Below the pieces are notes generated by a model. It was not told the DNA's origin and did not search any database. It saw nothing but the letters and a program-made list of their open reading frames with translations. Of a stretch of 64,000 nucleotides of DNA, positions 1 to 64,000 are shown piece by piece. Every line of letters starts with the position of its first letter. Within the stretch, counting starts at the first letter, position 1. Source of the DNA: Chloroflexota bacterium (GTDB taxonomy: Bacteria > Chloroflexota > Anaerolineae > Anaerolineales > Villigracilaceae). The position numbers were made by a program, and so were the translations under genes. The stretch is taken from NCBI GenBank assembly GCA_021795965.1, contig JAJYOU010000007.1, positions 1-64,000 on the forward strand, read 5' to 3'.

Positions 1-145
1 GGTTTTGTGGGCAGGGTGTCCAGAATTCCCTGGAGATGAGTCGATAATTCCATGGTCTGAATTTTATCCCGATTTCATGAATTACTGGTTTATACTTAAA
101 ACTTAGTGGAAGTATAAAACCAAAATATTGAGAGAAAATATATCA

Positions 146-670
146 ATGGACAACCTTGTGGAAGAAACACTTGAAAGTAAAATTAATGTATTGCTTCGTA
201 CCAGCGGATTGAAACTTGCCACAGCCGAATCCTGCACAGGCGGTTTGATCTCTCATCGCATCACCAACATCCCCGGGTCTTCAGAATATTTCCTGGGTGG
301 GATCGTGGCTTATGCTTATGAAGCCAAGGTCGCGCTCCTGCACGTTTCGTGGGATACACTGCATCAATACGGCGCGGTCAGCCGGGAAACAGTCCTGGAG
401 ATGGCCAGGGGCGTCAGGTCGGCGCTCGAGGCTGATCTGGCAGTCAGCGTCAGTGGGATTGCCGGTCCTGGTGGGGGGCTGCCTGGCAAACCAGTGGGCA
501 CCACCTGGATTGGTTTTTCCACAAAGGATGGCGAATTTGCCCATGTATTTCATTTCGATGGCGACCGGATAGGAAACAAATCTCTGGCTGCGGATGCTGG
601 CTTGAAAATTATTTTCGATTATCTGAATGGAGAACTGGCCTTAACCAGCCGGCAACCCCAGGAACCCTGA
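146..670 (+). CDS. pncC: CinA C-terminal-type nicotinamide-nucleotide amidase (PncC)
   Basis: This 174-residue protein is the stand-alone CinA C-terminal domain, which in characterised members deamidates nicotinamide mononucleotide to nicotinate mononucleotide in pyridine nucleotide salvage. The family signature TAESCTGGLIS lies near residue 27 and carries the presumed catalytic serine; SGIAGPGGG and KPVGTTWIG follow in the expected order. Length fits the stand-alone form, and there is no N-terminal MoCF-like domain. I chose the ATG at 146 because GAGAG at 131-135 precedes it; a TTG at 128 lies in frame but has no ribosome binding site. The nucleosidase gene follows 7 bp downstream, so the two are probably co-transcribed. 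The family is clear; the exact substrate is inferred. Confidence 0.88.
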   Translation: MDNLVEETLESKINVLLRTSGLKLATAESCTGGLISHRITNIPGSSEYFLGGIVAYAYEAKVALLHVSWDTLHQYGAVSRETVLEMARGVRSALEADLAVSVSGIAGPGGGLPGKPVGTTWIGFSTKDGEFAHVFHFDGDRIGNKSLAADAGLKIIFDYLNGELALTSRQPQEP

Positions 671-677
671 TCACCAT

Positions 678-1373
678 ATGCAGAGAATCACGATTATTAT
701 TTCAGCAAATTCTGAATGGCACTCGATCAAAGGACTTTTCCCCGGCGCAGTTCTGAAAAAAATACCCTTTGGAGAATATTTTAGTCTCCTGTTCAAGTCG
801 CTACCGGTCACTTTTTTCCAGGGGGGTTGGGGGAAAATCTCGGCTGCCGCAACCACGCAGTATGCCATTGATCATTTCCAGCCGGATCTGCTCGTCAACC
901 TTGGAACCTGCGGGGGATTTGAAGGACGAATTGCCGCCGGCGCGCTCATTTTGGTTGAAAAAACCATTGTTTACGATATTGTTGAACAAATGTCCGACCC
1001 GGTTGAAGCGATTGAGTTTTATTCCACCCCCATTGATCTTTCCTGGCTGCCCGATCATCCTGCCATTACTTCCAAAAAAGGTTTGTTGGTGTCCGCCGAT
1101 CGCGATATCGTAATTCAGGAAATTCCAGCCCTGGTTGAAAAGTTTGGGGCGCGGGCAGCCGATTGGGAATCCGGGGCAATTGCCTGGGTTGCCGCAAAAA
1201 ATCAAACCCGTCTTCTCATTCTGCGGGGTATAACAGACCTGGTGGGTTCAAACGGTGGGGAAGCTTACGGCAGGATCGACCTCTTCCATGAGCGGACAGA
1301 GGTCATGATGGCTGAACTGGTTCGCTGGTTTGGTCTGATCCTCGAATTAATGAATCAAAATCAATCGTCGTGA
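678..1373 (+). CDS. Purine nucleosidase of the MTA/SAH nucleosidase family
   Basis: A 231-residue cytosolic protein of the PNP_UDP_1 family. It shows the LGTCGGF loop near residue 74 and the nucleoside-binding segment ADWESGAIAWVA near residue 166, with the Glu that contacts ribose, followed by RGITDLV containing the catalytic-type Asp. This arrangement is typical of 5'-methylthioadenosine/S-adenosylhomocysteine nucleosidases and of futalosine hydrolases; sequence alone does not separate them. It starts 7 bp after the pncC stop and its 3' end overlaps the convergent Nudix gene by 13 bp. A role in adenine or SAM by-product salvage is inferred. Confidence 0.75.
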   Translation: MQRITIIISANSEWHSIKGLFPGAVLKKIPFGEYFSLLFKSLPVTFFQGGWGKISAAATTQYAIDHFQPDLLVNLGTCGGFEGRIAAGALILVEKTIVYDIVEQMSDPVEAIEFYSTPIDLSWLPDHPAITSKKGLLVSADRDIVIQEIPALVEKFGARAADWESGAIAWVAAKNQTRLLILRGITDLVGSNGGEAYGRIDLFHERTEVMMAELVRWFGLILELMNQNQSS

Positions 1374-1963
1374 AGCAGATCGATCACATGCAAAAATTCA
1401 AGGGTAATCCGGGCGGTCACACCCCACAATAATTCACCATCAAAAGGGTAATACGCGATGACCTGCCGGTTTGATTCCTTGCGAATATAAACATGGAAAT
1501 TATCCCGGTCCACCAGCCATGAAATCGGGATGGTGAAAACCCGGTTAACCTCGATGGTTTGCATCTTAAATGTATAAGGCCAGGTGAAAATTCCCACCAC
1601 GGGGGTGACCAGGAAATTGGTGACCGTCTGCATTTCTCCAAGCTTGCCCACCACGCGCACATCTGATCGATGCAGTCCGATTTCTTCCTCGGCTTCTCTT
1701 AAGGCGGTCATGACCCGGTCGGTGTCTTCCGCATCCACTGCCCCGCCCGGAAAAGCAACCTGCCCCTTGTGATGTTCGACGCGATCGGTGCGGCGGGTAA
1801 ACAAGATATACCATTCTCCATCCATGTTGATTAATGGAATCAGCACGGCAGCCGGCCGGGGTGCTCTGCCTGCGAACTGGGGGAATGGGTCTTCGTGGAT
1901 TGCTCTGGGATGGGCTTGTTCGAGCCTTCGCGCGATTTCTGCTTCTGTCAGGGATGAAGTCAT
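1361..1963 (-). CDS. Nudix hydrolase, CoA pyrophosphatase (NudL/YeaB) type
   Basis: A 200-residue Nudix protein. The box begins with FPGGAVDAED and continues through TALREAEEEIGL, the spaced variant typical of the NudL/YeaB coenzyme A diphosphatases, and is followed by the family-like segment LGEMQTVTNFLVTPVVG. Such enzymes cleave CoA or its thioesters to phosphopantetheine and 3',5'-ADP with divalent metal held by the box glutamates. The start at 1963 has a weak GGCAGAGAT upstream. It lies 83 bp downstream of trmI on the same strand and is probably in that transcript. Substrate assignment rests on the box variant only. Confidence 0.8.
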   Translation of the reverse strand: MTSSLTEAEIARRLEQAHPRAIHEDPFPQFAGRAPRPAAVLIPLINMDGEWYILFTRRTDRVEHHKGQVAFPGGAVDAEDTDRVMTALREAEEEIGLHRSDVRVVGKLGEMQTVTNFLVTPVVGIFTWPYTFKMQTIEVNRVFTIPISWLVDRDNFHVYIRKESNRQVIAYYPFDGELLWGVTARITLEFLHVIDLLHDD

Positions 1964-2046
1964 AAAAAAATCTCTGCCTGGAAAATTCTTCTTATTTTCA
2001 CACGGGTTAATTAACGAGCAAATTTATTCCAGGTTTGGCGATTTGC

Positions 2047-2958
2047 TTACTCTGGGTCTGTGGCAGGTTCCGCTTCAACCTCGAGATCGGCACCAGGTTC
2101 GGATTTCTTCAACTTGCTGATCATCCCAATTTCTGACAACAAATCCAAACCTCGCGGATCCTCACTCGGTTCGATCTTCCTGCCGAAAATGAGAAATCCG
2201 GTATGCGCCACCATCCGGTCGGTCGGTCTTAATCGGGAGGGTTCGGTTTTATAGTAGCGCAGTAAAATTTCGCACATCTCCAGGAATGCGAATTTATTTC
2301 TCTGGAGCGCCAGCAGTAACTTTTCGCTCTGGTTAAATGTGGGCACCAGCGCACAGAAGAACCCCCCGGGTTTCAAGGCGTTTCTCACCTGGACGATGTA
2401 ATCGTAAGGATTGGCAACGTCCAAAAAAAACGCGTCTGCATTCGTATCTGTCTCATCCACACCTTCGCCAATGTCTTTCAGGCGGAAATCAACCCGGGTT
2501 TCCAGTCCGAGGCGAGCCAGGTTCTTCATGGCGAGATTCTGGAATTCCTGCCGGCGTTCATAGGATAAGACCCTGCCCTCCGTGCCGACCGCGTATGCCA
2601 GGGCGATGGTCATCGAACCTGAGCCTGTCCCGGCCTCAATGACACGCTGCCCGGGACCAATTCCCATGGTCACCAGGATCATTCCAATTTCCTTTGGGTA
2701 AAGGATCTGTGTGTTGCGCGGAAGATTGGTCAGAATATCACCGAGCATGGGCTGCAGGATGAAAAAAGGGCTGCCCAGGTGGCTGAAAATTTGAGACCCC
2801 CACGGCAAACCGATCAGGTCATCATGCTTGAGGATGCCCCTGTGAGTATGCATTTCACCGCCCGGGACGAGGGTGAAGATGAAATTTTTATGGCGCAAAC
2901 CCACCAGTTGAACAATATCACCGGCTTCGGTACGGGAAGAAGTTAAATTCCAGGGCAT
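2047..2958 (-). CDS. trmI: tRNA (adenine-58-N1)-methyltransferase TrmI
   Basis: A 303-residue SAM-dependent methyltransferase. The glycine-rich SAM motif VIEAGTGSGSMT sits near residue 104 and is followed by GRVLSYERR, as in TrmI/GCD14 proteins that methylate A58 in the T-loop of tRNA. The N-terminal stretch DIVQLVGLRHKNFIF and the HDDLIGLPWGS segment match the small beta-barrel that family members carry in front of the Rossmann domain. The C-terminal 40 residues are acidic, rich in Glu and Pro, and probably unstructured. Length is slightly above the usual 250-280 because of this tail. Confidence 0.9.
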   Translation of the reverse strand: MPWNLTSSRTEAGDIVQLVGLRHKNFIFTLVPGGEMHTHRGILKHDDLIGLPWGSQIFSHLGSPFFILQPMLGDILTNLPRNTQILYPKEIGMILVTMGIGPGQRVIEAGTGSGSMTIALAYAVGTEGRVLSYERRQEFQNLAMKNLARLGLETRVDFRLKDIGEGVDETDTNADAFFLDVANPYDYIVQVRNALKPGGFFCALVPTFNQSEKLLLALQRNKFAFLEMCEILLRYYKTEPSRLRPTDRMVAHTGFLIFGRKIEPSEDPRGLDLLSEIGMISKLKKSEPGADLEVEAEPATDPE

Positions 2959-3011
2959 GAATACTTTCCCGGTGATCGTTGTAAATCTTTTTTGACCACC
3001 GAATGAATGGA

Positions 3012-4922
3012 TCAGGATTTGAGATATTTCCTAAAAAAATCAGTGATCGCATTGTAACAGGTAATGCGGTTCTTATATTTCAGGACATCGTGCCCTTCGT
3101 CTTCAAAAATTAATAACTCGATATTTTTCCCTTTCTTGCGCAGATTATTGACCAGGTCCTCGGATTCTGCTGCAACCACCCGCGGGTCATTCCGACCTTG
3201 AATCACGAGCATCGGGCATTCCATCTGCGGAAGGTATTTCCTGGGAGAACGCTCAATCAGGAATTGTTTCTCCTCGGGTTTCTCGGGATCACCGAGGGCA
3301 ATTTTAAAATAGGGCTTCCAGGTTTCGGGGATGCGCTCGCTGAAGGTCAGCAAATCATAAGGACCAAACATATCGCAGGCAGCTTTCCAGAGATTGGAAT
3401 GCTGCCCAGCCTGGATCAGGGTCATATAACCCCCGTAGGAGCGTCCGACCACGGCTGCGCGGGTCAGGTCCAGGCGCGGGTCCTTTGGCAGGATCTCCGT
3501 CATGGCATGGACGTGATCCAGGCGATCCTGCCCGCCCCAGTCCCGATCAACTCGCTTGGTGTAGCTGAGTCCGTAACCTGTTGAGCCTCTTACGTTGGGC
3601 ACAAAGACTGCGAACCCATTCAAAGTCAGGAATTGAATCAGGGGCATGGAGAACCAGGCAAAGTCCGGTCGTTCCTGTCCCTGCGGACCGCCATGAATGT
3701 AATAGACCAGTGGGTAAGGACTCGAATTCTGCTCGGAATTTGCGGGTAGGTATAGACGGGCGGAAATTCTCAAGCCATCGAAGGAAATGAATGAGGCGTC
3801 TTCCCCTTCTGATAAAGCCTCTTCAGGAATACCCAGGATTTTTTCATTGGTGTGCAGAACCACGTAATTACGTTTTTTCTTTTCAATGCTGAAAATCTGG
3901 GTCGGGGAGGTTGCCGTGGAGAAGGATACCGTGAAAACATCCTGCTTTTTGTCGTAATGCGCATGTTCCAGCACGCCTGAAGCGAGCGGGGAGACACCCA
4001 CCACCACATGTTTCAAATTGAGTGCGAGGGTCTCTTCGTCAAATTTTCCATCGTAAACGAATGAACAACCATCAATGTTATAAGTAACTGCGTAGCGGTT
4101 CCCATAAAGATGTTCGATGCCGGTCATTTCTCCAACACCGCTGTGGGAAATTCCGCTGATATTTATGGGTGAAAGTTTCCCGGGCGATTCGAGAGAGATG
4201 TAACCCAGCGAATATGTATCTTCAAATACAGACGAAATCGCCAGCAACCCTTTTTCACTCTCGCTAAAAATCACTGCACCCAGTCCGTTGGGTGGAATCT
4301 TGCTGTCAGGTTTCCTGTTCCGGTAAGGTTTTCCGAAAATTAGGTGTTTATTTTTCCCCTCCAAAAGGTAAAGCACATTATCGCCAACCGTGTATCCATC
4401 GGTAACCAGAACTTTGGAATGATCCTTGTTATGAGCGGTCGGGAAAGCTCCCCATTTTGAAGAAATCAATTTGGTCAGCTGGTCTGTTCTTAAGTTGCCC
4501 TGGTAGGTTTCGCTGAAGGGTTTGTCCCTTCTTTCCGCAGAAAAATAGGCCATGTTTTTTTCCGCGTCGCAGAGAGGCAGGTGAACCCTGTGGTTTTGAA
4601 AGTAATTTTTAAAAGCTGGTTCCGGGAAGCCGCCTTCGATTGGAATGAGCATGGGTTGGTAGTTTTCGTCCCCATTATGGTCGATCATCACCAAAATTTT
4701 CCCAATCTCAGGAAATACGAAAAAAGAGGTGCCTCCCACCAATTCAGGATTTTGCAGAGCTATATCCAATGGCAGCAGCGGCTCGGGGACACTTCCGCCA
4801 TAATTCATGCAATACAGGCTCAAATGCCCGGAGAGGTTGCTCAGGAAGAAAATTTTATCATCCACCAGCTGTGGATGAAGAAACAGGCGTGCCGATAAAA
4901 GAGATTCAATTCGAGGAGTCAT
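3012..4922 (-). CDS. S9 family peptidase (acylaminoacyl-peptidase/prolyl oligopeptidase type)
   Basis: A 636-residue protein with an N-terminal beta-propeller-like part of about 370 residues and a C-terminal alpha/beta hydrolase domain. The triad is visible: nucleophile Ser494 in GRSYGGYM, Asp579 in QGRNDPRVV and His611 in EDEGHDV. YYIHGGPQGQ forms the oxyanion region. There is no signal peptide, so it probably acts in the cytoplasm on short peptides. I chose the second in-frame ATG (4922) because AAAGGA lies just before it; the upstream ATG at 4958 lacks a ribosome binding site and overlaps the preceding gene. It is the last gene of the cysteine desulfurase-mnmA-membrane protein run. Confidence 0.87.
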   Translation of the reverse strand: MTPRIESLLSARLFLHPQLVDDKIFFLSNLSGHLSLYCMNYGGSVPEPLLPLDIALQNPELVGGTSFFVFPEIGKILVMIDHNGDENYQPMLIPIEGGFPEPAFKNYFQNHRVHLPLCDAEKNMAYFSAERRDKPFSETYQGNLRTDQLTKLISSKWGAFPTAHNKDHSKVLVTDGYTVGDNVLYLLEGKNKHLIFGKPYRNRKPDSKIPPNGLGAVIFSESEKGLLAISSVFEDTYSLGYISLESPGKLSPINISGISHSGVGEMTGIEHLYGNRYAVTYNIDGCSFVYDGKFDEETLALNLKHVVVGVSPLASGVLEHAHYDKKQDVFTVSFSTATSPTQIFSIEKKKRNYVVLHTNEKILGIPEEALSEGEDASFISFDGLRISARLYLPANSEQNSSPYPLVYYIHGGPQGQERPDFAWFSMPLIQFLTLNGFAVFVPNVRGSTGYGLSYTKRVDRDWGGQDRLDHVHAMTEILPKDPRLDLTRAAVVGRSYGGYMTLIQAGQHSNLWKAACDMFGPYDLLTFSERIPETWKPYFKIALGDPEKPEEKQFLIERSPRKYLPQMECPMLVIQGRNDPRVVAAESEDLVNNLRKKGKNIELLIFEDEGHDVLKYKNRITCYNAITDFFRKYLKS

Positions 4923-4941
4923 GGTTTCCTTTCTACTCGAT

Positions 4942-5241
4942 TTACTTTTCGTTCTCATCTTTTTTGTTAATTGAGCTGGTGATCACATCCACCATAATCA
5001 GGAAAATGAGACTGAAAATCACACCAATCCCGGCATTTAATAAACCTATCTCAAAAAATGACCAATCAATGAAAGTTGCGAAATAATCTCCCAGCCAAAA
5101 ACCGGCTATTGAAATCAAGAGGTTGACGGCAAGTCTGTTCGAAGAACCGCCGCGAATTAAATGATAGAGCGCCCCGCAAAAGATAGCCAGCAATATGCCA
5201 AATATGATGGTTGTGATCGGAATCTCAGTTAATAATGTCAT
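4942..5241 (-). CDS. Small membrane protein, GlsB/YeaQ/YmgE-like
   Basis: A 99-residue protein with three hydrophobic segments (about residues 8-28, 38-58 and 64-88) and a charged C-terminus ending KKDENEK. Size, three-helix layout and small residues resemble the transglycosylase-associated/YmgE group, whose function is poorly defined; the assignment is tentative. It begins 8 bp after the mnmA stop and ends 19 bp before the peptidase start, so it is co-transcribed with both. Nothing in it suggests enzymatic activity. Confidence 0.6.
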   Translation of the reverse strand: MTLLTEIPITTIIFGILLAIFCGALYHLIRGGSSNRLAVNLLISIAGFWLGDYFATFIDWSFFEIGLLNAGIGVIFSLIFLIMVDVITSSINKKDENEK

Positions 5242-5249
5242 AAATGCTC

Positions 5250-6323
5250 CTATCTTGATTTTACAATCATTCCACCACCAATCACCACATCACCGGCATA
5301 AACCACCGCCGCCTGCCCATTGGTGATATCGCGTTGGGGAGAATCAAACTGGATGGAGACCCTGGTCGGATCGCTTTCTGGCATCACCCAGCCAGGTGCT
5401 GCCTGGGCGGTGTACCTCGTTTTGATCTCAGCGCGGAATGGTTCTTTTTCAATCTTACCGCAGGTCCAATTGAAATCCACGGCGCTTAATCCAGTTTTGC
5501 CCAAATCCTGGAAAGTTCCCACGATCAGCGTGTTGTTGATTCCATCTTTTTCCAGGACGTAAAGCGGGACGGTTGAGCTGATGTCCAACCCTTTGCGCTG
5601 CCCGATGGTGTAATTGGGTAGTCCGCTGTGCTCACCGAGCACTCTGCCGGTTGAATCAAGGATCGCACCTTTTTGGAATGCAGCCGGCCGGTAACGCAGC
5701 AGGAAATTCCGATAATTTTCTCCCGCCAGGAAGCATAAATCCTGGCTGTCGGGACGTCTGGCGACGCTCAAGCCATTTTCTTCAGCGATTTGCCTGATTT
5801 CCGGTTTGGTGTAATCCCCAACCGGGAACATTGCGCGCGAAAGCTTTTCCTGTGTCAGTACATGCAAAACATAGGATTGATCTTTCGCGGGATCGTTTCC
5901 TTTTAATAACAACCTGCGTCCATCCGGCAAAATTTTGCTGCGGGCATAATGACCCGTCGCCATAAAATCCACACCCAGCGCAAGCGCGTGCTCGAGTAAA
6001 AATTCCCAGCGGATCAAGCGGTTGCAGACCAGGCAGGGGTTGGGGGTGTCTCCGGCAGCGTACCCGTCCAGAAAACTGGAAACCACTTTTTCCCAGAAGA
6101 TTTCCTTGGCATCAATCACGTAAAAAGGAATGTCCAGCCTGGCAGCAACGCGCCTCGCCTGCGCCATCGAATCGGGAGTGCAGCAGCGGTTGGAATCCTC
6201 TTTACCGGGTTCGCTCCATAAGCGCAGCATCATCCCGGTCACATCAAAACCCTGCTTTATAAGCAGTACCGCCGCGACGGAACTATCCACCCCGCCGCTC
6301 ATGGCGAGAGCTACCTTGGGCAT
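5250..6323 (-). CDS. mnmA: tRNA-specific 2-thiouridylase MnmA
   Basis: A 357-residue enzyme that installs sulfur on C2 of U34 in tRNA Lys, Glu and Gln, using ATP activation and persulfide sulfur. The PP-loop SGGVDSS is at residues 9-15. The two catalytic cysteines are visible: Cys97 in NPCLVC and Cys197 in DLCFL, matching the spacing of the E. coli enzyme. GQRKGL and a C-terminal beta domain follow. The cysteine desulfurase gene lies 55 bp upstream on the same strand, an obvious sulfur donor, so the pair forms a sulfur-relay operon. Confidence 0.95.
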   Translation of the reverse strand: MPKVALAMSGGVDSSVAAVLLIKQGFDVTGMMLRLWSEPGKEDSNRCCTPDSMAQARRVAARLDIPFYVIDAKEIFWEKVVSSFLDGYAAGDTPNPCLVCNRLIRWEFLLEHALALGVDFMATGHYARSKILPDGRRLLLKGNDPAKDQSYVLHVLTQEKLSRAMFPVGDYTKPEIRQIAEENGLSVARRPDSQDLCFLAGENYRNFLLRYRPAAFQKGAILDSTGRVLGEHSGLPNYTIGQRKGLDISSTVPLYVLEKDGINNTLIVGTFQDLGKTGLSAVDFNWTCGKIEKEPFRAEIKTRYTAQAAPGWVMPESDPTRVSIQFDSPQRDITNGQAAVVYAGDVVIGGGMIVKSR

Positions 6324-6378
6324 AGTGATCCCTGTTTCGAAGCATGGATCCTGCGCCGGGGTCGATCCAGGTTCGCTG

Positions 6379-7539
6379 TCATTTTCCTCCCAGGCTTCTT
6401 GCCTGGTTTACCAGCCCGGGTAAAACCTGCAGAAAGGCGCTGATTTGTTCTGGAGTTGTCCCGCTTCCGAGGGTGACCCGCAGCGACCCCAACCCCCATT
6501 CGCGGCTCAAACCGATCGCAGCCATCACTTCGCTGGGTTCCGGGTTGCCGGTTTTGCAGGCTGAGCCTGAAGAACAGGCGTACCCGGCAGCATCCAGCAG
6601 GGTTAAGAGCAGGTTCCCATCCACGTTTTTAAAAACAAAGCTGGCATGCTGTGGCAGCCGATCTTTTGGATCCCCGGTCAGGCGCGAATCCGGAATTTCT
6701 TCCAGGATACTGCCAATGATTCGATCTCTTAAAAGGCTAACCTGGGCGCTTCGTTTTTCACGCTCGCTCTGCGCCAATCGCAGGGCTTCGGCAAATCCGA
6801 CAATGTATGGAACATTTTGTGTGCCGGCTCGCAGACCAAATTCCTGCCCGCCGCCAGTCAGAACTGGCAGCAGGGGAGTTCCGCTGCGCACGAAAAGCGC
6901 TCCCACGCCCTTCGGACCATAAAATTTGTGCCCGCCCAGGGAAAGCAGGTCCACTTTCATGTGCTCAACATCCAAAGGGAGATAGGTGGCAGCTTGGACG
7001 GCGTCAGAATGAAAGATCACCCTGTTGTGCCGGCAAATCTCCCCAATTTCAGGGATTGGATTGATGGTACCAATTTCATTGTTCGCAGCCATGACCGAGA
7101 CCAGGGCGGTTTTTTCATTAATCGCTTTTTTCACCACTGCAGGATCGACCCTGCCAAAAGGATCCAAATCCAGCCATTTCACCTCGAAACCGAAATAGCG
7201 TTCAAGTTGTTCGGCGGTCTTGCTGACGGCATGGTGTTCCGCTCTCGAAGTCAGGATCTGATTCGCACCGGTCTTTTCCCTTATCGCCAGTGCTGCACCC
7301 CGCAGTGCCAGGTTATCCGATTCCGATCCGCAGGAGGTAAAAATGATTTCTTCCGCTTTGCAGTTTAAGACACCTGCGGTTATTTCCCGGGCTGTTTCCA
7401 CGGCAGATTCCGCTTGCTGACCAAAGCGGTGAATTGATGACGGATTTCCAAATTTTTCCTGGAAATAGGGAAGCATCGCTTCCAACACCCGCGGATCGAG
7501 TGGAGTGGTTGCCGAATAATCCAGATATACTTTTTCCAT
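6379..7539 (-). CDS. Cysteine desulfurase (NifS/IscS family)
   Basis: A 386-residue PLP enzyme that removes sulfur from cysteine as a protein persulfide. The substrate-binding HHAV motif is near residue 103, the PLP lysine is Lys205 in GGHKFYGPKG, and the persulfide-forming cysteine is Cys328 in SSGSAC, the group I (IscS/NifS) arrangement. It is the first gene of a leftward run with mnmA, which points to tRNA thiolation as at least one role; iron-sulfur assembly is also possible since no iscU or suf genes are in the window. The upstream gap to the divergent methylase gene is 65 bp and holds both promoters. Confidence 0.93.
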   Translation of the reverse strand: MEKVYLDYSATTPLDPRVLEAMLPYFQEKFGNPSSIHRFGQQAESAVETAREITAGVLNCKAEEIIFTSCGSESDNLALRGAALAIREKTGANQILTSRAEHHAVSKTAEQLERYFGFEVKWLDLDPFGRVDPAVVKKAINEKTALVSVMAANNEIGTINPIPEIGEICRHNRVIFHSDAVQAATYLPLDVEHMKVDLLSLGGHKFYGPKGVGALFVRSGTPLLPVLTGGGQEFGLRAGTQNVPYIVGFAEALRLAQSEREKRSAQVSLLRDRIIGSILEEIPDSRLTGDPKDRLPQHASFVFKNVDGNLLLTLLDAAGYACSSGSACKTGNPEPSEVMAAIGLSREWGLGSLRVTLGSGTTPEQISAFLQVLPGLVNQARSLGGK

Positions 7540-7590
7540 TAAGCACCTGATATTTTTGATTTCCTTAGATTATACCTGTGCTTTTTACAC

Positions 7591-7596
7591 TATAAT
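7591..7596 (+). promoter_or_regulatory. -10 box of the THUMP methylase gene, apparently leaderless
   Basis: A perfect TATAAT ends 8 nt before the ATG at 7605, which would put transcription start at or next to the initiation codon. No Shine-Dalgarno sequence is present and no good -35 box is seen at 16-18 nt spacing. Confidence 0.5.
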
Positions 7597-7604
7597 GATC
7601 CACA

Positions 7605-8729
7605 ATGAATAATTATTTTGCAGTCACCACCCCTGGGCTGGAAGTTTACACTGCCCGGGAATTACTCGAGCTTGGCTTCGCTCCGACGATAGAGCCGGGC
7701 GGCGTGGTTTTTCAATCTGACGAGCTTGGCATGTACCGCGCCAATTTGCATTTACGCAGCGCCAATCACGTCCTCGCCAGGGTGGGCTACTTTTTTTTCG
7801 CCACCAGTTTTGCTGAGCTGCGTGCCCGGGCAGGCAAATTACCCTGGGAGCGATTCTTAACTCCCGGGGGTCCGGTCGTTTTCCGGGTAACCTGTCATCA
7901 TTCCAAATTAATTCATACCGGTGCAGTGGCTGAAAGAATTGCTTCAGCCATCGCGGATCGCCTAGGCAAGCCGCCGTTGGTCCGGAAAGCTTCCGAAGAT
8001 GATCTGAATGGTTCAGCCCAGCTCCTGGTCGTGAGGGTGGTTGATGACCAGGTCCAGGTCAGCGCTGATACATCCGGAATGCCGCTTCACAAGCGTGGTT
8101 ACAGGCAGGCTGTCGCAAAGGCGCCCCTGCGGGAAAACCTGGCGGCGGGAATTTTGATGGCATCTGGCTGGGACCGGAAATCGCCGCTTGTTGATCCATT
8201 TTGCGGTTCCGGCACCATCCCGATTGAGGCAGCTCTCATGGCAAAGGGTATTCCCCCTGGAATAAATCGCAGGTTCGCATTTATGGACTGGCCTGGATTC
8301 AAGGCTCAGGAATGGCAAAATATGCTTGAGGAAGTTCCTGCCGTTCAGGCAATAATGCCCATCATCCAAGCCTCGGACCGCGACGCAGGAGCAATCAAGA
8401 TGGCTCAGGAAAACGCGGGAAGGGCGGGAGTTGCCGGAATGATCGAGTTTACCTGCCAGACCGTTTCAGCCATTCAGCCTCCGCCGCAAACCGGTTGGGT
8501 GGTCACAAATCCGCCCTATGGATTCCGCGTCAGCGAGGGCAAGGATCTCAGGAACCTTTACGCGCAGCTTGGCAATGTTTTACGGGATCGCTGCCAGGGC
8601 TGGTCTTTGGCGGTGCTTTCAAATGACCTGATTTTGCTAGGACAGATTGGTTTTAAACTGGATACCACGCTCACGCTTTCAAACGGGGGCATCAATGTCC
8701 GTCTCGCCCGTGGAACTGTCTCAAAATAA
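7605..8729 (+). CDS. THUMP-domain class I rRNA/tRNA guanine N2-methyltransferase (RlmL-N/YpsC-like)
   Basis: A 374-residue protein. The N-terminal 150 residues form a THUMP-like RNA-binding region (opening FAVTTPGLEVYTARELLELG), and the rest is a Rossmann methyltransferase with the SAM motif VDPFCGSGTIPIEAALMA near residue 199 and the catalytic NPPYGFR near residue 304. This is the layout of the YpsC/RlmL-N family, whose E. coli member makes m2G2445 in 23S rRNA. Length matches single-domain homologues, not the fused RlmKL of Gammaproteobacteria. Its promoter diverges from that of the cysteine desulfurase gene. Confidence 0.85.
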   Translation: MNNYFAVTTPGLEVYTARELLELGFAPTIEPGGVVFQSDELGMYRANLHLRSANHVLARVGYFFFATSFAELRARAGKLPWERFLTPGGPVVFRVTCHHSKLIHTGAVAERIASAIADRLGKPPLVRKASEDDLNGSAQLLVVRVVDDQVQVSADTSGMPLHKRGYRQAVAKAPLRENLAAGILMASGWDRKSPLVDPFCGSGTIPIEAALMAKGIPPGINRRFAFMDWPGFKAQEWQNMLEEVPAVQAIMPIIQASDRDAGAIKMAQENAGRAGVAGMIEFTCQTVSAIQPPPQTGWVVTNPPYGFRVSEGKDLRNLYAQLGNVLRDRCQGWSLAVLSNDLILLGQIGFKLDTTLTLSNGGINVRLARGTVSK

Positions 8730-8807
8730 CCTTTTATATGGCAAAATACTGCGCATAGATAGATTTATTTATTTTGGAATTCAATAAATGTCATCCTGGA
8801 GTATAAA

Positions 8808-9569
8808 ATGAGCAAAGTAATCGTGATCACTGGCGCCAGTTCTGGGATAGGTGCACTGCTGGCACGCAGGCTGGCTGAGCGAAGCGATGAGCTCATGCTG
8901 GCTGCCCGCAGATCCAAAGAGCTGGGACAGTTGGCTCGTTCCTGCGGAAGAAATACTTTTCCCTTCACAACCGATGTCACCCGGCGACAGGATGTCAACC
9001 GCCTGCGCGACGAAGCCTTGCGGACTTTTGATCATGTCGATGTCTGGATCAATAATGCCGGTCGGGGAATTACCCGCAAGGTCATGGATTTGACCGATGC
9101 AGACTTGGATGAAATGATGGCGGTCAACGTGAAATCTGCCCTGTACGGCATGCAGGCCATCATGCCCCATTTCATGGAACGCGGGAAAGGTCACCTGATC
9201 AATGTCTCTTCCTTCCTTGCACGCATCCCGCATGCCGCTTCCCGCTCAGCCTACAACGCTTCGAAAAGTGCCTTGAATTCCCTGACAGCGAACCTGCGTA
9301 TGGATTTGGCTGCAGAATATCCCGATATTAACATTTCAGTGGTAATGCCTGGAGCTGTTGCCACGGATTTTGCGGTAAATGCGCTTTATGCCCCTGCCGA
9401 TGCCGCCCCAGTTTCAACCGCGCAATCGACTGAGGAAGTCGTCACAGCCATTATCGATTTGATTGATCATCCCCGCCCGGAAATTTACACAAACCCGGAA
9501 ATTCAATTGGAGCAGGTCAAACAATATTACAGTGATGTTGCTGCCTTCGAACGAAATATGCGAAGATAA
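8808..9569 (+). CDS. Short-chain dehydrogenase/reductase
   Basis: A 253-residue classical SDR. The cofactor motif TGASSGIG is at residues 7-14, NNAG lies in the middle, and the active site is formed by Ser in NVSSFLA and YNASK. The residue after the second beta-strand is Arg (AARRSKE), which favours NADP(H). GGAG at 8797 precedes the ATG. Neighbours give no clue to the substrate. A strong hairpin terminator follows 27 bp after the stop, so this appears to be a single-gene or last-gene transcript. Confidence 0.85.
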   Translation: MSKVIVITGASSGIGALLARRLAERSDELMLAARRSKELGQLARSCGRNTFPFTTDVTRRQDVNRLRDEALRTFDHVDVWINNAGRGITRKVMDLTDADLDEMMAVNVKSALYGMQAIMPHFMERGKGHLINVSSFLARIPHAASRSAYNASKSALNSLTANLRMDLAAEYPDINISVVMPGAVATDFAVNALYAPADAAPVSTAQSTEEVVTAIIDLIDHPRPEIYTNPEIQLEQVKQYYSDVAAFERNMRR

Positions 9570-9596
9570 ATCCCGCAAAAATTCGATCTAAAAGTT

Positions 9597-9628
9597 AAAA
9601 AACACCACGAATTTTCGTGGTGTTTTTT
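9597..9628. terminator. Rho-independent terminator after the SDR gene
   Basis: A 15-bp perfect inverted repeat (AAAAAACACCACGAA pairing with its complement, 2-nt loop) ending in TTTTTT. A-runs on one side and T-runs on the other make it usable on both strands, but only the plus-strand SDR gene lies close by. Confidence 0.85.
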
Positions 9629-9884
9629 ACAGAAGACTGGGAATTCGGTCGTTGTAGATGTTGGTCGTCACGGGATACCCAGTTGAACCCCCGCGTTCGG
9701 ATCCGGCTTGACGTAATGCGGTCATGCAATTGAGCATAATCCGATGATAAAACAATTAAGCAACTGGGTAAATTGTTCCAAGAGATTGGCTGGAATTAGA
9801 AATTCGCCTTAATTCAAAGTAGTATTTTGAGAGAGAAATATTGGGATCAGGGCGAATTGGTTGGGAAGGCTGTTTTTCTTATTC
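9629..9884. other. Intergenic stretch without a recognised feature
   Basis: About 255 bp between the SDR terminator and the phosphohexomutase promoter. I find no convincing ORF, structured RNA or repeat. A TTG at 9841 would extend the downstream gene by 28 codons, but the promoter at 9885-9893 lies inside that extension, so it is not coding. Confidence 0.5.
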
Positions 9885-9893
9885 TGTTATAAT
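9885..9893 (+). promoter_or_regulatory. Extended -10 promoter of the phosphohexomutase gene
   Basis: TGTTATAAT is a perfect extended -10 element (TGnTATAAT). No good -35 box is visible, as expected for this class. Transcription start is expected near 9900, leaving a 5' UTR of about 25 nt with GGGAG at 9913-9917. Confidence 0.65.
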
Positions 9894-9924
9894 CTGGGTG
9901 AAAACTAGTTTCGGGAGAGGTATG

Positions 9925-11349
9925 ATGGCTTTCAAAATTAAATTTGGTACCGACGGCTGGCGGGGTATGATCGCTGAAGATTACACTTTTGACAATGTCC
10001 GGCGGGCAACCCAGGGATTTGCATCTTTTTTGTTGGCTCATGGCAAACAGGATCAATGGGTGGTGGTTGGTTTTGACAAGCGCTTCGCTTCCGAGAATTT
10101 TGCCGTTGCGGCAGCTGAAGTCCTGGCTGGGAACGGTCTGCGGGTCTACATCACCAACGACGCCACACCCACCCCGGTCATCGCTTTTTCGGTGGTGAAC
10201 AAACAGGCTGCCGGCGCGGTCAATATTACTGCCAGCCATAATCCCCCTTCCGATAATGGTTATAAAGTTCGCAATGAAACTGGTGGAGCGATCGATCCCG
10301 AGGGTCTGCTCGAAATTGAAGCTGGAATTCCCGATGGGATGGAAGCGGTCAAACGAACGCCTTTTTCCAGCGCTGAAAAGGACGGACGAATTCTCCGTTT
10401 TGATCCCGCCCCCGCATATATCAAGCACATCAACCAATTAATCGACCTCCAGCCTGTTAAAGATGCCGGGCTGACGGTGATGGTGGATCCGATGTGGGGC
10501 AATGGTGCCGGCTGGTTTCCACGCATCCTCGCGGGTGGAAAAACCTCGGTCTTCGAAATCCATAACACCAGGAATCCATCCTTTCCAGAAATGAAACGCC
10601 CGGAACCCATTCAACCCAATATCGATGTCGGTCTGCAAGCGGCACTCAATCATAAAGCCGACATCCTGCTCATTACCGACGGTGATGCAGACCGCCTCGG
10701 TGTGGGTGATGAAAATGGTCACTTTATCAACCAGCTGCGCGTGTTTGGCTTGCTGGCTTATTATTTGCTCGAACTGCGCGGCGAACGGGGTGACATTGTC
10801 AAAACTTTATCCACCACGGGCATGTTAAACATCCTCGGCGAAATATACGGCGTCAAGGTCCATGAAACCGGTGTCGGTTTTAAATATGTTGCTCCAAAAA
10901 TGACCGAGACCAACGCCTTGATCGGTGGTGAAGAGAGCGGTGGTTTTGCCTTCCGTGGGAACGTCCCGGAGCGGGACGGCATCCTGGCAGGATTGTACAT
11001 GCTCGATTTCATGGTTCGGACGGGGAAAAAACCGACCGAATTGTTAAAGCTGCTCTTCGCCAAGGTGGGTGGTGAATTCTTCTATGACCGTATCGACAGC
11101 GCGTTCAGCGGTGACCGCAGTGACCGCGAAAAAACCATTCTTGCCGCAAACCCGATCACAATCGGTGGATTGAAAGTCCTCAAGCTCGTCACCATTGACG
11201 GATTCCAATTCAGGCTTGAAGATGGAGGCTGGCTCCTGATTCGTTTCAGCGGCACCGAACCCATCCTGCGCGTTTATTGCGAGACCCGCCATGGGGACAA
11301 GGTCCAGGCAATTTTGCAGGATGGTCTGCGCATTGCCGGGCTTAAATAA
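9925..11349 (+). CDS. Phosphoglucomutase/phosphomannomutase (alpha-D-phosphohexomutase)
   Basis: A 474-residue enzyme interconverting hexose 1- and 6-phosphates. Expected motifs appear in order: the N-terminal FGTDGWRG, the phosphoserine loop [11 protein letters not shown], the metal-binding DGDADRLGV, the sugar-binding GGEESGGF and the phosphate-binding [12 protein letters not shown]. The serine in TASHNPP is the phosphorylated residue. Of two adjacent ATGs (9922, 9925) the second is at the better distance from GGGAG. It leads a rightward group with tatD and the polyprenyl synthase gene (23-bp and 3-bp gaps). It probably supplies sugar-1-phosphates for envelope or glycogen synthesis; the sugar preference cannot be read from the sequence. 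Confidence 0.92.
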
Positions 11350-11372
11350 TCTCGGCTGGAAATGTTTTTCCC

Positions 11373-12230
11373 GTGAATCTGACCGATACACATTGTCATT
11401 TGAACTTCGAAAAGTTCAATCTTGACCGCGGAGACGTGATCGAGCGAGCCTGGAGCGTGGGTCTTACCCGCATTTTGATTCCCGCCACAGATATTCAATC
11501 CAGTGCAGCCATCCTTGAATTGGTCAAAACTGACACACGGATATTTGCAGCGGTTGGGTTTCATCCAACCGATTATCCAGCCTGGAATGACGCATCACTG
11601 GAGCAGCTCAGACAGATTATCTTGAATTCGGACGAATTTTCACCTGAGCGTTCGGGAGCGCGCAAAATGGTTGCCATCGGTGAGATCGGTCTTGATTATT
11701 ACTGGGATGATTCCCACCATGAATTGCAGCAGCAGATTCTTGAAAATCAATTGAGGCTTGCCGCCGAATTCGAGCTGCCGGTCATCCTGCACATGCGCGA
11801 GAAATCCGATGCCATGCATGGGAATTGCGCCGAGGACCTGCTCACGCTCCTGGCTGCCTGGGTGCAGACACTGAAAGATAACCGAAATCCGCTTGCATCA
11901 AATCCGGGGGTTCTGCATTCATTTAGTGGTAACCTGGATACCGCCCAAAAGCTGATCAATATGAATTTTCGATTAGGAATTACCGGTCCATTAACCTTTA
12001 AAAACGCAGAAGCCCGGCGTGAAGTGGTAAAATCAATCCCGCTGGAACGCATGCTGATAGAGACAGATTCACCTTTTCTCGCTCCCGTTCCAAAACGCGG
12101 TACACGCAACGAACCCGCATTTGTCGGTTATATTGTCGAAAAAATTGCAGAAATACTCAATAGAAACCCGGAAGAAATTGCGGCAGCGACAACATCCAAC
12201 GCGTCGAAGCTTTTTTCCTGGGGAGGTTAG
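11373..12230 (+). CDS. TatD family metal-dependent deoxyribonuclease
   Basis: A 285-residue TIM-barrel hydrolase. Metal ligands of the family are visible: the N-terminal TDTHCHL, GEIGLDYYW with the bridging Glu, the histidine in VILHMRE, HSFSG and the terminal ETDSPFLAP. TatD enzymes show 3'-5' exonuclease activity in DNA repair or turnover. Start codon is GTG at 11373, since no in-frame ATG lies nearby; the ribosome binding site is weak. Residues 145-175 contain a modest insertion compared with the typical 255-260 residue length. It is followed after 3 bp by the polyprenyl synthase gene. Confidence 0.9.
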   Translation: MNLTDTHCHLNFEKFNLDRGDVIERAWSVGLTRILIPATDIQSSAAILELVKTDTRIFAAVGFHPTDYPAWNDASLEQLRQIILNSDEFSPERSGARKMVAIGEIGLDYYWDDSHHELQQQILENQLRLAAEFELPVILHMREKSDAMHGNCAEDLLTLLAAWVQTLKDNRNPLASNPGVLHSFSGNLDTAQKLINMNFRLGITGPLTFKNAEARREVVKSIPLERMLIETDSPFLAPVPKRGTRNEPAFVGYIVEKIAEILNRNPEEIAAATTSNASKLFSWGG

Positions 12231-12233
12231 CTT

Positions 12234-13202
12234 TTGAACACTCCGTTTTTTAACCCGGTTCAAGAAGGAATACGGGAAGTTGAAAATTTGATGCGTTCCC
12301 AGGCGGGAAATGATCACCATCCCGATTTGCGCGCCGCATTGGAGCATTTGTTGCTGGCAGGTGGGAAACGAATTCGTCCGAACATTGTTTTCCTGGTGGG
12401 AAATTTATTCAACGCACAACACGAACGCCTTGTAACCCTGGCAGCCGCGATCGAAATGCTGCATACCGCCACCCTTGTGCATGATGACCTGATTGATGGT
12501 TCACTCCTGCGGCGCGGCATCCCGACCCTGAATGCCCGCTGGTCTCCGGCAGCCACTGTCTTGACGGGAGATTTTTTATTCGGCCGGGCAGCTAAGCTGG
12601 CGGCTGAAACCGATAGTTTACCTCTCATGAAATTATTTGCAGAAACATTGACCATTATCGTCAATGGCGAATTAACTCAAATGTTCGCTGCAAAAGGGAT
12701 TATCGATCGAAAAAATTACTACAACCGGATTTATGCCAAGACCGGTTCGCTGTTTGAATTAAGCGTGCTGGCTGCGGCTCTCCTGGGCACGGACGATCAA
12801 GCCAGCCTCCTGTCGATGAAAACCTATGGTTGTGAAATTGGGTTGGCATTCCAGATCATGGATGATGTGCTTGATTTTACCGGGGAACAGGCAACCATCG
12901 GCAAACCGGTCGGCTCCGACTTGTTGAATGGGCTGGTAACACTACCGGCGATTTATTATGCTGAAAGTTATCCCGATGACCAGGGCGTGCGATTGCTGGC
13001 AGATGGCGGTTGGGGCAATCCAGATAAAATGGAAATTTTGATCAAATCCATCCAATCCAGCAAAGCCATCCGCTATGCTATTGATGAAGCCAATGAACAT
13101 GTTGAAAAGGCGCTGGCTGCCATAAAAAGATTTGAATCCCCAGCCATTGAATATCAAGCCCTGGTGGACCTGGCTCATTTTATCGTCGACCGAAATTCCT
13201 GA
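12234..13202 (+). CDS. Polyprenyl diphosphate synthase
   Basis: A 322-residue all-helical trans-prenyltransferase. The first aspartate-rich motif is in LVHDDLIDGS near residue 82 and the second is DDVLD in QIMDDVLDF near residue 204; GGKRIRP binds the diphosphate. Small residues precede the first motif, as in medium- and long-chain synthases making octaprenyl or nonaprenyl diphosphate for quinones, but chain length is only inferred. It uses TTG at 12234 with GGGAGG at 12221-12226. The FAD oxidoreductase gene follows 47 bp downstream. Confidence 0.9.
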   Translation: MNTPFFNPVQEGIREVENLMRSQAGNDHHPDLRAALEHLLLAGGKRIRPNIVFLVGNLFNAQHERLVTLAAAIEMLHTATLVHDDLIDGSLLRRGIPTLNARWSPAATVLTGDFLFGRAAKLAAETDSLPLMKLFAETLTIIVNGELTQMFAAKGIIDRKNYYNRIYAKTGSLFELSVLAAALLGTDDQASLLSMKTYGCEIGLAFQIMDDVLDFTGEQATIGKPVGSDLLNGLVTLPAIYYAESYPDDQGVRLLADGGWGNPDKMEILIKSIQSSKAIRYAIDEANEHVEKALAAIKRFESPAIEYQALVDLAHFIVDRNS

Positions 13203-13249
13203 TTTCTCGAATCAATCCAAATCAAATCCTTTTCCGACTGGTTGGCTCA

Positions 13250-14527
13250 ATGATGACCAGAGAATTTAACTATTGGTTAACCACTTTCCCTGAAAGTGAA
13301 ACTCCAACCTCCAACCTGCCAGAAAAAACAAATGTCGTCGTGATCGGATCCGGTTTCAGCGGTTGTTCGGCTGCCCTTGAACTCGCCAAAGCCGGAACCT
13401 CGGTCTGCGTTTTGGAAGCCGAAACGATCGGGTGGGGCGCTTCCTCGCGCAACGGTGGAATGATTCTGACCGGCCTCAAGCTGGGACCCGAGACCTTGAT
13501 CAGCCGTTACGGCATTGAGCGGACTCAAAAAATGTTTGCACTTTCCCAGGCTGCCCTCAATACCGTCGAAAATTATGTGACCGGAGAGAAAATCGATTGC
13601 GAATTTTCCCGCTGCGGTCACCTCGAAATGGCGTCCAAACCAGCCCACTTTGCGGCATATTCCCGCACCGCTGAAGTGATGGATAAATATTTTGACCACC
13701 ATGTCGAGATATTTCCCCGCCAGGATCAATCAGCCGAAATCGGGTCGAACGTATATTTTGGTGGTTTGCTCGATAAAACCAGCGCCGGGGTTAATCCAGC
13801 CCTTTTGGTGAGAGGCTTGGCGCAGGCTGCGGTTCGCGCAGGCGCACAAATTTTCGAGCACACCCGTGTTCAAAAAATCGAATCGACCCCGGGCGGGGTG
13901 GCTGTCCATACGAACCGGGGCATCATCCACGCTGAAAAAGTTTTTGCGGCGACCAATGCCTATCTTGGCAATTTTCTCCCGCATTTGCAAAAAAGAATCA
14001 TCCCGATCGGTTCTTATATCATTGCCACAGAGCCCTTGCCTGATTCACTGGCAAAGGAATTAATTCCGCGGAACCGGATGGTTTTCGATTCTTTGAATTA
14101 CCTCCATTATTTTCGTCTGACTCCCGACCAGCGCATGCTTTTCGGGGGCAGGGCGATTTTTAAACCAGAAACGGAGCATACGGTCAGGGAAAGCGTCCCG
14201 ATCCTGCAGAGGGACTTGTTAAAGGTTTTTCCTCAACTCGAAAAAATCCCGTTGGATTATGCCTGGGGTGGAACCCTTGATTTTGCCCTCGATAATATGC
14301 CTCATACGGGCAGGGTTGGAGCCATCCATCATTCGATTGGATTCGCAGGTCATGGAGTCGCTTTTGCCACCCACCTGGGAAAAATCGTCGCCAGCCAGAT
14401 GCTCGGGAATCCGGTAGACAACCCCTTTGAAGACCTGCCATTTCGACAGGTGCCGTTCTCAAAGGGCATACCCTTCTATCTACCGATGATCGGCTGGTAC
14501 TATAAAATGCTGGATTTGCTGTTCTGA
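13250..14527 (+). CDS. FAD-dependent oxidoreductase (DadA/glycine oxidase family)
   Basis: A 425-residue flavoprotein. The dinucleotide-binding motif VIGSGFSGCSAALELAKAG starts near residue 30 and ends with the acidic VLEAE that holds the FAD ribose. GWGASSRNGGM is the FAD-binding loop typical of the DAO family (gamma-glutamylputrescine oxidase, DadA, sarcosine oxidase). The C-terminal GFAGHGVAFATHLGK closes the FAD site. Substrate is probably a primary or secondary amine, unspecified. Two adjacent ATGs, 13250 and 13253, are both possible. A weak hairpin without a T-run follows at 14524-14555. Confidence 0.85.
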   Translation: MMTREFNYWLTTFPESETPTSNLPEKTNVVVIGSGFSGCSAALELAKAGTSVCVLEAETIGWGASSRNGGMILTGLKLGPETLISRYGIERTQKMFALSQAALNTVENYVTGEKIDCEFSRCGHLEMASKPAHFAAYSRTAEVMDKYFDHHVEIFPRQDQSAEIGSNVYFGGLLDKTSAGVNPALLVRGLAQAAVRAGAQIFEHTRVQKIESTPGGVAVHTNRGIIHAEKVFAATNAYLGNFLPHLQKRIIPIGSYIIATEPLPDSLAKELIPRNRMVFDSLNYLHYFRLTPDQRMLFGGRAIFKPETEHTVRESVPILQRDLLKVFPQLEKIPLDYAWGGTLDFALDNMPHTGRVGAIHHSIGFAGHGVAFATHLGKIVASQMLGNPVDNPFEDLPFRQVPFSKGIPFYLPMIGWYYKMLDLLF

Positions 14528-14609
14528 TTCCAGGTGCTGCCCATCCAGGAATCAGCTCCGGGAGTCAGCCAGTCAAATCCAAAATATTTATAGATATACG
14601 AAAACCTGA

Positions 14610-14638
14610 TTGACTTGATGATTCACGCGTGCTAAAAT
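14610..14638 (+). promoter_or_regulatory. Sigma-70 promoter of the DUF177-rpoD operon
   Basis: TTGACT (14610-14615) and TAAAAT (14633-14638) are separated by exactly 17 bp. Transcription should start near 14645, giving a UTR of about 40 nt to the GTG at 14686. This argues against the in-frame TTG at 14653 as the start. Confidence 0.7.
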
Positions 14639-14685
14639 GAACATAATTAATATTGGAACAAAAAATCCACTTTAGAAGTGACACT

Positions 14686-15192
14686 GTGACTAATCCTCGC
14701 AAACCGTTTCGCCTGAACGTCGGCTTCATCATTAAAGCAGCAGTCGGGTTCAATCGAGATTTTGATTTTTATTTTCCGCGCTACGTCGACGATGATTTGG
14801 TGTTAACTGAAGTGGAGGGCTTGATCAATGTTGGGCGAACAAGCCAGGGTCTGATCGTCCAGGGAAATTTCAGCGGTCACACCACGCTGGAATGCGTTCG
14901 CTGCCTGACGACTTTTGAACAACCGCTTAAGTGGGAATTTACAGAAGTGTATGCTTTCAAAATAGATGATGTCGCGGAATTCGGATTAATCGTCCCTGAA
15001 GATGGTCAGCTCGATCTTCAAACCATATTCAGGGAATACGCAATCCTTGAAATTCCAATTCAACCCATTTGCCGCGAAGATTGCCAGGGATTATGTATCG
15101 AATGCGGACAGAACCTGAATGAAAAAGATTGTGGACATAGCCAAACCCCCGATTCTCCTTTTGCTACACTCGAGAATCTTCTGGAAGATTAA
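14686..15192 (+). CDS. DUF177 (YceD-like) protein
   Basis: A 168-residue protein of the DUF177/YceD family, which takes part in 23S rRNA or ribosome accumulation in other bacteria and plants. Recognisable elements are CVRCLTTFEQPL, the acidic segment LIVPEDGQLDLQ, and the C-terminal metal-binding-like CREDCQGLCIECGQNLNEKDC with its cysteine pairs. GTG at 14686 is preferred on promoter position and an AGAAG at 14674-14678. In most bacteria the ribosomal protein gene rpmF follows; here it does not, and rpoD comes next after 62 bp. Confidence 0.85.
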   Translation: MTNPRKPFRLNVGFIIKAAVGFNRDFDFYFPRYVDDDLVLTEVEGLINVGRTSQGLIVQGNFSGHTTLECVRCLTTFEQPLKWEFTEVYAFKIDDVAEFGLIVPEDGQLDLQTIFREYAILEIPIQPICREDCQGLCIECGQNLNEKDCGHSQTPDSPFATLENLLED

Positions 15193-15254
15193 TTAAGCAA
15201 ACGCATTTTTCGCCCGTAACAAGTACATCCAATTTTTATAGAGGAGGACACAGC

Positions 15255-16421
15255 GTGACATTGACAGGGCACACTTATCGCAATGAAGTCCTCAATATCC
15301 TGCTTGAAAAGGCAGGCGTGCAGGGGTATTTAACCACGGATGACCTGCTGGAGCTCGCTCCCGATTTCGATTCTGAGCGTTTGTCAGTCATTCTGACTGT
15401 ATTACGCAGGCGCGGGGTGGATGTTCTGGATCCAGCGGGGGATGATGACTCATCCACCATAGAGTATATCGAGGCAGGACCCGGGAATGAAACTTGGGTT
15501 AATTCGGTTGATTCGGTCATGACCGAAGATACGATCGGTTTATATTTCAAGGAAATGGCGCGGGTCCCTCTTCTTAACCACGAAGAAGAACTGGAAATAG
15601 CCAGGCGCATTGAAAAAGGTCAACAGGCTGCAGCTTCTTTGCAACAGCAAATTCATTCTCCGGAGAACCGGATGGAATTGGAGACAGCAGTTGCAGCCGG
15701 GCAGGCAGCCCGTGATCATCTCATCAAGGCCAACACGCGCTTGGTGGTGAGCATCGCCAAGCGCTATACCGGGCACGGCATTGCCCTCCTCGACCTGATT
15801 CAGGAGGGAAACCTTGGTCTGATGAAAGCGGTTGGAAAGTTTGATTACAAAAAAGGCTTCAGGTTTTCCACCTACGCCACCTGGTGGATTCGTCAGACGA
15901 TCTCCCGCTCCATCGCCGACCAATCCCGCACAATTCGTCTCCCGGTCCACATGGCAGATAGGATTCGACAGGTTTACAAGTTAAATCACGAATTGGAACA
16001 GGACCTGGGTCGTGTGCCTACGACCGAGGAACTGGCAGAAAAATTACAAATTAATGTCAAGAAATTGCAGTGGATGATGAAGGTATCCTGGCTGCCGCTC
16101 TCACTTGAAAGCCCCATCGGTGATGACGAAGATTCGGAACTGGGAATGTTCATTGAGGATGAATTCAGCCCGACCCCACTTCAAAGTGCCTACCAATCTA
16201 TGCTGAAGGAAAAACTGGTCGAAGTCCTGTCCACACTTTCTCCCAGGGAAGCCCGTATTATCAATATGCGCTTCGGATTGGATGATGGCAATGCCTACAC
16301 CCTCGAAGAAGTCGGTCAGAAATTTGGATTAACCCGGGAACGCATTCGCCAGATCGAAGGCAAAGCGTTGCGGCGACTGCGTCACCCCAGGCGCGCCCGC
16401 CAGCTCATGGATTACCTCTAA
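15255..16421 (+). CDS. rpoD: Primary RNA polymerase sigma factor (sigma-70/SigA)
   Basis: A 388-residue group 1 sigma factor. Residues 1-60 form a region 1.1-like acidic module (VQGYLTTDDLLELAPDF). Region 1.2 begins at DTIGLYFKEM, region 2 holds FDYKKGFRFSTYATWWIRQ for -10 recognition, region 3 starts at LPVHMADRIRQV, and the region 4 helix-turn-helix is LEEVGQKFGLTRERIRQIE. The non-conserved region between 1.2 and 2 is short. Start is GTG at 15255 behind a strong GAGGAGG at 15242. The promoters noted in this window (TTGACT/TATAAT type) fit recognition by this factor. Confidence 0.93.
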   Translation: MTLTGHTYRNEVLNILLEKAGVQGYLTTDDLLELAPDFDSERLSVILTVLRRRGVDVLDPAGDDDSSTIEYIEAGPGNETWVNSVDSVMTEDTIGLYFKEMARVPLLNHEEELEIARRIEKGQQAAASLQQQIHSPENRMELETAVAAGQAARDHLIKANTRLVVSIAKRYTGHGIALLDLIQEGNLGLMKAVGKFDYKKGFRFSTYATWWIRQTISRSIADQSRTIRLPVHMADRIRQVYKLNHELEQDLGRVPTTEELAEKLQINVKKLQWMMKVSWLPLSLESPIGDDEDSELGMFIEDEFSPTPLQSAYQSMLKEKLVEVLSTLSPREARIINMRFGLDDGNAYTLEEVGQKFGLTRERIRQIEGKALRRLRHPRRARQLMDYL

Positions 16422-16561
16422 TCTCATGCCTGTTTCTTCGATGACCTGATAATCCTCTTGTAGTAAAATATGAGTATGATGGTTGGTTCGATGTGCCTGA
16501 TGAAAATAAATTACAACTCTCCGCCAGACGAGACGTGATACGGTGGTATCCATCAAACCCA

Positions 16562-16587
16562 GCTGGCGAAAGCCGGCATTTTTGTTT
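16562..16587 (+). terminator. Candidate terminator after rpoD
   Basis: GCTGGC-GAAA-GCCGGC forms a 6-bp GC-rich stem with a GNRA tetraloop (one T-G wobble), followed by ATTTTTGTTT. It lies 140 bp after the rpoD stop and could end that transcript or attenuate transcription into metG. Confidence 0.5.
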
Positions 16588-16592
16588 AAAAC

Positions 16593-16653
16593 TGGTGACA
16601 TCCAAAACCACATTATCCCTGTTAATTGGATGTGACCACGATTAATTTTTTTT
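16593..16653 (+). promoter_or_regulatory. Long hairpin and T-run directly before metG
   Basis: GGTGACATCCAA (16594-16605) pairs with TTGGATGTGACC (16626-16637) with one mismatch and a 20-nt loop. Eight Ts at 16646-16653 follow 7-8 nt later and run straight into the metG ribosome binding site. It may act as an attenuator or terminator. I could not match it to a known methionine-responsive riboswitch or T-box. Confidence 0.4.
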
Positions 16654-16663
16654 GGAGATCGTA

Positions 16664-18460
16664 ATGCCTGAAAATATCCTGATTGCCATTGCCTGGCCTT
16701 ATGCCAATGCCGAGATCCATGTTGGGAATATTACTGGTTCCCACCTCCCCGGGGATATCATTGCCCGTTATCATCGTTTAAAAGGCGATCACGTCCTGAT
16801 GGTGAGCGGAACCGATTCCCACGGCACCCCGGTCACCATTGCGGCAGATAAAGAAGGCGTGCCGGTTGAATCCGTTTACAAAAAATACCATCAGGGTTTT
16901 CTGGAAGTATTTCAACAAGCTGGAATTACCTATGATTTATTTACCACCACTCACACCCAGAACCATTTCAAGGTTTCCCAGAGTATTTTCCTGGCTTTGA
17001 AAAAGAATGGATTTCTTTTCACCAAGGTCGAACCACAGTGGTACTCGCCAACAGCCCATAAATTTTTACCGGATCGCTTTGTGGAAGGGACCTGCTATAT
17101 TTGCGGCTACACTGAAGCCCGCTCAGACCAGTGCGACCGCTGTGGCAATGTTCTGGAATCTGCCAAATTGATAAATCCGCGCTCCAAGGTCGATGGTTCC
17201 ACACCGGAATTGCGCGATACCGAGCATTTTTACATTGACCTTTCGAAACTTGAACCGGTTGTAAAACAATTTTTGCGTGAACGTTCTGACCACATGCGCG
17301 ATACGGTCCTGGGCGAATCCCTCGGGAAAATTGAGGCAGAAGGGTTGAAACCGCGTCCCATCACCCGCGACCTGGATTGGGGCATCCCGGTTCCCGTGGA
17401 AGGTTGGGAAGGGAAGTGCCTCTATGTTTGGTTTGAAGCAGTCATCGGCTACCTTTCGGCTGCCATTGAATGGAGTCATCTCGCTGGCGGCGAATGGAAG
17501 GATTGGTGGGTCAACCCTGCTGCCAGGCAGTATTATTTCATCGGCAAGGATAATATCTTTTTCCACACTTCCCTCTGGCCTGCCCAGTTGATGGGCGTCG
17601 GGGACCAGTTTGTGGAAATTTTCAGCGGTGAAAAAGATGTCAAGCTGACCCTGCCGTATGATGTGCCTGCCAACCAGTTCATGAATTTGGAAGGACAGAA
17701 AATCAGCGGTTCGCGCCACTGGGCAGTCTGGGGCAAAGATTTTCTCTCCCGGTACGATCCTGATGCTCTTCGCTATTACCTGACCGTGAACATGCCCGAG
17801 AACAAGGACAGCGACTGGGACTGGAACGAATTTGTCGCCCTCAATAATAACCAGTTGGTGGCAACCTGGGGCAACCTGGCAAACCGCATGCTTTCATTTT
17901 GTTATAAAAATTGGGATGGGCATTTGCCCGAAATTGATCCTGCCTCTCTGCGTCCGGTCGATCTCGATTTGTTGGCTGCAATCGAAGCCGGATTCAACAG
18001 TGTTGGCAGCGAGTTGGATGCCGTCCATATCCGGGCTGCCCTGGCTGAATGCATGCGTTTATCCACCGAGGTCAACCGTTATATCGATCTGAATGCTCCC
18101 TGGACAACCATTAAAACCGACAGGAATGCTGCAACGCTGACGGTTTTTACCGCCTTGAAAGCCATCGATTCCCTCAAAATATTAATTGCACCCATTCTTC
18201 CTTTCACCAGCGAAAAACTGCATCAAATCCTGGGTTATGAGAATCATCTTTTCGGCGAACAATTCGTTGAGCATACTGTCGATTCGCTCGGCGATCATAC
18301 GGTGTTGCGCTATAACCCACCCGGTGCGGATGTTGAAACCGTTCAATGGAAACCAAGTGCTCTGAAACCCGGGCAGCCAATCAACCAGCCCTTCCCGCTT
18401 TTTAAAAAATTGGATGAGAGCATCGTGAATTTTGAACGGGAGCGCCTCGGAAGTAAGTAG
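16664..18460 (+). CDS. metG: Methionyl-tRNA synthetase
   Basis: A 598-residue class I synthetase. The HIGH-equivalent is HVGN near residue 19, and the KMSKS-equivalent is KISGS near residue 348, a variant found in part of the family. Four cysteines in the CP domain (CYICG and CDRCG) form one zinc knuckle. The anticodon-binding helical domain follows from about residue 400, and there is no C-terminal EMAP/Trbp111-like domain, so the enzyme is probably monomeric. GGAG at 16654 sets the ATG at 16664; a TTG at 16652 overlaps that site and is rejected. The preceding leader holds two hairpins. Confidence 0.95.
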   Translation: MPENILIAIAWPYANAEIHVGNITGSHLPGDIIARYHRLKGDHVLMVSGTDSHGTPVTIAADKEGVPVESVYKKYHQGFLEVFQQAGITYDLFTTTHTQNHFKVSQSIFLALKKNGFLFTKVEPQWYSPTAHKFLPDRFVEGTCYICGYTEARSDQCDRCGNVLESAKLINPRSKVDGSTPELRDTEHFYIDLSKLEPVVKQFLRERSDHMRDTVLGESLGKIEAEGLKPRPITRDLDWGIPVPVEGWEGKCLYVWFEAVIGYLSAAIEWSHLAGGEWKDWWVNPAARQYYFIGKDNIFFHTSLWPAQLMGVGDQFVEIFSGEKDVKLTLPYDVPANQFMNLEGQKISGSRHWAVWGKDFLSRYDPDALRYYLTVNMPENKDSDWDWNEFVALNNNQLVATWGNLANRMLSFCYKNWDGHLPEIDPASLRPVDLDLLAAIEAGFNSVGSELDAVHIRAALAECMRLSTEVNRYIDLNAPWTTIKTDRNAATLTVFTALKAIDSLKILIAPILPFTSEKLHQILGYENHLFGEQFVEHTVDSLGDHTVLRYNPPGADVETVQWKPSALKPGQPINQPFPLFKKLDESIVNFERERLGSK

Positions 18461-18468
18461 AAACAAAG

Positions 18469-18500
18469 TGGTCGAGCCTGCCAGGTTCGACCATTTTATT
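18469..18500 (+). terminator. Terminator after metG
   Basis: TGGTCGA(g)CCT pairs with AGG(t)TCGACCA around a short loop and is followed by TTTTATT. It starts 8 bp after the metG stop. Confidence 0.75.
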
Positions 18501-18562
18501 CTCCAAAATCCGGTTTGAATCAAGGCTTTTCAGCGGTTGATATTTGAACCATTTAAACTCGC

Positions 18563-18591
18563 TTGTTTTACCTGGTCTAAAGCATTAAAAT
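18563..18591 (+). promoter_or_regulatory. Promoter of pgl, predicted leaderless
   Basis: TTGTTT (18563-18568) and TAAAAT (18586-18591) with a 17-bp spacer. The ATG at 18598 lies 6 nt after the -10 box, so transcription should begin at the start codon itself. No Shine-Dalgarno sequence exists. Confidence 0.65.
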
Positions 18592-18597
18592 TAAAAA

Positions 18598-19365
18598 ATG
18601 ACTACCACATTCCTTAAAATATTTCCGGATCAATCCGATTTTTACACCTTCGCGGCGGAACTATTCCGGCAAAAAGTTTTGGATGCTGTCCAGACTCGTG
18701 ACAGGTTCCTGATCGCCTTGTCTGGTGGTGGAACCCCAATCCCTTTGTACCAATTGCTGGCTCATCCTTCCAACCTTGATACACTGCCTTGGAAGCAAAT
18801 GTATTTCTTCTGGGGTGATGAGCGCCTGGTGCCTCCCCAGGATGCGGAAAGTAATTATTACCAGGCTTATTCCGCTTTTCTTAAATTTGTGCCGGTGCCC
18901 CCGGAGAATATTTTCCGCATAAAAGGTGAACATTCTCCCACCGCCGCTGCTTCGGATTATGCCAAAACACTTTCATCTTTTGCTGAGAAGCCTGCTGGAT
19001 GGCCGCGGTTTGATCTTGTTTTCTTGGGTTTGGGCACCGACGGTCACACGGCTTCACTTTTCCCCGGTTCTGAATTAACTTCCGGAGTGGCGGTGATTCC
19101 TACCGTTGCGAAATATCAGGATCGCCCTTCACTTCGGATCAGCCTCACTCCCGATGTCATTAATGATGCCAGGAATGTTGCCTTTCTGGTTAAAGGTCAG
19201 GAAAAAGCCGAGGCTTTGGCGGCGACTCTTTTGGCAAAAGCTGATTTGATCCATCTTCCGGCACGCCGAATCTCACCAACCTCGGGTACACTCTGGTGGC
19301 TGCTGGATTCAGAAGCAGCCAGTCTTTTACCCGCTTCCGCAGCTTTGGGAATAATCCAGCTTTGA
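18598..19365 (+). CDS. pgl: 6-phosphogluconolactonase
   Basis: A 255-residue enzyme hydrolysing 6-phosphogluconolactone in the oxidative pentose phosphate pathway. The phosphate-binding loop [12 protein letters not shown] is near residue 40, [11 protein letters not shown] near residue 80, and [14 protein letters not shown] near residue 147, which are the signatures of the DevB/SOL subfamily. The zwf gene follows 46 bp downstream, so two successive pathway steps are co-transcribed. The mRNA appears leaderless. Confidence 0.93.
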
Positions 19366-19411
19366 TCCAACCGGGTCAAGATGGTCCGCGTTCATTTTAA
19401 TAGGTGATTTC

Positions 19412-20878
19412 ATGAAAAAACCAAGTACTTGTGTCACGATCGTCATCTTCGGTGCATCCGGAGATCTTACCTGGCGAAAATTGATCCCGGCTCTATACAA
19501 CAATTTCAAAAAGAAACGGCTGGATTCATGCACCAATATAGTGGGGTTTGCCCGCCGCCCGTTTTCAAAAGAATCTTTTCGGGACCATTTGAAACAGGGA
19601 GTGGTGGAAACCAGCCCTGGCACGTTTGATGCCAAAACTTGGGCGGTATTCGCAGAGAAAATCACTTATTTCCAGGGAAACCTTGACGTTGCTGAAGATT
19701 TTAAGTCTCTCCACGTCTATTTGAAAAAGGTCGAAGATGGTCCAGTCGACCGCCTTTATTATCTTGCGACTGCGCCTGAGCACTATGCGCCGGTTGCTGC
19801 CAACCTGGGCGCTGCTGAAATGGCACACCCGTCGCAGGGTGGTGGCTGGAGAAGGATCATTGTTGAAAAACCTTTTGGCGTGGACTTGAAATCTGCCGAG
19901 AACCTCAACCTGGCTCTCCATGCTGTTTTCGAAGAAGAACAAATTTACCGCATCGATCATTACCTTGGCAAGGAAACTTCCCAGAACATCCTTTTTTTCC
20001 GTTTTGCCAATACGATTTTCGAACCAGTCTGGAATCGCCGTTACGTGGATAATGTCCAGATTACCGTGGCTGAAGATTTGGATGTGGGTCAACGTGCCGG
20101 ATACTACGATGAGGCAGGTGTCATCCGGGATATGTTCCAAAACCACCTCCTGCAATTGCTGGCATTGGTGGCAATGGAACCACCCTCATCCTTTGATGCG
20201 ACCTCCGTCCGCAATGAAAAAGTGAAAATTCTGGAGAGCATTCGTCCTTTGGCGCTCGAAAACACGGTTAGGGGACAATACAGCGGTTACAGTTCAGCTG
20301 CCGGGGTCGCCCAGGGTTCTCAAACACCGACCTTTGCTGCGGTCAAATTACTGATTGATAACTGGCGCTGGAAAGGAGTCCCTTTTTATTTGCGATCCGG
20401 CAAGGCACTTAATCGAAAAGTTTCTGAAATAATCATTGAATTTCAAAGACCGCCGCATTTGATGTTCCACTTAAAATCCGATTCGGACTTCACGCCCAAT
20501 ATATTGTCGCTTTCCATCCAACCAGATGAAGGCATTCACCTGCGCTTCGAAGCAAAATTACCCGATTCAGACCAGGAAATGCGCTCGGTGAACATGGATT
20601 TTCTGTATCACACTTCCTTTGACGGCGCACCCTTGCCAGATGCGTACGAGCGTTTACTCCTGGAAGCCCTGGACGGCGATGCCTCGTTATTTACCAGGTC
20701 AGATTCGATTATCGCATCCTGGCGGCTGATAGATCCTCTCCTGGCTGGTTGGGAAAAATCCGAGTCTCCTGAGCTGGTCATCTATAAACGGGGTACCTGG
20801 GGACCTCGAGCTTCGGATGATTTGCTTGCCAGAGATCACCGGACCTGGAGGACTTATTCCCCCGGCACTACCAAATGA
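19412..20878 (+). CDS. zwf: Glucose-6-phosphate 1-dehydrogenase
   Basis: A 488-residue enzyme oxidising glucose 6-phosphate to 6-phosphogluconolactone with NADP+. The coenzyme fingerprint is [14 protein letters not shown] near residue 14, and the active-site signature RIDHYLGKE near residue 183 contains the catalytic His and substrate-binding Lys. EKPFGVDL follows the expected spacing. AGGTGA lies 9 nt before the ATG. It follows pgl in one operon. No 6-phosphogluconate dehydrogenase gene is present in the window. Confidence 0.95.
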
Positions 20879-20954
20879 CGCAGCCTGATTTTGCCGATAA
20901 CTTTCCTTCAATTTCCGACTTGCAGAAATCAACCTTGGTCAAGAGTCAAATTTT

Positions 20955-21287
20955 ATGAAATTACGCGTGACCCTGATCCTGCTTTGTGCTCTCCTGGTTG
21001 CTGCACATTTTTTGCGCAGCTACAATTTGATTCCCGTCTTACTTTGTTTGGCAGCACCTCTCCTGCTTTTAATCAGGCGCAGATGGGTTGTTTATCTTCT
21101 CCAAGCTTTGACATTAATCGTATCAGGTATCTGGTTTTTCACCCTCGCCAACATCATGGCGCAGAGGCAGCTGGAGAATCGATCCTGGACAGCATCAGCC
21201 ATCATCCTGGGGCTGGTGATTTTATTCAATCTTTTTTCAGGCTGGAGTTTAAATCAGCCGGAATTTAAACGAAATTACCCGGGATAA
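20955..21287 (+). CDS. Hypothetical small membrane protein
   Basis: A 110-residue protein with about four hydrophobic segments (residues 4-20, 26-42, 48-68 and 76-96) and basic loops. I do not recognise a family. It lies 76 bp after zwf on the same strand and converges on the OsmC gene. Membrane helices and codon phase support it being real, but the function is unknown. Confidence 0.6.
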   Translation: MKLRVTLILLCALLVAAHFLRSYNLIPVLLCLAAPLLLLIRRRWVVYLLQALTLIVSGIWFFTLANIMAQRQLENRSWTASAIILGLVILFNLFSGWSLNQPEFKRNYPG

Positions 21288-21360
21288 AGTCCCTCGCCAC
21301 TGGGATCATTCGGTGGGTTAAGGGCAGCTTCCGGGTAATTGGTTGGAATTTAAGTACTAA

Positions 21361-21741
21361 TTAAACAACTTTGGTTGTGATTTCAAATTTTGGGGGTTTT
21401 TCGAGGTGCTTTTTCACCGCGCACAAGTCTGCAGATCGTATCAGTGAGTCATGGTATTTTTCAGGAAATGATGCCGGAACCTGGATTTCGAGGTCAATTT
21501 TATCCACCATACCGCTGAAACCGGAATGAACCCGTTGAATGATACGAATTCCCTCGGTTGATAAACCGCGCTGCTGGCAAAAACCCAGCACGTAAATGCC
21601 GGCGCAGGTTCCGATGGAGGAAAGGAAGACTGCGAACGGGGTGGGCGCCTGGGTTGAAGGTGGTTGGTCGGTCGGTACGGTGTATGGACCAAAATGAGCG
21701 TCAACCCGTAGGCCGCCGGGAAAATCAATTAGCATTTCCAT
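21361..21741 (-). CDS. OsmC/Ohr family protein
   Basis: A 126-residue protein of the OsmC superfamily. It has the conserved FAVFLSSIGTCAGIYVLGFCQQRG segment with one of the redox cysteines near residue 47, and the second cysteine region in LIRSADLCAVKKHL near residue 105. This is the YhfA/OsmC-like layout seen in thiol peroxidases that reduce organic hydroperoxides; many members remain uncharacterised. AGGAGA precedes the ATG at 21741. It stands alone, 110 bp downstream of the lipoprotein gene's stop on the opposite side. Confidence 0.82.
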   Translation of the reverse strand: MEMLIDFPGGLRVDAHFGPYTVPTDQPPSTQAPTPFAVFLSSIGTCAGIYVLGFCQQRGLSTEGIRIIQRVHSGFSGMVDKIDLEIQVPASFPEKYHDSLIRSADLCAVKKHLEKPPKFEITTKVV

Positions 21742-21850
21742 TGGGAAAATCTCCTAAAGTTTATATTTTGTTCTTTAGATGACTCACCCGTCGAATAGTT
21801 TCAAAACCGGAAATTCCTGGCGCCATTCACGCTGAAGTGGTAATTCTCAT

Positions 21851-22750
21851 TTATTGGATTGTGATCACCAGACTGTAATTCACCACCATCCCTGCCCGCG
21901 GCACAACCTGGATGATGTAATCCTGTGTTTTTGGCAGCACCATGCTGAAGCTGCTTTTTTCCACCACGTAGCGTAAATAAGGGTTGCCATCCTCAAAACC
22001 GTAAACACTCAGAACAGCGTTATTGTTTTCAGCCGTCAATTCCAAATTCATGGTTTGTCCTGCATTCGCCCGCAGGATATAGGCTGTATTTAAACCATCT
22101 GGAGTGGACCCGTCCAGCTTTTTCGTGATGCTGCCCACGTCAAAAGTGATTCTCGCGGGAGTGCTGATGTTCAACATAAAACTTTCATCGCTTCCGGCAG
22201 CGATTACCTGGATTAAATAATCCTGGGTCAGGCTTAACATGGATTGCCAGCTCGAGCTTTTTGAGGCGGGAGTGACGTAATAAATACCATCTGAGAGACC
22301 CTGCACCGCAAACGTCAGATCGTGATTGATGGAATCGAGGTTGATCATGAGAGGCTGGTCCTTTGCTGCTCCCAGGATGTAATTAATCACAGTGCCCGCC
22401 TGGATGTTATTCCTGATGACCTCGGAGGTGGCATATTGGGCATAGGTAATCCGGACAGCGTTCGGAATGGGAGTTGAGACCACCGGGGTCACTCCCTGCG
22501 TCGGGGGTTCGGTGGCAGTTGGCTCCGAGGTTACCGTGGGTGGAATAAGGATCGGATTTGGCGAAGCCGTTGGAGATATTTCACTCTCTTGCGCCGTGGC
22601 GGGAGTCTTTTCGAGATTGCCAAAGGGGGTGTTGTTCGAGGACGAACTTGAGCTGGCAGGTAAATTGCAGCCTGAAACCAGCAGCATCAAAATGATCAGG
22701 GTACCGAATGCCAATTTGACACCCGGATGAGAGAACGTTTTATTTACCAT
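21851..22750 (-). CDS. Lipoprotein with two PPC-like beta domains
   Basis: A 299-residue exported lipoprotein. The signal peptide ends in the lipobox LVSGC near residue 28. A Ser/Thr/Pro-rich linker of about 65 residues follows. The rest holds two repeated domains of about 85 residues, each with AxxxQxMxxxL, a (D)G-x-Y turn and a TQDY(L/I)IQV strand; this resembles bacterial pre-peptidase C-terminal (PPC) domains. No catalytic domain is attached, so it may bind a partner or wall sugar at the cell surface. AAAGGA precedes the ATG. Confidence 0.7.
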   Translation of the reverse strand: MVNKTFSHPGVKLAFGTLIILMLLVSGCNLPASSSSSSNNTPFGNLEKTPATAQESEISPTASPNPILIPPTVTSEPTATEPPTQGVTPVVSTPIPNAVRITYAQYATSEVIRNNIQAGTVINYILGAAKDQPLMINLDSINHDLTFAVQGLSDGIYYVTPASKSSSWQSMLSLTQDYLIQVIAAGSDESFMLNISTPARITFDVGSITKKLDGSTPDGLNTAYILRANAGQTMNLELTAENNNAVLSVYGFEDGNPYLRYVVEKSSFSMVLPKTQDYIIQVVPRAGMVVNYSLVITIQ

Positions 22751-22826
22751 TGTGTCCTTTGAATTCAGCCCAATAAATGACTGGGCTTGAATATATTGTG
22801 TAAATTAAAAATGACAGGCAGTCCGA

Positions 22827-23951
22827 TCATTTCTGATAATCGAGTAATGCCTGGACGATACGTTCGGAGGCGTGACCATCCCCGTAAGGATTGCTGGCAC
22901 GCGTCATTTTTTCCACTTCCTCCGCGGAATCCATCAGGGTTTTCACTGCGCTGATGATTTTCTCTGTACCGGTGCCGACTAATTTGACGGTTCCTGCCGC
23001 GATTCCCTCCGGGCGTTCGGTGGCGGCTCGCATGACTAGGACCGGGATGCCCAGGCTCGGGGCTTCTTCCTGCAGTCCTCCCGAATCGGTCAGCACCAGC
23101 GCAGATCTTTTCAGCAAATGCACCATGGGTAAATAGTCAAGCGGATCCAGCAAAGTGATCGTTTCGGGGTACTTTCCAAGCCGGGGATAGACCGTGTTCT
23201 GGACGTTCGGATTAAGATGGACTGGGTAAACGAAATGGATTCGATTTTGGTAGATTTTGCCTAATTCAACCAGGGCATCGCAAATATTTTCGAGCGGTTT
23301 CCCAAAGTTTTCCCGGCGGTGCGCGGTAACCAGCACAATTTTGGCATCGCCAAACGAATCTGCCAGTTTTGTGATTTCAGCCGGAGCGGGTTTCCCTGCC
23401 ACCTGCTGCAAGGCATCGATGACTGGATTCCCCGTCACAAAGATAATCTCGGGGGAAATATTTTCCTTGAGGAGATTCTGCTTTGACCATTCGGTTGGAG
23501 CAAAATGCAAATCTGCAGTCACTCCTGCCACTTTGCGGTTAATTTCCTCGGGAAATGGCTGGTATTTATCGCCTGTCCGCAGCCCGGCTTCGACGTGACC
23601 AAATTTAACATGGTGATAATAGGCAATCAGGGATGTCGCCATGACAGTCGTTGTATCGCCCTGGGCAAGGATCCAATCAGGTCGCACGTCCTTAATGACC
23701 TGGTCGAGGTGAATGAATATTGCCGCAGTTATCTCAGCCAGGGATTGGTCGGGTTTCATCAAATTCAAATCGATCTCGGGTTTGATTTCGAACAATGCCA
23801 GCACCTGGTCCAGCATTTCGCGATGCTGGGCTGTGACGCAGGTAATCGCTTCAATACCCGGGGTTTGCCTCAGCTTTTGGATGACCGGTGCCATTTTGAC
23901 GGCTTCAGGTCGTGTACCGACGACGGAAAGGACTCGAATGGGAGGTGTCAT
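22827..23951 (-). CDS. wecB: UDP-N-acetylglucosamine 2-epimerase (non-hydrolysing)
   Basis: A 374-residue enzyme forming UDP-ManNAc from UDP-GlcNAc for cell-surface polymers. It begins VVGTRPEAVKMAPV, carries GDTTTVMAT and HVEAGLRTGD near residues 95-125, and the nucleotide-binding LTDSGGLQEEAP near residue 285. These are the family signatures and the length is typical. The methyltransferase-glycosyltransferase fusion gene lies 25 bp upstream on the same strand, suggesting a surface polysaccharide or lipid-linked sugar function for the pair. Confidence 0.93.
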   Translation of the reverse strand: MTPPIRVLSVVGTRPEAVKMAPVIQKLRQTPGIEAITCVTAQHREMLDQVLALFEIKPEIDLNLMKPDQSLAEITAAIFIHLDQVIKDVRPDWILAQGDTTTVMATSLIAYYHHVKFGHVEAGLRTGDKYQPFPEEINRKVAGVTADLHFAPTEWSKQNLLKENISPEIIFVTGNPVIDALQQVAGKPAPAEITKLADSFGDAKIVLVTAHRRENFGKPLENICDALVELGKIYQNRIHFVYPVHLNPNVQNTVYPRLGKYPETITLLDPLDYLPMVHLLKRSALVLTDSGGLQEEAPSLGIPVLVMRAATERPEGIAAGTVKLVGTGTEKIISAVKTLMDSAEEVEKMTRASNPYGDGHASERIVQALLDYQK

Positions 23952-23976
23952 GATTGTTTGAACCTGGCTTGGATGA

Positions 23977-25413
23977 TCATATAAACTTCAGTCTGAATGC
24001 GGCGATGGCGAGCATGCGAAACAGGAGCAGACCATGTCGCCAGCGGTGAATGTTGGTTGAGCCATACGTTCGGTCCTGGTAGCGGACCGGTAAATCGATA
24101 ATTTTTAGATTTAGTTTGGATGCACCAAAGAGCAGGTCATAATCCCCGAATGGGTCGAAATCACCAAAATAGGACCGGTTGGCGACGATCTTCTCATAAT
24201 GCGTTCGCCGCAGGACTTTTGTTCCGCACAATGTATCTTTGATGGGTTGTCCCATCAACCAGGAGAAGGCAATGCTGAAGAATTTGTTTCCGAGCAGATT
24301 AAAAAATCTCATGGCTTGATCCTGCATCGGGTAAACCAGGCGCACCCCGTTGATAAAATCCCCTTTTCCAATTGCCAGGGCATCATAAAAACGCGGCAGG
24401 TCTTCCGGGCGAACAGTTAGATCGGCATCGAGGATCATCAAAATGTCGCCGCGAGCCATTGAAAACCCAGTCCGGACTGCATCCGCTTTCTCTTTTCCGG
24501 CCTGGCTGAATAACCGGGCATTCCATTCGGGATGCGCCGAGATGGCTTTTTGGATGACCTCATAAGTATTATCGCTGGAATGACCTTCCACAAAAACCAG
24601 CTCGGTCCAGCTTCCCATTTTGGGAATCCGTTGAAAAGCCGCTTCGATATTTCCGGCTTCGTTCCGGGCGGGGATGATCACGCTGACAGACTCGTTTGGA
24701 TGAGTCTGAACGGGTTCGGGTCGGGCAATTAAAAAATTGGTCCAGGCTAATGCACTGAAGGGCCATATCTTGACCAAAAATTGGTTGCAGAGGTTTCGCA
24801 GCAGAGGGATGGGTAAAGTGAAAAGGATTTCCTGTTGGCTCCGGATGACTTCAAACCCAGCGAGATTCAACAGGTTCTTCGCATCTGCAGGGGTGAGCCA
24901 GTTTTGCGGCAGCATCTTTTTTGCCAGCCCGAGGGAACTGGCAAGGTTGAGGACAGGCTGGTAAACCCGGCTGTAAAAATTCAGAATCAGGCGTGAATCT
25001 GGCTTGCAGACCTTGTGAACCTTGTCCAGCACTGTCTGGACGTCCCACAGATCGTTGACAAGATCGGAAAGAATGATCACGTCGAATTGTTCGTCCAGTT
25101 CGAAGGAATGGGCATCCCCGACCAAAAAAGTTAATCCGGCATGGCGCGCCCGGGCTTGGGTGATCATTTCGGCTGAAAAATCAATCCCGACGCCGCTTTG
25201 CGGGGCAACCAGCGCCAGTAAATCTCCCTTGCTACAGCCAATTTCCAGCACCTTTGAGCCCCCAGGGATCAGCAGGCGGTAAAGTTCCTTCAGGCGGGAA
25301 TGGTACTCAAGGCTGAAAAAGGACTCGAATTTAACGGAATCCGCCAGTTTGCCCCAATGGGTTTTCCTGATTTCGTTGTATTGGCTCAGCGTGCTGATGC
25401 GGGATTCAGGCAT
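23977..25413 (-). CDS. SAM methyltransferase-GT2 glycosyltransferase fusion
   Basis: A 478-residue two-domain protein. The first 215 residues form a class I methyltransferase with SAM motif VLEIGCSKGDLLALV near residue 55 and VIILSDLVNDLW near residue 112. The second part, from about residue 243, is a GT2 transferase like dolichyl-phosphate mannose synthases: SVSVIIPARNEAGNIEAAF opens the fold and LMILDADLTVRPED holds the metal-binding acidic motif. A C-terminal hydrophobic patch may touch the membrane. The two activities probably act on one lipid-linked or cell-wall sugar, together with WecB next door; this is inference. The fusion is clearly one continuous frame. Confidence 0.82.
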   Translation of the reverse strand: MPESRISTLSQYNEIRKTHWGKLADSVKFESFFSLEYHSRLKELYRLLIPGGSKVLEIGCSKGDLLALVAPQSGVGIDFSAEMITQARARHAGLTFLVGDAHSFELDEQFDVIILSDLVNDLWDVQTVLDKVHKVCKPDSRLILNFYSRVYQPVLNLASSLGLAKKMLPQNWLTPADAKNLLNLAGFEVIRSQQEILFTLPIPLLRNLCNQFLVKIWPFSALAWTNFLIARPEPVQTHPNESVSVIIPARNEAGNIEAAFQRIPKMGSWTELVFVEGHSSDNTYEVIQKAISAHPEWNARLFSQAGKEKADAVRTGFSMARGDILMILDADLTVRPEDLPRFYDALAIGKGDFINGVRLVYPMQDQAMRFFNLLGNKFFSIAFSWLMGQPIKDTLCGTKVLRRTHYEKIVANRSYFGDFDPFGDYDLLFGASKLNLKIIDLPVRYQDRTYGSTNIHRWRHGLLLFRMLAIAAFRLKFI

Positions 25414-25452
25414 AGGAATTTAAAATGGAGGTTGCTTCTTCGAAGTTCGGAA

Positions 25453-26310
25453 TTAACTCAAACAATTAGCCGGGTAAGGGACGCTCATTTTCATCCCGAT
25501 TGAATTTTCCATCAATATTTTTTCGATTGCCCAAGCAACGCCATCCCCATCATTATCCGGGGCGATCCACCTGGCGACCTTCTTTAGCTCTGGGACGGCG
25601 TTTGTCATCGCGATCGCCAGGCCTGAATTTTCCAGCATCGGGATATCGATTTCCTGGTCTCCAATTGCGGCGGTTTCAGAGCGTTCAAATCCAAGGAATT
25701 CAATCAATTTCAGGAAGGCGCTGCCTTTATTGACGCCAGCATCGGTAATATCGATGTATTGAACCCCTGAATAAACAAAATCCAGCGATGGACAATCGTT
25801 CCGGATGAGTTCCGCCGCGGCTTTGAGCAATTCCGGGGATCCAGTCAGGGTTGCTTTTAAAATGGGTTGGTCAAAATCGATTTCCGGTTCGAACGTGCGG
25901 ATATTTCTATTTGCTTCTTTTGCTGTCAATGAATCCATCTCCAGCAGCAGCGCATCCGAGCCAAACCAGTAGGATTTACCCGGCAGGGTTTCGACCAGCA
26001 TGCCGGCGCCATACCGGCGGCAAAAGTCAATCAGATGCAGCATTTCAGAGTGAACGTGGAAAGGCTGGGCGTAAATTTCTGTCCCGACGATGCCGGCACA
26101 AACTAATCCACCAGCCGCGCAAACAAAAGGGGAATTGATCCCCAGTTTGATCAAAGCTTCTTCTGCGCCGCGGCGTGATCTGCCGGTGATGATGACGGGT
26201 TGGATTCCGTTCGCCATCGCCTTTGAAATCGAGCGTTTAACATTTTCTGTAATATTTTTATCAGTTGTATATAGCGTGCCATCCAGATCAATGGCCATTA
26301 ACTTGATCAT
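25453..26310 (-). CDS. Cof-type HAD phosphatase
   Basis: A 285-residue HAD hydrolase with a C2B cap. Motif I is DLDGTLYTTD (nucleophile Asp8), motif II is ITGR near residue 62, and motif IV is GDQEIDIPML near residue 218 followed by the usual SGLAIAMTNAVPELK. Cof-type enzymes dephosphorylate sugar phosphates or pyrimidine intermediates; the substrate here is unknown. AGAGGT stands before the ATG. Its promoter region is divergent from the pseudouridine synthase gene. Confidence 0.88.
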   Translation of the reverse strand: MIKLMAIDLDGTLYTTDKNITENVKRSISKAMANGIQPVIITGRSRRGAEEALIKLGINSPFVCAAGGLVCAGIVGTEIYAQPFHVHSEMLHLIDFCRRYGAGMLVETLPGKSYWFGSDALLLEMDSLTAKEANRNIRTFEPEIDFDQPILKATLTGSPELLKAAAELIRNDCPSLDFVYSGVQYIDITDAGVNKGSAFLKLIEFLGFERSETAAIGDQEIDIPMLENSGLAIAMTNAVPELKKVARWIAPDNDGDGVAWAIEKILMENSIGMKMSVPYPANCLS

Positions 26311-26410
26311 CTAACTTACCTCTTATCAGGATAATTTTTAATCCTACCACAATAATAATGATTGTTTTCGCTTGAAAACACCAGGAATTGCTCCTGCTTC
26401 AGCCTCGAAC

Positions 26411-26441
26411 GTGACATTTATCCAGTCTGGTCGGTTATAAT
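26411..26441 (+). promoter_or_regulatory. Promoter of the pseudouridine synthase gene, predicted leaderless
   Basis: GTGACA (26411-26416) and a perfect TATAAT (26436-26441) with a rather long 19-bp spacer. The ATG at 26449 is 7 nt after the -10 box, so the mRNA should start at or next to the initiation codon. Confidence 0.55.
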
Positions 26442-26448
26442 GAACATT

Positions 26449-27324
26449 ATGGAAGAACGAATACAGAAAATTTTAGCCCAGGCTGGGTTAGGCTCCCGGC
26501 GAGATTGTGAAGTTTATATTATAGAAGGTCGCGTAAAGGTTAATGGAAAAATTGCGATCATCGGCGAAAAAGCCGACCCATTAATCGATAAAATTTCTGT
26601 GGATGGGCGTTTAATCAAACCACCTGAAGAAAAAATATATATTGCGCTGCATAAACCTCGTTTTGTGTTATCCACTGTCGACGCCGAAAAGGGAGATTTT
26701 CGGAAAACGGTGAAAGATCTCATCCCGCTCAGTGAGCGTCTCTACCCGGTTGGAAGGCTGGATTTTGAAAGCGAAGGTCTCATCCTCATGACCAACGACG
26801 GTGACCTTGCGCAAAAACTGACCCATCCATCCCAGGGTCATTCCAAGGAATACCGGGTTTTACTTTCCCGCCAGCCGGATAGTGAACAAATCGCCACCTG
26901 GCAGCGCGGGGTTGTGCTGGCAGATGGATACAAGACCAAGCGGGCTGAGGTTCGTGTGGAATCCCTGGCAGGAAAAGGCGCCTGGGTGCGAGTCATCCTG
27001 CATGAAGGACGCAAGCGTCAGATTCGTGAAACAGCCATCACGCTCGGGCTGCCGGTCGTCCGCATCATCCGGGTTCGGATTGGAAATCTCTGGCTTGAAA
27101 ACCTGAAACCTTCTGAATGGCGCTATTTAACCGCGGAAGAAATCAAGACTTTGAAAGAAGATGAACCCGCGAAACCCAGGAAAGTCACCACGGTCACAAA
27201 ACCTGTCATTCTGAAACCAACTTCGAAAACTTCGCGGATCATCCGCAGCAAACCTTCGCTCCCCGCGCGGGACGGAGTACCGCGAAAATCCTTCCGCAAG
27301 CCAACCCTTCGCAGGGAAAAATAA
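26449..27324 (+). CDS. Pseudouridine synthase, RluB/RsuA family
   Basis: A 291-residue enzyme isomerising uridine to pseudouridine in rRNA. An N-terminal S4 RNA-binding domain (IQKILAQAGLGSRRDCEVYI, about residues 1-60) precedes the catalytic domain with YPVGRLDFESEGLILMTNDG, whose Asp in GRLD is catalytic. KEYRVLL and EGRKRQIRE follow as in RluB/RluE/RsuA. The last 50 residues are basic and rich in Lys, Pro and Ser and are probably an RNA-binding tail. Start is taken at 26449 because of the -10 box just upstream; longer in-frame starts lie before that promoter. Confidence 0.9.
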   Translation: MEERIQKILAQAGLGSRRDCEVYIIEGRVKVNGKIAIIGEKADPLIDKISVDGRLIKPPEEKIYIALHKPRFVLSTVDAEKGDFRKTVKDLIPLSERLYPVGRLDFESEGLILMTNDGDLAQKLTHPSQGHSKEYRVLLSRQPDSEQIATWQRGVVLADGYKTKRAEVRVESLAGKGAWVRVILHEGRKRQIRETAITLGLPVVRIIRVRIGNLWLENLKPSEWRYLTAEEIKTLKEDEPAKPRKVTTVTKPVILKPTSKTSRIIRSKPSLPARDGVPRKSFRKPTLRREK

Positions 27325-27352
27325 ATCTGGCTGGTTTTTAAAGCAGTTATTC

Positions 27353-27382
27353 AAAAAAAACGGTCGCCCTAGGCGACCGTTT
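27353..27382 (-). terminator. Terminator of the CBS-ACT gene
   Basis: CGGTCGCC (27361-27368) pairs with GGCGACCG (27372-27379) over a 3-nt loop, extended by AAA/TTT. Read on the minus strand the hairpin is followed by eight Ts. On the plus strand the T-run is only three, so it mainly serves the leftward gene. Confidence 0.85.
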
Positions 27383-27407
27383 CGATATTAACTTCACCAA
27401 ATCAGCT

Positions 27408-28049
27408 TCATGAAATTCTCAGGTCGACAATTTCCTTGACGATCGGCGTAATTGCATCCCTGACTTCATCCAACGACAATCCTTTTACTTTAAAAGTGAC
27501 CAGCTTGGTATTCAAGACCGGACCGCTGAATTGTCCAAAGGAAATGAAATTACCTTCCTTGCCTGCAATTGCCCGGGTAATATTTAAAAGTTGACCAGTT
27601 TGGTCTTCAATCAGTACGGTCGCACGCACACCGCTTTCCCTCGCCCCGAGCAGTTCAAGGAACATCTTGAACAGGTCGGTCTCGGTAATGATGCCGATGA
27701 CATGCCCATCCCGCATCACTGGCAAACCGCCAATTTTGTTGTCCGCCATGATTCGAGCTGCCTGCTCAATCGGGGTGTCCTCGGTTACAGTCATGACATT
27801 GGCTGTCATTACCTGCGAAACAGTTACTTTGTTGAGGAGATAATTCATTTCCCAGATGCTCAGGGTCGTCACCGGGGAAGGGGATGCGTTGAGAAGATCT
27901 TTGTCAGAAACAATTCCCACCAGTTTGCCATCCTTGACAACCGGCGTCCGGCGGATGTGTTCCTTCTTCATCAAGTTTAATGCCTCAGTGATCGGCATTT
28001 CCGGTGGAATTGTGATAACAGGTTTGGACATTCGCTTGCCAACTAGCAT
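27408..28049 (-). CDS. Twin-CBS and ACT-like domain regulatory protein
   Basis: A 213-residue protein. Two CBS repeats span about residues 1-140 (VGKRMSKPVITIPPE and VSQVMTANVMTVTED each open a repeat), forming a Bateman module that usually binds adenine nucleotides. Residues 145-213 resemble an ACT domain (VRATVLIEDQTGQLLNITRA), as in AcuB-like proteins. GAGGAGG precedes the ATG at 28049; an in-frame TTG upstream is unlikely. It has its own good promoter and terminator. Ligand and target are unknown. Confidence 0.85.
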   Translation of the reverse strand: MLVGKRMSKPVITIPPEMPITEALNLMKKEHIRRTPVVKDGKLVGIVSDKDLLNASPSPVTTLSIWEMNYLLNKVTVSQVMTANVMTVTEDTPIEQAARIMADNKIGGLPVMRDGHVIGIITETDLFKMFLELLGARESGVRATVLIEDQTGQLLNITRAIAGKEGNFISFGQFSGPVLNTKLVTFKVKGLSLDEVRDAITPIVKEIVDLRIS

Positions 28050-28084
28050 GTGAGCCTCCTCAATCAATGATTGATATTATATTA

Positions 28085-28113
28085 ATTATAGCATTTAAAT
28101 TTTGACTGACCAA
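28085..28113 (-). promoter_or_regulatory. Sigma-70 promoter of the CBS-ACT gene
   Basis: On the minus strand TTGGTC (28113-28108) and TATAAT (28090-28085) are separated by 17 bp, with TGC making an extended -10. Start near 28078 leaves a leader of about 29 nt containing GAGGAGG. Confidence 0.75.
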
Positions 28114-28236
28114 CTCGAAAACATTTCTCAGTCAATAAATTTCCTGTGAAGTCTTCGTCAAATGATTCCTAAAAAAAGGGTTTCAGCAAGGGTTTTCCTG
28201 GAATTTCACTCTCCTTTATTCAGCCCTGCCCGATTC

Positions 28237-28791
28237 TCACTTGAAAAAGTAATACAACCAGTTGATGGAATAATATCCGGCATATGCGAAGAAAAGCATT
28301 TTGACGATCTTTCCCAGGAAACACCAGAAAAGGAAATTCCGGACTGGCATCTTCAAGGTTCCCGCTATGATCCCGCCGATGTCGAAAAAAGGATTGGGAA
28401 TGGCAGCCAGCAGGAAGATGGCTGCTCCTCCGTATTTTAATATATAGGGTTGAATTTTTTTGTAAATATCCTGTCGTTCGATGACAGCCTGACCGCTGAA
28501 GCCAGCCAGGTAGCCTGAAAGTTCTCCGATGGTGCTTCCTGCTCCTGCCACAATTGCCAGGATGATGGGATTAAATTGGCTCAATCCACCCATGGCAAAA
28601 ACCAGCGCCACCCCGGGTGCGGGGATCAGGACGGTGGCATTTGCCAAAATTGAGATGATAAAAATTCCAGGATAGCCCCATGCGATGAGCTGCCTTGATT
28701 TATTTCCAAGCGAAATGACAAAAACACTGATGCCTATAACGGCTAGCAGGCTGATGATCTGAAATAACAGCTTGCGCCGCTCAGGAGTCAT
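28237..28791 (-). CDS. VTT-domain (DedA/SNARE-associated-like) membrane protein
   Basis: A 184-residue integral membrane protein with about five hydrophobic segments. The central region (ILANATVLIPAPGVALVFAMGG, then GSTIGELSGYLAGF) matches the VTT fold of DedA and YqaA-type proteins, including the re-entrant glycine-rich motif. Such proteins are linked to lipid scrambling and membrane homeostasis. The second half contains AIPNPFFDIGGIIAG. It begins 6 bp after the cyclophilin stop, so the two are co-transcribed. The cargo is unknown. Confidence 0.8.
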   Translation of the reverse strand: MTPERRKLLFQIISLLAVIGISVFVISLGNKSRQLIAWGYPGIFIISILANATVLIPAPGVALVFAMGGLSQFNPIILAIVAGAGSTIGELSGYLAGFSGQAVIERQDIYKKIQPYILKYGGAAIFLLAAIPNPFFDIGGIIAGTLKMPVRNFLFWCFLGKIVKMLFFAYAGYYSINWLYYFFK

Positions 28792-28797
28792 AAGCGC

Positions 28798-29313
28798 TCA
28801 ATCACTCTCGCTGATCGTGATCGATAATATTTTCACGGATGGGCTTGAAGTTCGCATCGGGTCGCGCTCTGGAATGGATAGGAGCACATCCATCCCGTTC
28901 TTGACCTGTCCAAAAACTGAATGTTTTCCATCCAGGTGAGGGGTGGGGACATGCGTGATAAAGAACTGCGAGCCATTTGTGTTCGGACCCGCATTCGCCA
29001 TGGAGAGGATGCCGGGTTTGTTGTGCTTCAGGGAAGGGTGAAATTCGTCCCGGAAACGATATCCCGGACCGCCGGTTCCTTTACCGGTTGGGTCTCCGCC
29101 CTGGGCCATAAACTGGGAAATGACCCTGTGGAATATGGTCCCGTCATAGAACCCTTCACGCGCCAGGAATGCGAAATTGTTGACGGTGTTGGGAGCCTTA
29201 TCTGCGAACAACTCGATTTCAATATCGCCTTTATCGGTGGCAATGGTTGCAGTGTATTTTTTACTTGGATCGATCTTCATTGCGGGGGGGGTGCCCCATT
29301 GTTTTGTAGCCAT
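28798..29313 (-). CDS. Peptidyl-prolyl cis-trans isomerase, cyclophilin type
   Basis: A 171-residue single-domain cytosolic cyclophilin without a signal peptide. [14 protein letters not shown] contains the catalytic Arg, [12 protein letters not shown] is the substrate-binding loop, and the Trp of human CypA is replaced by His in [10 protein letters not shown], as in many bacterial members. AGGAGAG precedes the ATG at 29313. The gene start overlaps the end of the uridine kinase gene by 53 bp in another frame, and an eight-G run lies in the overlap near 29284-29291. Confidence 0.92.
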
Positions 29314-29974
29314 TTTCTCTCCTGTAATAATTAAACTTTTTGGGTTTTCGGTGCATTAATGATTCAATCCGCGCTGCGACCATATCCAGAGCGGCGGTGT
29401 TGTAACCGCCTTCCGGGATAATTACATCCGCGTAGCGCTTGGAGGGTTCGACAAATTCAAGGTGCATCGGACGCACCGTCAGCAGGTATTGTGCGATGAC
29501 TGATTCCGGTGATCTTCCTCTCTCGTTAATATCCCTTTGCAATCTCCTGATAAAGCGGATGTCGGGATCCGTATCAACAAAAATCTTCAGGTCAAATAAT
29601 TTTCTCAATTCGGGTTCAACGAAAATCAATATCCCTTCAACAACGATCACCCGCAGCGGGTCGATGCGAATTGTTTTTTGAGTTCGCCGGTCTGTGGAAA
29701 AATCATAAACCGGCAGGTCAATCCCTTTTCCAAGTTTTAAATCCTGGACGTGCCGGACCAGCAGGCTGGTTTCCAGTGAATCAGGGTGATCAAAATTGAT
29801 TTCAGATCGTTGGACAGGCGGCAGCCCACTCAAGTCTTTGTAATAGGCATCATGCGGTAAATAAGCAATCCTGTCATTTCCAACCCGTTTCAGGATTGCC
29901 TGGGCGACCGTGGTTTTACCCGACCCTGAACCTCCCGCGATTCCGATGATTAAAGGACTGGTGGTTTGCTGCAT
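29261..29974 (-). CDS. udk: Uridine kinase
   Basis: A 237-residue P-loop kinase phosphorylating uridine and cytidine. The Walker A motif [15 protein letters not shown] is near residue 12, [10 protein letters not shown] follows near residue 38, and FDHPDSLET and VEGILIF lie in the expected order; [12 protein letters not shown] forms the lid. I chose the ATG at 29974 because TATAAT lies 6 nt before it, which suggests a leaderless mRNA; an in-frame codon at 30004 lies upstream of that box. The C-terminus extends about 25 residues past the usual end and overlaps the cyclophilin gene by 53 bp. Confidence 0.88.
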
Positions 29975-29980
29975 GGGCAA

Positions 29981-29986
29981 ATTATA
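29981..29986 (-). promoter_or_regulatory. -10 box of udk, apparently leaderless
   Basis: TATAAT on the minus strand ends 6 nt before the ATG at 29974. No Shine-Dalgarno and no clear -35 box are visible. Confidence 0.45.
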
Positions 29987-30039
29987 TCCTGATTGCGCCG
30001 GCAAAATTTACCAGCGGATGGAGGTCGCAATGGGTGAGT

Positions 30040-30897
30040 TTAAATACCCGTTGAAAACCCGAGAGCGATGGTGCCCGGTCCCACGTGGCTGCCGATGACG
30101 GGGCTCAAATCCCCGCTAAGGGCTTCGACGGGATGCAAAATATCGGACGCCTTGGTTAATACATTGCGGGCATCCTCGGGTGAATTGGCATGTGCGCACA
30201 CCAGCCGGATCTGTTTTTTGGCGTCACATTTCTCGACCACGATATCGACGAGGTAATCCAGCGCTTTTTGCTTGGTTCTAACTCGATCGAGCGGGGTTAT
30301 TTCACCATTGTTCATGTAGAGGATCGGTTTTGTCCCGAGTGCGGTTCCAAGAAATCTCTGCGCCTTGCCAATTCGACCTCCGCGTTGCAGAAATTCCAGC
30401 GTGTCCACCATGAAATAAATGCCTGAATTCTCGCGCACATACGTGGCAGTCGCCTGGCATTCATTGAGGGATCCGCCTGTTTCGGCTAGTCTGGCAGCAG
30501 CCAGGATCTGAAAACCCATCGCGAGCGTGGTCGTCTGGCTGTCTAAAAGGGAGACATGCTTCCTTTCTTCCTCAGGGAGCATCTCCATCGCCTGCATGGC
30601 GGATTGGTAAGTTCCCGAAAGCTTGGACGAAAAGAATATTCCGAGAACATCAAATTCCCGTGCGACCAGCTCCTGCAGTATTTTTGAAAATTTACCAACC
30701 GCAGGCTGGGAAGTGGTTGGCAGCTCTTTGGCTTTCACCAGGCGTTGGTAAAATTCCGTCGGCTGAAGCGTCACCCCATCTTCAAAGACTTCTTTTCCCC
30801 AGATGATTTCGAGAGGAACGCTGATGACGTTATATTGACTGATGATTTCACTTGGAATGTTGGCGGTGCTATCGGTCAAAATTGCTACTTTATTCAT
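30040..30897 (-). CDS. DegV family fatty-acid-binding protein (copy 1)
   Basis: A 285-residue DegV/FakB-like protein. It opens with VAILTDSTANIP, carries TSQPAVGKF near residue 90 and SSKLSGTY near residue 115, and has LLDSQTTTLAMGFQ and GGRIGKAQRF, all typical of the fold that binds one fatty acid for phosphorylation by FakA. No fakA-like DAK kinase gene is present in the window. GAGGTGAT sets the ATG at 30897. TATAAT at 30931-30926 (minus strand) is its likely -10 box. A close paralogue lies 250 bp upstream on the same strand. Confidence 0.88.
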   Translation of the reverse strand: MNKVAILTDSTANIPSEIISQYNVISVPLEIIWGKEVFEDGVTLQPTEFYQRLVKAKELPTTSQPAVGKFSKILQELVAREFDVLGIFFSSKLSGTYQSAMQAMEMLPEEERKHVSLLDSQTTTLAMGFQILAAARLAETGGSLNECQATATYVRENSGIYFMVDTLEFLQRGGRIGKAQRFLGTALGTKPILYMNNGEITPLDRVRTKQKALDYLVDIVVEKCDAKKQIRLVCAHANSPEDARNVLTKASDILHPVEALSGDLSPVIGSHVGPGTIALGFSTGI

Positions 30898-31070
30898 TTG
30901 ATCACCTCGCAATCGGATTAGGTAAATTATAGTTTATGCAACCGAAAAAGGTGCAGGGTAACCGATCGAGTTGACAAAAACGAAAAAATTGGACAGTGAA
31001 AGTCCCCCCTCACGGCTGAGATTATTTTTATTGAGGGCTGGCTATGCTCGAAGGAACCGGAATTTACCAG

Positions 31071-31114
31071 AAAAAGAAAAGGAACTGCCGCGGGTTTTTC
31101 TCAGCAGTTCCTTT
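31071..31114 (-). terminator. Terminator of the second DegV gene
   Basis: GGAACTGC (31081-31088) pairs with GCAGTTCC (31104-31111), extended by A/T pairs. On the minus strand the hairpin is followed by TTTTCTTTTT. It separates the two degV transcripts. Confidence 0.8.
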
Positions 31115-31144
31115 ATATTTGGAGAATGTTTTGGCTTGTTGTTT

Positions 31145-31999
31145 TTAAGATTCGGTGATGTAAGCCAGACCCAGGGTACCAGGACCCGTGTGGGTTCCAA
31201 TCGCAGGGCTGACTGCACTGAAAATCGCTTCCTTCGGGTGAAGCAGGTCGGAGGCATGCTTTAACAATTCCTGACCTTCTTCGGGGACGTTTGCATGCAG
31301 CGTTGCCAGGCGACTGATGGATTTCCCTTTGCATCGCTCTGCAATCAGGTCGATCACCCGTTCCGAGGCTTTGGTTTTGGTTCGAATTCTTTCAACCGCT
31401 TCCACTTTGCCGTCTTCAATGGTCAGGATTGGCTTCAAATTAAGCGCAGACCCAAGGAAACGCGCTGCACCGCCAATTCGACCACCCCGGTGCAAAAATT
31501 CAAGGGTATCCACCACAAAAAACACACCGCTCCGGTCTTTGGCTTTTTGAGCCACTGCTTTGCATTCAGCCAGGGATGCGCCATCCATGGCTGCCTCTGC
31601 GGCTGCAAGTGCTTGGAAACCAAGCGCCATTGCCACCGTATCACTATCGAAGATTTCCACCTTATCCTGCCCGCTTGCCATGTCGCTTCGACCCTGGTAT
31701 GCAGATGATAGAGTTCCTGAAAGCTTCGCTCCAATGAACACCCCCAGCACGTCATAACCCTGATCCACCAGTCCTGAAAAGGTGTTATGCATGTGGATCA
31801 CAGAAGCCTGGGATGTGGTTGGCATCTCTTTGGCTGTACTCAATCTTTTATAAAATTCTTCGGGTTGGATGGTGACGCCATCTTCATAGGTTTGATTTCC
31901 CCAGATCACCACCAGGGGAACTTCCAGGATTTTGTATTTATCTTTGTATTCTTTGGGAATGTATGCCGAACTATCTGTCACAATTGCAACTTTAGCCAT
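31145..31999 (-). CDS. DegV family fatty-acid-binding protein (copy 2)
   Basis: A 284-residue paralogue of the neighbouring DegV protein with the same motif order: VAIVTDSSAYIP, TSQASVIHMHN, GAKLSGTLSSAY, FDSDTVAMALGFQ and GGRIGGAARF. The two share similar length and clear sequence similarity, so they arose by tandem duplication, but the ligand-facing residues differ (Gly/Ala and Phe/Leu changes), which in other species goes with preference for different acyl chains. GGGAGAG precedes the ATG at 31999. Each copy has its own terminator or promoter. Confidence 0.88.
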   Translation of the reverse strand: MAKVAIVTDSSAYIPKEYKDKYKILEVPLVVIWGNQTYEDGVTIQPEEFYKRLSTAKEMPTTSQASVIHMHNTFSGLVDQGYDVLGVFIGAKLSGTLSSAYQGRSDMASGQDKVEIFDSDTVAMALGFQALAAAEAAMDGASLAECKAVAQKAKDRSGVFFVVDTLEFLHRGGRIGGAARFLGSALNLKPILTIEDGKVEAVERIRTKTKASERVIDLIAERCKGKSISRLATLHANVPEEGQELLKHASDLLHPKEAIFSAVSPAIGTHTGPGTLGLAYITES

Positions 32000-32134
32000 T
32001 TTTCTCTCCCATCAGACATAATAATATATAATTAGTTAACCCAAGTAAATCCAACGAGTTACGTTTGTCATAACAGGATCGTTTCCCAAATTCAATGGTG
32101 GTTTACAGAATGAAGATTTTGGGGATTGTTGGCA

Positions 32135-32143
32135 TGGTATAAT
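32135..32143 (+). promoter_or_regulatory. Extended -10 promoter of mreB
   Basis: TGGTATAAT is a perfect extended -10 element (TGnTATAAT). Start near 32150 leaves a leader of about 47 nt with AGGAG at 32186-32190 before the TTG start at 32197. Confidence 0.65.
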
Positions 32144-32196
32144 CCTTCCCGACCTTTTCTTAAGGTAATTATTGTTATTATTTTCAGGAGATCACT

Positions 32197-33267
32197 TTGG
32201 CTTTTAACCCCTTAAACTGGCTGCTAGGCCTGTTTTCATTGGATATTGGAATAGATCTGGGCACGGCGAATACTCTTGTTTATGTCAGGAATAGGGGAAT
32301 TGTAATCAACGAACCATCTTGGGTCACCATCGACAAACGCACACGAGAACCCCTCGCGGTGGGTCAGAAAGCGAAAGAAATGATGGGCAGAACGGCGGGG
32401 AATGTTCTGACCCTGCGCCCGGTTCGGGATGGTGTTATTTCAGAATTTGATGTGACCCAGGTCATGCTCACTTATTTTATCGGACAGGTCCACGAACAAA
32501 GCATCGTTCCGCTGCCGCGCCCCCGTGTGGTGATCGGTATTCCGGCAGGTGTCACCGAGGTCGAAAAGCGAGCCGTATATGATGCGGCAATGTCCGCCGG
32601 CGCGCGCGAGGCTTATTTGCTCGAGGAACCGATCGCTGCCGCCCTTGGCGCAGGTCTCCCCATTGGGGATGTCCAGGGTTCCATGGTGGTGGATATTGGC
32701 GGCGGCACAACCGAGGTCGCCGTGGTCGCCGGTGGTGGGGTGGTGGTCTCCCGCTCCCTGCGTGTTGCCGGGGACGAAATGGATCAGGATATTGTCCAGT
32801 ATATCCGCAACAAGTACAACCTCCTGATCGGCGAAGGGGTAGGAGAACAAATTAAAATCAAGATTGGTTCTGCTTATCCGCTGCAGCAGGAGAAAATCAC
32901 TGAAGCCCGCGGTCGCAACCTGGTCAACGGGCTGCCTGAATCAATTGAAGTGTCTTCGGTCGAAGTTCGGGATGCCATTTCGGGATCCATCCAGGTCATT
33001 GTTGATACCATCCGGGATGCCCTCGATGAAGTCCCTCCTGAAGTCGTCGCGGATCTGATGGACACCGGAATTTGCCTTGCAGGGGGTGGAGCCTTGCTGC
33101 AGGGTTTGGCTGACCGCCTTGCGGATGAGTTGAACCTGCGGGTCTGGCAGGCTGAAGACCCTTTGACCTGCGTAGCCCGCGGCACAGGAGTGGTTTTGAG
33201 TGATTTTGAAAATATGCGGCATTACCTCGTTGGTCTTGAGCGCGGCTCAACCCGTCACACTGCGTGA
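32197..33267 (+). CDS. mreB: Rod-shape actin homologue MreB
   Basis: A 356-residue bacterial actin. Phosphate 1 loop DIGIDLGTANTLVYV is near residue 16, phosphate 2 loop VVDIGGGTTEVAVVA near residue 163, and the adenosine motif GICLAGGGALLQGL near residue 288. The N-terminal FNPLNWLLGLFS could form an amphipathic membrane-binding helix. Start is TTG at 32197 with AGGAG 6 nt before. It leads the mreB-mreC-mreD-mrdA run that builds the lateral cell wall machinery, which fits rod-shaped or filamentous cells. Confidence 0.96.
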   Translation: MAFNPLNWLLGLFSLDIGIDLGTANTLVYVRNRGIVINEPSWVTIDKRTREPLAVGQKAKEMMGRTAGNVLTLRPVRDGVISEFDVTQVMLTYFIGQVHEQSIVPLPRPRVVIGIPAGVTEVEKRAVYDAAMSAGAREAYLLEEPIAAALGAGLPIGDVQGSMVVDIGGGTTEVAVVAGGGVVVSRSLRVAGDEMDQDIVQYIRNKYNLLIGEGVGEQIKIKIGSAYPLQQEKITEARGRNLVNGLPESIEVSSVEVRDAISGSIQVIVDTIRDALDEVPPEVVADLMDTGICLAGGGALLQGLADRLADELNLRVWQAEDPLTCVARGTGVVLSDFENMRHYLVGLERGSTRHTA

Positions 33268-33312
33268 GAATCGGGCGGGCTTTTGCCTCGCTTTTGATGA
33301 CGAACTTTTAAA

Positions 33313-34152
33313 ATGAAAAATTTACATTCCCGCAATTTCCAGATAACCCTGCTTTTCCTGGTGATCATCGGAATCCTGGCTCTGGCTTTGAGCGGTTCTC
33401 TCAGTTTCGTTTCCGGAAACTTTAACAATTTCCTCGTCTCCAGCCAATCCTGGATTTACACCAGATTCGTGGTGATTCAGGAATTCTTTACCGTCCCGCG
33501 GGATGTGCTGGCTTTGCGGCAACGCAATGCGGAACTCGAGAGCGAACTTTCCCGCCTCCAGGCACAAGTCGTCCAGCTGCAAAACTCGGTTTCCCAGGCT
33601 GATGCCCTGGCTGCCCTGGTCAACTTTTCCCGTTCCAACCCTGAAAATTCTTATACCGCGGCAACGGTCATCGGGCGCGATCCCAGCCCTTTCCTGCGCT
33701 ATATTATTATCGATAAAGGCTCCAATAATGGATTGCGGCGCGGAATGCCGGTCGTAACCGAGCAGGGACTCGTTGGCAGAGTCGATGCGGTCATCAGCAG
33801 CGCCTCGCGGGTGCAGCTCGTCAGCGATACTTCCTCTTCGGTCAACGTCCGGCTCGAAAAAGCGAAGCAGGAGGCCATCCTGACGGGGAATATATCCGGC
33901 GACCTCGTCCTCGATCTCCTGCCGCAGAATGTCACCATCGAACCTGGGGATCTCGTCCTCACATCCGGATTGAGCGGCGGTTTCCCCGCGAACCTGATCG
34001 TAGGTCAAATTCTCAGCATTCGCAAACGCGATTCTGACCTGTTTCAGCAGGCAATTGTTCAACCGGTCGTTGATTTTTCAAAACTGAAAATCGTCCTGAT
34101 CATCACCGATTTTCAACCTGTCGACATTTCTCCCCTGGTACCCACTCCCTGA
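33313..34152 (+). CDS. mreC: Rod-shape protein MreC
   Basis: A 279-residue bitopic protein. One transmembrane helix (about residues 11-30) is followed by a coiled coil (ALRQRNAELESELSRLQAQV, near residues 67-90) and a beta-rich periplasmic-type domain with VIGRDPSPF, GMPVVTEQGLVGRV and GDLVLTSGLSGGFP, the MreC signatures. It links cytoplasmic MreB to the synthases outside. It starts 45 bp after mreB and ends 1 bp before mreD. No ribosome binding site is obvious. Confidence 0.94.
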   Translation: MKNLHSRNFQITLLFLVIIGILALALSGSLSFVSGNFNNFLVSSQSWIYTRFVVIQEFFTVPRDVLALRQRNAELESELSRLQAQVVQLQNSVSQADALAALVNFSRSNPENSYTAATVIGRDPSPFLRYIIIDKGSNNGLRRGMPVVTEQGLVGRVDAVISSASRVQLVSDTSSSVNVRLEKAKQEAILTGNISGDLVLDLLPQNVTIEPGDLVLTSGLSGGFPANLIVGQILSIRKRDSDLFQQAIVQPVVDFSKLKIVLIITDFQPVDISPLVPTP

Positions 34153-34153
34153 A

Positions 34154-34654
34154 ATGAAAAACATTATTGCCTTTCCAGTCCTGGCACTGGCGTTAATGAT
34201 TCAGACCTCACTGGTGAGCCGGATTACCCTCTTGTCAGGAGCGGCTGACCTGATATTACTGATCCTGGTTGCCTGGTCGCTCCAGGAACAGGTTCAATCT
34301 TCAATCCACTGGGCGGTCCTCGCGGGGCTCATGACAGCCTTTGTCTCCGGTTTGCCGCCTTACGTTTACCCTCTCGGCTATCTTTTAACGGTCATGCTCT
34401 CACGTTATGTTCTCAAACAAACCTGGCAGAATCCGATTTTAGCCTTGTTCTCGGTGGTGTTTTTCTCGACCATTATGATCCAGTTGTTGACTTACCTGTC
34501 ACTGGTTTTAATTGGTTCCAAAACCACCATTGGGGATACCCTGGCTTTAATCACCCTGCCCAGCCTGCTTTTAAATTTACTATTAGCCCTGCCAGTCCAC
34601 TCTTTTATGGGCGACCTGGCTTTATGGGTTTATCCTTTGGAGGATTTGGGATGA
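34154..34654 (+). CDS. mreD: Rod-shape protein MreD
   Basis: A 166-residue membrane protein with five to six hydrophobic helices and few charged residues. Sequence similarity in MreD is always low, so the call rests on position (between mreC and the elongation transpeptidase gene), size and topology, plus the N-terminal pattern with a hydrophobic helix followed by LSGAADLILLILVAWSL. Its stop codon overlaps the next start as ATGA. Confidence 0.85.
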   Translation: MKNIIAFPVLALALMIQTSLVSRITLLSGAADLILLILVAWSLQEQVQSSIHWAVLAGLMTAFVSGLPPYVYPLGYLLTVMLSRYVLKQTWQNPILALFSVVFFSTIMIQLLTYLSLVLIGSKTTIGDTLALITLPSLLLNLLLALPVHSFMGDLALWVYPLEDLG

Positions 34655-36960
34655 ACACTCCCGCTGTTCCACGTTTAAAGATTGATCGCTGGCGGATCTT
34701 TATTTTTTACGCTTTACTTCTGCTGGGTGTAGCGGTCCTCGTATTTCAACTTATTAATCTTCAGGTATTTCAATATTCCACCCGCCTGGCACAAGCCAAC
34801 GAAAACCGCACCAATGTCATCAGCATTCCCCCCACCCGCGGAATTATTTATGATCGAAACGGGTATATCCTAGCCCGGAATGTTGCTTCCTATAACGTCG
34901 TCATTACGCCGGCGAGTTTACCGAATGATGAAGCCGATATCCAAAATGTTTATCGGGAATTATCTGCATTGATCAACGTCCCGGTCAACAACGGCACCGT
35001 GGAGGAAGCCAAACTTCTCTCCGCCTGTGTACCCGGACCCGGCATCTCGCAGCTGGTTCAATTACAGGAAACGATCGCCCCCTACAAACCAGTCAGCATC
35101 CAATGCAACGTCAGCGAAGATACGGCAAGGATCGTGCGCGAAAAATCCATGGACTGGCCCGGGGTTTCAATTGAAGTTGACCCGGTGCGCGACTACCCGA
35201 CCGGCATTCTCACTTCGGATGTGGTCGGTTTCCTGGGGCCCATTCCCGCGCGGGATGAAGCTTTGTATACCGGTCAGGGTTTTCAACTGAACCGGGACAA
35301 AGTCGGTTACTCGGGGCTTGAAGCCTATTTTCAGGATTTACTGGCAGGAGTCCCCGGAAAACGTGTGGTTGAACGAGACGTTGCTGGGCAGGAATTAAGC
35401 AACCTAGAACCACCCATCGCTGCCCAATCTGGTTACAACCTGGTTACGACGATTGATACACGCCTGCAAAAAGCGGCAGACGCAGCCCTGACCGGGGAAA
35501 TAAATTACTGGAACGCTTATTTTGGAAAAATCCGCATCACAACCGGGGCAGTCATCGCCATGAACCCCAAGACCGGGGAAATTTTGGCGATGGTTTCCTA
35601 CCCCTCTTATGAAAATAACCGCATGGCGCGTTTTATCCCATCCTACTATTACAACCAGCTCGCTCAGGATCCTGCCAAACCCATGCTCAACCATGCAGTC
35701 TCTGACCAGTTTCCCCCTGGTTCAGTTTTCAAATTGTCAACAGCCACCGGTGCTCTCAATGAAGGGGTTGTGACCCTTGATCAGATCATCGACGCCCCAG
35801 GTCAGCTTGTCCTGACCGAATCTTTTTCCCCGAATGATCCGGGGCGGGAACGTCCGTTCGTGGATTGGAACGCGGCAGGCTTTGGAAAAATTGACTTTTT
35901 GCATTGTATTGCCTATTCAAGCAATGTTTGTTTTTATAAACTGGGTGGTGGCTATAAAAACGAAGTCAAACAGGGTCTGGGAATCGAACGTTTGCGGGAA
36001 TACGCCCGTGCCCTCGGGTATGACCAAAAATCCAATATTGAATTGCTGGGAGAAGCGGCAGGGTTAATCCCCACCCCCCAGTGGAAACGCATCAACCGCG
36101 GTGAGAACTGGTCCACCGGCGATACTTATATCGCCAGTGTCGGTCAGGGGTACGTCCTCGCCACGCCTCTCCAGGTTTTGGAATCTGCGGCGACGATTGC
36201 GGATGATGGCAAACATGTCCAGCCCACCCTAGTGAAAGCCATTACTGATAGCAGCGGCAAGGTGGTCGAAATATGGCGCGATAACGAAGCGAATTTATAC
36301 CAGCGCTGTACATCACCCACCACGAACCAACCCGGCTGGTGTGATACGGGTTACGGCATTACCGACCAGGTTGTTTTTAGCCAATGCCAGCAAAAAAATG
36401 ACAATGGACAGATGGTCCAGGGTTTTTGTGGCACTGACGAGAAAAAACAGCCTATTTTTCGCGAGGGTGCCATCCAGGAATCTCCCTTCACAGGAGGTCA
36501 TGTTCTTTGGGATATCACCAAGGACCCTGTCATCAACGATTTCCAGTGTGATGGACCGTACTGCGTTCCCACCGGGAACACGAAAACTGTCAGCCCGGAT
36601 GTCGTCAAGAGCATTCAAACTGGCATGAGAATGGTGGTCACATCAGATCCAATTGGAACCCTGAACGCTGTCTTTTCAGGTCGCACGCGCGATTTTACAA
36701 CTCCATTTGATATTCCAGTCGCCGGCAAAACTGGCACAGCCGAGTACTGTGATAATGTTGCCCAGGCGGCAAATCGATGCCAGTTTGGCTCCTGGCCAAC
36801 TCATGCCTGGACGGTGGCATATGGACCCTTCAATGATCCTGAAATCGTGGTGGTTGCCTTTTGTTACAACGGCGGTGAAGGTGCAACGGTGGCGGCTCCG
36901 ATCGTGCGCAAGGTTTTGGAAGCTTATTTCGAGATCAAAAACATCGATTCCACCAAATAA
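34651..36960 (+). CDS. mrdA: Penicillin-binding protein 2 (elongation transpeptidase)
   Basis: A 769-residue class B PBP, the transpeptidase partner of RodA. One N-terminal helix (about residues 14-35) anchors it. The dimerisation domain begins RGIIYDRNGYILARN. Catalytic motifs are GSVFKLS (nucleophile Ser), YSSN and AGKTGTAEY. Between the second and third motifs lies an insertion of about 100 residues with six cysteines, unusual for the family and longer than in E. coli PBP2 (633 residues). ATG 34651 overlaps the mreD stop and follows GGAGG at 34639. Confidence 0.93.
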   Translation: MNTPAVPRLKIDRWRIFIFYALLLLGVAVLVFQLINLQVFQYSTRLAQANENRTNVISIPPTRGIIYDRNGYILARNVASYNVVITPASLPNDEADIQNVYRELSALINVPVNNGTVEEAKLLSACVPGPGISQLVQLQETIAPYKPVSIQCNVSEDTARIVREKSMDWPGVSIEVDPVRDYPTGILTSDVVGFLGPIPARDEALYTGQGFQLNRDKVGYSGLEAYFQDLLAGVPGKRVVERDVAGQELSNLEPPIAAQSGYNLVTTIDTRLQKAADAALTGEINYWNAYFGKIRITTGAVIAMNPKTGEILAMVSYPSYENNRMARFIPSYYYNQLAQDPAKPMLNHAVSDQFPPGSVFKLSTATGALNEGVVTLDQIIDAPGQLVLTESFSPNDPGRERPFVDWNAAGFGKIDFLHCIAYSSNVCFYKLGGGYKNEVKQGLGIERLREYARALGYDQKSNIELLGEAAGLIPTPQWKRINRGENWSTGDTYIASVGQGYVLATPLQVLESAATIADDGKHVQPTLVKAITDSSGKVVEIWRDNEANLYQRCTSPTTNQPGWCDTGYGITDQVVFSQCQQKNDNGQMVQGFCGTDEKKQPIFREGAIQESPFTGGHVLWDITKDPVINDFQCDGPYCVPTGNTKTVSPDVVKSIQTGMRMVVTSDPIGTLNAVFSGRTRDFTTPFDIPVAGKTGTAEYCDNVAQAANRCQFGSWPTHAWTVAYGPFNDPEIVVVAFCYNGGEGATVAAPIVRKVLEAYFEIKNIDSTK

Positions 36961-36977
36961 GGTCTGCTTTCCAGATG

Positions 36978-36986
36978 TGCTATAAT
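36978..36986 (+). promoter_or_regulatory. Internal extended -10 promoter before minC
   Basis: TGCTATAAT fits TGnTATAAT exactly. Start near 36993 gives a leader of only about 11 nt to the minC ATG, with no ribosome binding site. minCDE-rodA-gltX could thus be expressed separately from mreBCD-mrdA. Confidence 0.55.
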
Positions 36987-37003
36987 TTTCCATTGGTAAA
37001 AAT

Positions 37004-37675
37004 ATGAGCGAATCTTCGTTAATTCAAATTAAAGGAATTAAGGATGGACTTCTGGTGTCTCTTGGAGATGCAAGCTGGAACGTCCTGCAAAGTACCCTGA
37101 TTGAACACATCGAACAGCAGCCTGCTTTCTTCCAGGGAGCCAGGCTTGCCCTGGATGTGGGCAAAAATTCCCTTAAATCTGCTGAATTATCCACGCTTCG
37201 CGATAAACTTTCAGAAAACGGCATCATGCTCTGGGCGATCTTAAGTGAATCCCCTGTGACCGAAAAAACCGCCCAATTCCTCGGTTTGGCGACCAGGATT
37301 TCAAAACCCCTGCCGCAGGAACATCGGGTTTCTCAAGAACCTGTCGATGAAAAAACACTTTTCATCCACAAAACGATCCGGTCTGGAAATCGAATTGATT
37401 CTTCCGGGCATGTCATCATCTTTGGCGATGTAAACCCTGGTGCGGAAATCATCGCCGCGGGAAATGTGATTGTCTGGGGCAGGCTGCGCGGAGTGGTTCA
37501 TGCGGGCGCCGAAGGAGATCGGAACGCCGTGGTCTGCGCCCTGGAATTATCTCCCACTCAATTGCGCATAGCCGAACAAATAGCGATTTCTCCCGATCGG
37601 CATGGGAAACCTTTGCCAGAAATTGTGCGAATTAAAGATGGTCAGCTTCAAGCTGAAACTTGGAACTCAGGATAA
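37004..37675 (+). CDS. minC: Septum site-determining protein MinC
   Basis: A 223-residue inhibitor of FtsZ assembly. Residues 1-105 form the N-terminal FtsZ-binding domain; residues 120-220 are the right-handed beta-helix dimer domain, clear from IRSGNRIDSSGHVIIFGDVNPGAEI, GNVIVWGRLRGVVHAGA and CALELSPTQLRIA. It is followed by minD and minE with short gaps, a complete MinCDE set. Confidence 0.92.
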   Translation: MSESSLIQIKGIKDGLLVSLGDASWNVLQSTLIEHIEQQPAFFQGARLALDVGKNSLKSAELSTLRDKLSENGIMLWAILSESPVTEKTAQFLGLATRISKPLPQEHRVSQEPVDEKTLFIHKTIRSGNRIDSSGHVIIFGDVNPGAEIIAAGNVIVWGRLRGVVHAGAEGDRNAVVCALELSPTQLRIAEQIAISPDRHGKPLPEIVRIKDGQLQAETWNSG

Positions 37676-37688
37676 CAGGGAGTAATGC

Positions 37689-38474
37689 ATGACGGCTAAA
37701 ATAATTACAGTAACATCCGGCAAGGGGGGCGTGGGCAAAACCACCACCGTCGCCAATATTTCCGTGGCATTAGCCCTGGAAGGAAAAAAGGTGGTTTGCA
37801 TTGATGGAGATATCGGTTTACGCAATCTGGATGTAATCCTGGGTCTTGAAAATCGCATCGTTTATGATCTCGTGGATATCGTCGAAGGTCGCTGCCGCAC
37901 ACGACAGGCGATGATCCGCGACAAACGCCTGCCAGATTTATTCCTGATTCCCGCTGCTCAAATCCGGGACAAGAATGCGGTCTCTCCAAGTGACATGATC
38001 CGCCTTTGTGATGAGTTAAAACCTGAAGTGGATTTTATTTTGATCGACTCTCCCGCCGGCATTGAGCGTGGATTCAGAAATTCAATCGCGCCTGCTGATC
38101 AAATCTTAATCGTCACCAACCCTGAAATGTCAGCGGTCCGGGATGCCGACCGGGTGATTGGCTTGCTCGAAGCGGATGGAAAAAATCCTCCCTCATTGAT
38201 CATCAATCGCCTCAACCCCTCCATGGTTCGGCGCGGGGATATGCTTTCCATGGAAGATGTCTTTGACCTGCTGCGGATTGACGTGATCGGCATCATACCT
38301 GAAGACGAGAACGTCATTTTAGCCTCCAACAAGGGTACTCCGCTCGCTCTCGATGGAAAAACGAAAGCCGGACAGGCTTTTCGAAATATTTCACGCCGCT
38401 TAAACGGGGAACAGGTTCCTTTTCTGGATCTGAACCATCAAAATATTTGGGATCGATTTGGCTGGAGGAGATGA
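37689..38474 (+). CDS. minD: Septum site-determining ATPase MinD
   Basis: A 261-residue ParA/MinD ATPase. The deviant Walker A is SGKGGVGKTTT at residues 10-20 with both lysines present, and IDGDIGLRNLDV and LIDSPAGIERGF follow. The C-terminal NIWDRFGWRR is short and amphipathic, the membrane-targeting sequence. GGGAG precedes the ATG. It recruits MinC to the membrane and is stimulated by MinE, whose gene starts 2 bp after the stop. Confidence 0.96.
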   Translation: MTAKIITVTSGKGGVGKTTTVANISVALALEGKKVVCIDGDIGLRNLDVILGLENRIVYDLVDIVEGRCRTRQAMIRDKRLPDLFLIPAAQIRDKNAVSPSDMIRLCDELKPEVDFILIDSPAGIERGFRNSIAPADQILIVTNPEMSAVRDADRVIGLLEADGKNPPSLIINRLNPSMVRRGDMLSMEDVFDLLRIDVIGIIPEDENVILASNKGTPLALDGKTKAGQAFRNISRRLNGEQVPFLDLNHQNIWDRFGWRR

Positions 38475-38475
38475 G

Positions 38476-38736
38476 ATGAATTTATTCGAGCGTCTCATTG
38501 GGAAGAAAAGTGCAAAAAACGCCAAGGAACGGCTGCAATTGGTGCTCATCCATGATCGCATCGATCTTACCCCTCTCGCGATCGAAGCCCTTAAGGATGA
38601 TTTAATTGCCGCAATTTCCCGGCATATTGATATCGATCCGGCGAACGTGAAGATCGAAATCGAAACTGAAGGTCGATCCCAGCGCCTGGTGGCTGATATT
38701 CCGCTTCGCTCCACACCTCGCCGGCGGACCGGATAG
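38476..38736 (+). CDS. minE: Cell division topological specificity factor MinE
   Basis: An 86-residue protein. The N-terminal MNLFERLIGKKSAKNAKERL is the amphipathic MinD-binding segment and VLIHDR continues the anti-MinCD helix; the C-terminal half has the ILKYIDID-like pattern AAISRHIDIDPANVKIEIE of the topological specificity domain. ATG 38476 lies 6 nt after GGAGGAG; a longer in-frame start at 38458 would overlap minD and is rejected. Confidence 0.93.
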   Translation: MNLFERLIGKKSAKNAKERLQLVLIHDRIDLTPLAIEALKDDLIAAISRHIDIDPANVKIEIETEGRSQRLVADIPLRSTPRRRTG

Positions 38737-38777
38737 ATCTTTGTTTTTATTGATTAAGACTGTGGTGAAAAACTGAT

Positions 38778-39902
38778 ATGCGTGGAGGATTCTGGCGTCA
38801 TTTTGATTTTTGGCTCCTGGGGGCAATGACGGTCCTGGTCATTATGGGTATCACGATGATAAATTCAGCCATCGCTGGAAATATCGAGTTGACGGTCACC
38901 ACGCCCCTGGTAAATCGACAAATCATCTTTGCCGTCATCGGTTTTGTTTTCCTGATGGGAACTGCAGCAATTGACTACCGCTTATGGTCATCCATGAGCA
39001 ACACCCTCTACGTCGGCATGATCATTGTGCTGATTTCACTGAACGTGATCGGCGCCGCCTTATTTGGTTCTGCCCGCTGGTTCACCACCACCCTGATCTA
39101 CATCCAGCCTTCTGAATTTGCCAAACTGGTCATGATCCTGTCCATGTCCCATTTTTTTGTCCAGCACATGCCAGAAATCGACAAACCAAAATGGGCGCTC
39201 CGCAGTTTACTGATGGCGATGTTTTTGACCGTCTGGGTCATCCTGCAGCCTAATCTCAGCACATCCATCGTATTGCTGGTGATCTGGTTTGTCCTTCTCT
39301 GGGTTGCCGGTATTCCTGTTAAACACCTGGTTGGTTACGCCGCCGCCGGGGTGACCATTCTCGCGATTACGTTTCCACTGCTTGTTCAATTTCAACTGGT
39401 TCAGGATTACCAGGTGAAAAGGATTTTGAACTTTGTTTCCCCAGACCCGAATGCCCGTTATGGCGATATTTATAATATTCAACAGGCGCTCATCTCGATC
39501 GGCTCGGGTGGTTTATTCGGTCAGGGATACGGGCACGGCACCCAGGTCCAATTACGCTTCCTCAAGGTGCGCTGGTCGGATTTTATTTTCTCAGCCATTT
39601 CCAATGAGCTTGGCATGGTGGGTGCTCTGATCGTGATTGGACTGCTCGTCTTTATTATTTGGCGATGTCTCTGGGCGGCTCGCATCTCGCGCGACACCTA
39701 CGGCTCGCTGGTAAGTTACGGCGTCGCCACCCTGATCGCTTTCCAGGCGATCGTGAACATCGGGGTCAATCTCAACCTGATGCCTGCCACCGGGTTGACC
39801 CTGCCCTTCGTCAGTTACGGCGGCAGCTCGCTGCTTGCCAATATGATCGGCATCGGCCTGGTCGAAAGCGTCATCATGCGTCACAAAGTACTGGAATTAT
39901 AA
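38778..39902 (+). CDS. rodA: Peptidoglycan glycosyltransferase RodA (SEDS family)
   Basis: A 374-residue membrane enzyme with about ten helices. SEDS signatures are visible: QPSEFAKLVMILSMSHFF near residue 112, the catalytic-type Asp region around QPNLSTSIVLL near residue 158, and the C-terminal LMPATGLTLPFVSYGGSSLLANM near residue 335. It polymerises lipid II strands and works with the PBP2 encoded upstream. Placement beside mre and mrdA genes favours RodA over FtsW. Confidence 0.92.
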   Translation: MRGGFWRHFDFWLLGAMTVLVIMGITMINSAIAGNIELTVTTPLVNRQIIFAVIGFVFLMGTAAIDYRLWSSMSNTLYVGMIIVLISLNVIGAALFGSARWFTTTLIYIQPSEFAKLVMILSMSHFFVQHMPEIDKPKWALRSLLMAMFLTVWVILQPNLSTSIVLLVIWFVLLWVAGIPVKHLVGYAAAGVTILAITFPLLVQFQLVQDYQVKRILNFVSPDPNARYGDIYNIQQALISIGSGGLFGQGYGHGTQVQLRFLKVRWSDFIFSAISNELGMVGALIVIGLLVFIIWRCLWAARISRDTYGSLVSYGVATLIAFQAIVNIGVNLNLMPATGLTLPFVSYGGSSLLANMIGIGLVESVIMRHKVLEL

Positions 39903-39918
39903 ATTTTTGGAGGTCTGA

Positions 39919-41409
39919 TTGATTGATAAACCTGCTCGTGTAAGATTTGCCCCCTCTCCGACCGGTCACATGCATTTGGGCAGCGCCCGCACCGCGTTAT
40001 ATAATTATTTGCTTGCCCGCCAGACCGGCGGTCAATTCATTCTGCGGATTGAAGATACGGATCAAAAGCGTTATGTACCCGGCGCAGAAAAAGAACTGAT
40101 CGATGGTCTGCATTGGCTCGGGTTGGATTATGATGAAGGACCGGATGTCGGGGGTTCTTTTGGTCCCTACCGCCAAACAGAACGCCGCGAAACCTACCGG
40201 GAACATGTCCAAAAACTGGTGGATTTGGGCAAAGCCTATCCCTGTTTCTGCACGCCCGAAAGGCTTGAAAAGGTCCGGCAGGAACAGCAGCAGCAAAAGA
40301 TCAGGACCCATTATGATGGTTTCTGCCGAAATCTAGACCCACAGGAAGCCGCCGCGCGCATCGCCAGCGGCGAAAAACATGTCATCCGCTTCAAAATGCC
40401 ATCCGAGGGGACCACGACAGCCCTCGATTACATTCGCGGACCCATTACGGTTGAAAATAAACTTCTGGATGATTCGGTCCTGATGAAATCGGATGGCTGG
40501 CCAACTTATCACCTGGCTGCCATGGTCGATGATCATTTAATGGAAATCACCCATGTTTTTCGCAGTTCCGAGTGGCTGGGAACCTTCCCGCTGCATGCCA
40601 ATATCGTTCGCGCATTTGGCTGGGAAGAACCCATCTGGATCCACCTTTCGATCTTTCTGAAACCGAGCGGCAAAGGCAAAATGAGCAAACGCGAAAAAGC
40701 CGAAGCCATCAAGGACGGCTATTCGATCTTTGTCAAAGATTTACAGGACCTGGGTTTTATTCCCGAAGGCTTGAATAACTGGGCTGCCCTGATGGGCTGG
40801 GGTGCCGGCGAAACCGAGGATATCCTGACCCTGCCTGAGATGATTGAGAAATTCGACCTTCACCACCTTAATCCTTCACCGGCGGCGATCAACTTCACCA
40901 AGCTGGACTATTTCAACGGCGCCCATATCCGGATGCTGGCGCTTGACGACCTTGCCGCCCGCATCAAGCCGTATTTCCTCAGGGAAAATTACAAGGTGGA
41001 TGACGCAACCTTATTGAAGATTGTGCCCTTGATTCGGGAAAGGCTCGTCACCCTCGATGATTGCCTGCCATTCGCAGCCTGGTTCTTTAAAGAGACCCTC
41101 ACGATCAATCCCGCCGACCTGGTGGCAAAGAACCTGGATTCCGCCCAGTCTGCTCAGGTCGCGCGGAAAATTTACGCGGTCCTCGAAAACCTGCCAAACG
41201 TATCCCATGCCGTGGCAGAAGCACCCATGCGCGCACTGACTGAAAATCTCGGGCTGTCGCTGGGTCAGGTGCTCGGACTGCTGCGGGTCGCGGTCACTGG
41301 TCAGATGGTCAGCCCGCCGTTATTTGAAAGCATGGAAATTGTCGGAAAGAGCCTGGTGCTCGAGCGGCTGCGAAATGCGATCGACATCCTTGAGAAAATG
41401 AGTGTCTAA
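39919..41409 (+). CDS. gltX: Glutamyl-tRNA synthetase
   Basis: A 496-residue class I synthetase. The HIGH-type motif is HLGS in FAPSPTGHMHLGSARTA near residue 15, and KMSKR is in GKMSKREKAE near residue 256. The C-terminal anticodon-binding helical domain is complete. No zinc-binding cysteine set is obvious. TTG at 39919 is used with GGAGG at 39909-39913. Whether it is discriminating or also charges tRNA-Gln cannot be settled from this sequence; many relatives use the GatCAB route. The MITE-like element begins 11 bp after its stop. Confidence 0.95.
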   Translation: MIDKPARVRFAPSPTGHMHLGSARTALYNYLLARQTGGQFILRIEDTDQKRYVPGAEKELIDGLHWLGLDYDEGPDVGGSFGPYRQTERRETYREHVQKLVDLGKAYPCFCTPERLEKVRQEQQQQKIRTHYDGFCRNLDPQEAAARIASGEKHVIRFKMPSEGTTTALDYIRGPITVENKLLDDSVLMKSDGWPTYHLAAMVDDHLMEITHVFRSSEWLGTFPLHANIVRAFGWEEPIWIHLSIFLKPSGKGKMSKREKAEAIKDGYSIFVKDLQDLGFIPEGLNNWAALMGWGAGETEDILTLPEMIEKFDLHHLNPSPAAINFTKLDYFNGAHIRMLALDDLAARIKPYFLRENYKVDDATLLKIVPLIRERLVTLDDCLPFAAWFFKETLTINPADLVAKNLDSAQSAQVARKIYAVLENLPNVSHAVAEAPMRALTENLGLSLGQVLGLLRVAVTGQMVSPPLFESMEIVGKSLVLERLRNAIDILEKMSV

Positions 41410-41420
41410 AAAAAATAAAA

Positions 41421-41591
41421 AATACAAGGGCTGTCTAAAAAGTACAAATTTTTCTTTTTGGACAGCCTTAAGATGGAGAAAACAGTAAGAAAAGACCTAT
41501 TTTGACAATCAAAACCCACAAATACCCATAAAAATGGGCGTCAAGTGGGAAATGATCAGGGTGTCCGAAAAAGTCGGACAGCCCCTGTATT
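41421..41591. mobile_element. MITE-like element with hairpin ends
   Basis: A 171-bp stretch bounded by 15-bp terminal inverted repeats, AATACAAGGGCTGTC (41421-41435) and GACAGCCCCTGTATT (41577-41591), with one mismatch. Each end folds into its own hairpin: GGCTGTCTAAAAAG pairs with CTTTTTGGACAGCC (41429-41467), and GGGTGTCCGA pairs with TCGGACAGCCC (41559-41584). It has no coding capacity. The GGGCTGTC ends resemble those of some insertion sequences, so it is probably a non-autonomous derivative. I see no clear target duplication. Confidence 0.65.
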
Positions 41592-41611
41592 CAGATATGT
41601 TTGCTTTAATA

Positions 41612-43213
41612 TCAGGGAGATGGTGGAGAGTTCGGGCTAATCTCCGATTGATTAGCAGGGATTTGTTTTTTCAAGGAGGACCAAATCGCCATCGATTCAC
41701 CGGAACCTTGTTTCGCCAGGATAACGATCAAACTGGGTGTTTTGCATTGATTTACTTGTTGGAGCAAGGCATCATTTTGAATGGTTTGAATTAACTTGTC
41801 AATGGAAAAAATAAGTTGAGTTCCATCATTCATGGATAAATTAAAAATTTCACCGATATTGAAGTTTTTGAATAAATCTTCCCTGTGCGTATCCCAGGGT
41901 ATCGCAACAAACCTGCAGGCATTGGTATTCGATAACCATTCAGCCGTTGTGGGATTCCAGCTGTTATCCGCACCCAGCTGACCGATATTCAAGTCGAACG
42001 AAATATCACCAGGGACGGTCAGCTTGATGGGAATGGCAGATTCAATTGCTTTCGGAGCGGGGAAACTTTTAAACAAATTTAGACCAAACGAAAAATATAA
42101 AATAATTACGATCAAAATAACAATTATAATCGACAATCCAACCGTGGCAACCTTCAAAATCAAAGGTACACGCGAATAATTCTGCTTAAAATATCCGCTT
42201 GCGGATTTTACCGGACCCCTATGAGCAGCTTCAGTCAGTGCAAAAGATTCTTGTAAAGATTGCAGCATGCTGTCTGAATCCAACCACTCTTCCTCTGTTC
42301 TGCGGGGAACAAAATTTGGTTTTTCAGTGGTCAGGTCATCTTCGAAGATTCGACCTTTTACTTTGAAATAATTAATAACATTTTCAATTGTCTTCTCGGG
42401 AGAATTCCCTGCAACCAGGTCCCAATCGACTCCCAGGCTCTGCACAATTTCTTTTAATTCATTTTCATCAGTTTCTGATGTTAACAAAGATTTCAGGGTT
42501 TCGACTGAGACACTTCCATCTTTAACTTTTTCAAAAAGTGAATCTGGGTTTGAGTCCAGTTCAATGGATTCGTTGTTTACAAATGGTGATATTGGTGTCG
42601 TTGCTCCTCTAGGATTAATATCCTCCGCATCATTTTGGATCCCATCGATCCGCTTTGAAAAATCATCTTGAGGCGAATTTTGTCCCAAAATTTGTGCCCA
42701 ATCGGATTCCTGATCAATTTCTCCAACGCCCAAAGCCGAGGTTGGATTTTCAGTCTGACCCGGGTAAGTGAAAAGACCTTCTAAGTTGGATGAGTCTGAT
42801 TCTTCCAATTCCTGGTCATTATTTGAAAAAGAAGGATCAAAATTCGATTTTGGTTCATCTGATTCTGATCCATCAGGCAAATCAAGCTCTATATTTGAAA
42901 TTTCATTTCCAGGGTTGTGAGGGTTAAGACTTTCTGATTCCTGAGATTCGATTGGGAGGTTTGGCTCAAGGTTGTTTTTTTTGTTGAGAGAATTGATAAA
43001 AGATTGCCATTCATCCAGGTTGGAGGATTGGGGGTCAACTGGTTCAGATGAGTTGCTTTCTTTGCTGTCATCATCAGGTTTTCTATCTCCATTCAAGTTT
43101 GAACTAGAGGAATGCAGTGGTTCTTCAGATCTAGAGCTATCATCCCCAGAAGATTTTTGAGAAGGATTACCGGGTTGATGGTTTTCATCATCATAAAAGA
43201 CTGGATTTGTCAT
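41612..43213 (-). CDS. Membrane-anchored acidic protein with a death-like (EAD-type) segment
   Basis: A 533-residue protein I cannot place as a whole. Residues 1-225 are acidic and rich in Ser, Asn, Pro and Asp, probably disordered, with spaced DEW/DW motifs. Residues 235-292 read VETLKSLL..ENELKEIVQSLGVDWDLVAG..NVINYFKVKGR, a pattern like effector-associated domain 1 of the death-like fold. One transmembrane helix spans about 350-376. The outer C-terminal 150 residues (AEWLSNTNACRFVAIPW and NIGEIFNLSMNDGTQLIFSI) faintly resemble a sortase barrel, but no catalytic Cys is in the expected place. It is the last gene of a four-gene leftward operon, 18 bp after the transglycosylase-like gene. Confidence 0.7.
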   Translation of the reverse strand: MTNPVFYDDENHQPGNPSQKSSGDDSSRSEEPLHSSSSNLNGDRKPDDDSKESNSSEPVDPQSSNLDEWQSFINSLNKKNNLEPNLPIESQESESLNPHNPGNEISNIELDLPDGSESDEPKSNFDPSFSNNDQELEESDSSNLEGLFTYPGQTENPTSALGVGEIDQESDWAQILGQNSPQDDFSKRIDGIQNDAEDINPRGATTPISPFVNNESIELDSNPDSLFEKVKDGSVSVETLKSLLTSETDENELKEIVQSLGVDWDLVAGNSPEKTIENVINYFKVKGRIFEDDLTTEKPNFVPRRTEEEWLDSDSMLQSLQESFALTEAAHRGPVKSASGYFKQNYSRVPLILKVATVGLSIIIVILIVIILYFSFGLNLFKSFPAPKAIESAIPIKLTVPGDISFDLNIGQLGADNSWNPTTAEWLSNTNACRFVAIPWDTHREDLFKNFNIGEIFNLSMNDGTQLIFSIDKLIQTIQNDALLQQVNQCKTPSLIVILAKQGSGESMAIWSSLKKQIPANQSEISPNSPPSP

Positions 43214-43231
43214 AAAATAACCTTTTTCTAA

Positions 43232-44992
43232 TTAAGGCAGCGTTGTTGGTAGAATTGGTTTGGAGAAAACAAAAACGATGGTCTGGTCTCCAGAACTTTG
43301 AACTTTAAAGGATGCACTTTTGTATAAACCTGGCAGGCTGACTGTACCATTGACACCCACCGATATACCCTGAAGGACGAAAATTGCCGATCCATCTATC
43401 GCAATTTGGGTTTTGGAGATGCCGTTATCAAGGGCAAGATTAACCTGAACATTGTTCATGGTTTCACCTGGTTCCTGGATTCCATTCCCATTTAAATCAA
43501 TGAATATTTTCACAATAATCCGGGAGTTGCCCGCATTATTCGTCGGGATGGGAATCGGTGCTTGACTGATTAATTGAATGACTGGTAAATCAAAATTTTT
43601 CTTTTGATAAGTTGGAAAACTCTCCATCGTGGTCCAAAAACGATCAATATAATTAATTGAACCCGGACAATTAATATTTTTCGAAACCTCTGCCCAAGTG
43701 ACTTTGCCATCAGGTTCGCTGGAGGTTAAATCAATCGCGTGTTGCAGGCAGCCAATCCCACTGTGATACGATATGAGAGTAAATATCCAGCTGTCCTCAT
43801 AACTTGCATTTAGTGAATACGATTTCAGTAGATTGTTGGTTTGAACGCAGTTTGAATATAAGACTTTTGAAATTAATGGTATGGACTGAGATGCTTTAAC
43901 AACATTGACACCGTAAAGACAGGAGGGGCATGTGGCGTCCATTGACTGAACTAAGGTGCCCCTGATTAAGGCTCTTTCAACACCATTTAAGCTGATGTAA
44001 GGCTTTTTGCAATCGTAGAGCGCAGTTGTGCAGACCTTTTGATAAAGTGCGGGATCTGTTCTCAGCAGGACATCAATTCCGAGTTGGTTAACTTGTCCAA
44101 GACCAAGTTCATCTAAAAACAAGCGCTGGGTTGTCGGCCAGAATTGAGATTCGATCTCGAGCAATGTCTTAAGGATAATCGGCGGAATATGCTCATCCCG
44201 GCTGGCTAACCAAATATTCAAATCATACTGGTTTTGCCACTTAACCATCTCGTCTTTAACCAGGGCGAGACCACAGGGATTGGGTGAATTTGAATCAAAT
44301 CCCATGCCCGGGCAGCTGCTGCCATTCACCACCCCTGAAGATAACAAGCGACTGGCAAGGTAATAAAGACTCTTTTGGGTATTGAGTTCTTGTGGATTTT
44401 GATAAAAACTTGCCCATATTGGGGGAGGTGTTTCACCATTTTGCCAAATATTGGCACAGGAATCGGAAAAAAGTGTGAATTGGCTCAATGATTCTATTGT
44501 GACTTTATATCCCGCGCTGGTTTGAGTGATTTGGATACTCGCTTGAAGCGGATCACTCGTTAAACCATCTGTGGTTGAAGCTCTAATGGTTATTCGACCG
44601 GATTCAGGAATTTGAAGCAAACAAGAAGAAACCGGGCAGAAAAATGTTTTGTCAAAAATGTTCCCGCTTAATGTGATCTGGTTTGAATTGCCAGAAAATG
44701 TTTGAATACCAGTGATAATTACGTAAGGTTTTTCGACATTACCATTGGGTGCCTGGATAAAAGCTTGAAGGAAAGGTTTGGTATTTCCGCCGGATTCTTG
44801 AATGAATCCCGGTGTATTTGTTGGCTCTAGGATTGGGGCGTAAATTGGGGTGCTTTGAAAAACTGGTGTGCCTGTTCCAACATTAACCTCAATATTCCCC
44901 CCATTCGCCGCGGGGAGGGAGGCAGCTTTTGGGGAGAATATGCTCATGGTTAGAGCAGAGATCACAATAAAAAATGGCAGGATATATTTCAC
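43232..44992 (-). CDS. Secreted lytic-transglycosylase-like protein with SdrD B-like domain
   Basis: A 586-residue exported protein with a signal peptide (residues 1-24). Residues 75-165 look like a beta-sandwich. Residues 245-460 resemble a soluble lytic transglycosylase: IPPIILKTLLEIESQFWP places a candidate catalytic Glu at 281, GLGQVNQLG follows near 298, and SYHSGIGCLQHAI near 409 stands where family members have their YNAG-type motif. Several cysteines may form disulfides. Residues 489-580 hold an SdrD B-like domain with DLNGNGIQEPGE. It lies 4 bp after the CpaE-like gene. Peptidoglycan cleavage is inferred. Confidence 0.7.
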   Translation of the reverse strand: MKYILPFFIVISALTMSIFSPKAASLPAANGGNIEVNVGTGTPVFQSTPIYAPILEPTNTPGFIQESGGNTKPFLQAFIQAPNGNVEKPYVIITGIQTFSGNSNQITLSGNIFDKTFFCPVSSCLLQIPESGRITIRASTTDGLTSDPLQASIQITQTSAGYKVTIESLSQFTLFSDSCANIWQNGETPPPIWASFYQNPQELNTQKSLYYLASRLLSSGVVNGSSCPGMGFDSNSPNPCGLALVKDEMVKWQNQYDLNIWLASRDEHIPPIILKTLLEIESQFWPTTQRLFLDELGLGQVNQLGIDVLLRTDPALYQKVCTTALYDCKKPYISLNGVERALIRGTLVQSMDATCPSCLYGVNVVKASQSIPLISKVLYSNCVQTNNLLKSYSLNASYEDSWIFTLISYHSGIGCLQHAIDLTSSEPDGKVTWAEVSKNINCPGSINYIDRFWTTMESFPTYQKKNFDLPVIQLISQAPIPIPTNNAGNSRIIVKIFIDLNGNGIQEPGETMNNVQVNLALDNGISKTQIAIDGSAIFVLQGISVGVNGTVSLPGLYKSASFKVQSSGDQTIVFVFSKPILPTTLP

Positions 44993-44996
44993 GTTG

Positions 44997-46220
44997 TTAG
45001 GTTTTCTTCGTTGGAGATGGTAATCGACTCGATACTCTTTTCCAGGTTTTTGTCGGAGAAGATGGAGGAATAAATTTCAAAAAACCACTGCTCAATGCAT
45101 ATGCCATATCTTCGATTTTCTTTGAAATCGGAATATCAGGTTTGTTTAGAATGAATGGATTTCCCAAATTGATCGCACGCAAAACCTCTATCGGTTCATA
45201 GGGAACGTCAAATTCTATTTCTTTCCCGATAGCTTTTTGAAACTGAATTCGATCAATACTTAAATTTGGAAAAGGTTGATTTAAGACAAGTTTAATGGTA
45301 TCAGGTGGAATTCCCAGTTGTTCATACGTTTTTAAAGCGCTGACCGCTACTTTTAGAGAAGCCAATTCCGGATTAACGATCAACAAAATAATGTTTGCCT
45401 TCATCAGAATTGAAATTGCAGAATCTGAAAAATCATGGGAAGTGTCAATGACGAGGCAGCTGTAGTTATCAATTACTGAGTGAATTAATATATTCCAAAA
45501 TTCATCGTTGAATGCATCCGCGGCGACCGGAAAGCGGGGAGCGGCAATAAAATTTATTCCGCTCTTATGAGTCATAATCAATTCTGCGATCATGCTCGCA
45601 TCAATTTCGGAAGGCTCTAAATCTGCAAATCGGCCTAGGTTTAATTTTGGGGCGATGTTCAACATTGTCGAAACCTGACCCGAGAAAATGGCTGAGTCGA
45701 TTAATAAAGTTGGTTTTTCCCAGAGCTGATAATTGGCGATTGCAAGATTTGCTGCAATGCTCGAAACGCCACTTCCACCTCGCAGGCTATGGACCACGAT
45801 GACCTGGCCTGAATTGAGTTTCGATTGTTCATCATTAGGGTTATTTTGCGAAGCTTTAGCTCGGCGCGCAAGAATTTCCAATCTTGCAGCTAATTCTTCT
45901 GGCTCAAAAGGCTTTGTTAGATAATCATCCGCTCCTAGTTCGAAAGCTTTAAGTTTTTCCTCGAGAGTTTTTACACTCGTTACAAAGATGACAGGGATAT
46001 GCTGGTAGCGCGGATCCCGGCGCAGACTCTGCAAAATATCAAAGCCACTCATATCCGGTAAACGCATATCGGTGATGATGATTTCCGGTATGAAAGCGGC
46101 AATCTTTGCCAAACCTTCCTTGCCAGTGGGGGCATATTCCAACTCGTACCCTTTGGTTGTTAAAACACTGGCAGCCATCCGAAAGAAGACTTGCTCGTCG
46201 TCAATCATTAATACGCGCAT
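44997..46220 (-). CDS. Receiver-MinD/CpaE (TadZ)-type ATPase
   Basis: A 407-residue two-domain protein. Residues 1-122 form a response-regulator receiver with DDEQ, phosphoacceptor Asp51 in IITDMRLPDMSGFD, Thr in FVTS and Lys in LTKPFEPEE. Residues 140-390 form a ParA/MinD-type ATPase. Its Walker A reads LRGGSGVSSIAANLA, without the signature or catalytic lysine of KGGVGKT, as in many TadZ/CpaE proteins that bind nucleotide poorly and act as polar localisers. LLIDSAIFSGQVS follows. No other tad/flp pilus genes are nearby. It lies 18 bp after the receiver-Hpt gene. Confidence 0.85.
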   Translation of the reverse strand: MRVLMIDDEQVFFRMAASVLTTKGYELEYAPTGKEGLAKIAAFIPEIIITDMRLPDMSGFDILQSLRRDPRYQHIPVIFVTSVKTLEEKLKAFELGADDYLTKPFEPEELAARLEILARRAKASQNNPNDEQSKLNSGQVIVVHSLRGGSGVSSIAANLAIANYQLWEKPTLLIDSAIFSGQVSTMLNIAPKLNLGRFADLEPSEIDASMIAELIMTHKSGINFIAAPRFPVAADAFNDEFWNILIHSVIDNYSCLVIDTSHDFSDSAISILMKANIILLIVNPELASLKVAVSALKTYEQLGIPPDTIKLVLNQPFPNLSIDRIQFQKAIGKEIEFDVPYEPIEVLRAINLGNPFILNKPDIPISKKIEDMAYALSSGFLKFIPPSSPTKTWKRVSSRLPSPTKKT

Positions 46221-46238
46221 TTTGCTCTATCCTTACCC

Positions 46239-47024
46239 CTAAGAGGCTTTCTGATTTTGCTGCTCGATAATTTTATTAACATAATTTGAAAGTTTATTAA
46301 TATTTTCTTTGATCAAAGCCAGGTCTTTTTCGGATGATTGAAAATTTTGGTCCTGGTCATCCTGTTCCAGGTTTGAAACCAACTGACTTAATTGATAAGC
46401 CCCGAAATTTGCGGCTACCCCTTTAAGGTTGTGGGAATATATGGATAATTCCTTCCAGTTATTATCCTTTAAAAAAATCTCCATCGATTCCTGCCGGCCA
46501 GGCAAAGAGTGTATAAATTCCGATAAATTCTCCATGTAAAACTGTAAATTATTATTGAATCGAAACAACGAACCTTCGATATCGAGTAATGACAGATTTT
46601 TATCTAAAAATAATGACGCATGAGCGCCTTCATTTTTTAAAATTGGCTCAGATTCGCGCGCAATCATCTCAACTAATAAATTAATCCGATTTACATCAAA
46701 AGGTTTAAATAAATAAGTATCCGCCCCAACATTTTTATAATTTTCAGCAATATCAGCCGGGACCGATCCAGTCAGTAATACGATTGGAGTGTGATTTTTA
46801 TCTTTTTCCCACTGACGAATTTGCCGGATAGTTTCCAAGCCGTCCATTTCGGGCATGTGAACATCCATAAAAATCAAATCAAATTGACCCGATTTAAAAG
46901 AATCAAAAGCGATTCGACCATTCCAGGCGCTTTTAATTTTGTGCCCCTTTCGACCTAATATTAATTTCAAGATAGCCTGATTTTGCTCATCATCTTCAGC
47001 TATCAAGATATTTAATGTTCGCAT
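46239..47024 (-). CDS. Receiver-Hpt two-component phosphorelay protein
   Basis: A 261-residue protein. The N-terminal receiver (1-120) has EDDE, phosphoacceptor Asp54 in LIFMDVHMPEMDG, Thr in LLTGS and Lys in LFKPFD. Residues 155-255 are a histidine phosphotransfer domain; SHNLKGVAANFGA carries the phosphorylatable His. There is no kinase or output domain, so it passes phosphate between a sensor kinase encoded elsewhere and perhaps the receiver of the next gene. It is the first gene of the operon. A 9-bp inverted repeat (47026-47034 with 47041-47049) sits just before the start and covers the only purine-rich stretch that could act as a ribosome binding site. Confidence 0.87.
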   Translation of the reverse strand: MRTLNILIAEDDEQNQAILKLILGRKGHKIKSAWNGRIAFDSFKSGQFDLIFMDVHMPEMDGLETIRQIRQWEKDKNHTPIVLLTGSVPADIAENYKNVGADTYLFKPFDVNRINLLVEMIARESEPILKNEGAHASLFLDKNLSLLDIEGSLFRFNNNLQFYMENLSEFIHSLPGRQESMEIFLKDNNWKELSIYSHNLKGVAANFGAYQLSQLVSNLEQDDQDQNFQSSEKDLALIKENINKLSNYVNKIIEQQNQKAS

Positions 47025-47292
47025 TAATTTTCCCCATTAAGGGAAAATTTCAGTATTCCGAAAGAATCAATCAACGAATACTTCATATCCCGATAATTTA
47101 AAAATAACTTGATTGAAATTATTACGATAATTTCGCGAAAAAAAAGAATTTGTGCTAATAACAATTGATCTTATAAATTCTTATATCCTATATTTTACCA
47201 TTTATCAAGTTGTTTGAATTATTTTGAATTATCAAAAAATAATCAGAGAAAGATTAACTTCTATTCTCGAAAAAAATCCTCTTTTCCAAGTG

Positions 47293-47298
47293 TATAAT
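47293..47298 (+). promoter_or_regulatory. -10 box before the 137-residue membrane protein gene
   Basis: TATAAT ends 8 nt before the ATG at 47307, placing transcription start at or beside the start codon; no Shine-Dalgarno is present. The 282-bp AT-rich gap it lies in also contains the promoter of the divergent operon, where several TATAAT-like boxes make a choice unsafe. Confidence 0.45.
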
Positions 47299-47306
47299 AG
47301 TTCATT

Positions 47307-47720
47307 ATGAAGGAACCAATTAGTTTTCGACCTTACCTGATTCCTACCCTTTTTCTAATGTTCGTTGGATGGGGTGGTTTGGGTATTCTTTTTACTAACA
47401 CCTATCCAACTCTTTGGCCGCGTTGGGCTTTTTTCGCATTGGTGATCATGGCGGCAACGGGAACTTTTATTCCTGTTTCCTATTTATTCAACCGTCTTTT
47501 CACCTCCAAGAGCTCAATTAAGATTGAAACGATTGTTCGTGAATCAGTTTCAGTCGGGGTATATTTTGCTTTTCTATCCTGGATGAGCATTGGACGAGCC
47601 CTCAATACTTATGTTGCTTCAGGGATCGCTCTGGCATTATTATTCATTGAATATATTCTTCGATTACGAGAATCGTCCATAACATCTGAAAATGATCCTC
47701 CGCAATCTACCCTCAATTGA
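47307..47720 (+). CDS. Hypothetical four-helix membrane protein
   Basis: A 137-residue protein with four hydrophobic segments (about residues 8-30, 37-58, 78-96 and 100-118) and a polar C-terminus. I recognise no family, though small four-helix proteins of this kind are frequent in Anaerolineae. Its 3' end overlaps the selA start by 29 bp, implying translational coupling. The gene seems to have a leaderless promoter. Function unknown. Confidence 0.65.
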   Translation: MKEPISFRPYLIPTLFLMFVGWGGLGILFTNTYPTLWPRWAFFALVIMAATGTFIPVSYLFNRLFTSKSSIKIETIVRESVSVGVYFAFLSWMSIGRALNTYVASGIALALLFIEYILRLRESSITSENDPPQSTLN

Positions 47721-49056
47721 CAAATCATTAAAAGAATCAGAACATTTGATTGCCAAATATGGCAGGTCTCTGACGGTGTATGGTTTAAGAACCGTCATGG
47801 ACGAGATTCGGAAATTGGCATCAACAAACGGGGAAGTTCCAGGTATTGAATTTATCATTGATAAAACAGAAAAACTTTTAATTGATTTGACAGCTCCAAC
47901 CATTAAACCGGTAATTAATGCCACTGGGGTTGTTTTGCATACCAACCTGGGTCGTGCCCCGTTATCCAGGGCGACGATTGAAGCCATGGATCGCATTGCG
48001 TGTAGCTATACAAACCTGGAATTTGACCTCGAAACAGGTAAGCGTGGCAGCAGACTCGGACAGGTTGACAGTTTGCTTAAATATCTGACGGGTGCCGAAT
48101 CTGGTTTGGTGGTTAATAACTGCGCTTCTGCCGTTTTGTTGGTTCTAACAGCCCTGGCAAAACGTGGCAAAGTGATTCTTTCCCGCTCGGAACTGGTGGA
48201 AATCGGCGGCGGTTTTCGCATCCCGGACGTGATGATCCAGAGTGGAGCGCGGTTGGTTGAAATCGGCACCACGAACAAAGTCAAGCTGTCTGATTATCAA
48301 GAAGTTTTAAACCAGCCAAATTCATCCTCCCGGGTTTTGGTAATGCGCGTGCACCGCTCAAATTTCAAGATTCTTGGTTTTACAGAAGAACCAGAATTAA
48401 AATCGATCATCGATCTGACACATCAACACAACTCAATTTTTGTGGAAGACTTGGGTTCAGGCGCGTTTCTGAAAACAGAGAATTATGGTTTGGAACATGA
48501 ACCAACCGTTCAGGAATCCATCCTTGCTGGTGCAGATCTGGTTTTATTTTCAGGGGATAAACTCCTGGGTGGACCTCAAGCAGGAATCATCGTTGGAAAA
48601 GAAGAGCTGATTGCCAAACTTCGCAAACACCCGCTCACCCGCGCCTTGAGAGCTGATAAACTCTGTATAGCCGGCTTAAGTGCAACTTTGTTGCATTATG
48701 TCAAGGAAGAAGCTGATAAGGAAATTCCGATCTGGAAAAAGATTTCAAAATCTCCAGAAAGTCTCAAACTGGTCGCTGAAAGTTGGAAGCAGGAAATTGG
48801 ATTCGGAGAAGTCATCGATGATTTTTCCACGATTGGCGGCGGGTCCATGCCAGGCGAAATGCTGCCAACTTCCGTGCTGTCAATCCAGGTAAAATCTACA
48901 GATAAATTCTTACGTCAACTCCGGGAAAATGATCCCCCTATCATTGCTCGCACCCAAAATGACCGGATATTGTTCGACCCCCGCACAATTTCTGATGAAG
49001 AATACGATATTCTTGTTCGAACAGTAAAATCGATATTAATAAAAAACAAACCTTGA
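47692..49056 (+). CDS. selA: L-seryl-tRNA(Sec) selenium transferase
   Basis: A 454-residue PLP enzyme converting seryl-tRNA(Sec) to selenocysteinyl-tRNA with selenophosphate. It has the N-terminal domain (LRNLPSIDKSL) of true SelA, then INATGVVLHTNLGRAPLS, VNNCASAVLLVLTALA and the PLP lysine Lys290 in SGDKLLGGPQAG. Length fits bacterial SelA and not the shorter SelA-like D-glucosaminate lyases. ATG 47692 overlaps the membrane protein gene. No selB, selD or tRNA(Sec) gene is in this window. The M24 peptidase gene follows 19 bp downstream. Confidence 0.9.
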   Translation: MILRNLPSIDKSLKESEHLIAKYGRSLTVYGLRTVMDEIRKLASTNGEVPGIEFIIDKTEKLLIDLTAPTIKPVINATGVVLHTNLGRAPLSRATIEAMDRIACSYTNLEFDLETGKRGSRLGQVDSLLKYLTGAESGLVVNNCASAVLLVLTALAKRGKVILSRSELVEIGGGFRIPDVMIQSGARLVEIGTTNKVKLSDYQEVLNQPNSSSRVLVMRVHRSNFKILGFTEEPELKSIIDLTHQHNSIFVEDLGSGAFLKTENYGLEHEPTVQESILAGADLVLFSGDKLLGGPQAGIIVGKEELIAKLRKHPLTRALRADKLCIAGLSATLLHYVKEEADKEIPIWKKISKSPESLKLVAESWKQEIGFGEVIDDFSTIGGGSMPGEMLPTSVLSIQVKSTDKFLRQLRENDPPIIARTQNDRILFDPRTISDEEYDILVRTVKSILIKNKP

Positions 49057-49075
49057 CCTTTTGATTGGAGGAAAA

Positions 49076-50317
49076 TTGAAAAGTGATATTGATTCATTAA
49101 TGAAACAACGAAATTTCAGTGCGATCATCGTTTTTGGGAATGCTGAATTTAACCCCCCGATGACCTATTTGACAAATGGAGGCCATGTTTCGGCGGCGAT
49201 TTTAATTAAAAAATTGAACACGGAACCGGTCATTTTCTGCAATGGCATGGAAAGAGAAGAAGCGGCAAAATCAAAGTTAAAAGTCCGCGTATTTGATGAA
49301 TTTCCATACCAGGATTTATTAAAAGAAGCTGATGGGGACCCAAGCCTGGCAAGCGCCCTCAGGTTGAAAAATATTTTGATCGAGATGGAGATAAATGGGC
49401 GGGTTGGTATTTATGGTCAAACAGACCTCTCCTCACTATTTTCCCAGTTATCCCACCTGCAAAAAATCATGCCCACTCTCAAATTGGTCGGAGAGCCGCG
49501 GGAAAATTCCCTCTTTATGACCGCTATGGAAACTAAAACAACAGAAGAAGTTGCTCGCATTCGCAAAATGGGTCAAATAACGACCGAGGTGGTAGGACTT
49601 ACAGCCGAATATCTGCAGAACTGTGACTACACTACCGACGGAATTTTAATAAATGAAGATGGTTCACCCCTAAAATTGGGGATAGTGAAAAATAAAATCA
49701 ATCTCTGGTTGGCGGAGCGAAATGTCACACCTTCTGAGGGATTTATTTTTTCACTGGGACGGGACGCGGGTGTTCCGCACTCGGTTGGGAATCCCGAAGA
49801 TTTAATGCGGCTTGGGCAGACCATCGTTTTTGATATTTATCCCGAGGAAGCCGGTGGAGGATATTTTTATGATTTCACCCGGACCTGGAGCATGGGTTTT
49901 GCTACCCCCGAAGCGCAGAAAATCTACAACCAGGTTCATTCAGCTTACAAAAAAATAGTCGAAAATTTAGTTGCCGGTCAACCATTTAAAGTTTATCAAA
50001 ATATGTTATGCGAACTTTTTGAAAAGGACGGTCATGCCACGCCCAGAACTACCAAAGCCCCGGTTGAAGGATATGTCCATTCTATAGGTCACGGGGTTGG
50101 ATTGTATATTCACGAACGACCTTTCAGCGGGTTGGCTTCACCGGATGATAATGTCTTGAAACCGGGGGTGGTTTTCACGATTGAACCCGGCTTATATTAC
50201 CCCGATAAACAGATGGGGTTTCGCATCGAAGACACTTACTGGGTCAACCAGGATGGCGCGATTGAATTATTGGCGAAATATCCCTATGATTTTGTGTTAA
50301 AAATGAAAAAGAAATAA
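49076..50317 (+). CDS. M24 family metallopeptidase (Xaa-Pro dipeptidase type)
   Basis: A 413-residue creatinase/prolidase-fold enzyme. The metal ligands are visible: Asp pair in DIYPEEAGGGYFYDFTRTW, His in GHGVGLYIHERP, Glu in TIEPGLY and Glu in RIEDTYWV. The N-terminal 160 residues form the creatinase N-like domain. It probably cleaves Xaa-Pro dipeptides in the cytoplasm. TTG at 49076 is chosen behind GGAGG at 49067-49071; an ATG at 49100 is an alternative. It is co-transcribed with selA and ended by a strong terminator. Confidence 0.88.
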   Translation: MKSDIDSLMKQRNFSAIIVFGNAEFNPPMTYLTNGGHVSAAILIKKLNTEPVIFCNGMEREEAAKSKLKVRVFDEFPYQDLLKEADGDPSLASALRLKNILIEMEINGRVGIYGQTDLSSLFSQLSHLQKIMPTLKLVGEPRENSLFMTAMETKTTEEVARIRKMGQITTEVVGLTAEYLQNCDYTTDGILINEDGSPLKLGIVKNKINLWLAERNVTPSEGFIFSLGRDAGVPHSVGNPEDLMRLGQTIVFDIYPEEAGGGYFYDFTRTWSMGFATPEAQKIYNQVHSAYKKIVENLVAGQPFKVYQNMLCELFEKDGHATPRTTKAPVEGYVHSIGHGVGLYIHERPFSGLASPDDNVLKPGVVFTIEPGLYYPDKQMGFRIEDTYWVNQDGAIELLAKYPYDFVLKMKKK

Positions 50318-50350
50318 TTACCTCTGTTTCGGTAACTAATCCAAGAATGG

Positions 50351-50388
50351 AAAATGACTGAACCCACATGGGTTCAGTCATTTTTTTT
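50351..50388. terminator. Bidirectional terminator between the M24 and NYN genes
   Basis: A 15-bp perfect inverted repeat, AAAATGACTGAACCC pairing with its complement over a 4-nt loop, followed by eight Ts including the stem end. It sits between convergent genes and can serve both. Confidence 0.88.
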
Positions 50389-50409
50389 ATGTTCAAAATG
50401 CTTTCGAAT

Positions 50410-51183
50410 TTACTCAGATGTTTCTTTGAGTTTGACGTAAAACAAATTTGATCCGTCTGTTTCCTGGGTCTTCATTTCAAAAAAGTCTTTAAGGTTGCCA
50501 ACAAGCCTCGAGAGCTGCCTCTGCCCGTAGGTTCGAGGGTCAAAGCCAGGATCAAGCTGGTAAAGAGCATTCCCCATGTGGTCCAGGCGAGCCCAGCCAT
50601 CTTCTTGAACTGCCATCTCAAAAGCTTTTTCAAGAATAGGCATCGGGTCAGCTTCTTCTTTTTCTTCCTTCTTTTTCCCGTTACCGGCAACTGGTTTGCG
50701 AACCCTGGGTTTGGCTGGTTTTGATTCAGTCACGAGATTTTCAGTGTATACGAAAACATCGCAAGCATTCACAAAAGGTTTGGGTGTTTTCTTTTCACCG
50801 ATTCCCATCACAAAAACACCTGATTCTCGGATTCGGGTAGCCAGACGTGTATAGTCACTATCACTCGAAACGAGGCAAAAGCCGTCCACCACCCGTGAAT
50901 GGAGGATATCCATCGCATCGATGATCATTGCGCTGTCGGTGGCGTTCTTGCCAATGGTGTAACGAAATTGTTGAATGGGTTGGATGGCATGAAAATTCAG
51001 GACATCTTTCCAGGAATTCATATTTGGAGTCGTCCAATCACCGTAGATCCGGCGAACCGTTACCATACCATATTTGCCGGACTCAACCAGCATTTGGGGT
51101 AATAGGACGGATTGGGCATTGTCTCCATCGATTAACATTGCGATTTTTCGTCGCGAAAGGGAGGAAATTTGTTCTTCAGCCAT
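50410..51183 (-). CDS. NYN-domain RNase-like protein with LOTUS/OST-HTH domain
   Basis: A 257-residue protein. Residues 10-150 form a NYN (LabA/DUF88) PIN-like nuclease domain with the acidic residues MLIDGDN, TDSAMIIDAMDI and SSDSDYTRLA expected to hold metal. A basic Lys-rich linker (165-185) follows, then residues 188-255 form an OST-HTH/LOTUS RNA-binding domain (LEKAFEMAVQEDGWARLDHMG and FDPRTYGQRQLSRLV). The pairing suggests an RNA-cleaving or RNA-binding protein; the target is unknown. TATAAT lies 6 nt before the ATG. The orphan GEMM RNA is transcribed away from it, starting 140 bp upstream. Confidence 0.85.
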   Translation of the reverse strand: MAEEQISSLSRRKIAMLIDGDNAQSVLLPQMLVESGKYGMVTVRRIYGDWTTPNMNSWKDVLNFHAIQPIQQFRYTIGKNATDSAMIIDAMDILHSRVVDGFCLVSSDSDYTRLATRIRESGVFVMGIGEKKTPKPFVNACDVFVYTENLVTESKPAKPRVRKPVAGNGKKKEEKEEADPMPILEKAFEMAVQEDGWARLDHMGNALYQLDPGFDPRTYGQRQLSRLVGNLKDFFEMKTQETDGSNLFYVKLKETSE

Positions 51184-51189
51184 ATCTCC

Positions 51190-51195
51190 ATTATA
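51190..51195 (-). promoter_or_regulatory. -10 box of the NYN-LOTUS gene
   Basis: TATAAT on the minus strand is followed by GGAGAT and then the ATG at 51183, so transcription would begin at the start codon. The GGAG in between would then not be transcribed. Confidence 0.45.
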
Positions 51196-51291
51196 CCTGC
51201 AAAAGGTGGTAGAAGGTTTATACCAACACGATGAAAATCCCCAAATTACCTTAATGAAACCATAAAATTATCTTAAAAACGTCTCCGCTCG

Positions 51292-51320
51292 TTGAAAAAA
51301 TCAATTTTTTGTGCAATAAT
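51292..51320 (+). promoter_or_regulatory. Promoter of the orphan triple GEMM RNA
   Basis: TTGAAA (51292-51297) and AATAAT (51315-51320) with a 17-bp spacer; TGC at 51312-51314 gives an extended -10. Transcription start is expected near 51327, about ten bases before the first aptamer. Confidence 0.65.
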
Positions 51321-51334
51321 ATGGACGCACTTCG

Positions 51335-51421
51335 ACAAAAAGCAAAACCAGTGAAAACTGGTGACGCAAAGTCACGGGTCTAAAATGTTCACATCGAACA
51401 TTATGACAGCCAGACTTCCGA
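51335..51421 (+). promoter_or_regulatory. GEMM-I aptamer 1
   Basis: Core elements match the class consensus: GCAAAACC, stem CCAGT/ACTGG closed by a GAAA tetraloop (51353-51356), GACGCAAAG (51363-51371), CACGGGTCTAAA, a 7-bp stem AATGTTC/GAACATT, and ATGACAGCC. The base before the conserved CAAA is G, which in this class goes with c-di-GMP rather than cGAMP binding. All key positions appear intact. Confidence 0.88.
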
Positions 51422-51423
51422 GA

Positions 51424-51507
51424 AAGGCAAAACCAGCAAAAGCTGATGACACAATGCCAGAGGATCTAAAGTTGCTGAACTTGCAACCAGGATAGCCCGG
51501 CAAACCG
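51424..51507 (+). promoter_or_regulatory. GEMM-I aptamer 2, degenerate
   Basis: Shares GGCAAAACC, GGATCTAAAG, GGATAGCCCGG and the paired stems. It differs at conserved points: the tetraloop is AAAA (51438-51441) rather than a GNRA loop, and the core reads ACACAATGCC (51449-51458) where the consensus is ACGCAAAGCC. It is probably weak or inactive as a ligand binder. Confidence 0.72.
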
Positions 51508-51508
51508 A

Positions 51509-51599
51509 AACGCAATATCATTGAAAAATGATAACGCAAAGTTATGGGTCTAAAATCAGGATTATTTTAATTACCTGGTCATGATCGCCAGACTTCTGA
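51509..51599 (+). promoter_or_regulatory. GEMM-I aptamer 3
   Basis: Stem ATCATT/AATGAT closed by GAAA (51523-51526), AACGCAAAG (51533-51541), TATGGGTCTAAAATCAGG with partner CCTG across a 13-nt loop, and ATGATCGCC near the 3' end. The CAAA segment reads CAAT and the purine-binding GACAGCC reads GATCGCC, but the tetraloop and core are intact. Confidence 0.8.
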
Positions 51600-51615
51600 A
51601 AAGTGCAAATAAAAA

Positions 51616-51660
51616 TTCCCGTCGTTGAAATCCCACGAAATCAACGACGGGAAAATTTTT
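51616..51660. terminator. Terminator shared by the GEMM RNA and the molybdenum hydroxylase operon
   Basis: TTCCCGTCGTTGA (51616-51628) pairs perfectly with TCAACGACGGGAA (51641-51653) over a 12-nt loop. TTTTT follows on the plus strand (51656-51660), and a T-run also follows on the minus strand. It is positioned to end both converging transcripts. Confidence 0.85.
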
Positions 51661-51707
51661 ATTAAGTCCAAATGTCCTATTATTTTTCAGCCTGGCTGAG
51701 ATGGTAA

Positions 51708-53915
51708 TTAGATTCTCCCCAATCCTTTTAATATTCTTTCAGGTGTTAGGGGGAATTCATCGAACCAAATTCCAATCGCATCGTGAAGCGCCGAAATAAT
51801 TACCGGAGCCATCGGTAAGTAGGGAAGTTCGCCCAAACCTTTTGCACCCCATGGACCGAGCTCATCCGGTAGCTCCAAAATAATCGACTCAACTTTTTCG
51901 GGAATATCCCGGATGGTTGGGATCAGGTATGTGCTAAGTTGGTCAGTTAAAACATATCCATTTTTTGTGATGAAGTTTTCCATCATCACGTACCCCTGTG
52001 CCTGCACCACACCCCCTTCAATTTGACCTATCACCTGGGAGGGGTTAATCGCTTTGCCAACATCATGTGTGGAAATGATTCTAATAATTCTAAGTTGCCC
52101 GGTTTCGATATCCAGCTCAATTTCTGCTCCTTGGGCGGTGTATGCATACGAGAAATTGGGCAGGCATTTTCCAGTTTCTTTGTTAAAGGGGGTTGTTTCA
52201 GGAGCATAGTAGGTATATTCAACAATTGCAGGTCTTTCTTCAGAGTCCCATCTCGCTTTGGACAACTCTGAAGCTTTTTTAACCGCGTTTCCACTCATCA
52301 CTGTCAGTCGTGAAGCTGAGGCAGACCCCGCATTGCCCATATTCAATGTGTCCATGGTGATCATTTCCACTTTTTCAATGGGCACGCCGATTACTTCCGC
52401 GGCTATTTGAGCAAGGATGGTGTGATTTCCCTGCCCAACGTCGGCTGCCGCACTGTAAACCACCACCTTTTCGATTTTTGAATTCCCGTGTATTTCAATT
52501 CGAGCCCAACTATTTTCCTTGTAACCAAAGCTGAAACCGATATTCTTAAAACCTGCGGCGAACCCGATTCCTTTTGCTAGGTGAGATTGGTTCTTGGATT
52601 GGGAGGAATTTTTCCGAGCCCATTGGCCGTTCACTTCGTGCCAGCCTGCTTTGATTGCGGTTGCTTCTATTACCTCGCGGATTGTGACCGGACCTTGTGG
52701 GGGAGTTTGCACATCCAGGGTATCTTCGGGTTTGAGTGCGTTGCGCATTCTCAGTTCAACCGGATCGATTCGGAGTTTTTCCGCCAGTTTATTCATTTGC
52801 ATTTCAGCCATAAAAATAGCCTGAGGCGCTCCAAAACCTCGAAATGCCGCGCTGGGGATATTATTGGTATAAACCCCAATCACGTCAGACTTGACATTCG
52901 GAATGGCATAAGGACCAGTTTGGGTGATGGTGGCATTTCCGAGCACCTTGTTGGTGGTGTACATATAAGCACCGCCATCAGCGATGAAGGTTGTCTCGGC
53001 AGCGATTATTTTGCCATCCCTGCTGGCGCCCCATTTGGCTCGAATCACCATTGGGTGACGCTTCCCATGCCCAATCATGGATTCCTTGCGTGACCAGACA
53101 ATTTTTACTGGTTGATTAAGTTTCCAGGCAGCCAGTGCCAGTACAATTTGGACGGATAGATCTTCCCTACCGCCAAAGGCGCCGCCAATTGCAGGATACT
53201 GCACCCGTATTTTTTCCAGGGGCAGGTTGAGGGAATGAGCTAACTGGTTTTGGTCCGCATGCGTCCATTGACCGGCTGCCTTGATCGTCAGCAAACCATC
53301 TTCGTCAATATAAGCGATTCCCGCTTCGGGTTGCAAATAGGCATGTTCCTGTGCAGGAACTTTGTAGATTCCTTCAACGATCACATCTGAAGCAGCGAAA
53401 CCCATTTCAACATTCCCTTTTCGGATTTTGTCGTGAACGCAAATATTCGAGGTTCCAATCTCTGGATGGATCGAGTAAGCCTCGGGGAGGATTGCGATTT
53501 CCGGATCTGTCACGACCGGCAAATCCAAATACTCAACCTTGATTAAACGCATCGCTTTCTCAGCGATTTCTTCTGTTTCAGCAATGACAATCGCCACCTG
53601 GTCTCCAACAAATCGAACAATATCTGCGCCAGGTTTTGAGGAACCCGGTCCGCAAAGGACTGGCTGATCCTTAATCTGTAATCCGTACTCGTTGACTGGA
53701 ACGTCCCTGGCCGTAAACACTGCCTTCACACCCGGGAATTTTTCTGCTGCAGAAGTATCAATACTTAAAATTTTTGCATGAGGTTTTCCAGAGAATAAAA
53801 TTTTCATCTGGAGCATTCCCGGCATGACCAGGTCTCCGGCATATTGGGTTTGTCCAGTGACTCTTTCACGTGCATCAATTTTTTCGATCGATTGACCGAT
53901 CACATTTAAGGTCAT
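51708..53915 (-). CDS. Molybdenum hydroxylase large subunit (xanthine dehydrogenase family)
   Basis: A 735-residue molybdopterin-binding subunit. Cofactor-contacting motifs are present: GGAFGGREDLS near residue 235, AAFRGFGAPQA near residue 345 and the catalytic-base region GAKGLGELPYLP near residue 700. The AFRGFG form, with its Arg, is that of xanthine dehydrogenases and purine or nicotinate hydroxylases; CO dehydrogenases carry an AYRGAG form with a Cys nearby. The FAD and iron-sulfur domains come from the gene at 54383. Its 3' end faces the orphan GEMM RNA. Physiological substrate unknown. Confidence 0.88.
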   Translation of the reverse strand: MTLNVIGQSIEKIDARERVTGQTQYAGDLVMPGMLQMKILFSGKPHAKILSIDTSAAEKFPGVKAVFTARDVPVNEYGLQIKDQPVLCGPGSSKPGADIVRFVGDQVAIVIAETEEIAEKAMRLIKVEYLDLPVVTDPEIAILPEAYSIHPEIGTSNICVHDKIRKGNVEMGFAASDVIVEGIYKVPAQEHAYLQPEAGIAYIDEDGLLTIKAAGQWTHADQNQLAHSLNLPLEKIRVQYPAIGGAFGGREDLSVQIVLALAAWKLNQPVKIVWSRKESMIGHGKRHPMVIRAKWGASRDGKIIAAETTFIADGGAYMYTTNKVLGNATITQTGPYAIPNVKSDVIGVYTNNIPSAAFRGFGAPQAIFMAEMQMNKLAEKLRIDPVELRMRNALKPEDTLDVQTPPQGPVTIREVIEATAIKAGWHEVNGQWARKNSSQSKNQSHLAKGIGFAAGFKNIGFSFGYKENSWARIEIHGNSKIEKVVVYSAAADVGQGNHTILAQIAAEVIGVPIEKVEMITMDTLNMGNAGSASASRLTVMSGNAVKKASELSKARWDSEERPAIVEYTYYAPETTPFNKETGKCLPNFSYAYTAQGAEIELDIETGQLRIIRIISTHDVGKAINPSQVIGQIEGGVVQAQGYVMMENFITKNGYVLTDQLSTYLIPTIRDIPEKVESIILELPDELGPWGAKGLGELPYLPMAPVIISALHDAIGIWFDEFPLTPERILKGLGRI

Positions 53916-54023
53916 CTAATCCTCTTGATTTAATGATTATTTTAAGATTCCAGTAGGTGGTTGAATATCGATTGGGATTCCAAATCCATGATCTTCTTGG
54001 TGAGCAATAAGCTGCAATCTTGA

Positions 54024-54380
54024 TTATTCCTGTAGTTTGTAGAAAAATATGTAAATTAACTCGTACAAACCAGTCAAAACAAACAGGAACAGGATAAAAA
54101 AGGAAATCAGTGCCTGCAAATATGGGATGGACGATATGTAATTAGCCACATTATTAATAACGGGGATGAGGTACGCTTCGCGCGGAAATCGGATCGGATC
54201 AGCCAATGAATTCAGGAATTGCCATTTATTAACTAATCCATATTGGAGAAGCAAAATTGAACCTGCCCAAGCAAGGATTGGAGTTAGAACCATCATGATA
54301 CAGCCAATCCCGCTCCAGATCGGATGAATTTTCGGTTTGTTTGCTGCTTCCCGCTCTCGAAAATAATTATACCTTCCCAT
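54024..54380 (-). CDS. Small two-helix membrane protein inside the molybdenum hydroxylase operon
   Basis: A 118-residue protein with hydrophobic segments at about residues 24-48 and 88-112 and a charged N-terminus (GRYNYFREREAANKPK). No family is recognised. It starts 2 bp after the stop of the FAD/2Fe-2S gene and ends 108 bp before the molybdenum subunit gene, so it is wedged between the two subunits of one enzyme. It could tether the enzyme to the membrane, but that is only a guess from position. Confidence 0.6.
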   Translation of the reverse strand: MGRYNYFREREAANKPKIHPIWSGIGCIMMVLTPILAWAGSILLLQYGLVNKWQFLNSLADPIRFPREAYLIPVINNVANYISSIPYLQALISFFILFLFVLTGLYELIYIFFYKLQE

Positions 54381-54382
54381 TT

Positions 54383-55798
54383 TTACCCTCCGATGAAACT
54401 CGCGTCTTCGATTGCTTTTACGATTTTATAATAACCGGTACAGCGGCATAAATTACCGGTAATGGCTTCTTCAATCTGGTTCTTGCTTGGTTGGGGTTCT
54501 TCTTCCAATAATTTCGCTGCAGACATGATAAAGCCTGGAGAACAATATCCACACTGCACTGCTCCAGCCTGGATAAATGCCTCCTGGACCGGGTGCAGAT
54601 TTTCTCCATTTGCAAGACCCTCAATCGTGGTGATTTCAGCCAAATGTGCCCGCGGTGCTGGAACCATGCATGCCATCACCGCCTTTCCATCCAGGAAAAC
54701 CGTGCAGGCTCCGCATTCTCCTTCTGCACAGCCTTCCTTGGTCCCGATCAGTCCGGCATCTTCCCGTAAAAGTCTCAATAAAGTCTTGTCGGAAACTTTT
54801 TTAAAGATGTATTCCTTCTGGTTGATGACGGTCTTAATTTCTGAATTCTCAGAGAATCGAATCAATTCAGGCTTGACCGGTTTGATTTCATTTGCCTTCC
54901 CCGTTAATGTGATTGGGGCGTCAGGGAAATCTAATTTTTCAGACCCTGTCCATAAAGCTTTCAAACCTCTCCGGGTGTGCACGCGTAGCATCTCTTTGCG
55001 AAAATCTGCAGTCGCACGGATGTCATCAATTGGGGCGGCTGAATCCCCGGTCAGGCGGGCAGCAGCCTCAATCACTTCATCGGAAATCATTTTTCCGTTC
55101 ATGTAGGATTCAGCAGAGGTGGCACGAATAATTTTTGGGGCAACTGCTCCCAGGGTAATCACTGTATTTTTGATTTTGTTTTCTTCCAGTGTAATAATGA
55201 TGCAGAGGTTGACCACCGAAATTGCCTGGGCTCGCCTGAGTGCCACTTTGATGAAAGTTCCATGCTCTTGTTTTTTCAACCCATAAAATGAAATATCAAT
55301 CATGACCTCATCGGGTTGCATGACTGTTTTTCGCACCCCTGTATAAAAATCACTCAATTTCACTTTGCGTTCCCCCCGCTTGGATTTGAGCGTCACGCTC
55401 GCATCCAGTGCCATCAAGGGAGTAATGGTATCGTTCGCAGGCGAGGCAGTGATCAAGTTTCCAGCAACGGTTGCCCGGTTCCGAATTTGTGGAGCGCCGA
55501 CTTCCCAGCACGCCTGCACCAGGGGAAATGCATTCTCGCGCAGTATCTTTGACGAAACGACATCGTTGTGCGTCACCATCGGTCCAATGTGAATGAGACC
55601 ATCTGGTTCCCGGGAAATTTTGTCTAAGTCCCGGATTCGACTGATGTCGATGACGGTATCGACACCTGTCCTCACTCCTCGTTCAAGTTCAAGAATCAGA
55701 TCTGTCGCCCCTGCTACGATCCGCGCCGAAGCTCCTTTTTCGGAAAGAGCATTCACGGCTTCATCAACATTGCTGGGACTGATATATTCACTCCACAT
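54383..55798 (-). CDS. Fused FAD-binding and [2Fe-2S] subunit of the molybdenum hydroxylase
   Basis: A 471-residue fusion. Residues 1-285 are a CoxM-type FAD domain (ARIVAGATDLILELE and the flavin-contacting NRATVAGNLITASPANDT). From about residue 315 comes a CoxS-type ferredoxin module: CAEGECGACTVFLDG with the plant-type cluster cysteines, and QCGYCSPGF plus NLCRCTGYYKI with the second cluster. All eight cysteine ligands are present. The order FAD then iron-sulfur is opposite to eukaryotic xanthine dehydrogenase. GGAG 7 nt upstream supports the ATG at 55798; a longer in-frame start at 55834 is less likely. Confidence 0.87.
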   Translation of the reverse strand: MWSEYISPSNVDEAVNALSEKGASARIVAGATDLILELERGVRTGVDTVIDISRIRDLDKISREPDGLIHIGPMVTHNDVVSSKILRENAFPLVQACWEVGAPQIRNRATVAGNLITASPANDTITPLMALDASVTLKSKRGERKVKLSDFYTGVRKTVMQPDEVMIDISFYGLKKQEHGTFIKVALRRAQAISVVNLCIIITLEENKIKNTVITLGAVAPKIIRATSAESYMNGKMISDEVIEAAARLTGDSAAPIDDIRATADFRKEMLRVHTRRGLKALWTGSEKLDFPDAPITLTGKANEIKPVKPELIRFSENSEIKTVINQKEYIFKKVSDKTLLRLLREDAGLIGTKEGCAEGECGACTVFLDGKAVMACMVPAPRAHLAEITTIEGLANGENLHPVQEAFIQAGAVQCGYCSPGFIMSAAKLLEEEPQPSKNQIEEAITGNLCRCTGYYKIVKAIEDASFIGG

Positions 55799-55864
55799 CG
55801 TTATTCTCCAAAGAGTTAATTTGTTTATACTCATTAAACCATGATTTTCAGGTTTTCTGAACCT

Positions 55865-55899
55865 GAAAAAAATACCCTACTGGTTTTTAGTAGGGTATT
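55865..55899 (-). terminator. Terminator of the 173-residue protein gene
   Basis: AATACCCTACT (55871-55881) pairs with AGTAGGGTATT (55889-55899) over a 7-nt loop. On the minus strand it is followed by a run of Ts. It separates this gene from the molybdenum hydroxylase operon. A second small inverted repeat (TTCAGGTT/AACCTGAA, 55847-55866) lies next to it. Confidence 0.8.
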
Positions 55900-55909
55900 G
55901 GATTAATGA

Positions 55910-56431
55910 TTATTTTGATCCGTTGAATATTTCATACCTCTGTTCAAATGTCGTTACCGCCTGCCTTGAGAGAGTAATTACATTCCGGATGGTCGCCGGC
56001 AATCCTTCAGGGGTTCCCTCCGCAGCTTCAACCGTATCGAGAGCGTTTTTGATTTGATCAGCAAGATCGAAAAATGCTTCATCATAGGTATAGATTTTAG
56101 CCAGTTCGTCCTGATTAATTTTTATTGAATCAAACAACCCCGCATAACCATAGGTGGCATTTCTGACCTTGTCTGCGAACATTCGAATTTGGCGCGCAGC
56201 TTTTTCTAGGTCGTCTACAAACTCAAGGTTCCCCTGGGAAATAAAATCGCTCTGGATGGAGGAAATTCGTTGATAAAGTTCCTCAAAGCGTTTGGCAACC
56301 GTTTCTCTCAGTAACCGGTCGGCTGATCGCCGGCTCTCGCGTTCAACGTAACCGCTAAATCCTGGAATATGCGAAGCCAGTTTCTTCAAAGGATCCTGGT
56401 CTGCGACAACACGCCCAAAAAAATCACTCAT
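55910..56431 (-). CDS. Hypothetical helical protein
   Basis: A 173-residue soluble protein, predicted almost wholly helical with heptad-like stretches (residues 30-70, 75-95 and 110-135). It has no cysteines, no signal peptide and no motif I recognise. It opens MSDFFGRVVADQDPLKKLASHIPGFSGY; similar short proteins of unknown role seem common in Anaerolineae, though I cannot verify that here. A ribosome binding site and its own terminator indicate a single-gene transcript. TATAAT on the minus strand (56480-56475) is its likely -10 box. Confidence 0.65.
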   Translation of the reverse strand: MSDFFGRVVADQDPLKKLASHIPGFSGYVERESRRSADRLLRETVAKRFEELYQRISSIQSDFISQGNLEFVDDLEKAARQIRMFADKVRNATYGYAGLFDSIKINQDELAKIYTYDEAFFDLADQIKNALDTVEAAEGTPEGLPATIRNVITLSRQAVTTFEQRYEIFNGSK

Positions 56432-56599
56432 TTCTTCCTCCTTGGAAATTTAGACAGTTAAGGAAAGTATCTTTATTATATCCCGGTATAATTGTTATAA
56501 TTAATTAAATTTTTCATCTCACCTTAAAATACGATTGGAGATGTGAAAAGTTGCAAAAAAATTGGAAATTCGCAAAAATTATGGTTTGGGAAGGAATAA

Positions 56600-57553
<954 letters not shown>

Positions 57554-57565
57554 ATACGATGATTT

Positions 57566-57598
57566 GTGTCGACTTGATATCTCCATCGACACTTTTTT
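57566..57598 (+). terminator. Terminator after the aldolase gene
   Basis: GTGTCGA (57566-57572) pairs with TCGACAC (57586-57592) over a 13-nt loop, followed by six Ts. It ends just before the Nudix start at 57603. Confidence 0.65.
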
Positions 57599-57602
57599 GA
57601 AT

Positions 57603-58112
57603 ATGCCACTTTCAGATCAAAACATCGACCGAAGTCGATACCAAATCATTCCCCGCGTGCTTGTTTTTCCATTCCAGCACAATTCTGTCTTATTGTTAAA
57701 ACTTCTCCCTAAACATGGAAAAGTCGGCGGCTGGTCGGGTTTTTACAATGGCGCCGGCGGGCATGTTGAACGAGGTGAAGATTTATTCAGCGCTGCCCGG
57801 CGGGAATTGTTCGAAGAAACTGGTTTATCAGCAAAATTGACATTTTGTGGCACAATTCTGGTTGATAGCGGCGATCCTGTTGGAATTGGATTGTTTGTTT
57901 TTCGAGCGGATGAAATATCCGGAAGTCTGAAGGCGTCCCCTGAAGGAATTCCTGAATGGATCTCTTTTGACCTGTTGGATAAATTTCCCCTGGTGGAGGA
58001 CGTCATGTTCATTTTGGATAAGATTCGATCGATGCCGGTTGGCGGTCCCCAATTTTCAGGAAAATCCTTTTACGATACCGAAGGCAAATTAAAGGTTATT
58101 TTCAATTCTTGA
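57603..58112 (+). CDS. Nudix hydrolase (8-oxo-dGTP diphosphatase-like)
   Basis: A 169-residue Nudix protein with a canonical box: GHVERGE, then seven residues and RELFEETGL (about residues 52-74). The N-terminal RVLVFPFQHNSVLLLKLLP and GGWSGFYNGAGG resemble MutT-like nucleotide-cleaning enzymes. Substrate is not defined. The frame stays open far upstream into the aldolase gene, but the first ATG after the terminator is at 57603, and no ribosome binding site precedes it. Promoter not identified. Confidence 0.8.
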   Translation: MPLSDQNIDRSRYQIIPRVLVFPFQHNSVLLLKLLPKHGKVGGWSGFYNGAGGHVERGEDLFSAARRELFEETGLSAKLTFCGTILVDSGDPVGIGLFVFRADEISGSLKASPEGIPEWISFDLLDKFPLVEDVMFILDKIRSMPVGGPQFSGKSFYDTEGKLKVIFNS

Positions 58113-58136
58113 ATCCTCCAGTAAATGTTTAATGAT

Positions 58137-58179
58137 AAAAATCCTCCCTTGATTCATTCGACCAAGTTGGAGAATTTTT
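58137..58179. terminator. Candidate bidirectional terminator between convergent genes
   Basis: AAAAATCCTCC..CTTG pairs with CAAG..GGAGAATTTTT with small mismatches and an 11-nt loop. A-run and T-run flanks allow use on either strand, for the Nudix and the adenosine-specific kinase genes. Confidence 0.55.
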
Positions 58180-58202
58180 CTTATATTCTTATCATTATGC
58201 GG

Positions 58203-58688
58203 TTAAGACTTGTAACCAATCATTCTCAAAAAACTTCTTCGCCATTCCTTGCCATCTTCATCCTCAACACCTTTGGGCGAAAAGCCATCGATGACTCCTA
58301 AAATTCCGCGACCTTGTTCGGTTTCTGCTATCAGTACCTGTGTCGGGTTGGCGGTTGCGCAAAAAATTTGCGCCACCTCGGGAACATTCTTAAGGGAATT
58401 CAAGAAATTGATTGGATAAAAGCCATCTCCAAGAAAAATAATGAAAGAATGGCCTGCCCCGATTGCCTGGGCATTGCCAATCGCCAGCTGAATCATCGAT
58501 TCATCTGTCCCGCTGTATCGAATCAAACATTTTCCTGATGCTTCGCTAAATGCAAGACCAAATTTAATGCCCGGAACTGAGCTGACCAGCATTTCATGGA
58601 TATCTTCAACTGTTTTGATGAAATGAGACTGCCCAAGAATGAAATTGACTGGCTCTGGTTTTTCTATATTTACAATTTTGAATTCCAT
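58203..58688 (-). CDS. Adenosine-specific kinase family protein (DUF355)
   Basis: A 161-residue protein of the adenosine-specific kinase family (PF04008), first described from archaea and found in scattered bacteria. The segments FILGQSHFIKTVEDI, GIKFGLAFSEASGKCLIRY, IFCATANPTQVLIAE and GVIDGFSPKGVE are characteristic. The archaeal member binds AMP/adenosine; activity in bacteria is largely untested. GGGAGG four bases upstream fixes the ATG at 58688; a longer in-frame start lies at 58715. It follows the rsmD gene on the same strand after 73 bp. Confidence 0.85.
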   Translation of the reverse strand: MEFKIVNIEKPEPVNFILGQSHFIKTVEDIHEMLVSSVPGIKFGLAFSEASGKCLIRYSGTDESMIQLAIGNAQAIGAGHSFIIFLGDGFYPINFLNSLKNVPEVAQIFCATANPTQVLIAETEQGRGILGVIDGFSPKGVEDEDGKEWRRSFLRMIGYKS

Positions 58689-58761
58689 TGGACCTCCCAA
58701 AAAGGATTCGATCATTTTCTGATTAGGAATTGGGGCACGAATAGGGATTGAGGCTTAAATT

Positions 58762-59322
58762 TCACAAATTCTTGATCAAACTATAAAACATCAGCAATGT
58801 GCTGCCATATTTTCGCTCATCAATCTTTTCCAGGTTTTTTATAGGAATATCCTTGCTTTCCCGCGGGTGGATTTGGACGATGACTTCACCCTCTTCCCCT
58901 ATCCAGGTCGGGTTATCATCTACTATTCTTAAAGCCTCTTCCCACATTTCTTTGTACTGCGGTGGCGCAATGTAGATATAGTCAAAGAAGGTATCAGGCT
59001 TGGTTCTCAGCATCGCAAATGCATCGGCGCGTCGGATTTCAACTTGCTTGGCAAATCCGCAGGTTGCCACATTTTCCCGCATCACATCGATGGGTAAACG
59101 GTTTAAATCAGTGAACCGCACAAATTGGGCATTTCGACTGAGTGCTTCAATCCCGACCGCGCCGGTTCCGCCAAAAACATCCCACCAGCGCGAATCCATT
59201 ACATCCTCACTGAGGATATTAAACAAGGCTTCCTTGACCATGTCGGTGATCGGTCGGGTGGTATCTCCGGGCACGGTTTTTAACTTTCGACCTTTGGCTG
59301 TGCCAGCAATCACCCGCAGCAT
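58762..59322 (-). CDS. rsmD: 16S rRNA (guanine-966-N2)-methyltransferase RsmD
   Basis: A 186-residue methyltransferase of the RsmD/YhhF family. It opens LRVIAGTAKGRKLKTVPG and RPITDMVKEALFNIL, and has SAM motif WDVFGGTGAVGIEALSR near residue 47. The catalytic motif, normally DPPY or DPPF after a hydrophobic strand, reads IAPPQY here, so the usual Asp is missing while both prolines remain. Start overlaps the UroD-like gene's stop as TAATG. The family call is strong; catalytic competence with the changed motif is an open point. Confidence 0.87.
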   Translation of the reverse strand: MLRVIAGTAKGRKLKTVPGDTTRPITDMVKEALFNILSEDVMDSRWWDVFGGTGAVGIEALSRNAQFVRFTDLNRLPIDVMRENVATCGFAKQVEIRRADAFAMLRTKPDTFFDYIYIAPPQYKEMWEEALRIVDDNPTWIGEEGEVIVQIHPRESKDIPIKNLEKIDERKYGSTLLMFYSLIKNL

Positions 59323-60302
59323 TAAATCTCCACGCTCGTTCGGGCTGCCACCAGGTTGCCATGTGAAGCAATCACGGGCAATACGCAGCCTGTTCCGATG
59401 ATGACAGGGTTGCCGTGAACCTGCTCAATCGCGTTGGCAACTTCGGTCGAAACATCATTCATGGTTCCATAAACGATCGTTTCCCGGCTGATTCCTCCGC
59501 AGGGAACCATATGTGTGCGGGGTAAGGCATCAGAAAGAGAAGGTGGGGTTTCCCGGTCGTGCCAGTTGATGATTTGGGCAGGATAATCGGCAACGCTCTG
59601 AAAATAAACGTTTACCCCATGCAGATGTAGAATGTTCAACCATAGCGGTCGGGCAGATTCAAGGGTGAGAAGGTCGTAAGAACGCCCAAATTCAACGAAT
59701 TCTTCTTTGGATAGAAGTTGGGCTTGAGCATGTTGAACCGCGTAAAAAATGCCATCCACCAACCCGTGAGCCCTGGCTGCGCGGATGAACCGGCGCGTAC
59801 TTTCTGCGATGATTTCCAAACCTCTTCCAACCAGGTCAGGTCGCATCCTGAGGTGTGCCAATAAAACATCTCCCCCCGCCAGGTTTTTTGCCTGCGCCAA
59901 CGGCGAGTAAACAGTTTGTACGAGGGGGATTGAGGTACCAAGCTCAGAACGCAGGATCGACAAACATTTCAACTGGGCTGCCAGGTGGGGTGAGTCTGCG
60001 TCCAGGACATTCAATTTGCCCCAATCATCCAAAGATGTGATCACCCTCCGGATGTATCGTCGCGTTCCTTCGGTGTCGCCTCTCCATTCGTCAACTGCGC
60101 CCCAATCTTTAAGCGCAAATGAGGAGGAAGGCGTCACTTTTACCAGGTCCCAATCATAATTTTTTTGCCACTCCAATGTTGCGGCAGCCAGGGTTTCTGG
60201 CGTTTGGTCGTCAACCGGGAAGTGGCGCCAGAGTGCAATGGGAGTGCGGTCAAGCCGGGCACCGGAAAGACAGGCTTCAATTCGTTCGCGGTGAGTGGTC
60301 AC
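59322..60302 (-). CDS. Uroporphyrinogen decarboxylase family protein
   Basis: A 326-residue TIM-barrel protein of the UroD/MtbA superfamily. The N-terminal RERIEACLSGARLDRTPIALWRHF, the central HGLVDGIFYAVQHAQAQLLSKEEF and the C-terminal GTGCVLPVIASHGNLVAAR are typical. It lacks the classical HemE N-terminal motif for substrate binding and no other heme genes are adjacent. It may be a methyltransferase-type or uncharacterised UroD paralogue rather than HemE. It overlaps the acetyltransferase gene by 4 bp upstream and rsmD downstream, so all three are translationally coupled. Confidence 0.8.
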   Translation of the reverse strand: MTTHRERIEACLSGARLDRTPIALWRHFPVDDQTPETLAAATLEWQKNYDWDLVKVTPSSSFALKDWGAVDEWRGDTEGTRRYIRRVITSLDDWGKLNVLDADSPHLAAQLKCLSILRSELGTSIPLVQTVYSPLAQAKNLAGGDVLLAHLRMRPDLVGRGLEIIAESTRRFIRAARAHGLVDGIFYAVQHAQAQLLSKEEFVEFGRSYDLLTLESARPLWLNILHLHGVNVYFQSVADYPAQIINWHDRETPPSLSDALPRTHMVPCGGISRETIVYGTMNDVSTEVANAIEQVHGNPVIIGTGCVLPVIASHGNLVAARTSVEI

Positions 60303-60913
60303 AGGATTTTTCTTTCTGCCGCATCAAAAGCGGCGCAGTCAAATTGAGCAGATATGGTATTCGGATAATTTTCTGCGAAAAGTGACCAGATCATCTGGTC
60401 TGACGGATGTCCATATGCGTAGCTCCGCTTATGAAGGATAGCTTCTTGCGCGTAGCCCAATTTTCGGGGTATCGCAGCCGATGGAATATTTTCAGTCGAA
60501 CAATGGATTTCAACTCTCGTCACTTTATGAATTTCAAACGCCACCCTCGTCAAAGCTGCAGAGCTTTCTGTCGCATACCCGTGGTTGATAAAATCCTTGT
60601 GAATCCAATAACCAATTTCGATCGCACCCGGTCCAACGCGTGGGTGCAGCCCTGTACTGCCAATTAAGCGGGTCTCTTCAGGATTAAATATTCCATAAAT
60701 GTAATCAATATTTTGATCAAAATTTGCCCGCATTTGCCTCAATCGATCAATTTTGTTGGATAATGGCTCAGGTTCTGCGGTGGACCATGGCATCCAGGGT
60801 AACAAATGCTCCAGGCTTTCGCTGATGGATCGTTGCATTAATACCGCGTCCGCTGGGGCGTAGCAGCGAATCACGAGATGGGGGGTGATGATGCGGTAAG
60901 CCGGGTTAAACAT
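60299..60913 (-). CDS. GNAT N-acetyltransferase (RimJ/RimL-like)
   Basis: A 204-residue GNAT protein. It begins ITPHLVIRCYAPADAVLM, carries the acetyl-CoA-binding region GPGAIEIGYWIHKDFINHGYATESSAAL and VEIHCSTENIPSAAIPRKLGY, all typical of the RimJ/RimL group that acetylates ribosomal proteins, other N-termini or small molecules. AGGAGA stands before the ATG. Its stop overlaps the start of the UroD-like gene by 4 bp. Substrate unknown. Confidence 0.87.
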   Translation of the reverse strand: MFNPAYRIITPHLVIRCYAPADAVLMQRSISESLEHLLPWMPWSTAEPEPLSNKIDRLRQMRANFDQNIDYIYGIFNPEETRLIGSTGLHPRVGPGAIEIGYWIHKDFINHGYATESSAALTRVAFEIHKVTRVEIHCSTENIPSAAIPRKLGYAQEAILHKRSYAYGHPSDQMIWSLFAENYPNTISAQFDCAAFDAAERKIL

Positions 60914-60934
60914 CTTTCTCCTGTTAAATTTGCC

Positions 60935-62506
60935 TTATTGATTCTGCTTGATCATACAAAAAACCGCCCCATCCCTGCCAATTGTATGGACGACGGGTAA
61001 TTTTCGCAAAACGGATCGTATATCAAGATCGCCCCTCGTATGGAACAGGATCAAGTCTCCCTTTCCAATGGCGGTCTCAGGTTCTTTTTGGAGGTCAATC
61101 ATATTGCCACCATGATTGTAATACTCGGCGAGATCAAATTCTCTCTGAATATGCAGCGGCGAACCAGGCTTGTTTAATTGTGTCCATTCCACTGCCTCTT
61201 TGTAACACGTCAGCCAATAATCAGTTTCATAATTTCGATAGGCACCTGTTAATCCATTCACAAATTGGTTGTAATAAGCGTACTCATAGGGATAAAGATG
61301 GATGATTCCAAAAACTCCAGGCGCCATTAATGCCATGACGAGTATCACAAAAATCGGTGCTCTTAATTTTTGCCAGAACCATTCGAATGCAAATCCAATT
61401 ACGGCAAAAACCGGCGGCATGATAAAGAGGAAATGACGAAATCCATCGTAAACCGAAGGCCGGTTGTAAACCAGGTAAGCCATCATGAAAACAAATAATC
61501 CAAGAAAGAGAGAGGAATCCCGCCAATCAATATTTTTTTGGATCATTCTTTTGATCATCAAAATTAGACCCGCAAGAAAGAGGATCCAGGTTGGTTCGGT
61601 TAAGGTGATGAACATCATTTCCAAAAGATACCGGCGGGGCATGGCGTTTGCCCTGAACAGCTGCCCCTCGAACAAGACCGCCAGTTCAGTTGGATTATTG
61701 GACATATGTTTCAGAACTTCGATGAAGCGGTCGACCGGGCTGGACCATAAATACGGCCAGAAAATGAACATGACTGCGATCGAAAGGAGCGCGTATAAAA
61801 GGAAGTAAAAGCTCGATCGCCAACTTCTTTTGAGAATAAAATAGATAAAAATCAGGATTCCTGCCAGGGGTCCGATGATGCGAGTTGCACTCGAAAGACC
61901 CAGTAGCAGCACTGCCGCGATAAAAGTTTTCCAGGGGAATCCCTTGTTTTCGGTTAAACGGTCGACCAGGTTAAATCCAAATAACATGGAGAATAGGAAT
62001 AAAACCATGAAAGGGATATCTTTTGGATTGATAAACGCGTGCCCCCAAAAAACAGGCTGCCAGGAAAAAAATGCTGTCGCTGCCGCCGCTGACCATGGAG
62101 AGATCCAGCGCCTGATCAAAAAAAAGAAACCGATCAACCCAGCCTGAAAAGTTAGAAAATTGACAAGGTGCCAGGCAGGAGCCAGGTCAGCGTTTGCCGC
62201 TGACATGATAAATTGTTCCACCGGGTGGGCTAAAAGCAGGTAAGCCGGTCCATAAATTTTGTGGTCTTCAGGGCTTTTGCCAAAAACTTGTTCAAAATCA
62301 AATCCCGGTGAAAATGCCTGCGGGGTGTACGCCATTCGGATGGAATCTGCGTAATTATAGAATAAAGGCTCATCCCACGACATGCCGTAGGCTCGAAATG
62401 TTAAAATTCCGCTCACGATATTAATTCCTAACAATATCAAAAGCGGAAAAAAGGTTTTCTTGACAAACCGGTCCAGCAGCTCATTCATTTTCATGTATTT
62501 GATCAT
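60935..62506 (-). CDS. GT-C fold membrane glycosyltransferase (GT39/ArnT/PMT-like)
   Basis: A 523-residue polytopic membrane protein with about eleven helices. The first external loop contains GMSWDEPLFYNYADS, holding the Asp-Glu motif used by GT-C enzymes, and HPVEQFIMSA follows. Helices and the long C-terminal external part match lipid-linked sugar transferases of the PMT/ArnT type. Acceptor and sugar unknown. The frame offers starts at 62506, 62494 and 62488; the 5' end overlaps the ATPase gene stop by about 26 bp with the longest. Uncertainty is in the start, not the class. Confidence 0.85.
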   Translation of the reverse strand: MIKYMKMNELLDRFVKKTFFPLLILLGINIVSGILTFRAYGMSWDEPLFYNYADSIRMAYTPQAFSPGFDFEQVFGKSPEDHKIYGPAYLLLAHPVEQFIMSAANADLAPAWHLVNFLTFQAGLIGFFFLIRRWISPWSAAAATAFFSWQPVFWGHAFINPKDIPFMVLFLFSMLFGFNLVDRLTENKGFPWKTFIAAVLLLGLSSATRIIGPLAGILIFIYFILKRSWRSSFYFLLYALLSIAVMFIFWPYLWSSPVDRFIEVLKHMSNNPTELAVLFEGQLFRANAMPRRYLLEMMFITLTEPTWILFLAGLILMIKRMIQKNIDWRDSSLFLGLFVFMMAYLVYNRPSVYDGFRHFLFIMPPVFAVIGFAFEWFWQKLRAPIFVILVMALMAPGVFGIIHLYPYEYAYYNQFVNGLTGAYRNYETDYWLTCYKEAVEWTQLNKPGSPLHIQREFDLAEYYNHGGNMIDLQKEPETAIGKGDLILFHTRGDLDIRSVLRKLPVVHTIGRDGAVFCMIKQNQ

Positions 62507-63701
62507 CCAAAGATATAAGCAGCTGGTTTAATTCCTTTTCTTCATCATTTTGAATATTGAAATATTCTGTGATGAAACCGGATCGCCGCATGCGCAACGA
62601 CATGGGCGCAACGCTCGCCAAATCCACATTGGTGACCACTTCCCGACCGTCTGCGGCTGCGTAGGCTCTTGCGGCTTCAAACCAGGTTATTTCTGCACGC
62701 AGGGAATCAATCTTTAATTTCTGAATCAATTGAATCGCTGTATTTGCCAATTCATCAGGCAGGAGCACATGGGGCAATCGCATCCTGGCTTCCTGCAGCT
62801 CCTGTTTGGCGAATAGACTTTGGTCAGCATAAGCGCTTATCAAGGAGCGGGGATTCGTCAAATAAGCTTTTACCCTGGCATAGGCTTCAAGCCGCTCTTC
62901 GGTAATTTTCAGACCGCGGACTATGATTCTTAACCCAAACCGGTCGAGGATTTGAGGTCGTAATTTACCTTCTTCCGGGTTCATGGTTCCGATTAGGACG
63001 AAACGGGACCGGTACGTTGCAACCACTGCTCCTCGGCGAACAGTATACAAACCCTGTGCTGCTGCATCCAGGATGGCGTCGATGATTTCATCAGAAAGCA
63101 GATTAATTTCATCGATATATAAGATATTCTTGTCGGCTTGAGCTAGGATTCCACGTCTGATCCGCATGCGATCCTGGACCGCAGCTCGTTCATCGATTCC
63201 TCCGACTACATCCTCAAGCCGCGAATTCAGCGGAAGTTCAACCAATCTCACGCGATCAGGGACCGTTAACGAAATACCAGCGCCATATTTCTGGGCACAT
63301 TCCGGGCAGACTGCATCTATACCCCCAGTTTCGATGTCTTCTGGCAGGCAGCCATAATAGCAGGCGGAACGTTCGATTTGCGGGAGAAGATCGAGCAGAG
63401 ATCTGACGGCTGTTGTTTTTCCGGTTCCTCTTGGTCCCACTAGTAAAATTCCACCGATGTTGGGGTTTATCAAGCCCAACATCAAAGCCAGTTTCATTTC
63501 ATTTTGACCAACCAGAGCCAGGAAAGGAAAAGGCAGTAATTCAGCAATTCCGGAATCCTCCATCTGGTCAAGGCTTTTTATGACACTTTTTCCCGAGGCA
63601 AAATCAAGCAGTTCCTTCAGCGAACGGAATTGCCTGGAGGTTTTTTCGCCATCTTCTGGAAGGTTGATTTCAGAATTTAATTCATGGTTTTGAACTGTCA
63701 T
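62481..63701 (-). CDS. BchI/ChlI-like AAA+ ATPase
   Basis: A 406-residue AAA+ protein of the magnesium chelatase subunit I family. Walker A is [12 protein letters not shown] near residue 88, followed by a cysteine-containing insertion ([11 protein letters not shown] and [10 protein letters not shown]) and Walker [32 protein letters not shown] forms sensor 1 and the arginine finger. It lacks the polyproline and integrin-like parts of subunit D, and neither bchD nor bchH is adjacent, so a chlorophyll role is unlikely; it may serve a MoxR-like chaperone or another chelatase. The start overlaps the thioesterase gene by 20 bp. Confidence 0.83.
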
Positions 63702-64000
63702 TATTTTTTAACCGCAGTTTCTGACGCAGGTTTGCTTGTTCCAACCTGGTCTTCTCTTCTTCGGTTTCGCCATAAATTGGCGGAACTGCTACCGGTTTAC
63801 CCTGGTCATCGAGAGCGACATAAACCACGTAGGCGTTGTTGGTATGAATCTTTTTTCCGGTCATCGGATTTTCGGCTTCCACTCTCACTTCGGCTTCCAT
63901 GGAGGTATGACCTGTATAGGTAACCTCGGCTGTCAGGATTACAAGATCGCCAATTTTGATGGGTTGTCGAAAAGTCATCCGATCCACAGCAACGGTAACT
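63682..64000 (-). CDS. Acyl-CoA thioesterase, hotdog fold (partial)
   Basis: The last 105 or so residues of a hotdog thioesterase whose 5' end lies beyond the window; the frame continues open to position 64000. VTVAVDRMTFRQPIKIGDLV, then EVTYTGHTSMEAEVRVEAE and NAYVVYVALDD match the YciA/BFIT class of cytosolic acyl-CoA hydrolases. The C-terminal tail (EEKTRLEQANLRQKL) is the usual helical extension. It probably heads a leftward operon with the BchI-like ATPase gene, which it overlaps by 20 bp. Confidence 0.85.
   Translation of the reverse strand, partial: VTVAVDRMTFRQPIKIGDLVILTAEVTYTGHTSMEAEVRVEAENPMTGKKIHTNNAYVVYVALDDQGKPVAVPPIYGETEEEKTRLEQANLRQKLRLKNNDSSKP

Follow-up and report, generated by a model that had tools for sequence, protein, structure and literature searches.

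Bdellovibrio bacteriovorus has a free-standing, non-coding c-di-GMP-I RNA, merRNA, which lacks a downstream ORF and is proposed to act as a c-di-GMP reservoir; it is 445 nt long and is described as containing one c-di-GMP riboswitch, and no conservation was found outside Bdellovibrio (PMC3627812). Three c-di-GMP-I aptamers in tandem are known from Bc3-5 of Bacillus thuringiensis, a cis-acting triple riboswitch in the 5' UTR of cspABCDE (PMC4759541), and 12 c-di-GMP-I triplets have been counted (PMC9481103). The c-AMP-GMP-binding GEMM-Ib riboswitches of Geobacter carry A at position 20 (PMC6456294, PMC8835794), the base that sets c-di-GMP versus c-AMP-GMP selectivity and at which an A20G change swaps it (PMC6456294; position 20 is also the selectivity base in PMC9481103). 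In addition, an S-box antisense RNA faces the convergent ubiGmccBA operon of Clostridium acetobutylicum, as cited in PMC3627812.

The array analyzed here lies in the window, a stretch of 64,000 nt of Chloroflexota DNA. Compared by description, it is free-standing like merRNA and shares with it the c-di-GMP-I aptamer and the lack of an ORF, but it consists of three modules fused under one helix and is found order-wide, whereas merRNA has a single aptamer. The first-pass annotation had stated that no c-di-GMP example of a free-standing form was known, which overlooked merRNA (PMC3627812). Three c-di-GMP-I aptamers in tandem are a feature in common with Bc3-5; in contrast to the three complete riboswitches of Bc3-5, the array has one closing helix, one terminator, and no controlled gene. 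The literature searched, mostly open-access main texts, yielded neither a fused, free-standing, order-wide triple nor a report of c-di-GMP riboswitches from Anaerolineae. Both the fusion of the triple and its order-wide conservation appear to be new, the 12 triplets of PMC9481103 being known by count only, and judged by the same literature, a single closing helix bearing three pockets would represent a new aptamer architecture.

Fused architecture of the three aptamer units

The three GEMM-I aptamers proposed in the first-pass annotation were recovered on the plus strand with RF01051 scores of 73.3 bits (unit 1, 51331-51422), 49.1 bits (unit 2, 51416-51508), and 57.2 bits (unit 3, 51501-51600), all above the gathering cut-off of 35 bits. 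By cmscan alone only units 1 and 3 were matched, the two units on which the annotation had staked its claim, and unit 2 was obtained from a whole-genome RF01051 search; no other RF01051 matches were found in the window genome, a 1.94-Mb MAG that is 62% complete. The annotation's picture of three ordinary consecutive aptamers had to be revised, since the units are fused. Consecutive Rfam matches in the triple overlap by ~7 nt, and because the nucleotides that end one unit also begin the following one, no separate P1 is possible. A P1 helix for each aptamer was accordingly not found; a single helix, with GCACUU (51327-51332) as 5' strand and AAGUGC (51601-51606) as 3' strand, closes all three units. 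The whole fused triple (51324-51608, plus strand) scores 250.9 bits with R1, a covariance model of the complete array with 276 positions. The closing helix, the aptamer units, and the terminator were all present in the predicted, unconstrained minimum free energy fold of the window RNA (-99 kcal/mol, z = -5.96).

Covariation supports this architecture. Across 69 arrays, double changes occur at all six pairs of the closing helix, as in UUGCUC/GAGCAA compared with GCACUU/AAGUGC. When these arrays were aligned to the model, 93.3% of pair cells were formed and 56 of 71 pairs had changed on both sides (0 of 500 shuffles), while alignment A2, comprising 25 arrays aligned with MAFFT and not fitted to structure, gave 92.3% paired cells and 52 of 72 pairs changed on both sides (0 of 500 shuffles) with the closing helix and no individual P1. 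The linkers are short and nearly constant: the one joining units 1 and 2 measures 10 nt in 58 of the 69 arrays, and the one joining units 2 and 3 measures 8-9 nt in 63. Each unit, starting at columns 19, 127, and 253 of the 69-copy alignment, retains the equivalents of C46 and A47 of Vc2 in at least 68 of 69 copies. When units were compared with their nearest counterparts in another genus, the index agreed in 51 of 90 cases, as compared to one third expected, which indicates that the units keep some identity of their own.

One relative, G068, carries a single-aptamer copy (L109:4467-4567) in which the closing helix is retained as its P1, as might be expected if units were gained or lost inside one P1. 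Together with the degenerate middle unit in G071 and G065 (L064, L065), this copy shows that three units are not strictly needed. In unit 2, AAAA often replaces the GAAA loop in P2 (alignments A2 and A3), and one P3 pair (columns 168-229 of A3) is broken, being unpaired in 47 of 69 copies; tertiary docking may therefore differ in this unit.

Distribution, transcription signals, and neighbours

Searching the family with R1 gave one full-length match each in 66 of 152 genomes, distributed over 12 of 26 genera and scoring 147-291 bits, and zero genomes with two full-length matches. The next score class, at 144 bits or below, consisted of spaced doublets and singles. A single copy per genome across relatives argues for a conserved RNA gene and not an oddity, and since 86 of the 152 genomes are without a full-length copy, the array is not essential. 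Full-length matches were also obtained in four other families of the order (f8, f9, f13, and f14; 400 order genomes searched), so that the synteny-free array which the annotation had suggested looking for in related Anaerolineae does exist. In a phylum sample of 400 searched at an E-value of 1e-35, none was detected outside the family; the strict filters used in these large searches can lose weak matches. The range thus covers at least parts of the order, with no sign of the array elsewhere in the phylum. The other GEMM-I elements of the family are mostly singles or spaced doublets located ahead of genes. In several genera, spaced doublets (L074, L075, L077, and others) precede small secreted proteins that resemble one another, apparently as ordinary cis control. 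Paired matches 165-170 nt apart in other genera were considered as triples lacking the middle unit, but nhmmer detected no middle unit and they were assigned to the spaced cis doublets.

Upstream of the array, a -35 element TTGAAA (51292-51297) and an extended -10 element TGC-AATAAT (51312-51320; AATAAT at 51315-51320) are separated by a spacing of 17 nt, as the first-pass annotation had described. The promoter scan was weak on its own, with four sites found against 3.1 expected. Nevertheless, nearly all copies, several from other families among them, have TTGAAA-17-AATAAT or a close variant at the same distance, 9-12 nt ahead of the array. The intrinsic terminator of the annotation was likewise confirmed at 51616-51660, with a 13-bp stem (51616-51653), a loop of 12 nt, and a T-run, and a strong terminator-like hairpin, defined as reaching at least the 95th percentile of random windows from the same loci, follows the array in 61 of 67 cases. 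The window terminator is symmetric, with an A-tract before and a T-tract after it, and could function on both strands; it probably also ends the minus-strand xdh operon. Both neighbours lie on the minus strand, as was noted at first reading: an NYN/LOTUS protein upstream (50410-51183) and xdh/MoCoBD downstream (51708-53915). All plus-strand ORFs between the array and the aldolase at 56603 are antisense to annotated genes, which agrees with the annotation's view that no credible plus-strand gene intervenes, and no missed coding gene follows the array. Within the array RNA, the longest closed ORFs equal those of shuffled sequence, and a missed coding gene or small ORF was rejected on this basis. 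A relic of a lost leader was excluded by the covariation and by the conservation of the promoter. With promoter, closing helix, and terminator conserved and the neighbour not, there is strong support for the proposed free-standing non-coding RNA equipped with a promoter and a terminator of its own; the comparison shows the array to be, in its signals, a separate, non-coding, and neighbour-independent transcription unit, presumably transcribed as one RNA.

A terminator placed directly 3' of the aptamers would also be expected of an ordinary cis attenuator, in which the ligand governs read-through into the next gene, and same-strand genes do follow the array in many relatives, namely ruvB (30 genomes), MBOAT (five), GH25 (in G002), an RR-HK pair (in G064), and others. 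However, the downstream gene differs by lineage, and in 16 genomes it lies on the opposite strand (xdh in eight, methyltransferase in two, purA, nitroreductase, and others), these genes having been called by a simple ORF picker with some loci read in reverse; the conserved same-strand downstream gene of a cis riboswitch was thus not found. The terminator arm was no more complementary to unit 3 than expected by chance (mean z 0.09; 2 of 67 below -2), so that neither antiterminator pairing nor an expression platform could be recognized by this measure, and the family's other GEMM-I elements precede genes in the usual way as separate units. With neighbours that are not conserved and often convergent, no antiterminator, and no ORF, attenuation in cis is unlikely for the family, while the same-strand ruvB in 30 genomes counts against the free-standing reading and leaves a cis role possible there. 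Where the array faces xdh, at 55-148 nt in the window and seven relatives, a riboswitch-controlled antisense RNA could in principle arise by read-through into the convergent gene, an arrangement similar to that of the S-box antisense RNA as described in the passage of PMC3627812 that cites it. Unlike that system, as far as this passage describes it, the array is separated from xdh by a strong terminator and the convergence is limited to one genus, the other genera examined having the array without an adjacent xdh, and we regard antisense control as very improbable. Individual lineages might use antisense action on xdh or control ruvB in cis; neither mechanism explains the whole family.

The locus in the genus and its upstream repeat

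In six relatives of the window (G065, G069, G070, G071, G072, and G073) the locus consists of NYN (minus strand), RR, HK, and the array (all plus strand), followed by the terminator and xdh (minus strand); an M24 peptidase often precedes NYN, as it also does in the window, and on short contigs the outer genes are missing. G068 has the same gene order with its single aptamer. In the window NYN, the array, and xdh are kept and the two-component (RR-HK) pair is absent, whereas in G064 the array is located upstream of the same pair. The array was also considered as part of an RR-HK operon, but true synteny was observed only in this genus and in G002, the array stands without RR-HK in the window and occupies other loci in other genera. 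A genome search anchored on NYN returned two array loci only, both already in the set of relatives.

Upstream of the arrays of this genus we identified a direct repeat, CTTACA-N5-CTTAAA, with a pitch of 11 bp, which is intact in most of them and which has a related repeat ahead of several RR genes in the neighbouring RR-HK operon. A looser form, TTA(A/C)(A/C)-N6-TTA(A/C/T)(A/C), occurs 16 times in 220 kb, and 11 of these sites immediately precede either an array or an RR gene. The window carries a decayed form of the box, CATAAAATTATCTTAAA (51261-51277, plus strand), with three mismatches relative to the form of the relatives. Direct repeats of 11-bp pitch are expected for regulators of the OmpR/PhoB family, and judging from these sites, an OmpR-type two-component system is the probable regulator of the array promoter in the genus. 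A related RR-HK pair is encoded elsewhere in the window genome (contig C8:19931-21040; L111, G000) and could drive the window array in trans; in the HK tree its kinase falls apart from the array-linked kinases of the genus. A TTACC-N6-TTATA repeat precedes the RR gene on C8, where no array adjoins the pair. The sensor loop of the array-linked histidine kinases is rich in Met and His (L062:4806-5948), a feature frequent in metal sensors. In genus g26 and several other genera (e.g., L222, L229, and L230), a different element, the conserved TTAGAACA-N-TGAGTGA, abuts the -35 box in place of the CTTACA repeat of the window's genus.

Proposed function and ligand

Nothing but the aptamer fold is conserved in the array, which suggests that its function lies in binding, and it probably acts by holding or sensing the signal itself. 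We consider it about an even chance (0.5) that the array is a free-standing RNA gene whose three-module domain functions by binding, as buffer or receptor, under OmpR-type promoter control in the genus. Against this reading count the reduced unit number in some relatives, the family genomes that lack a full-length copy, and the same-strand ruvB. The RNA of ~335 nt would consist of one compact domain, with three GEMM-I modules joined by linkers of 8-10 nt under the single shared closing helix, followed by the terminator. As a buffer or reservoir it would set the free level of the signal, and as a receptor the bound RNA would be read by some other factor. The precedent of merRNA (PMC3627812) counts for the former, and a cyclic-dinucleotide-binding RNA in a buffer role appears most likely. 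With the merRNA-like class, whose defining features also include massive expression, the array has in common the c-di-GMP-I aptamer, a transcript of its own as predicted from promoter and terminator, and the lack of an ORF. A buffer role needs an abundant RNA. The usual view is that second-messenger levels depend on synthesis and breakdown; if the reading is true, buffering of c-di-GMP by RNA would be a general and testable idea beyond a curiosity of Bdellovibrio.

The free-standing position of the array and its regulated-looking promoter would also suit a ligand-gated RNA acting in trans, in which binding would switch the array into a state able to pair with mRNAs or to capture a protein, with the riboswitch-controlled RNAs Rli55 and EutX of Firmicutes as models. 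The CCCCCC terminator loops of G069, G073, and G068 (L061, L063, and L109) could pair with ribosome binding sites, but such a C-rich loop is missing from most copies, including that of the window, the tail and terminator loop vary between genera, and no conserved unpaired seed is present outside the aptamer cores. Action in trans is therefore a possibility that we hold tentatively.

For the preferred binding role, the signal would be c-di-GMP and perhaps also c-AMP-GMP, as judged from position 20. Among 69 copies this position is A in 52 and G in 17 for unit 1, A in 55, G in 13, and C in one for unit 2, and G in 53, C in 11, and A in five for unit 3; the window units 1, 2, and 3 have A, G, and C, respectively. 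In the cis elements of genera g1 and g3, G is found in 25 of 37. The excess of A20 in the arrays over the cis elements gave Fisher p-values of 2e-5 for unit 1 and 1e-6 for unit 2, which serve as a guide only since the arrays are related. The prevalence of A in units 1 and 2 suggests mixed specificity, a lead and not a result, and the ligand may not be c-di-GMP alone. Most array copies thereby resemble GEMM-Ib riboswitches in units 1 and 2 (the window in unit 1 only), but differ from them in the mostly G-containing unit 3, in the lack of a Hypr GGDEF signature among the parsed enzymes, and in having no controlled gene. The A-A-G pattern invites the question whether two signals are sensed. A single-copy, order-wide RNA that holds or integrates two cyclic dinucleotides, through two A20 c-AMP-GMP modules and one G20 c-di-GMP module with no attached gene, is a speculative and rather improbable reading. 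All 25 parsed GGDEF domains, a minority of the domains found, carry Asp and not the Ser of the Hypr signature. GGDEF proteins number four in the window genome, at its 62% completeness, and 8-28 in its relatives.
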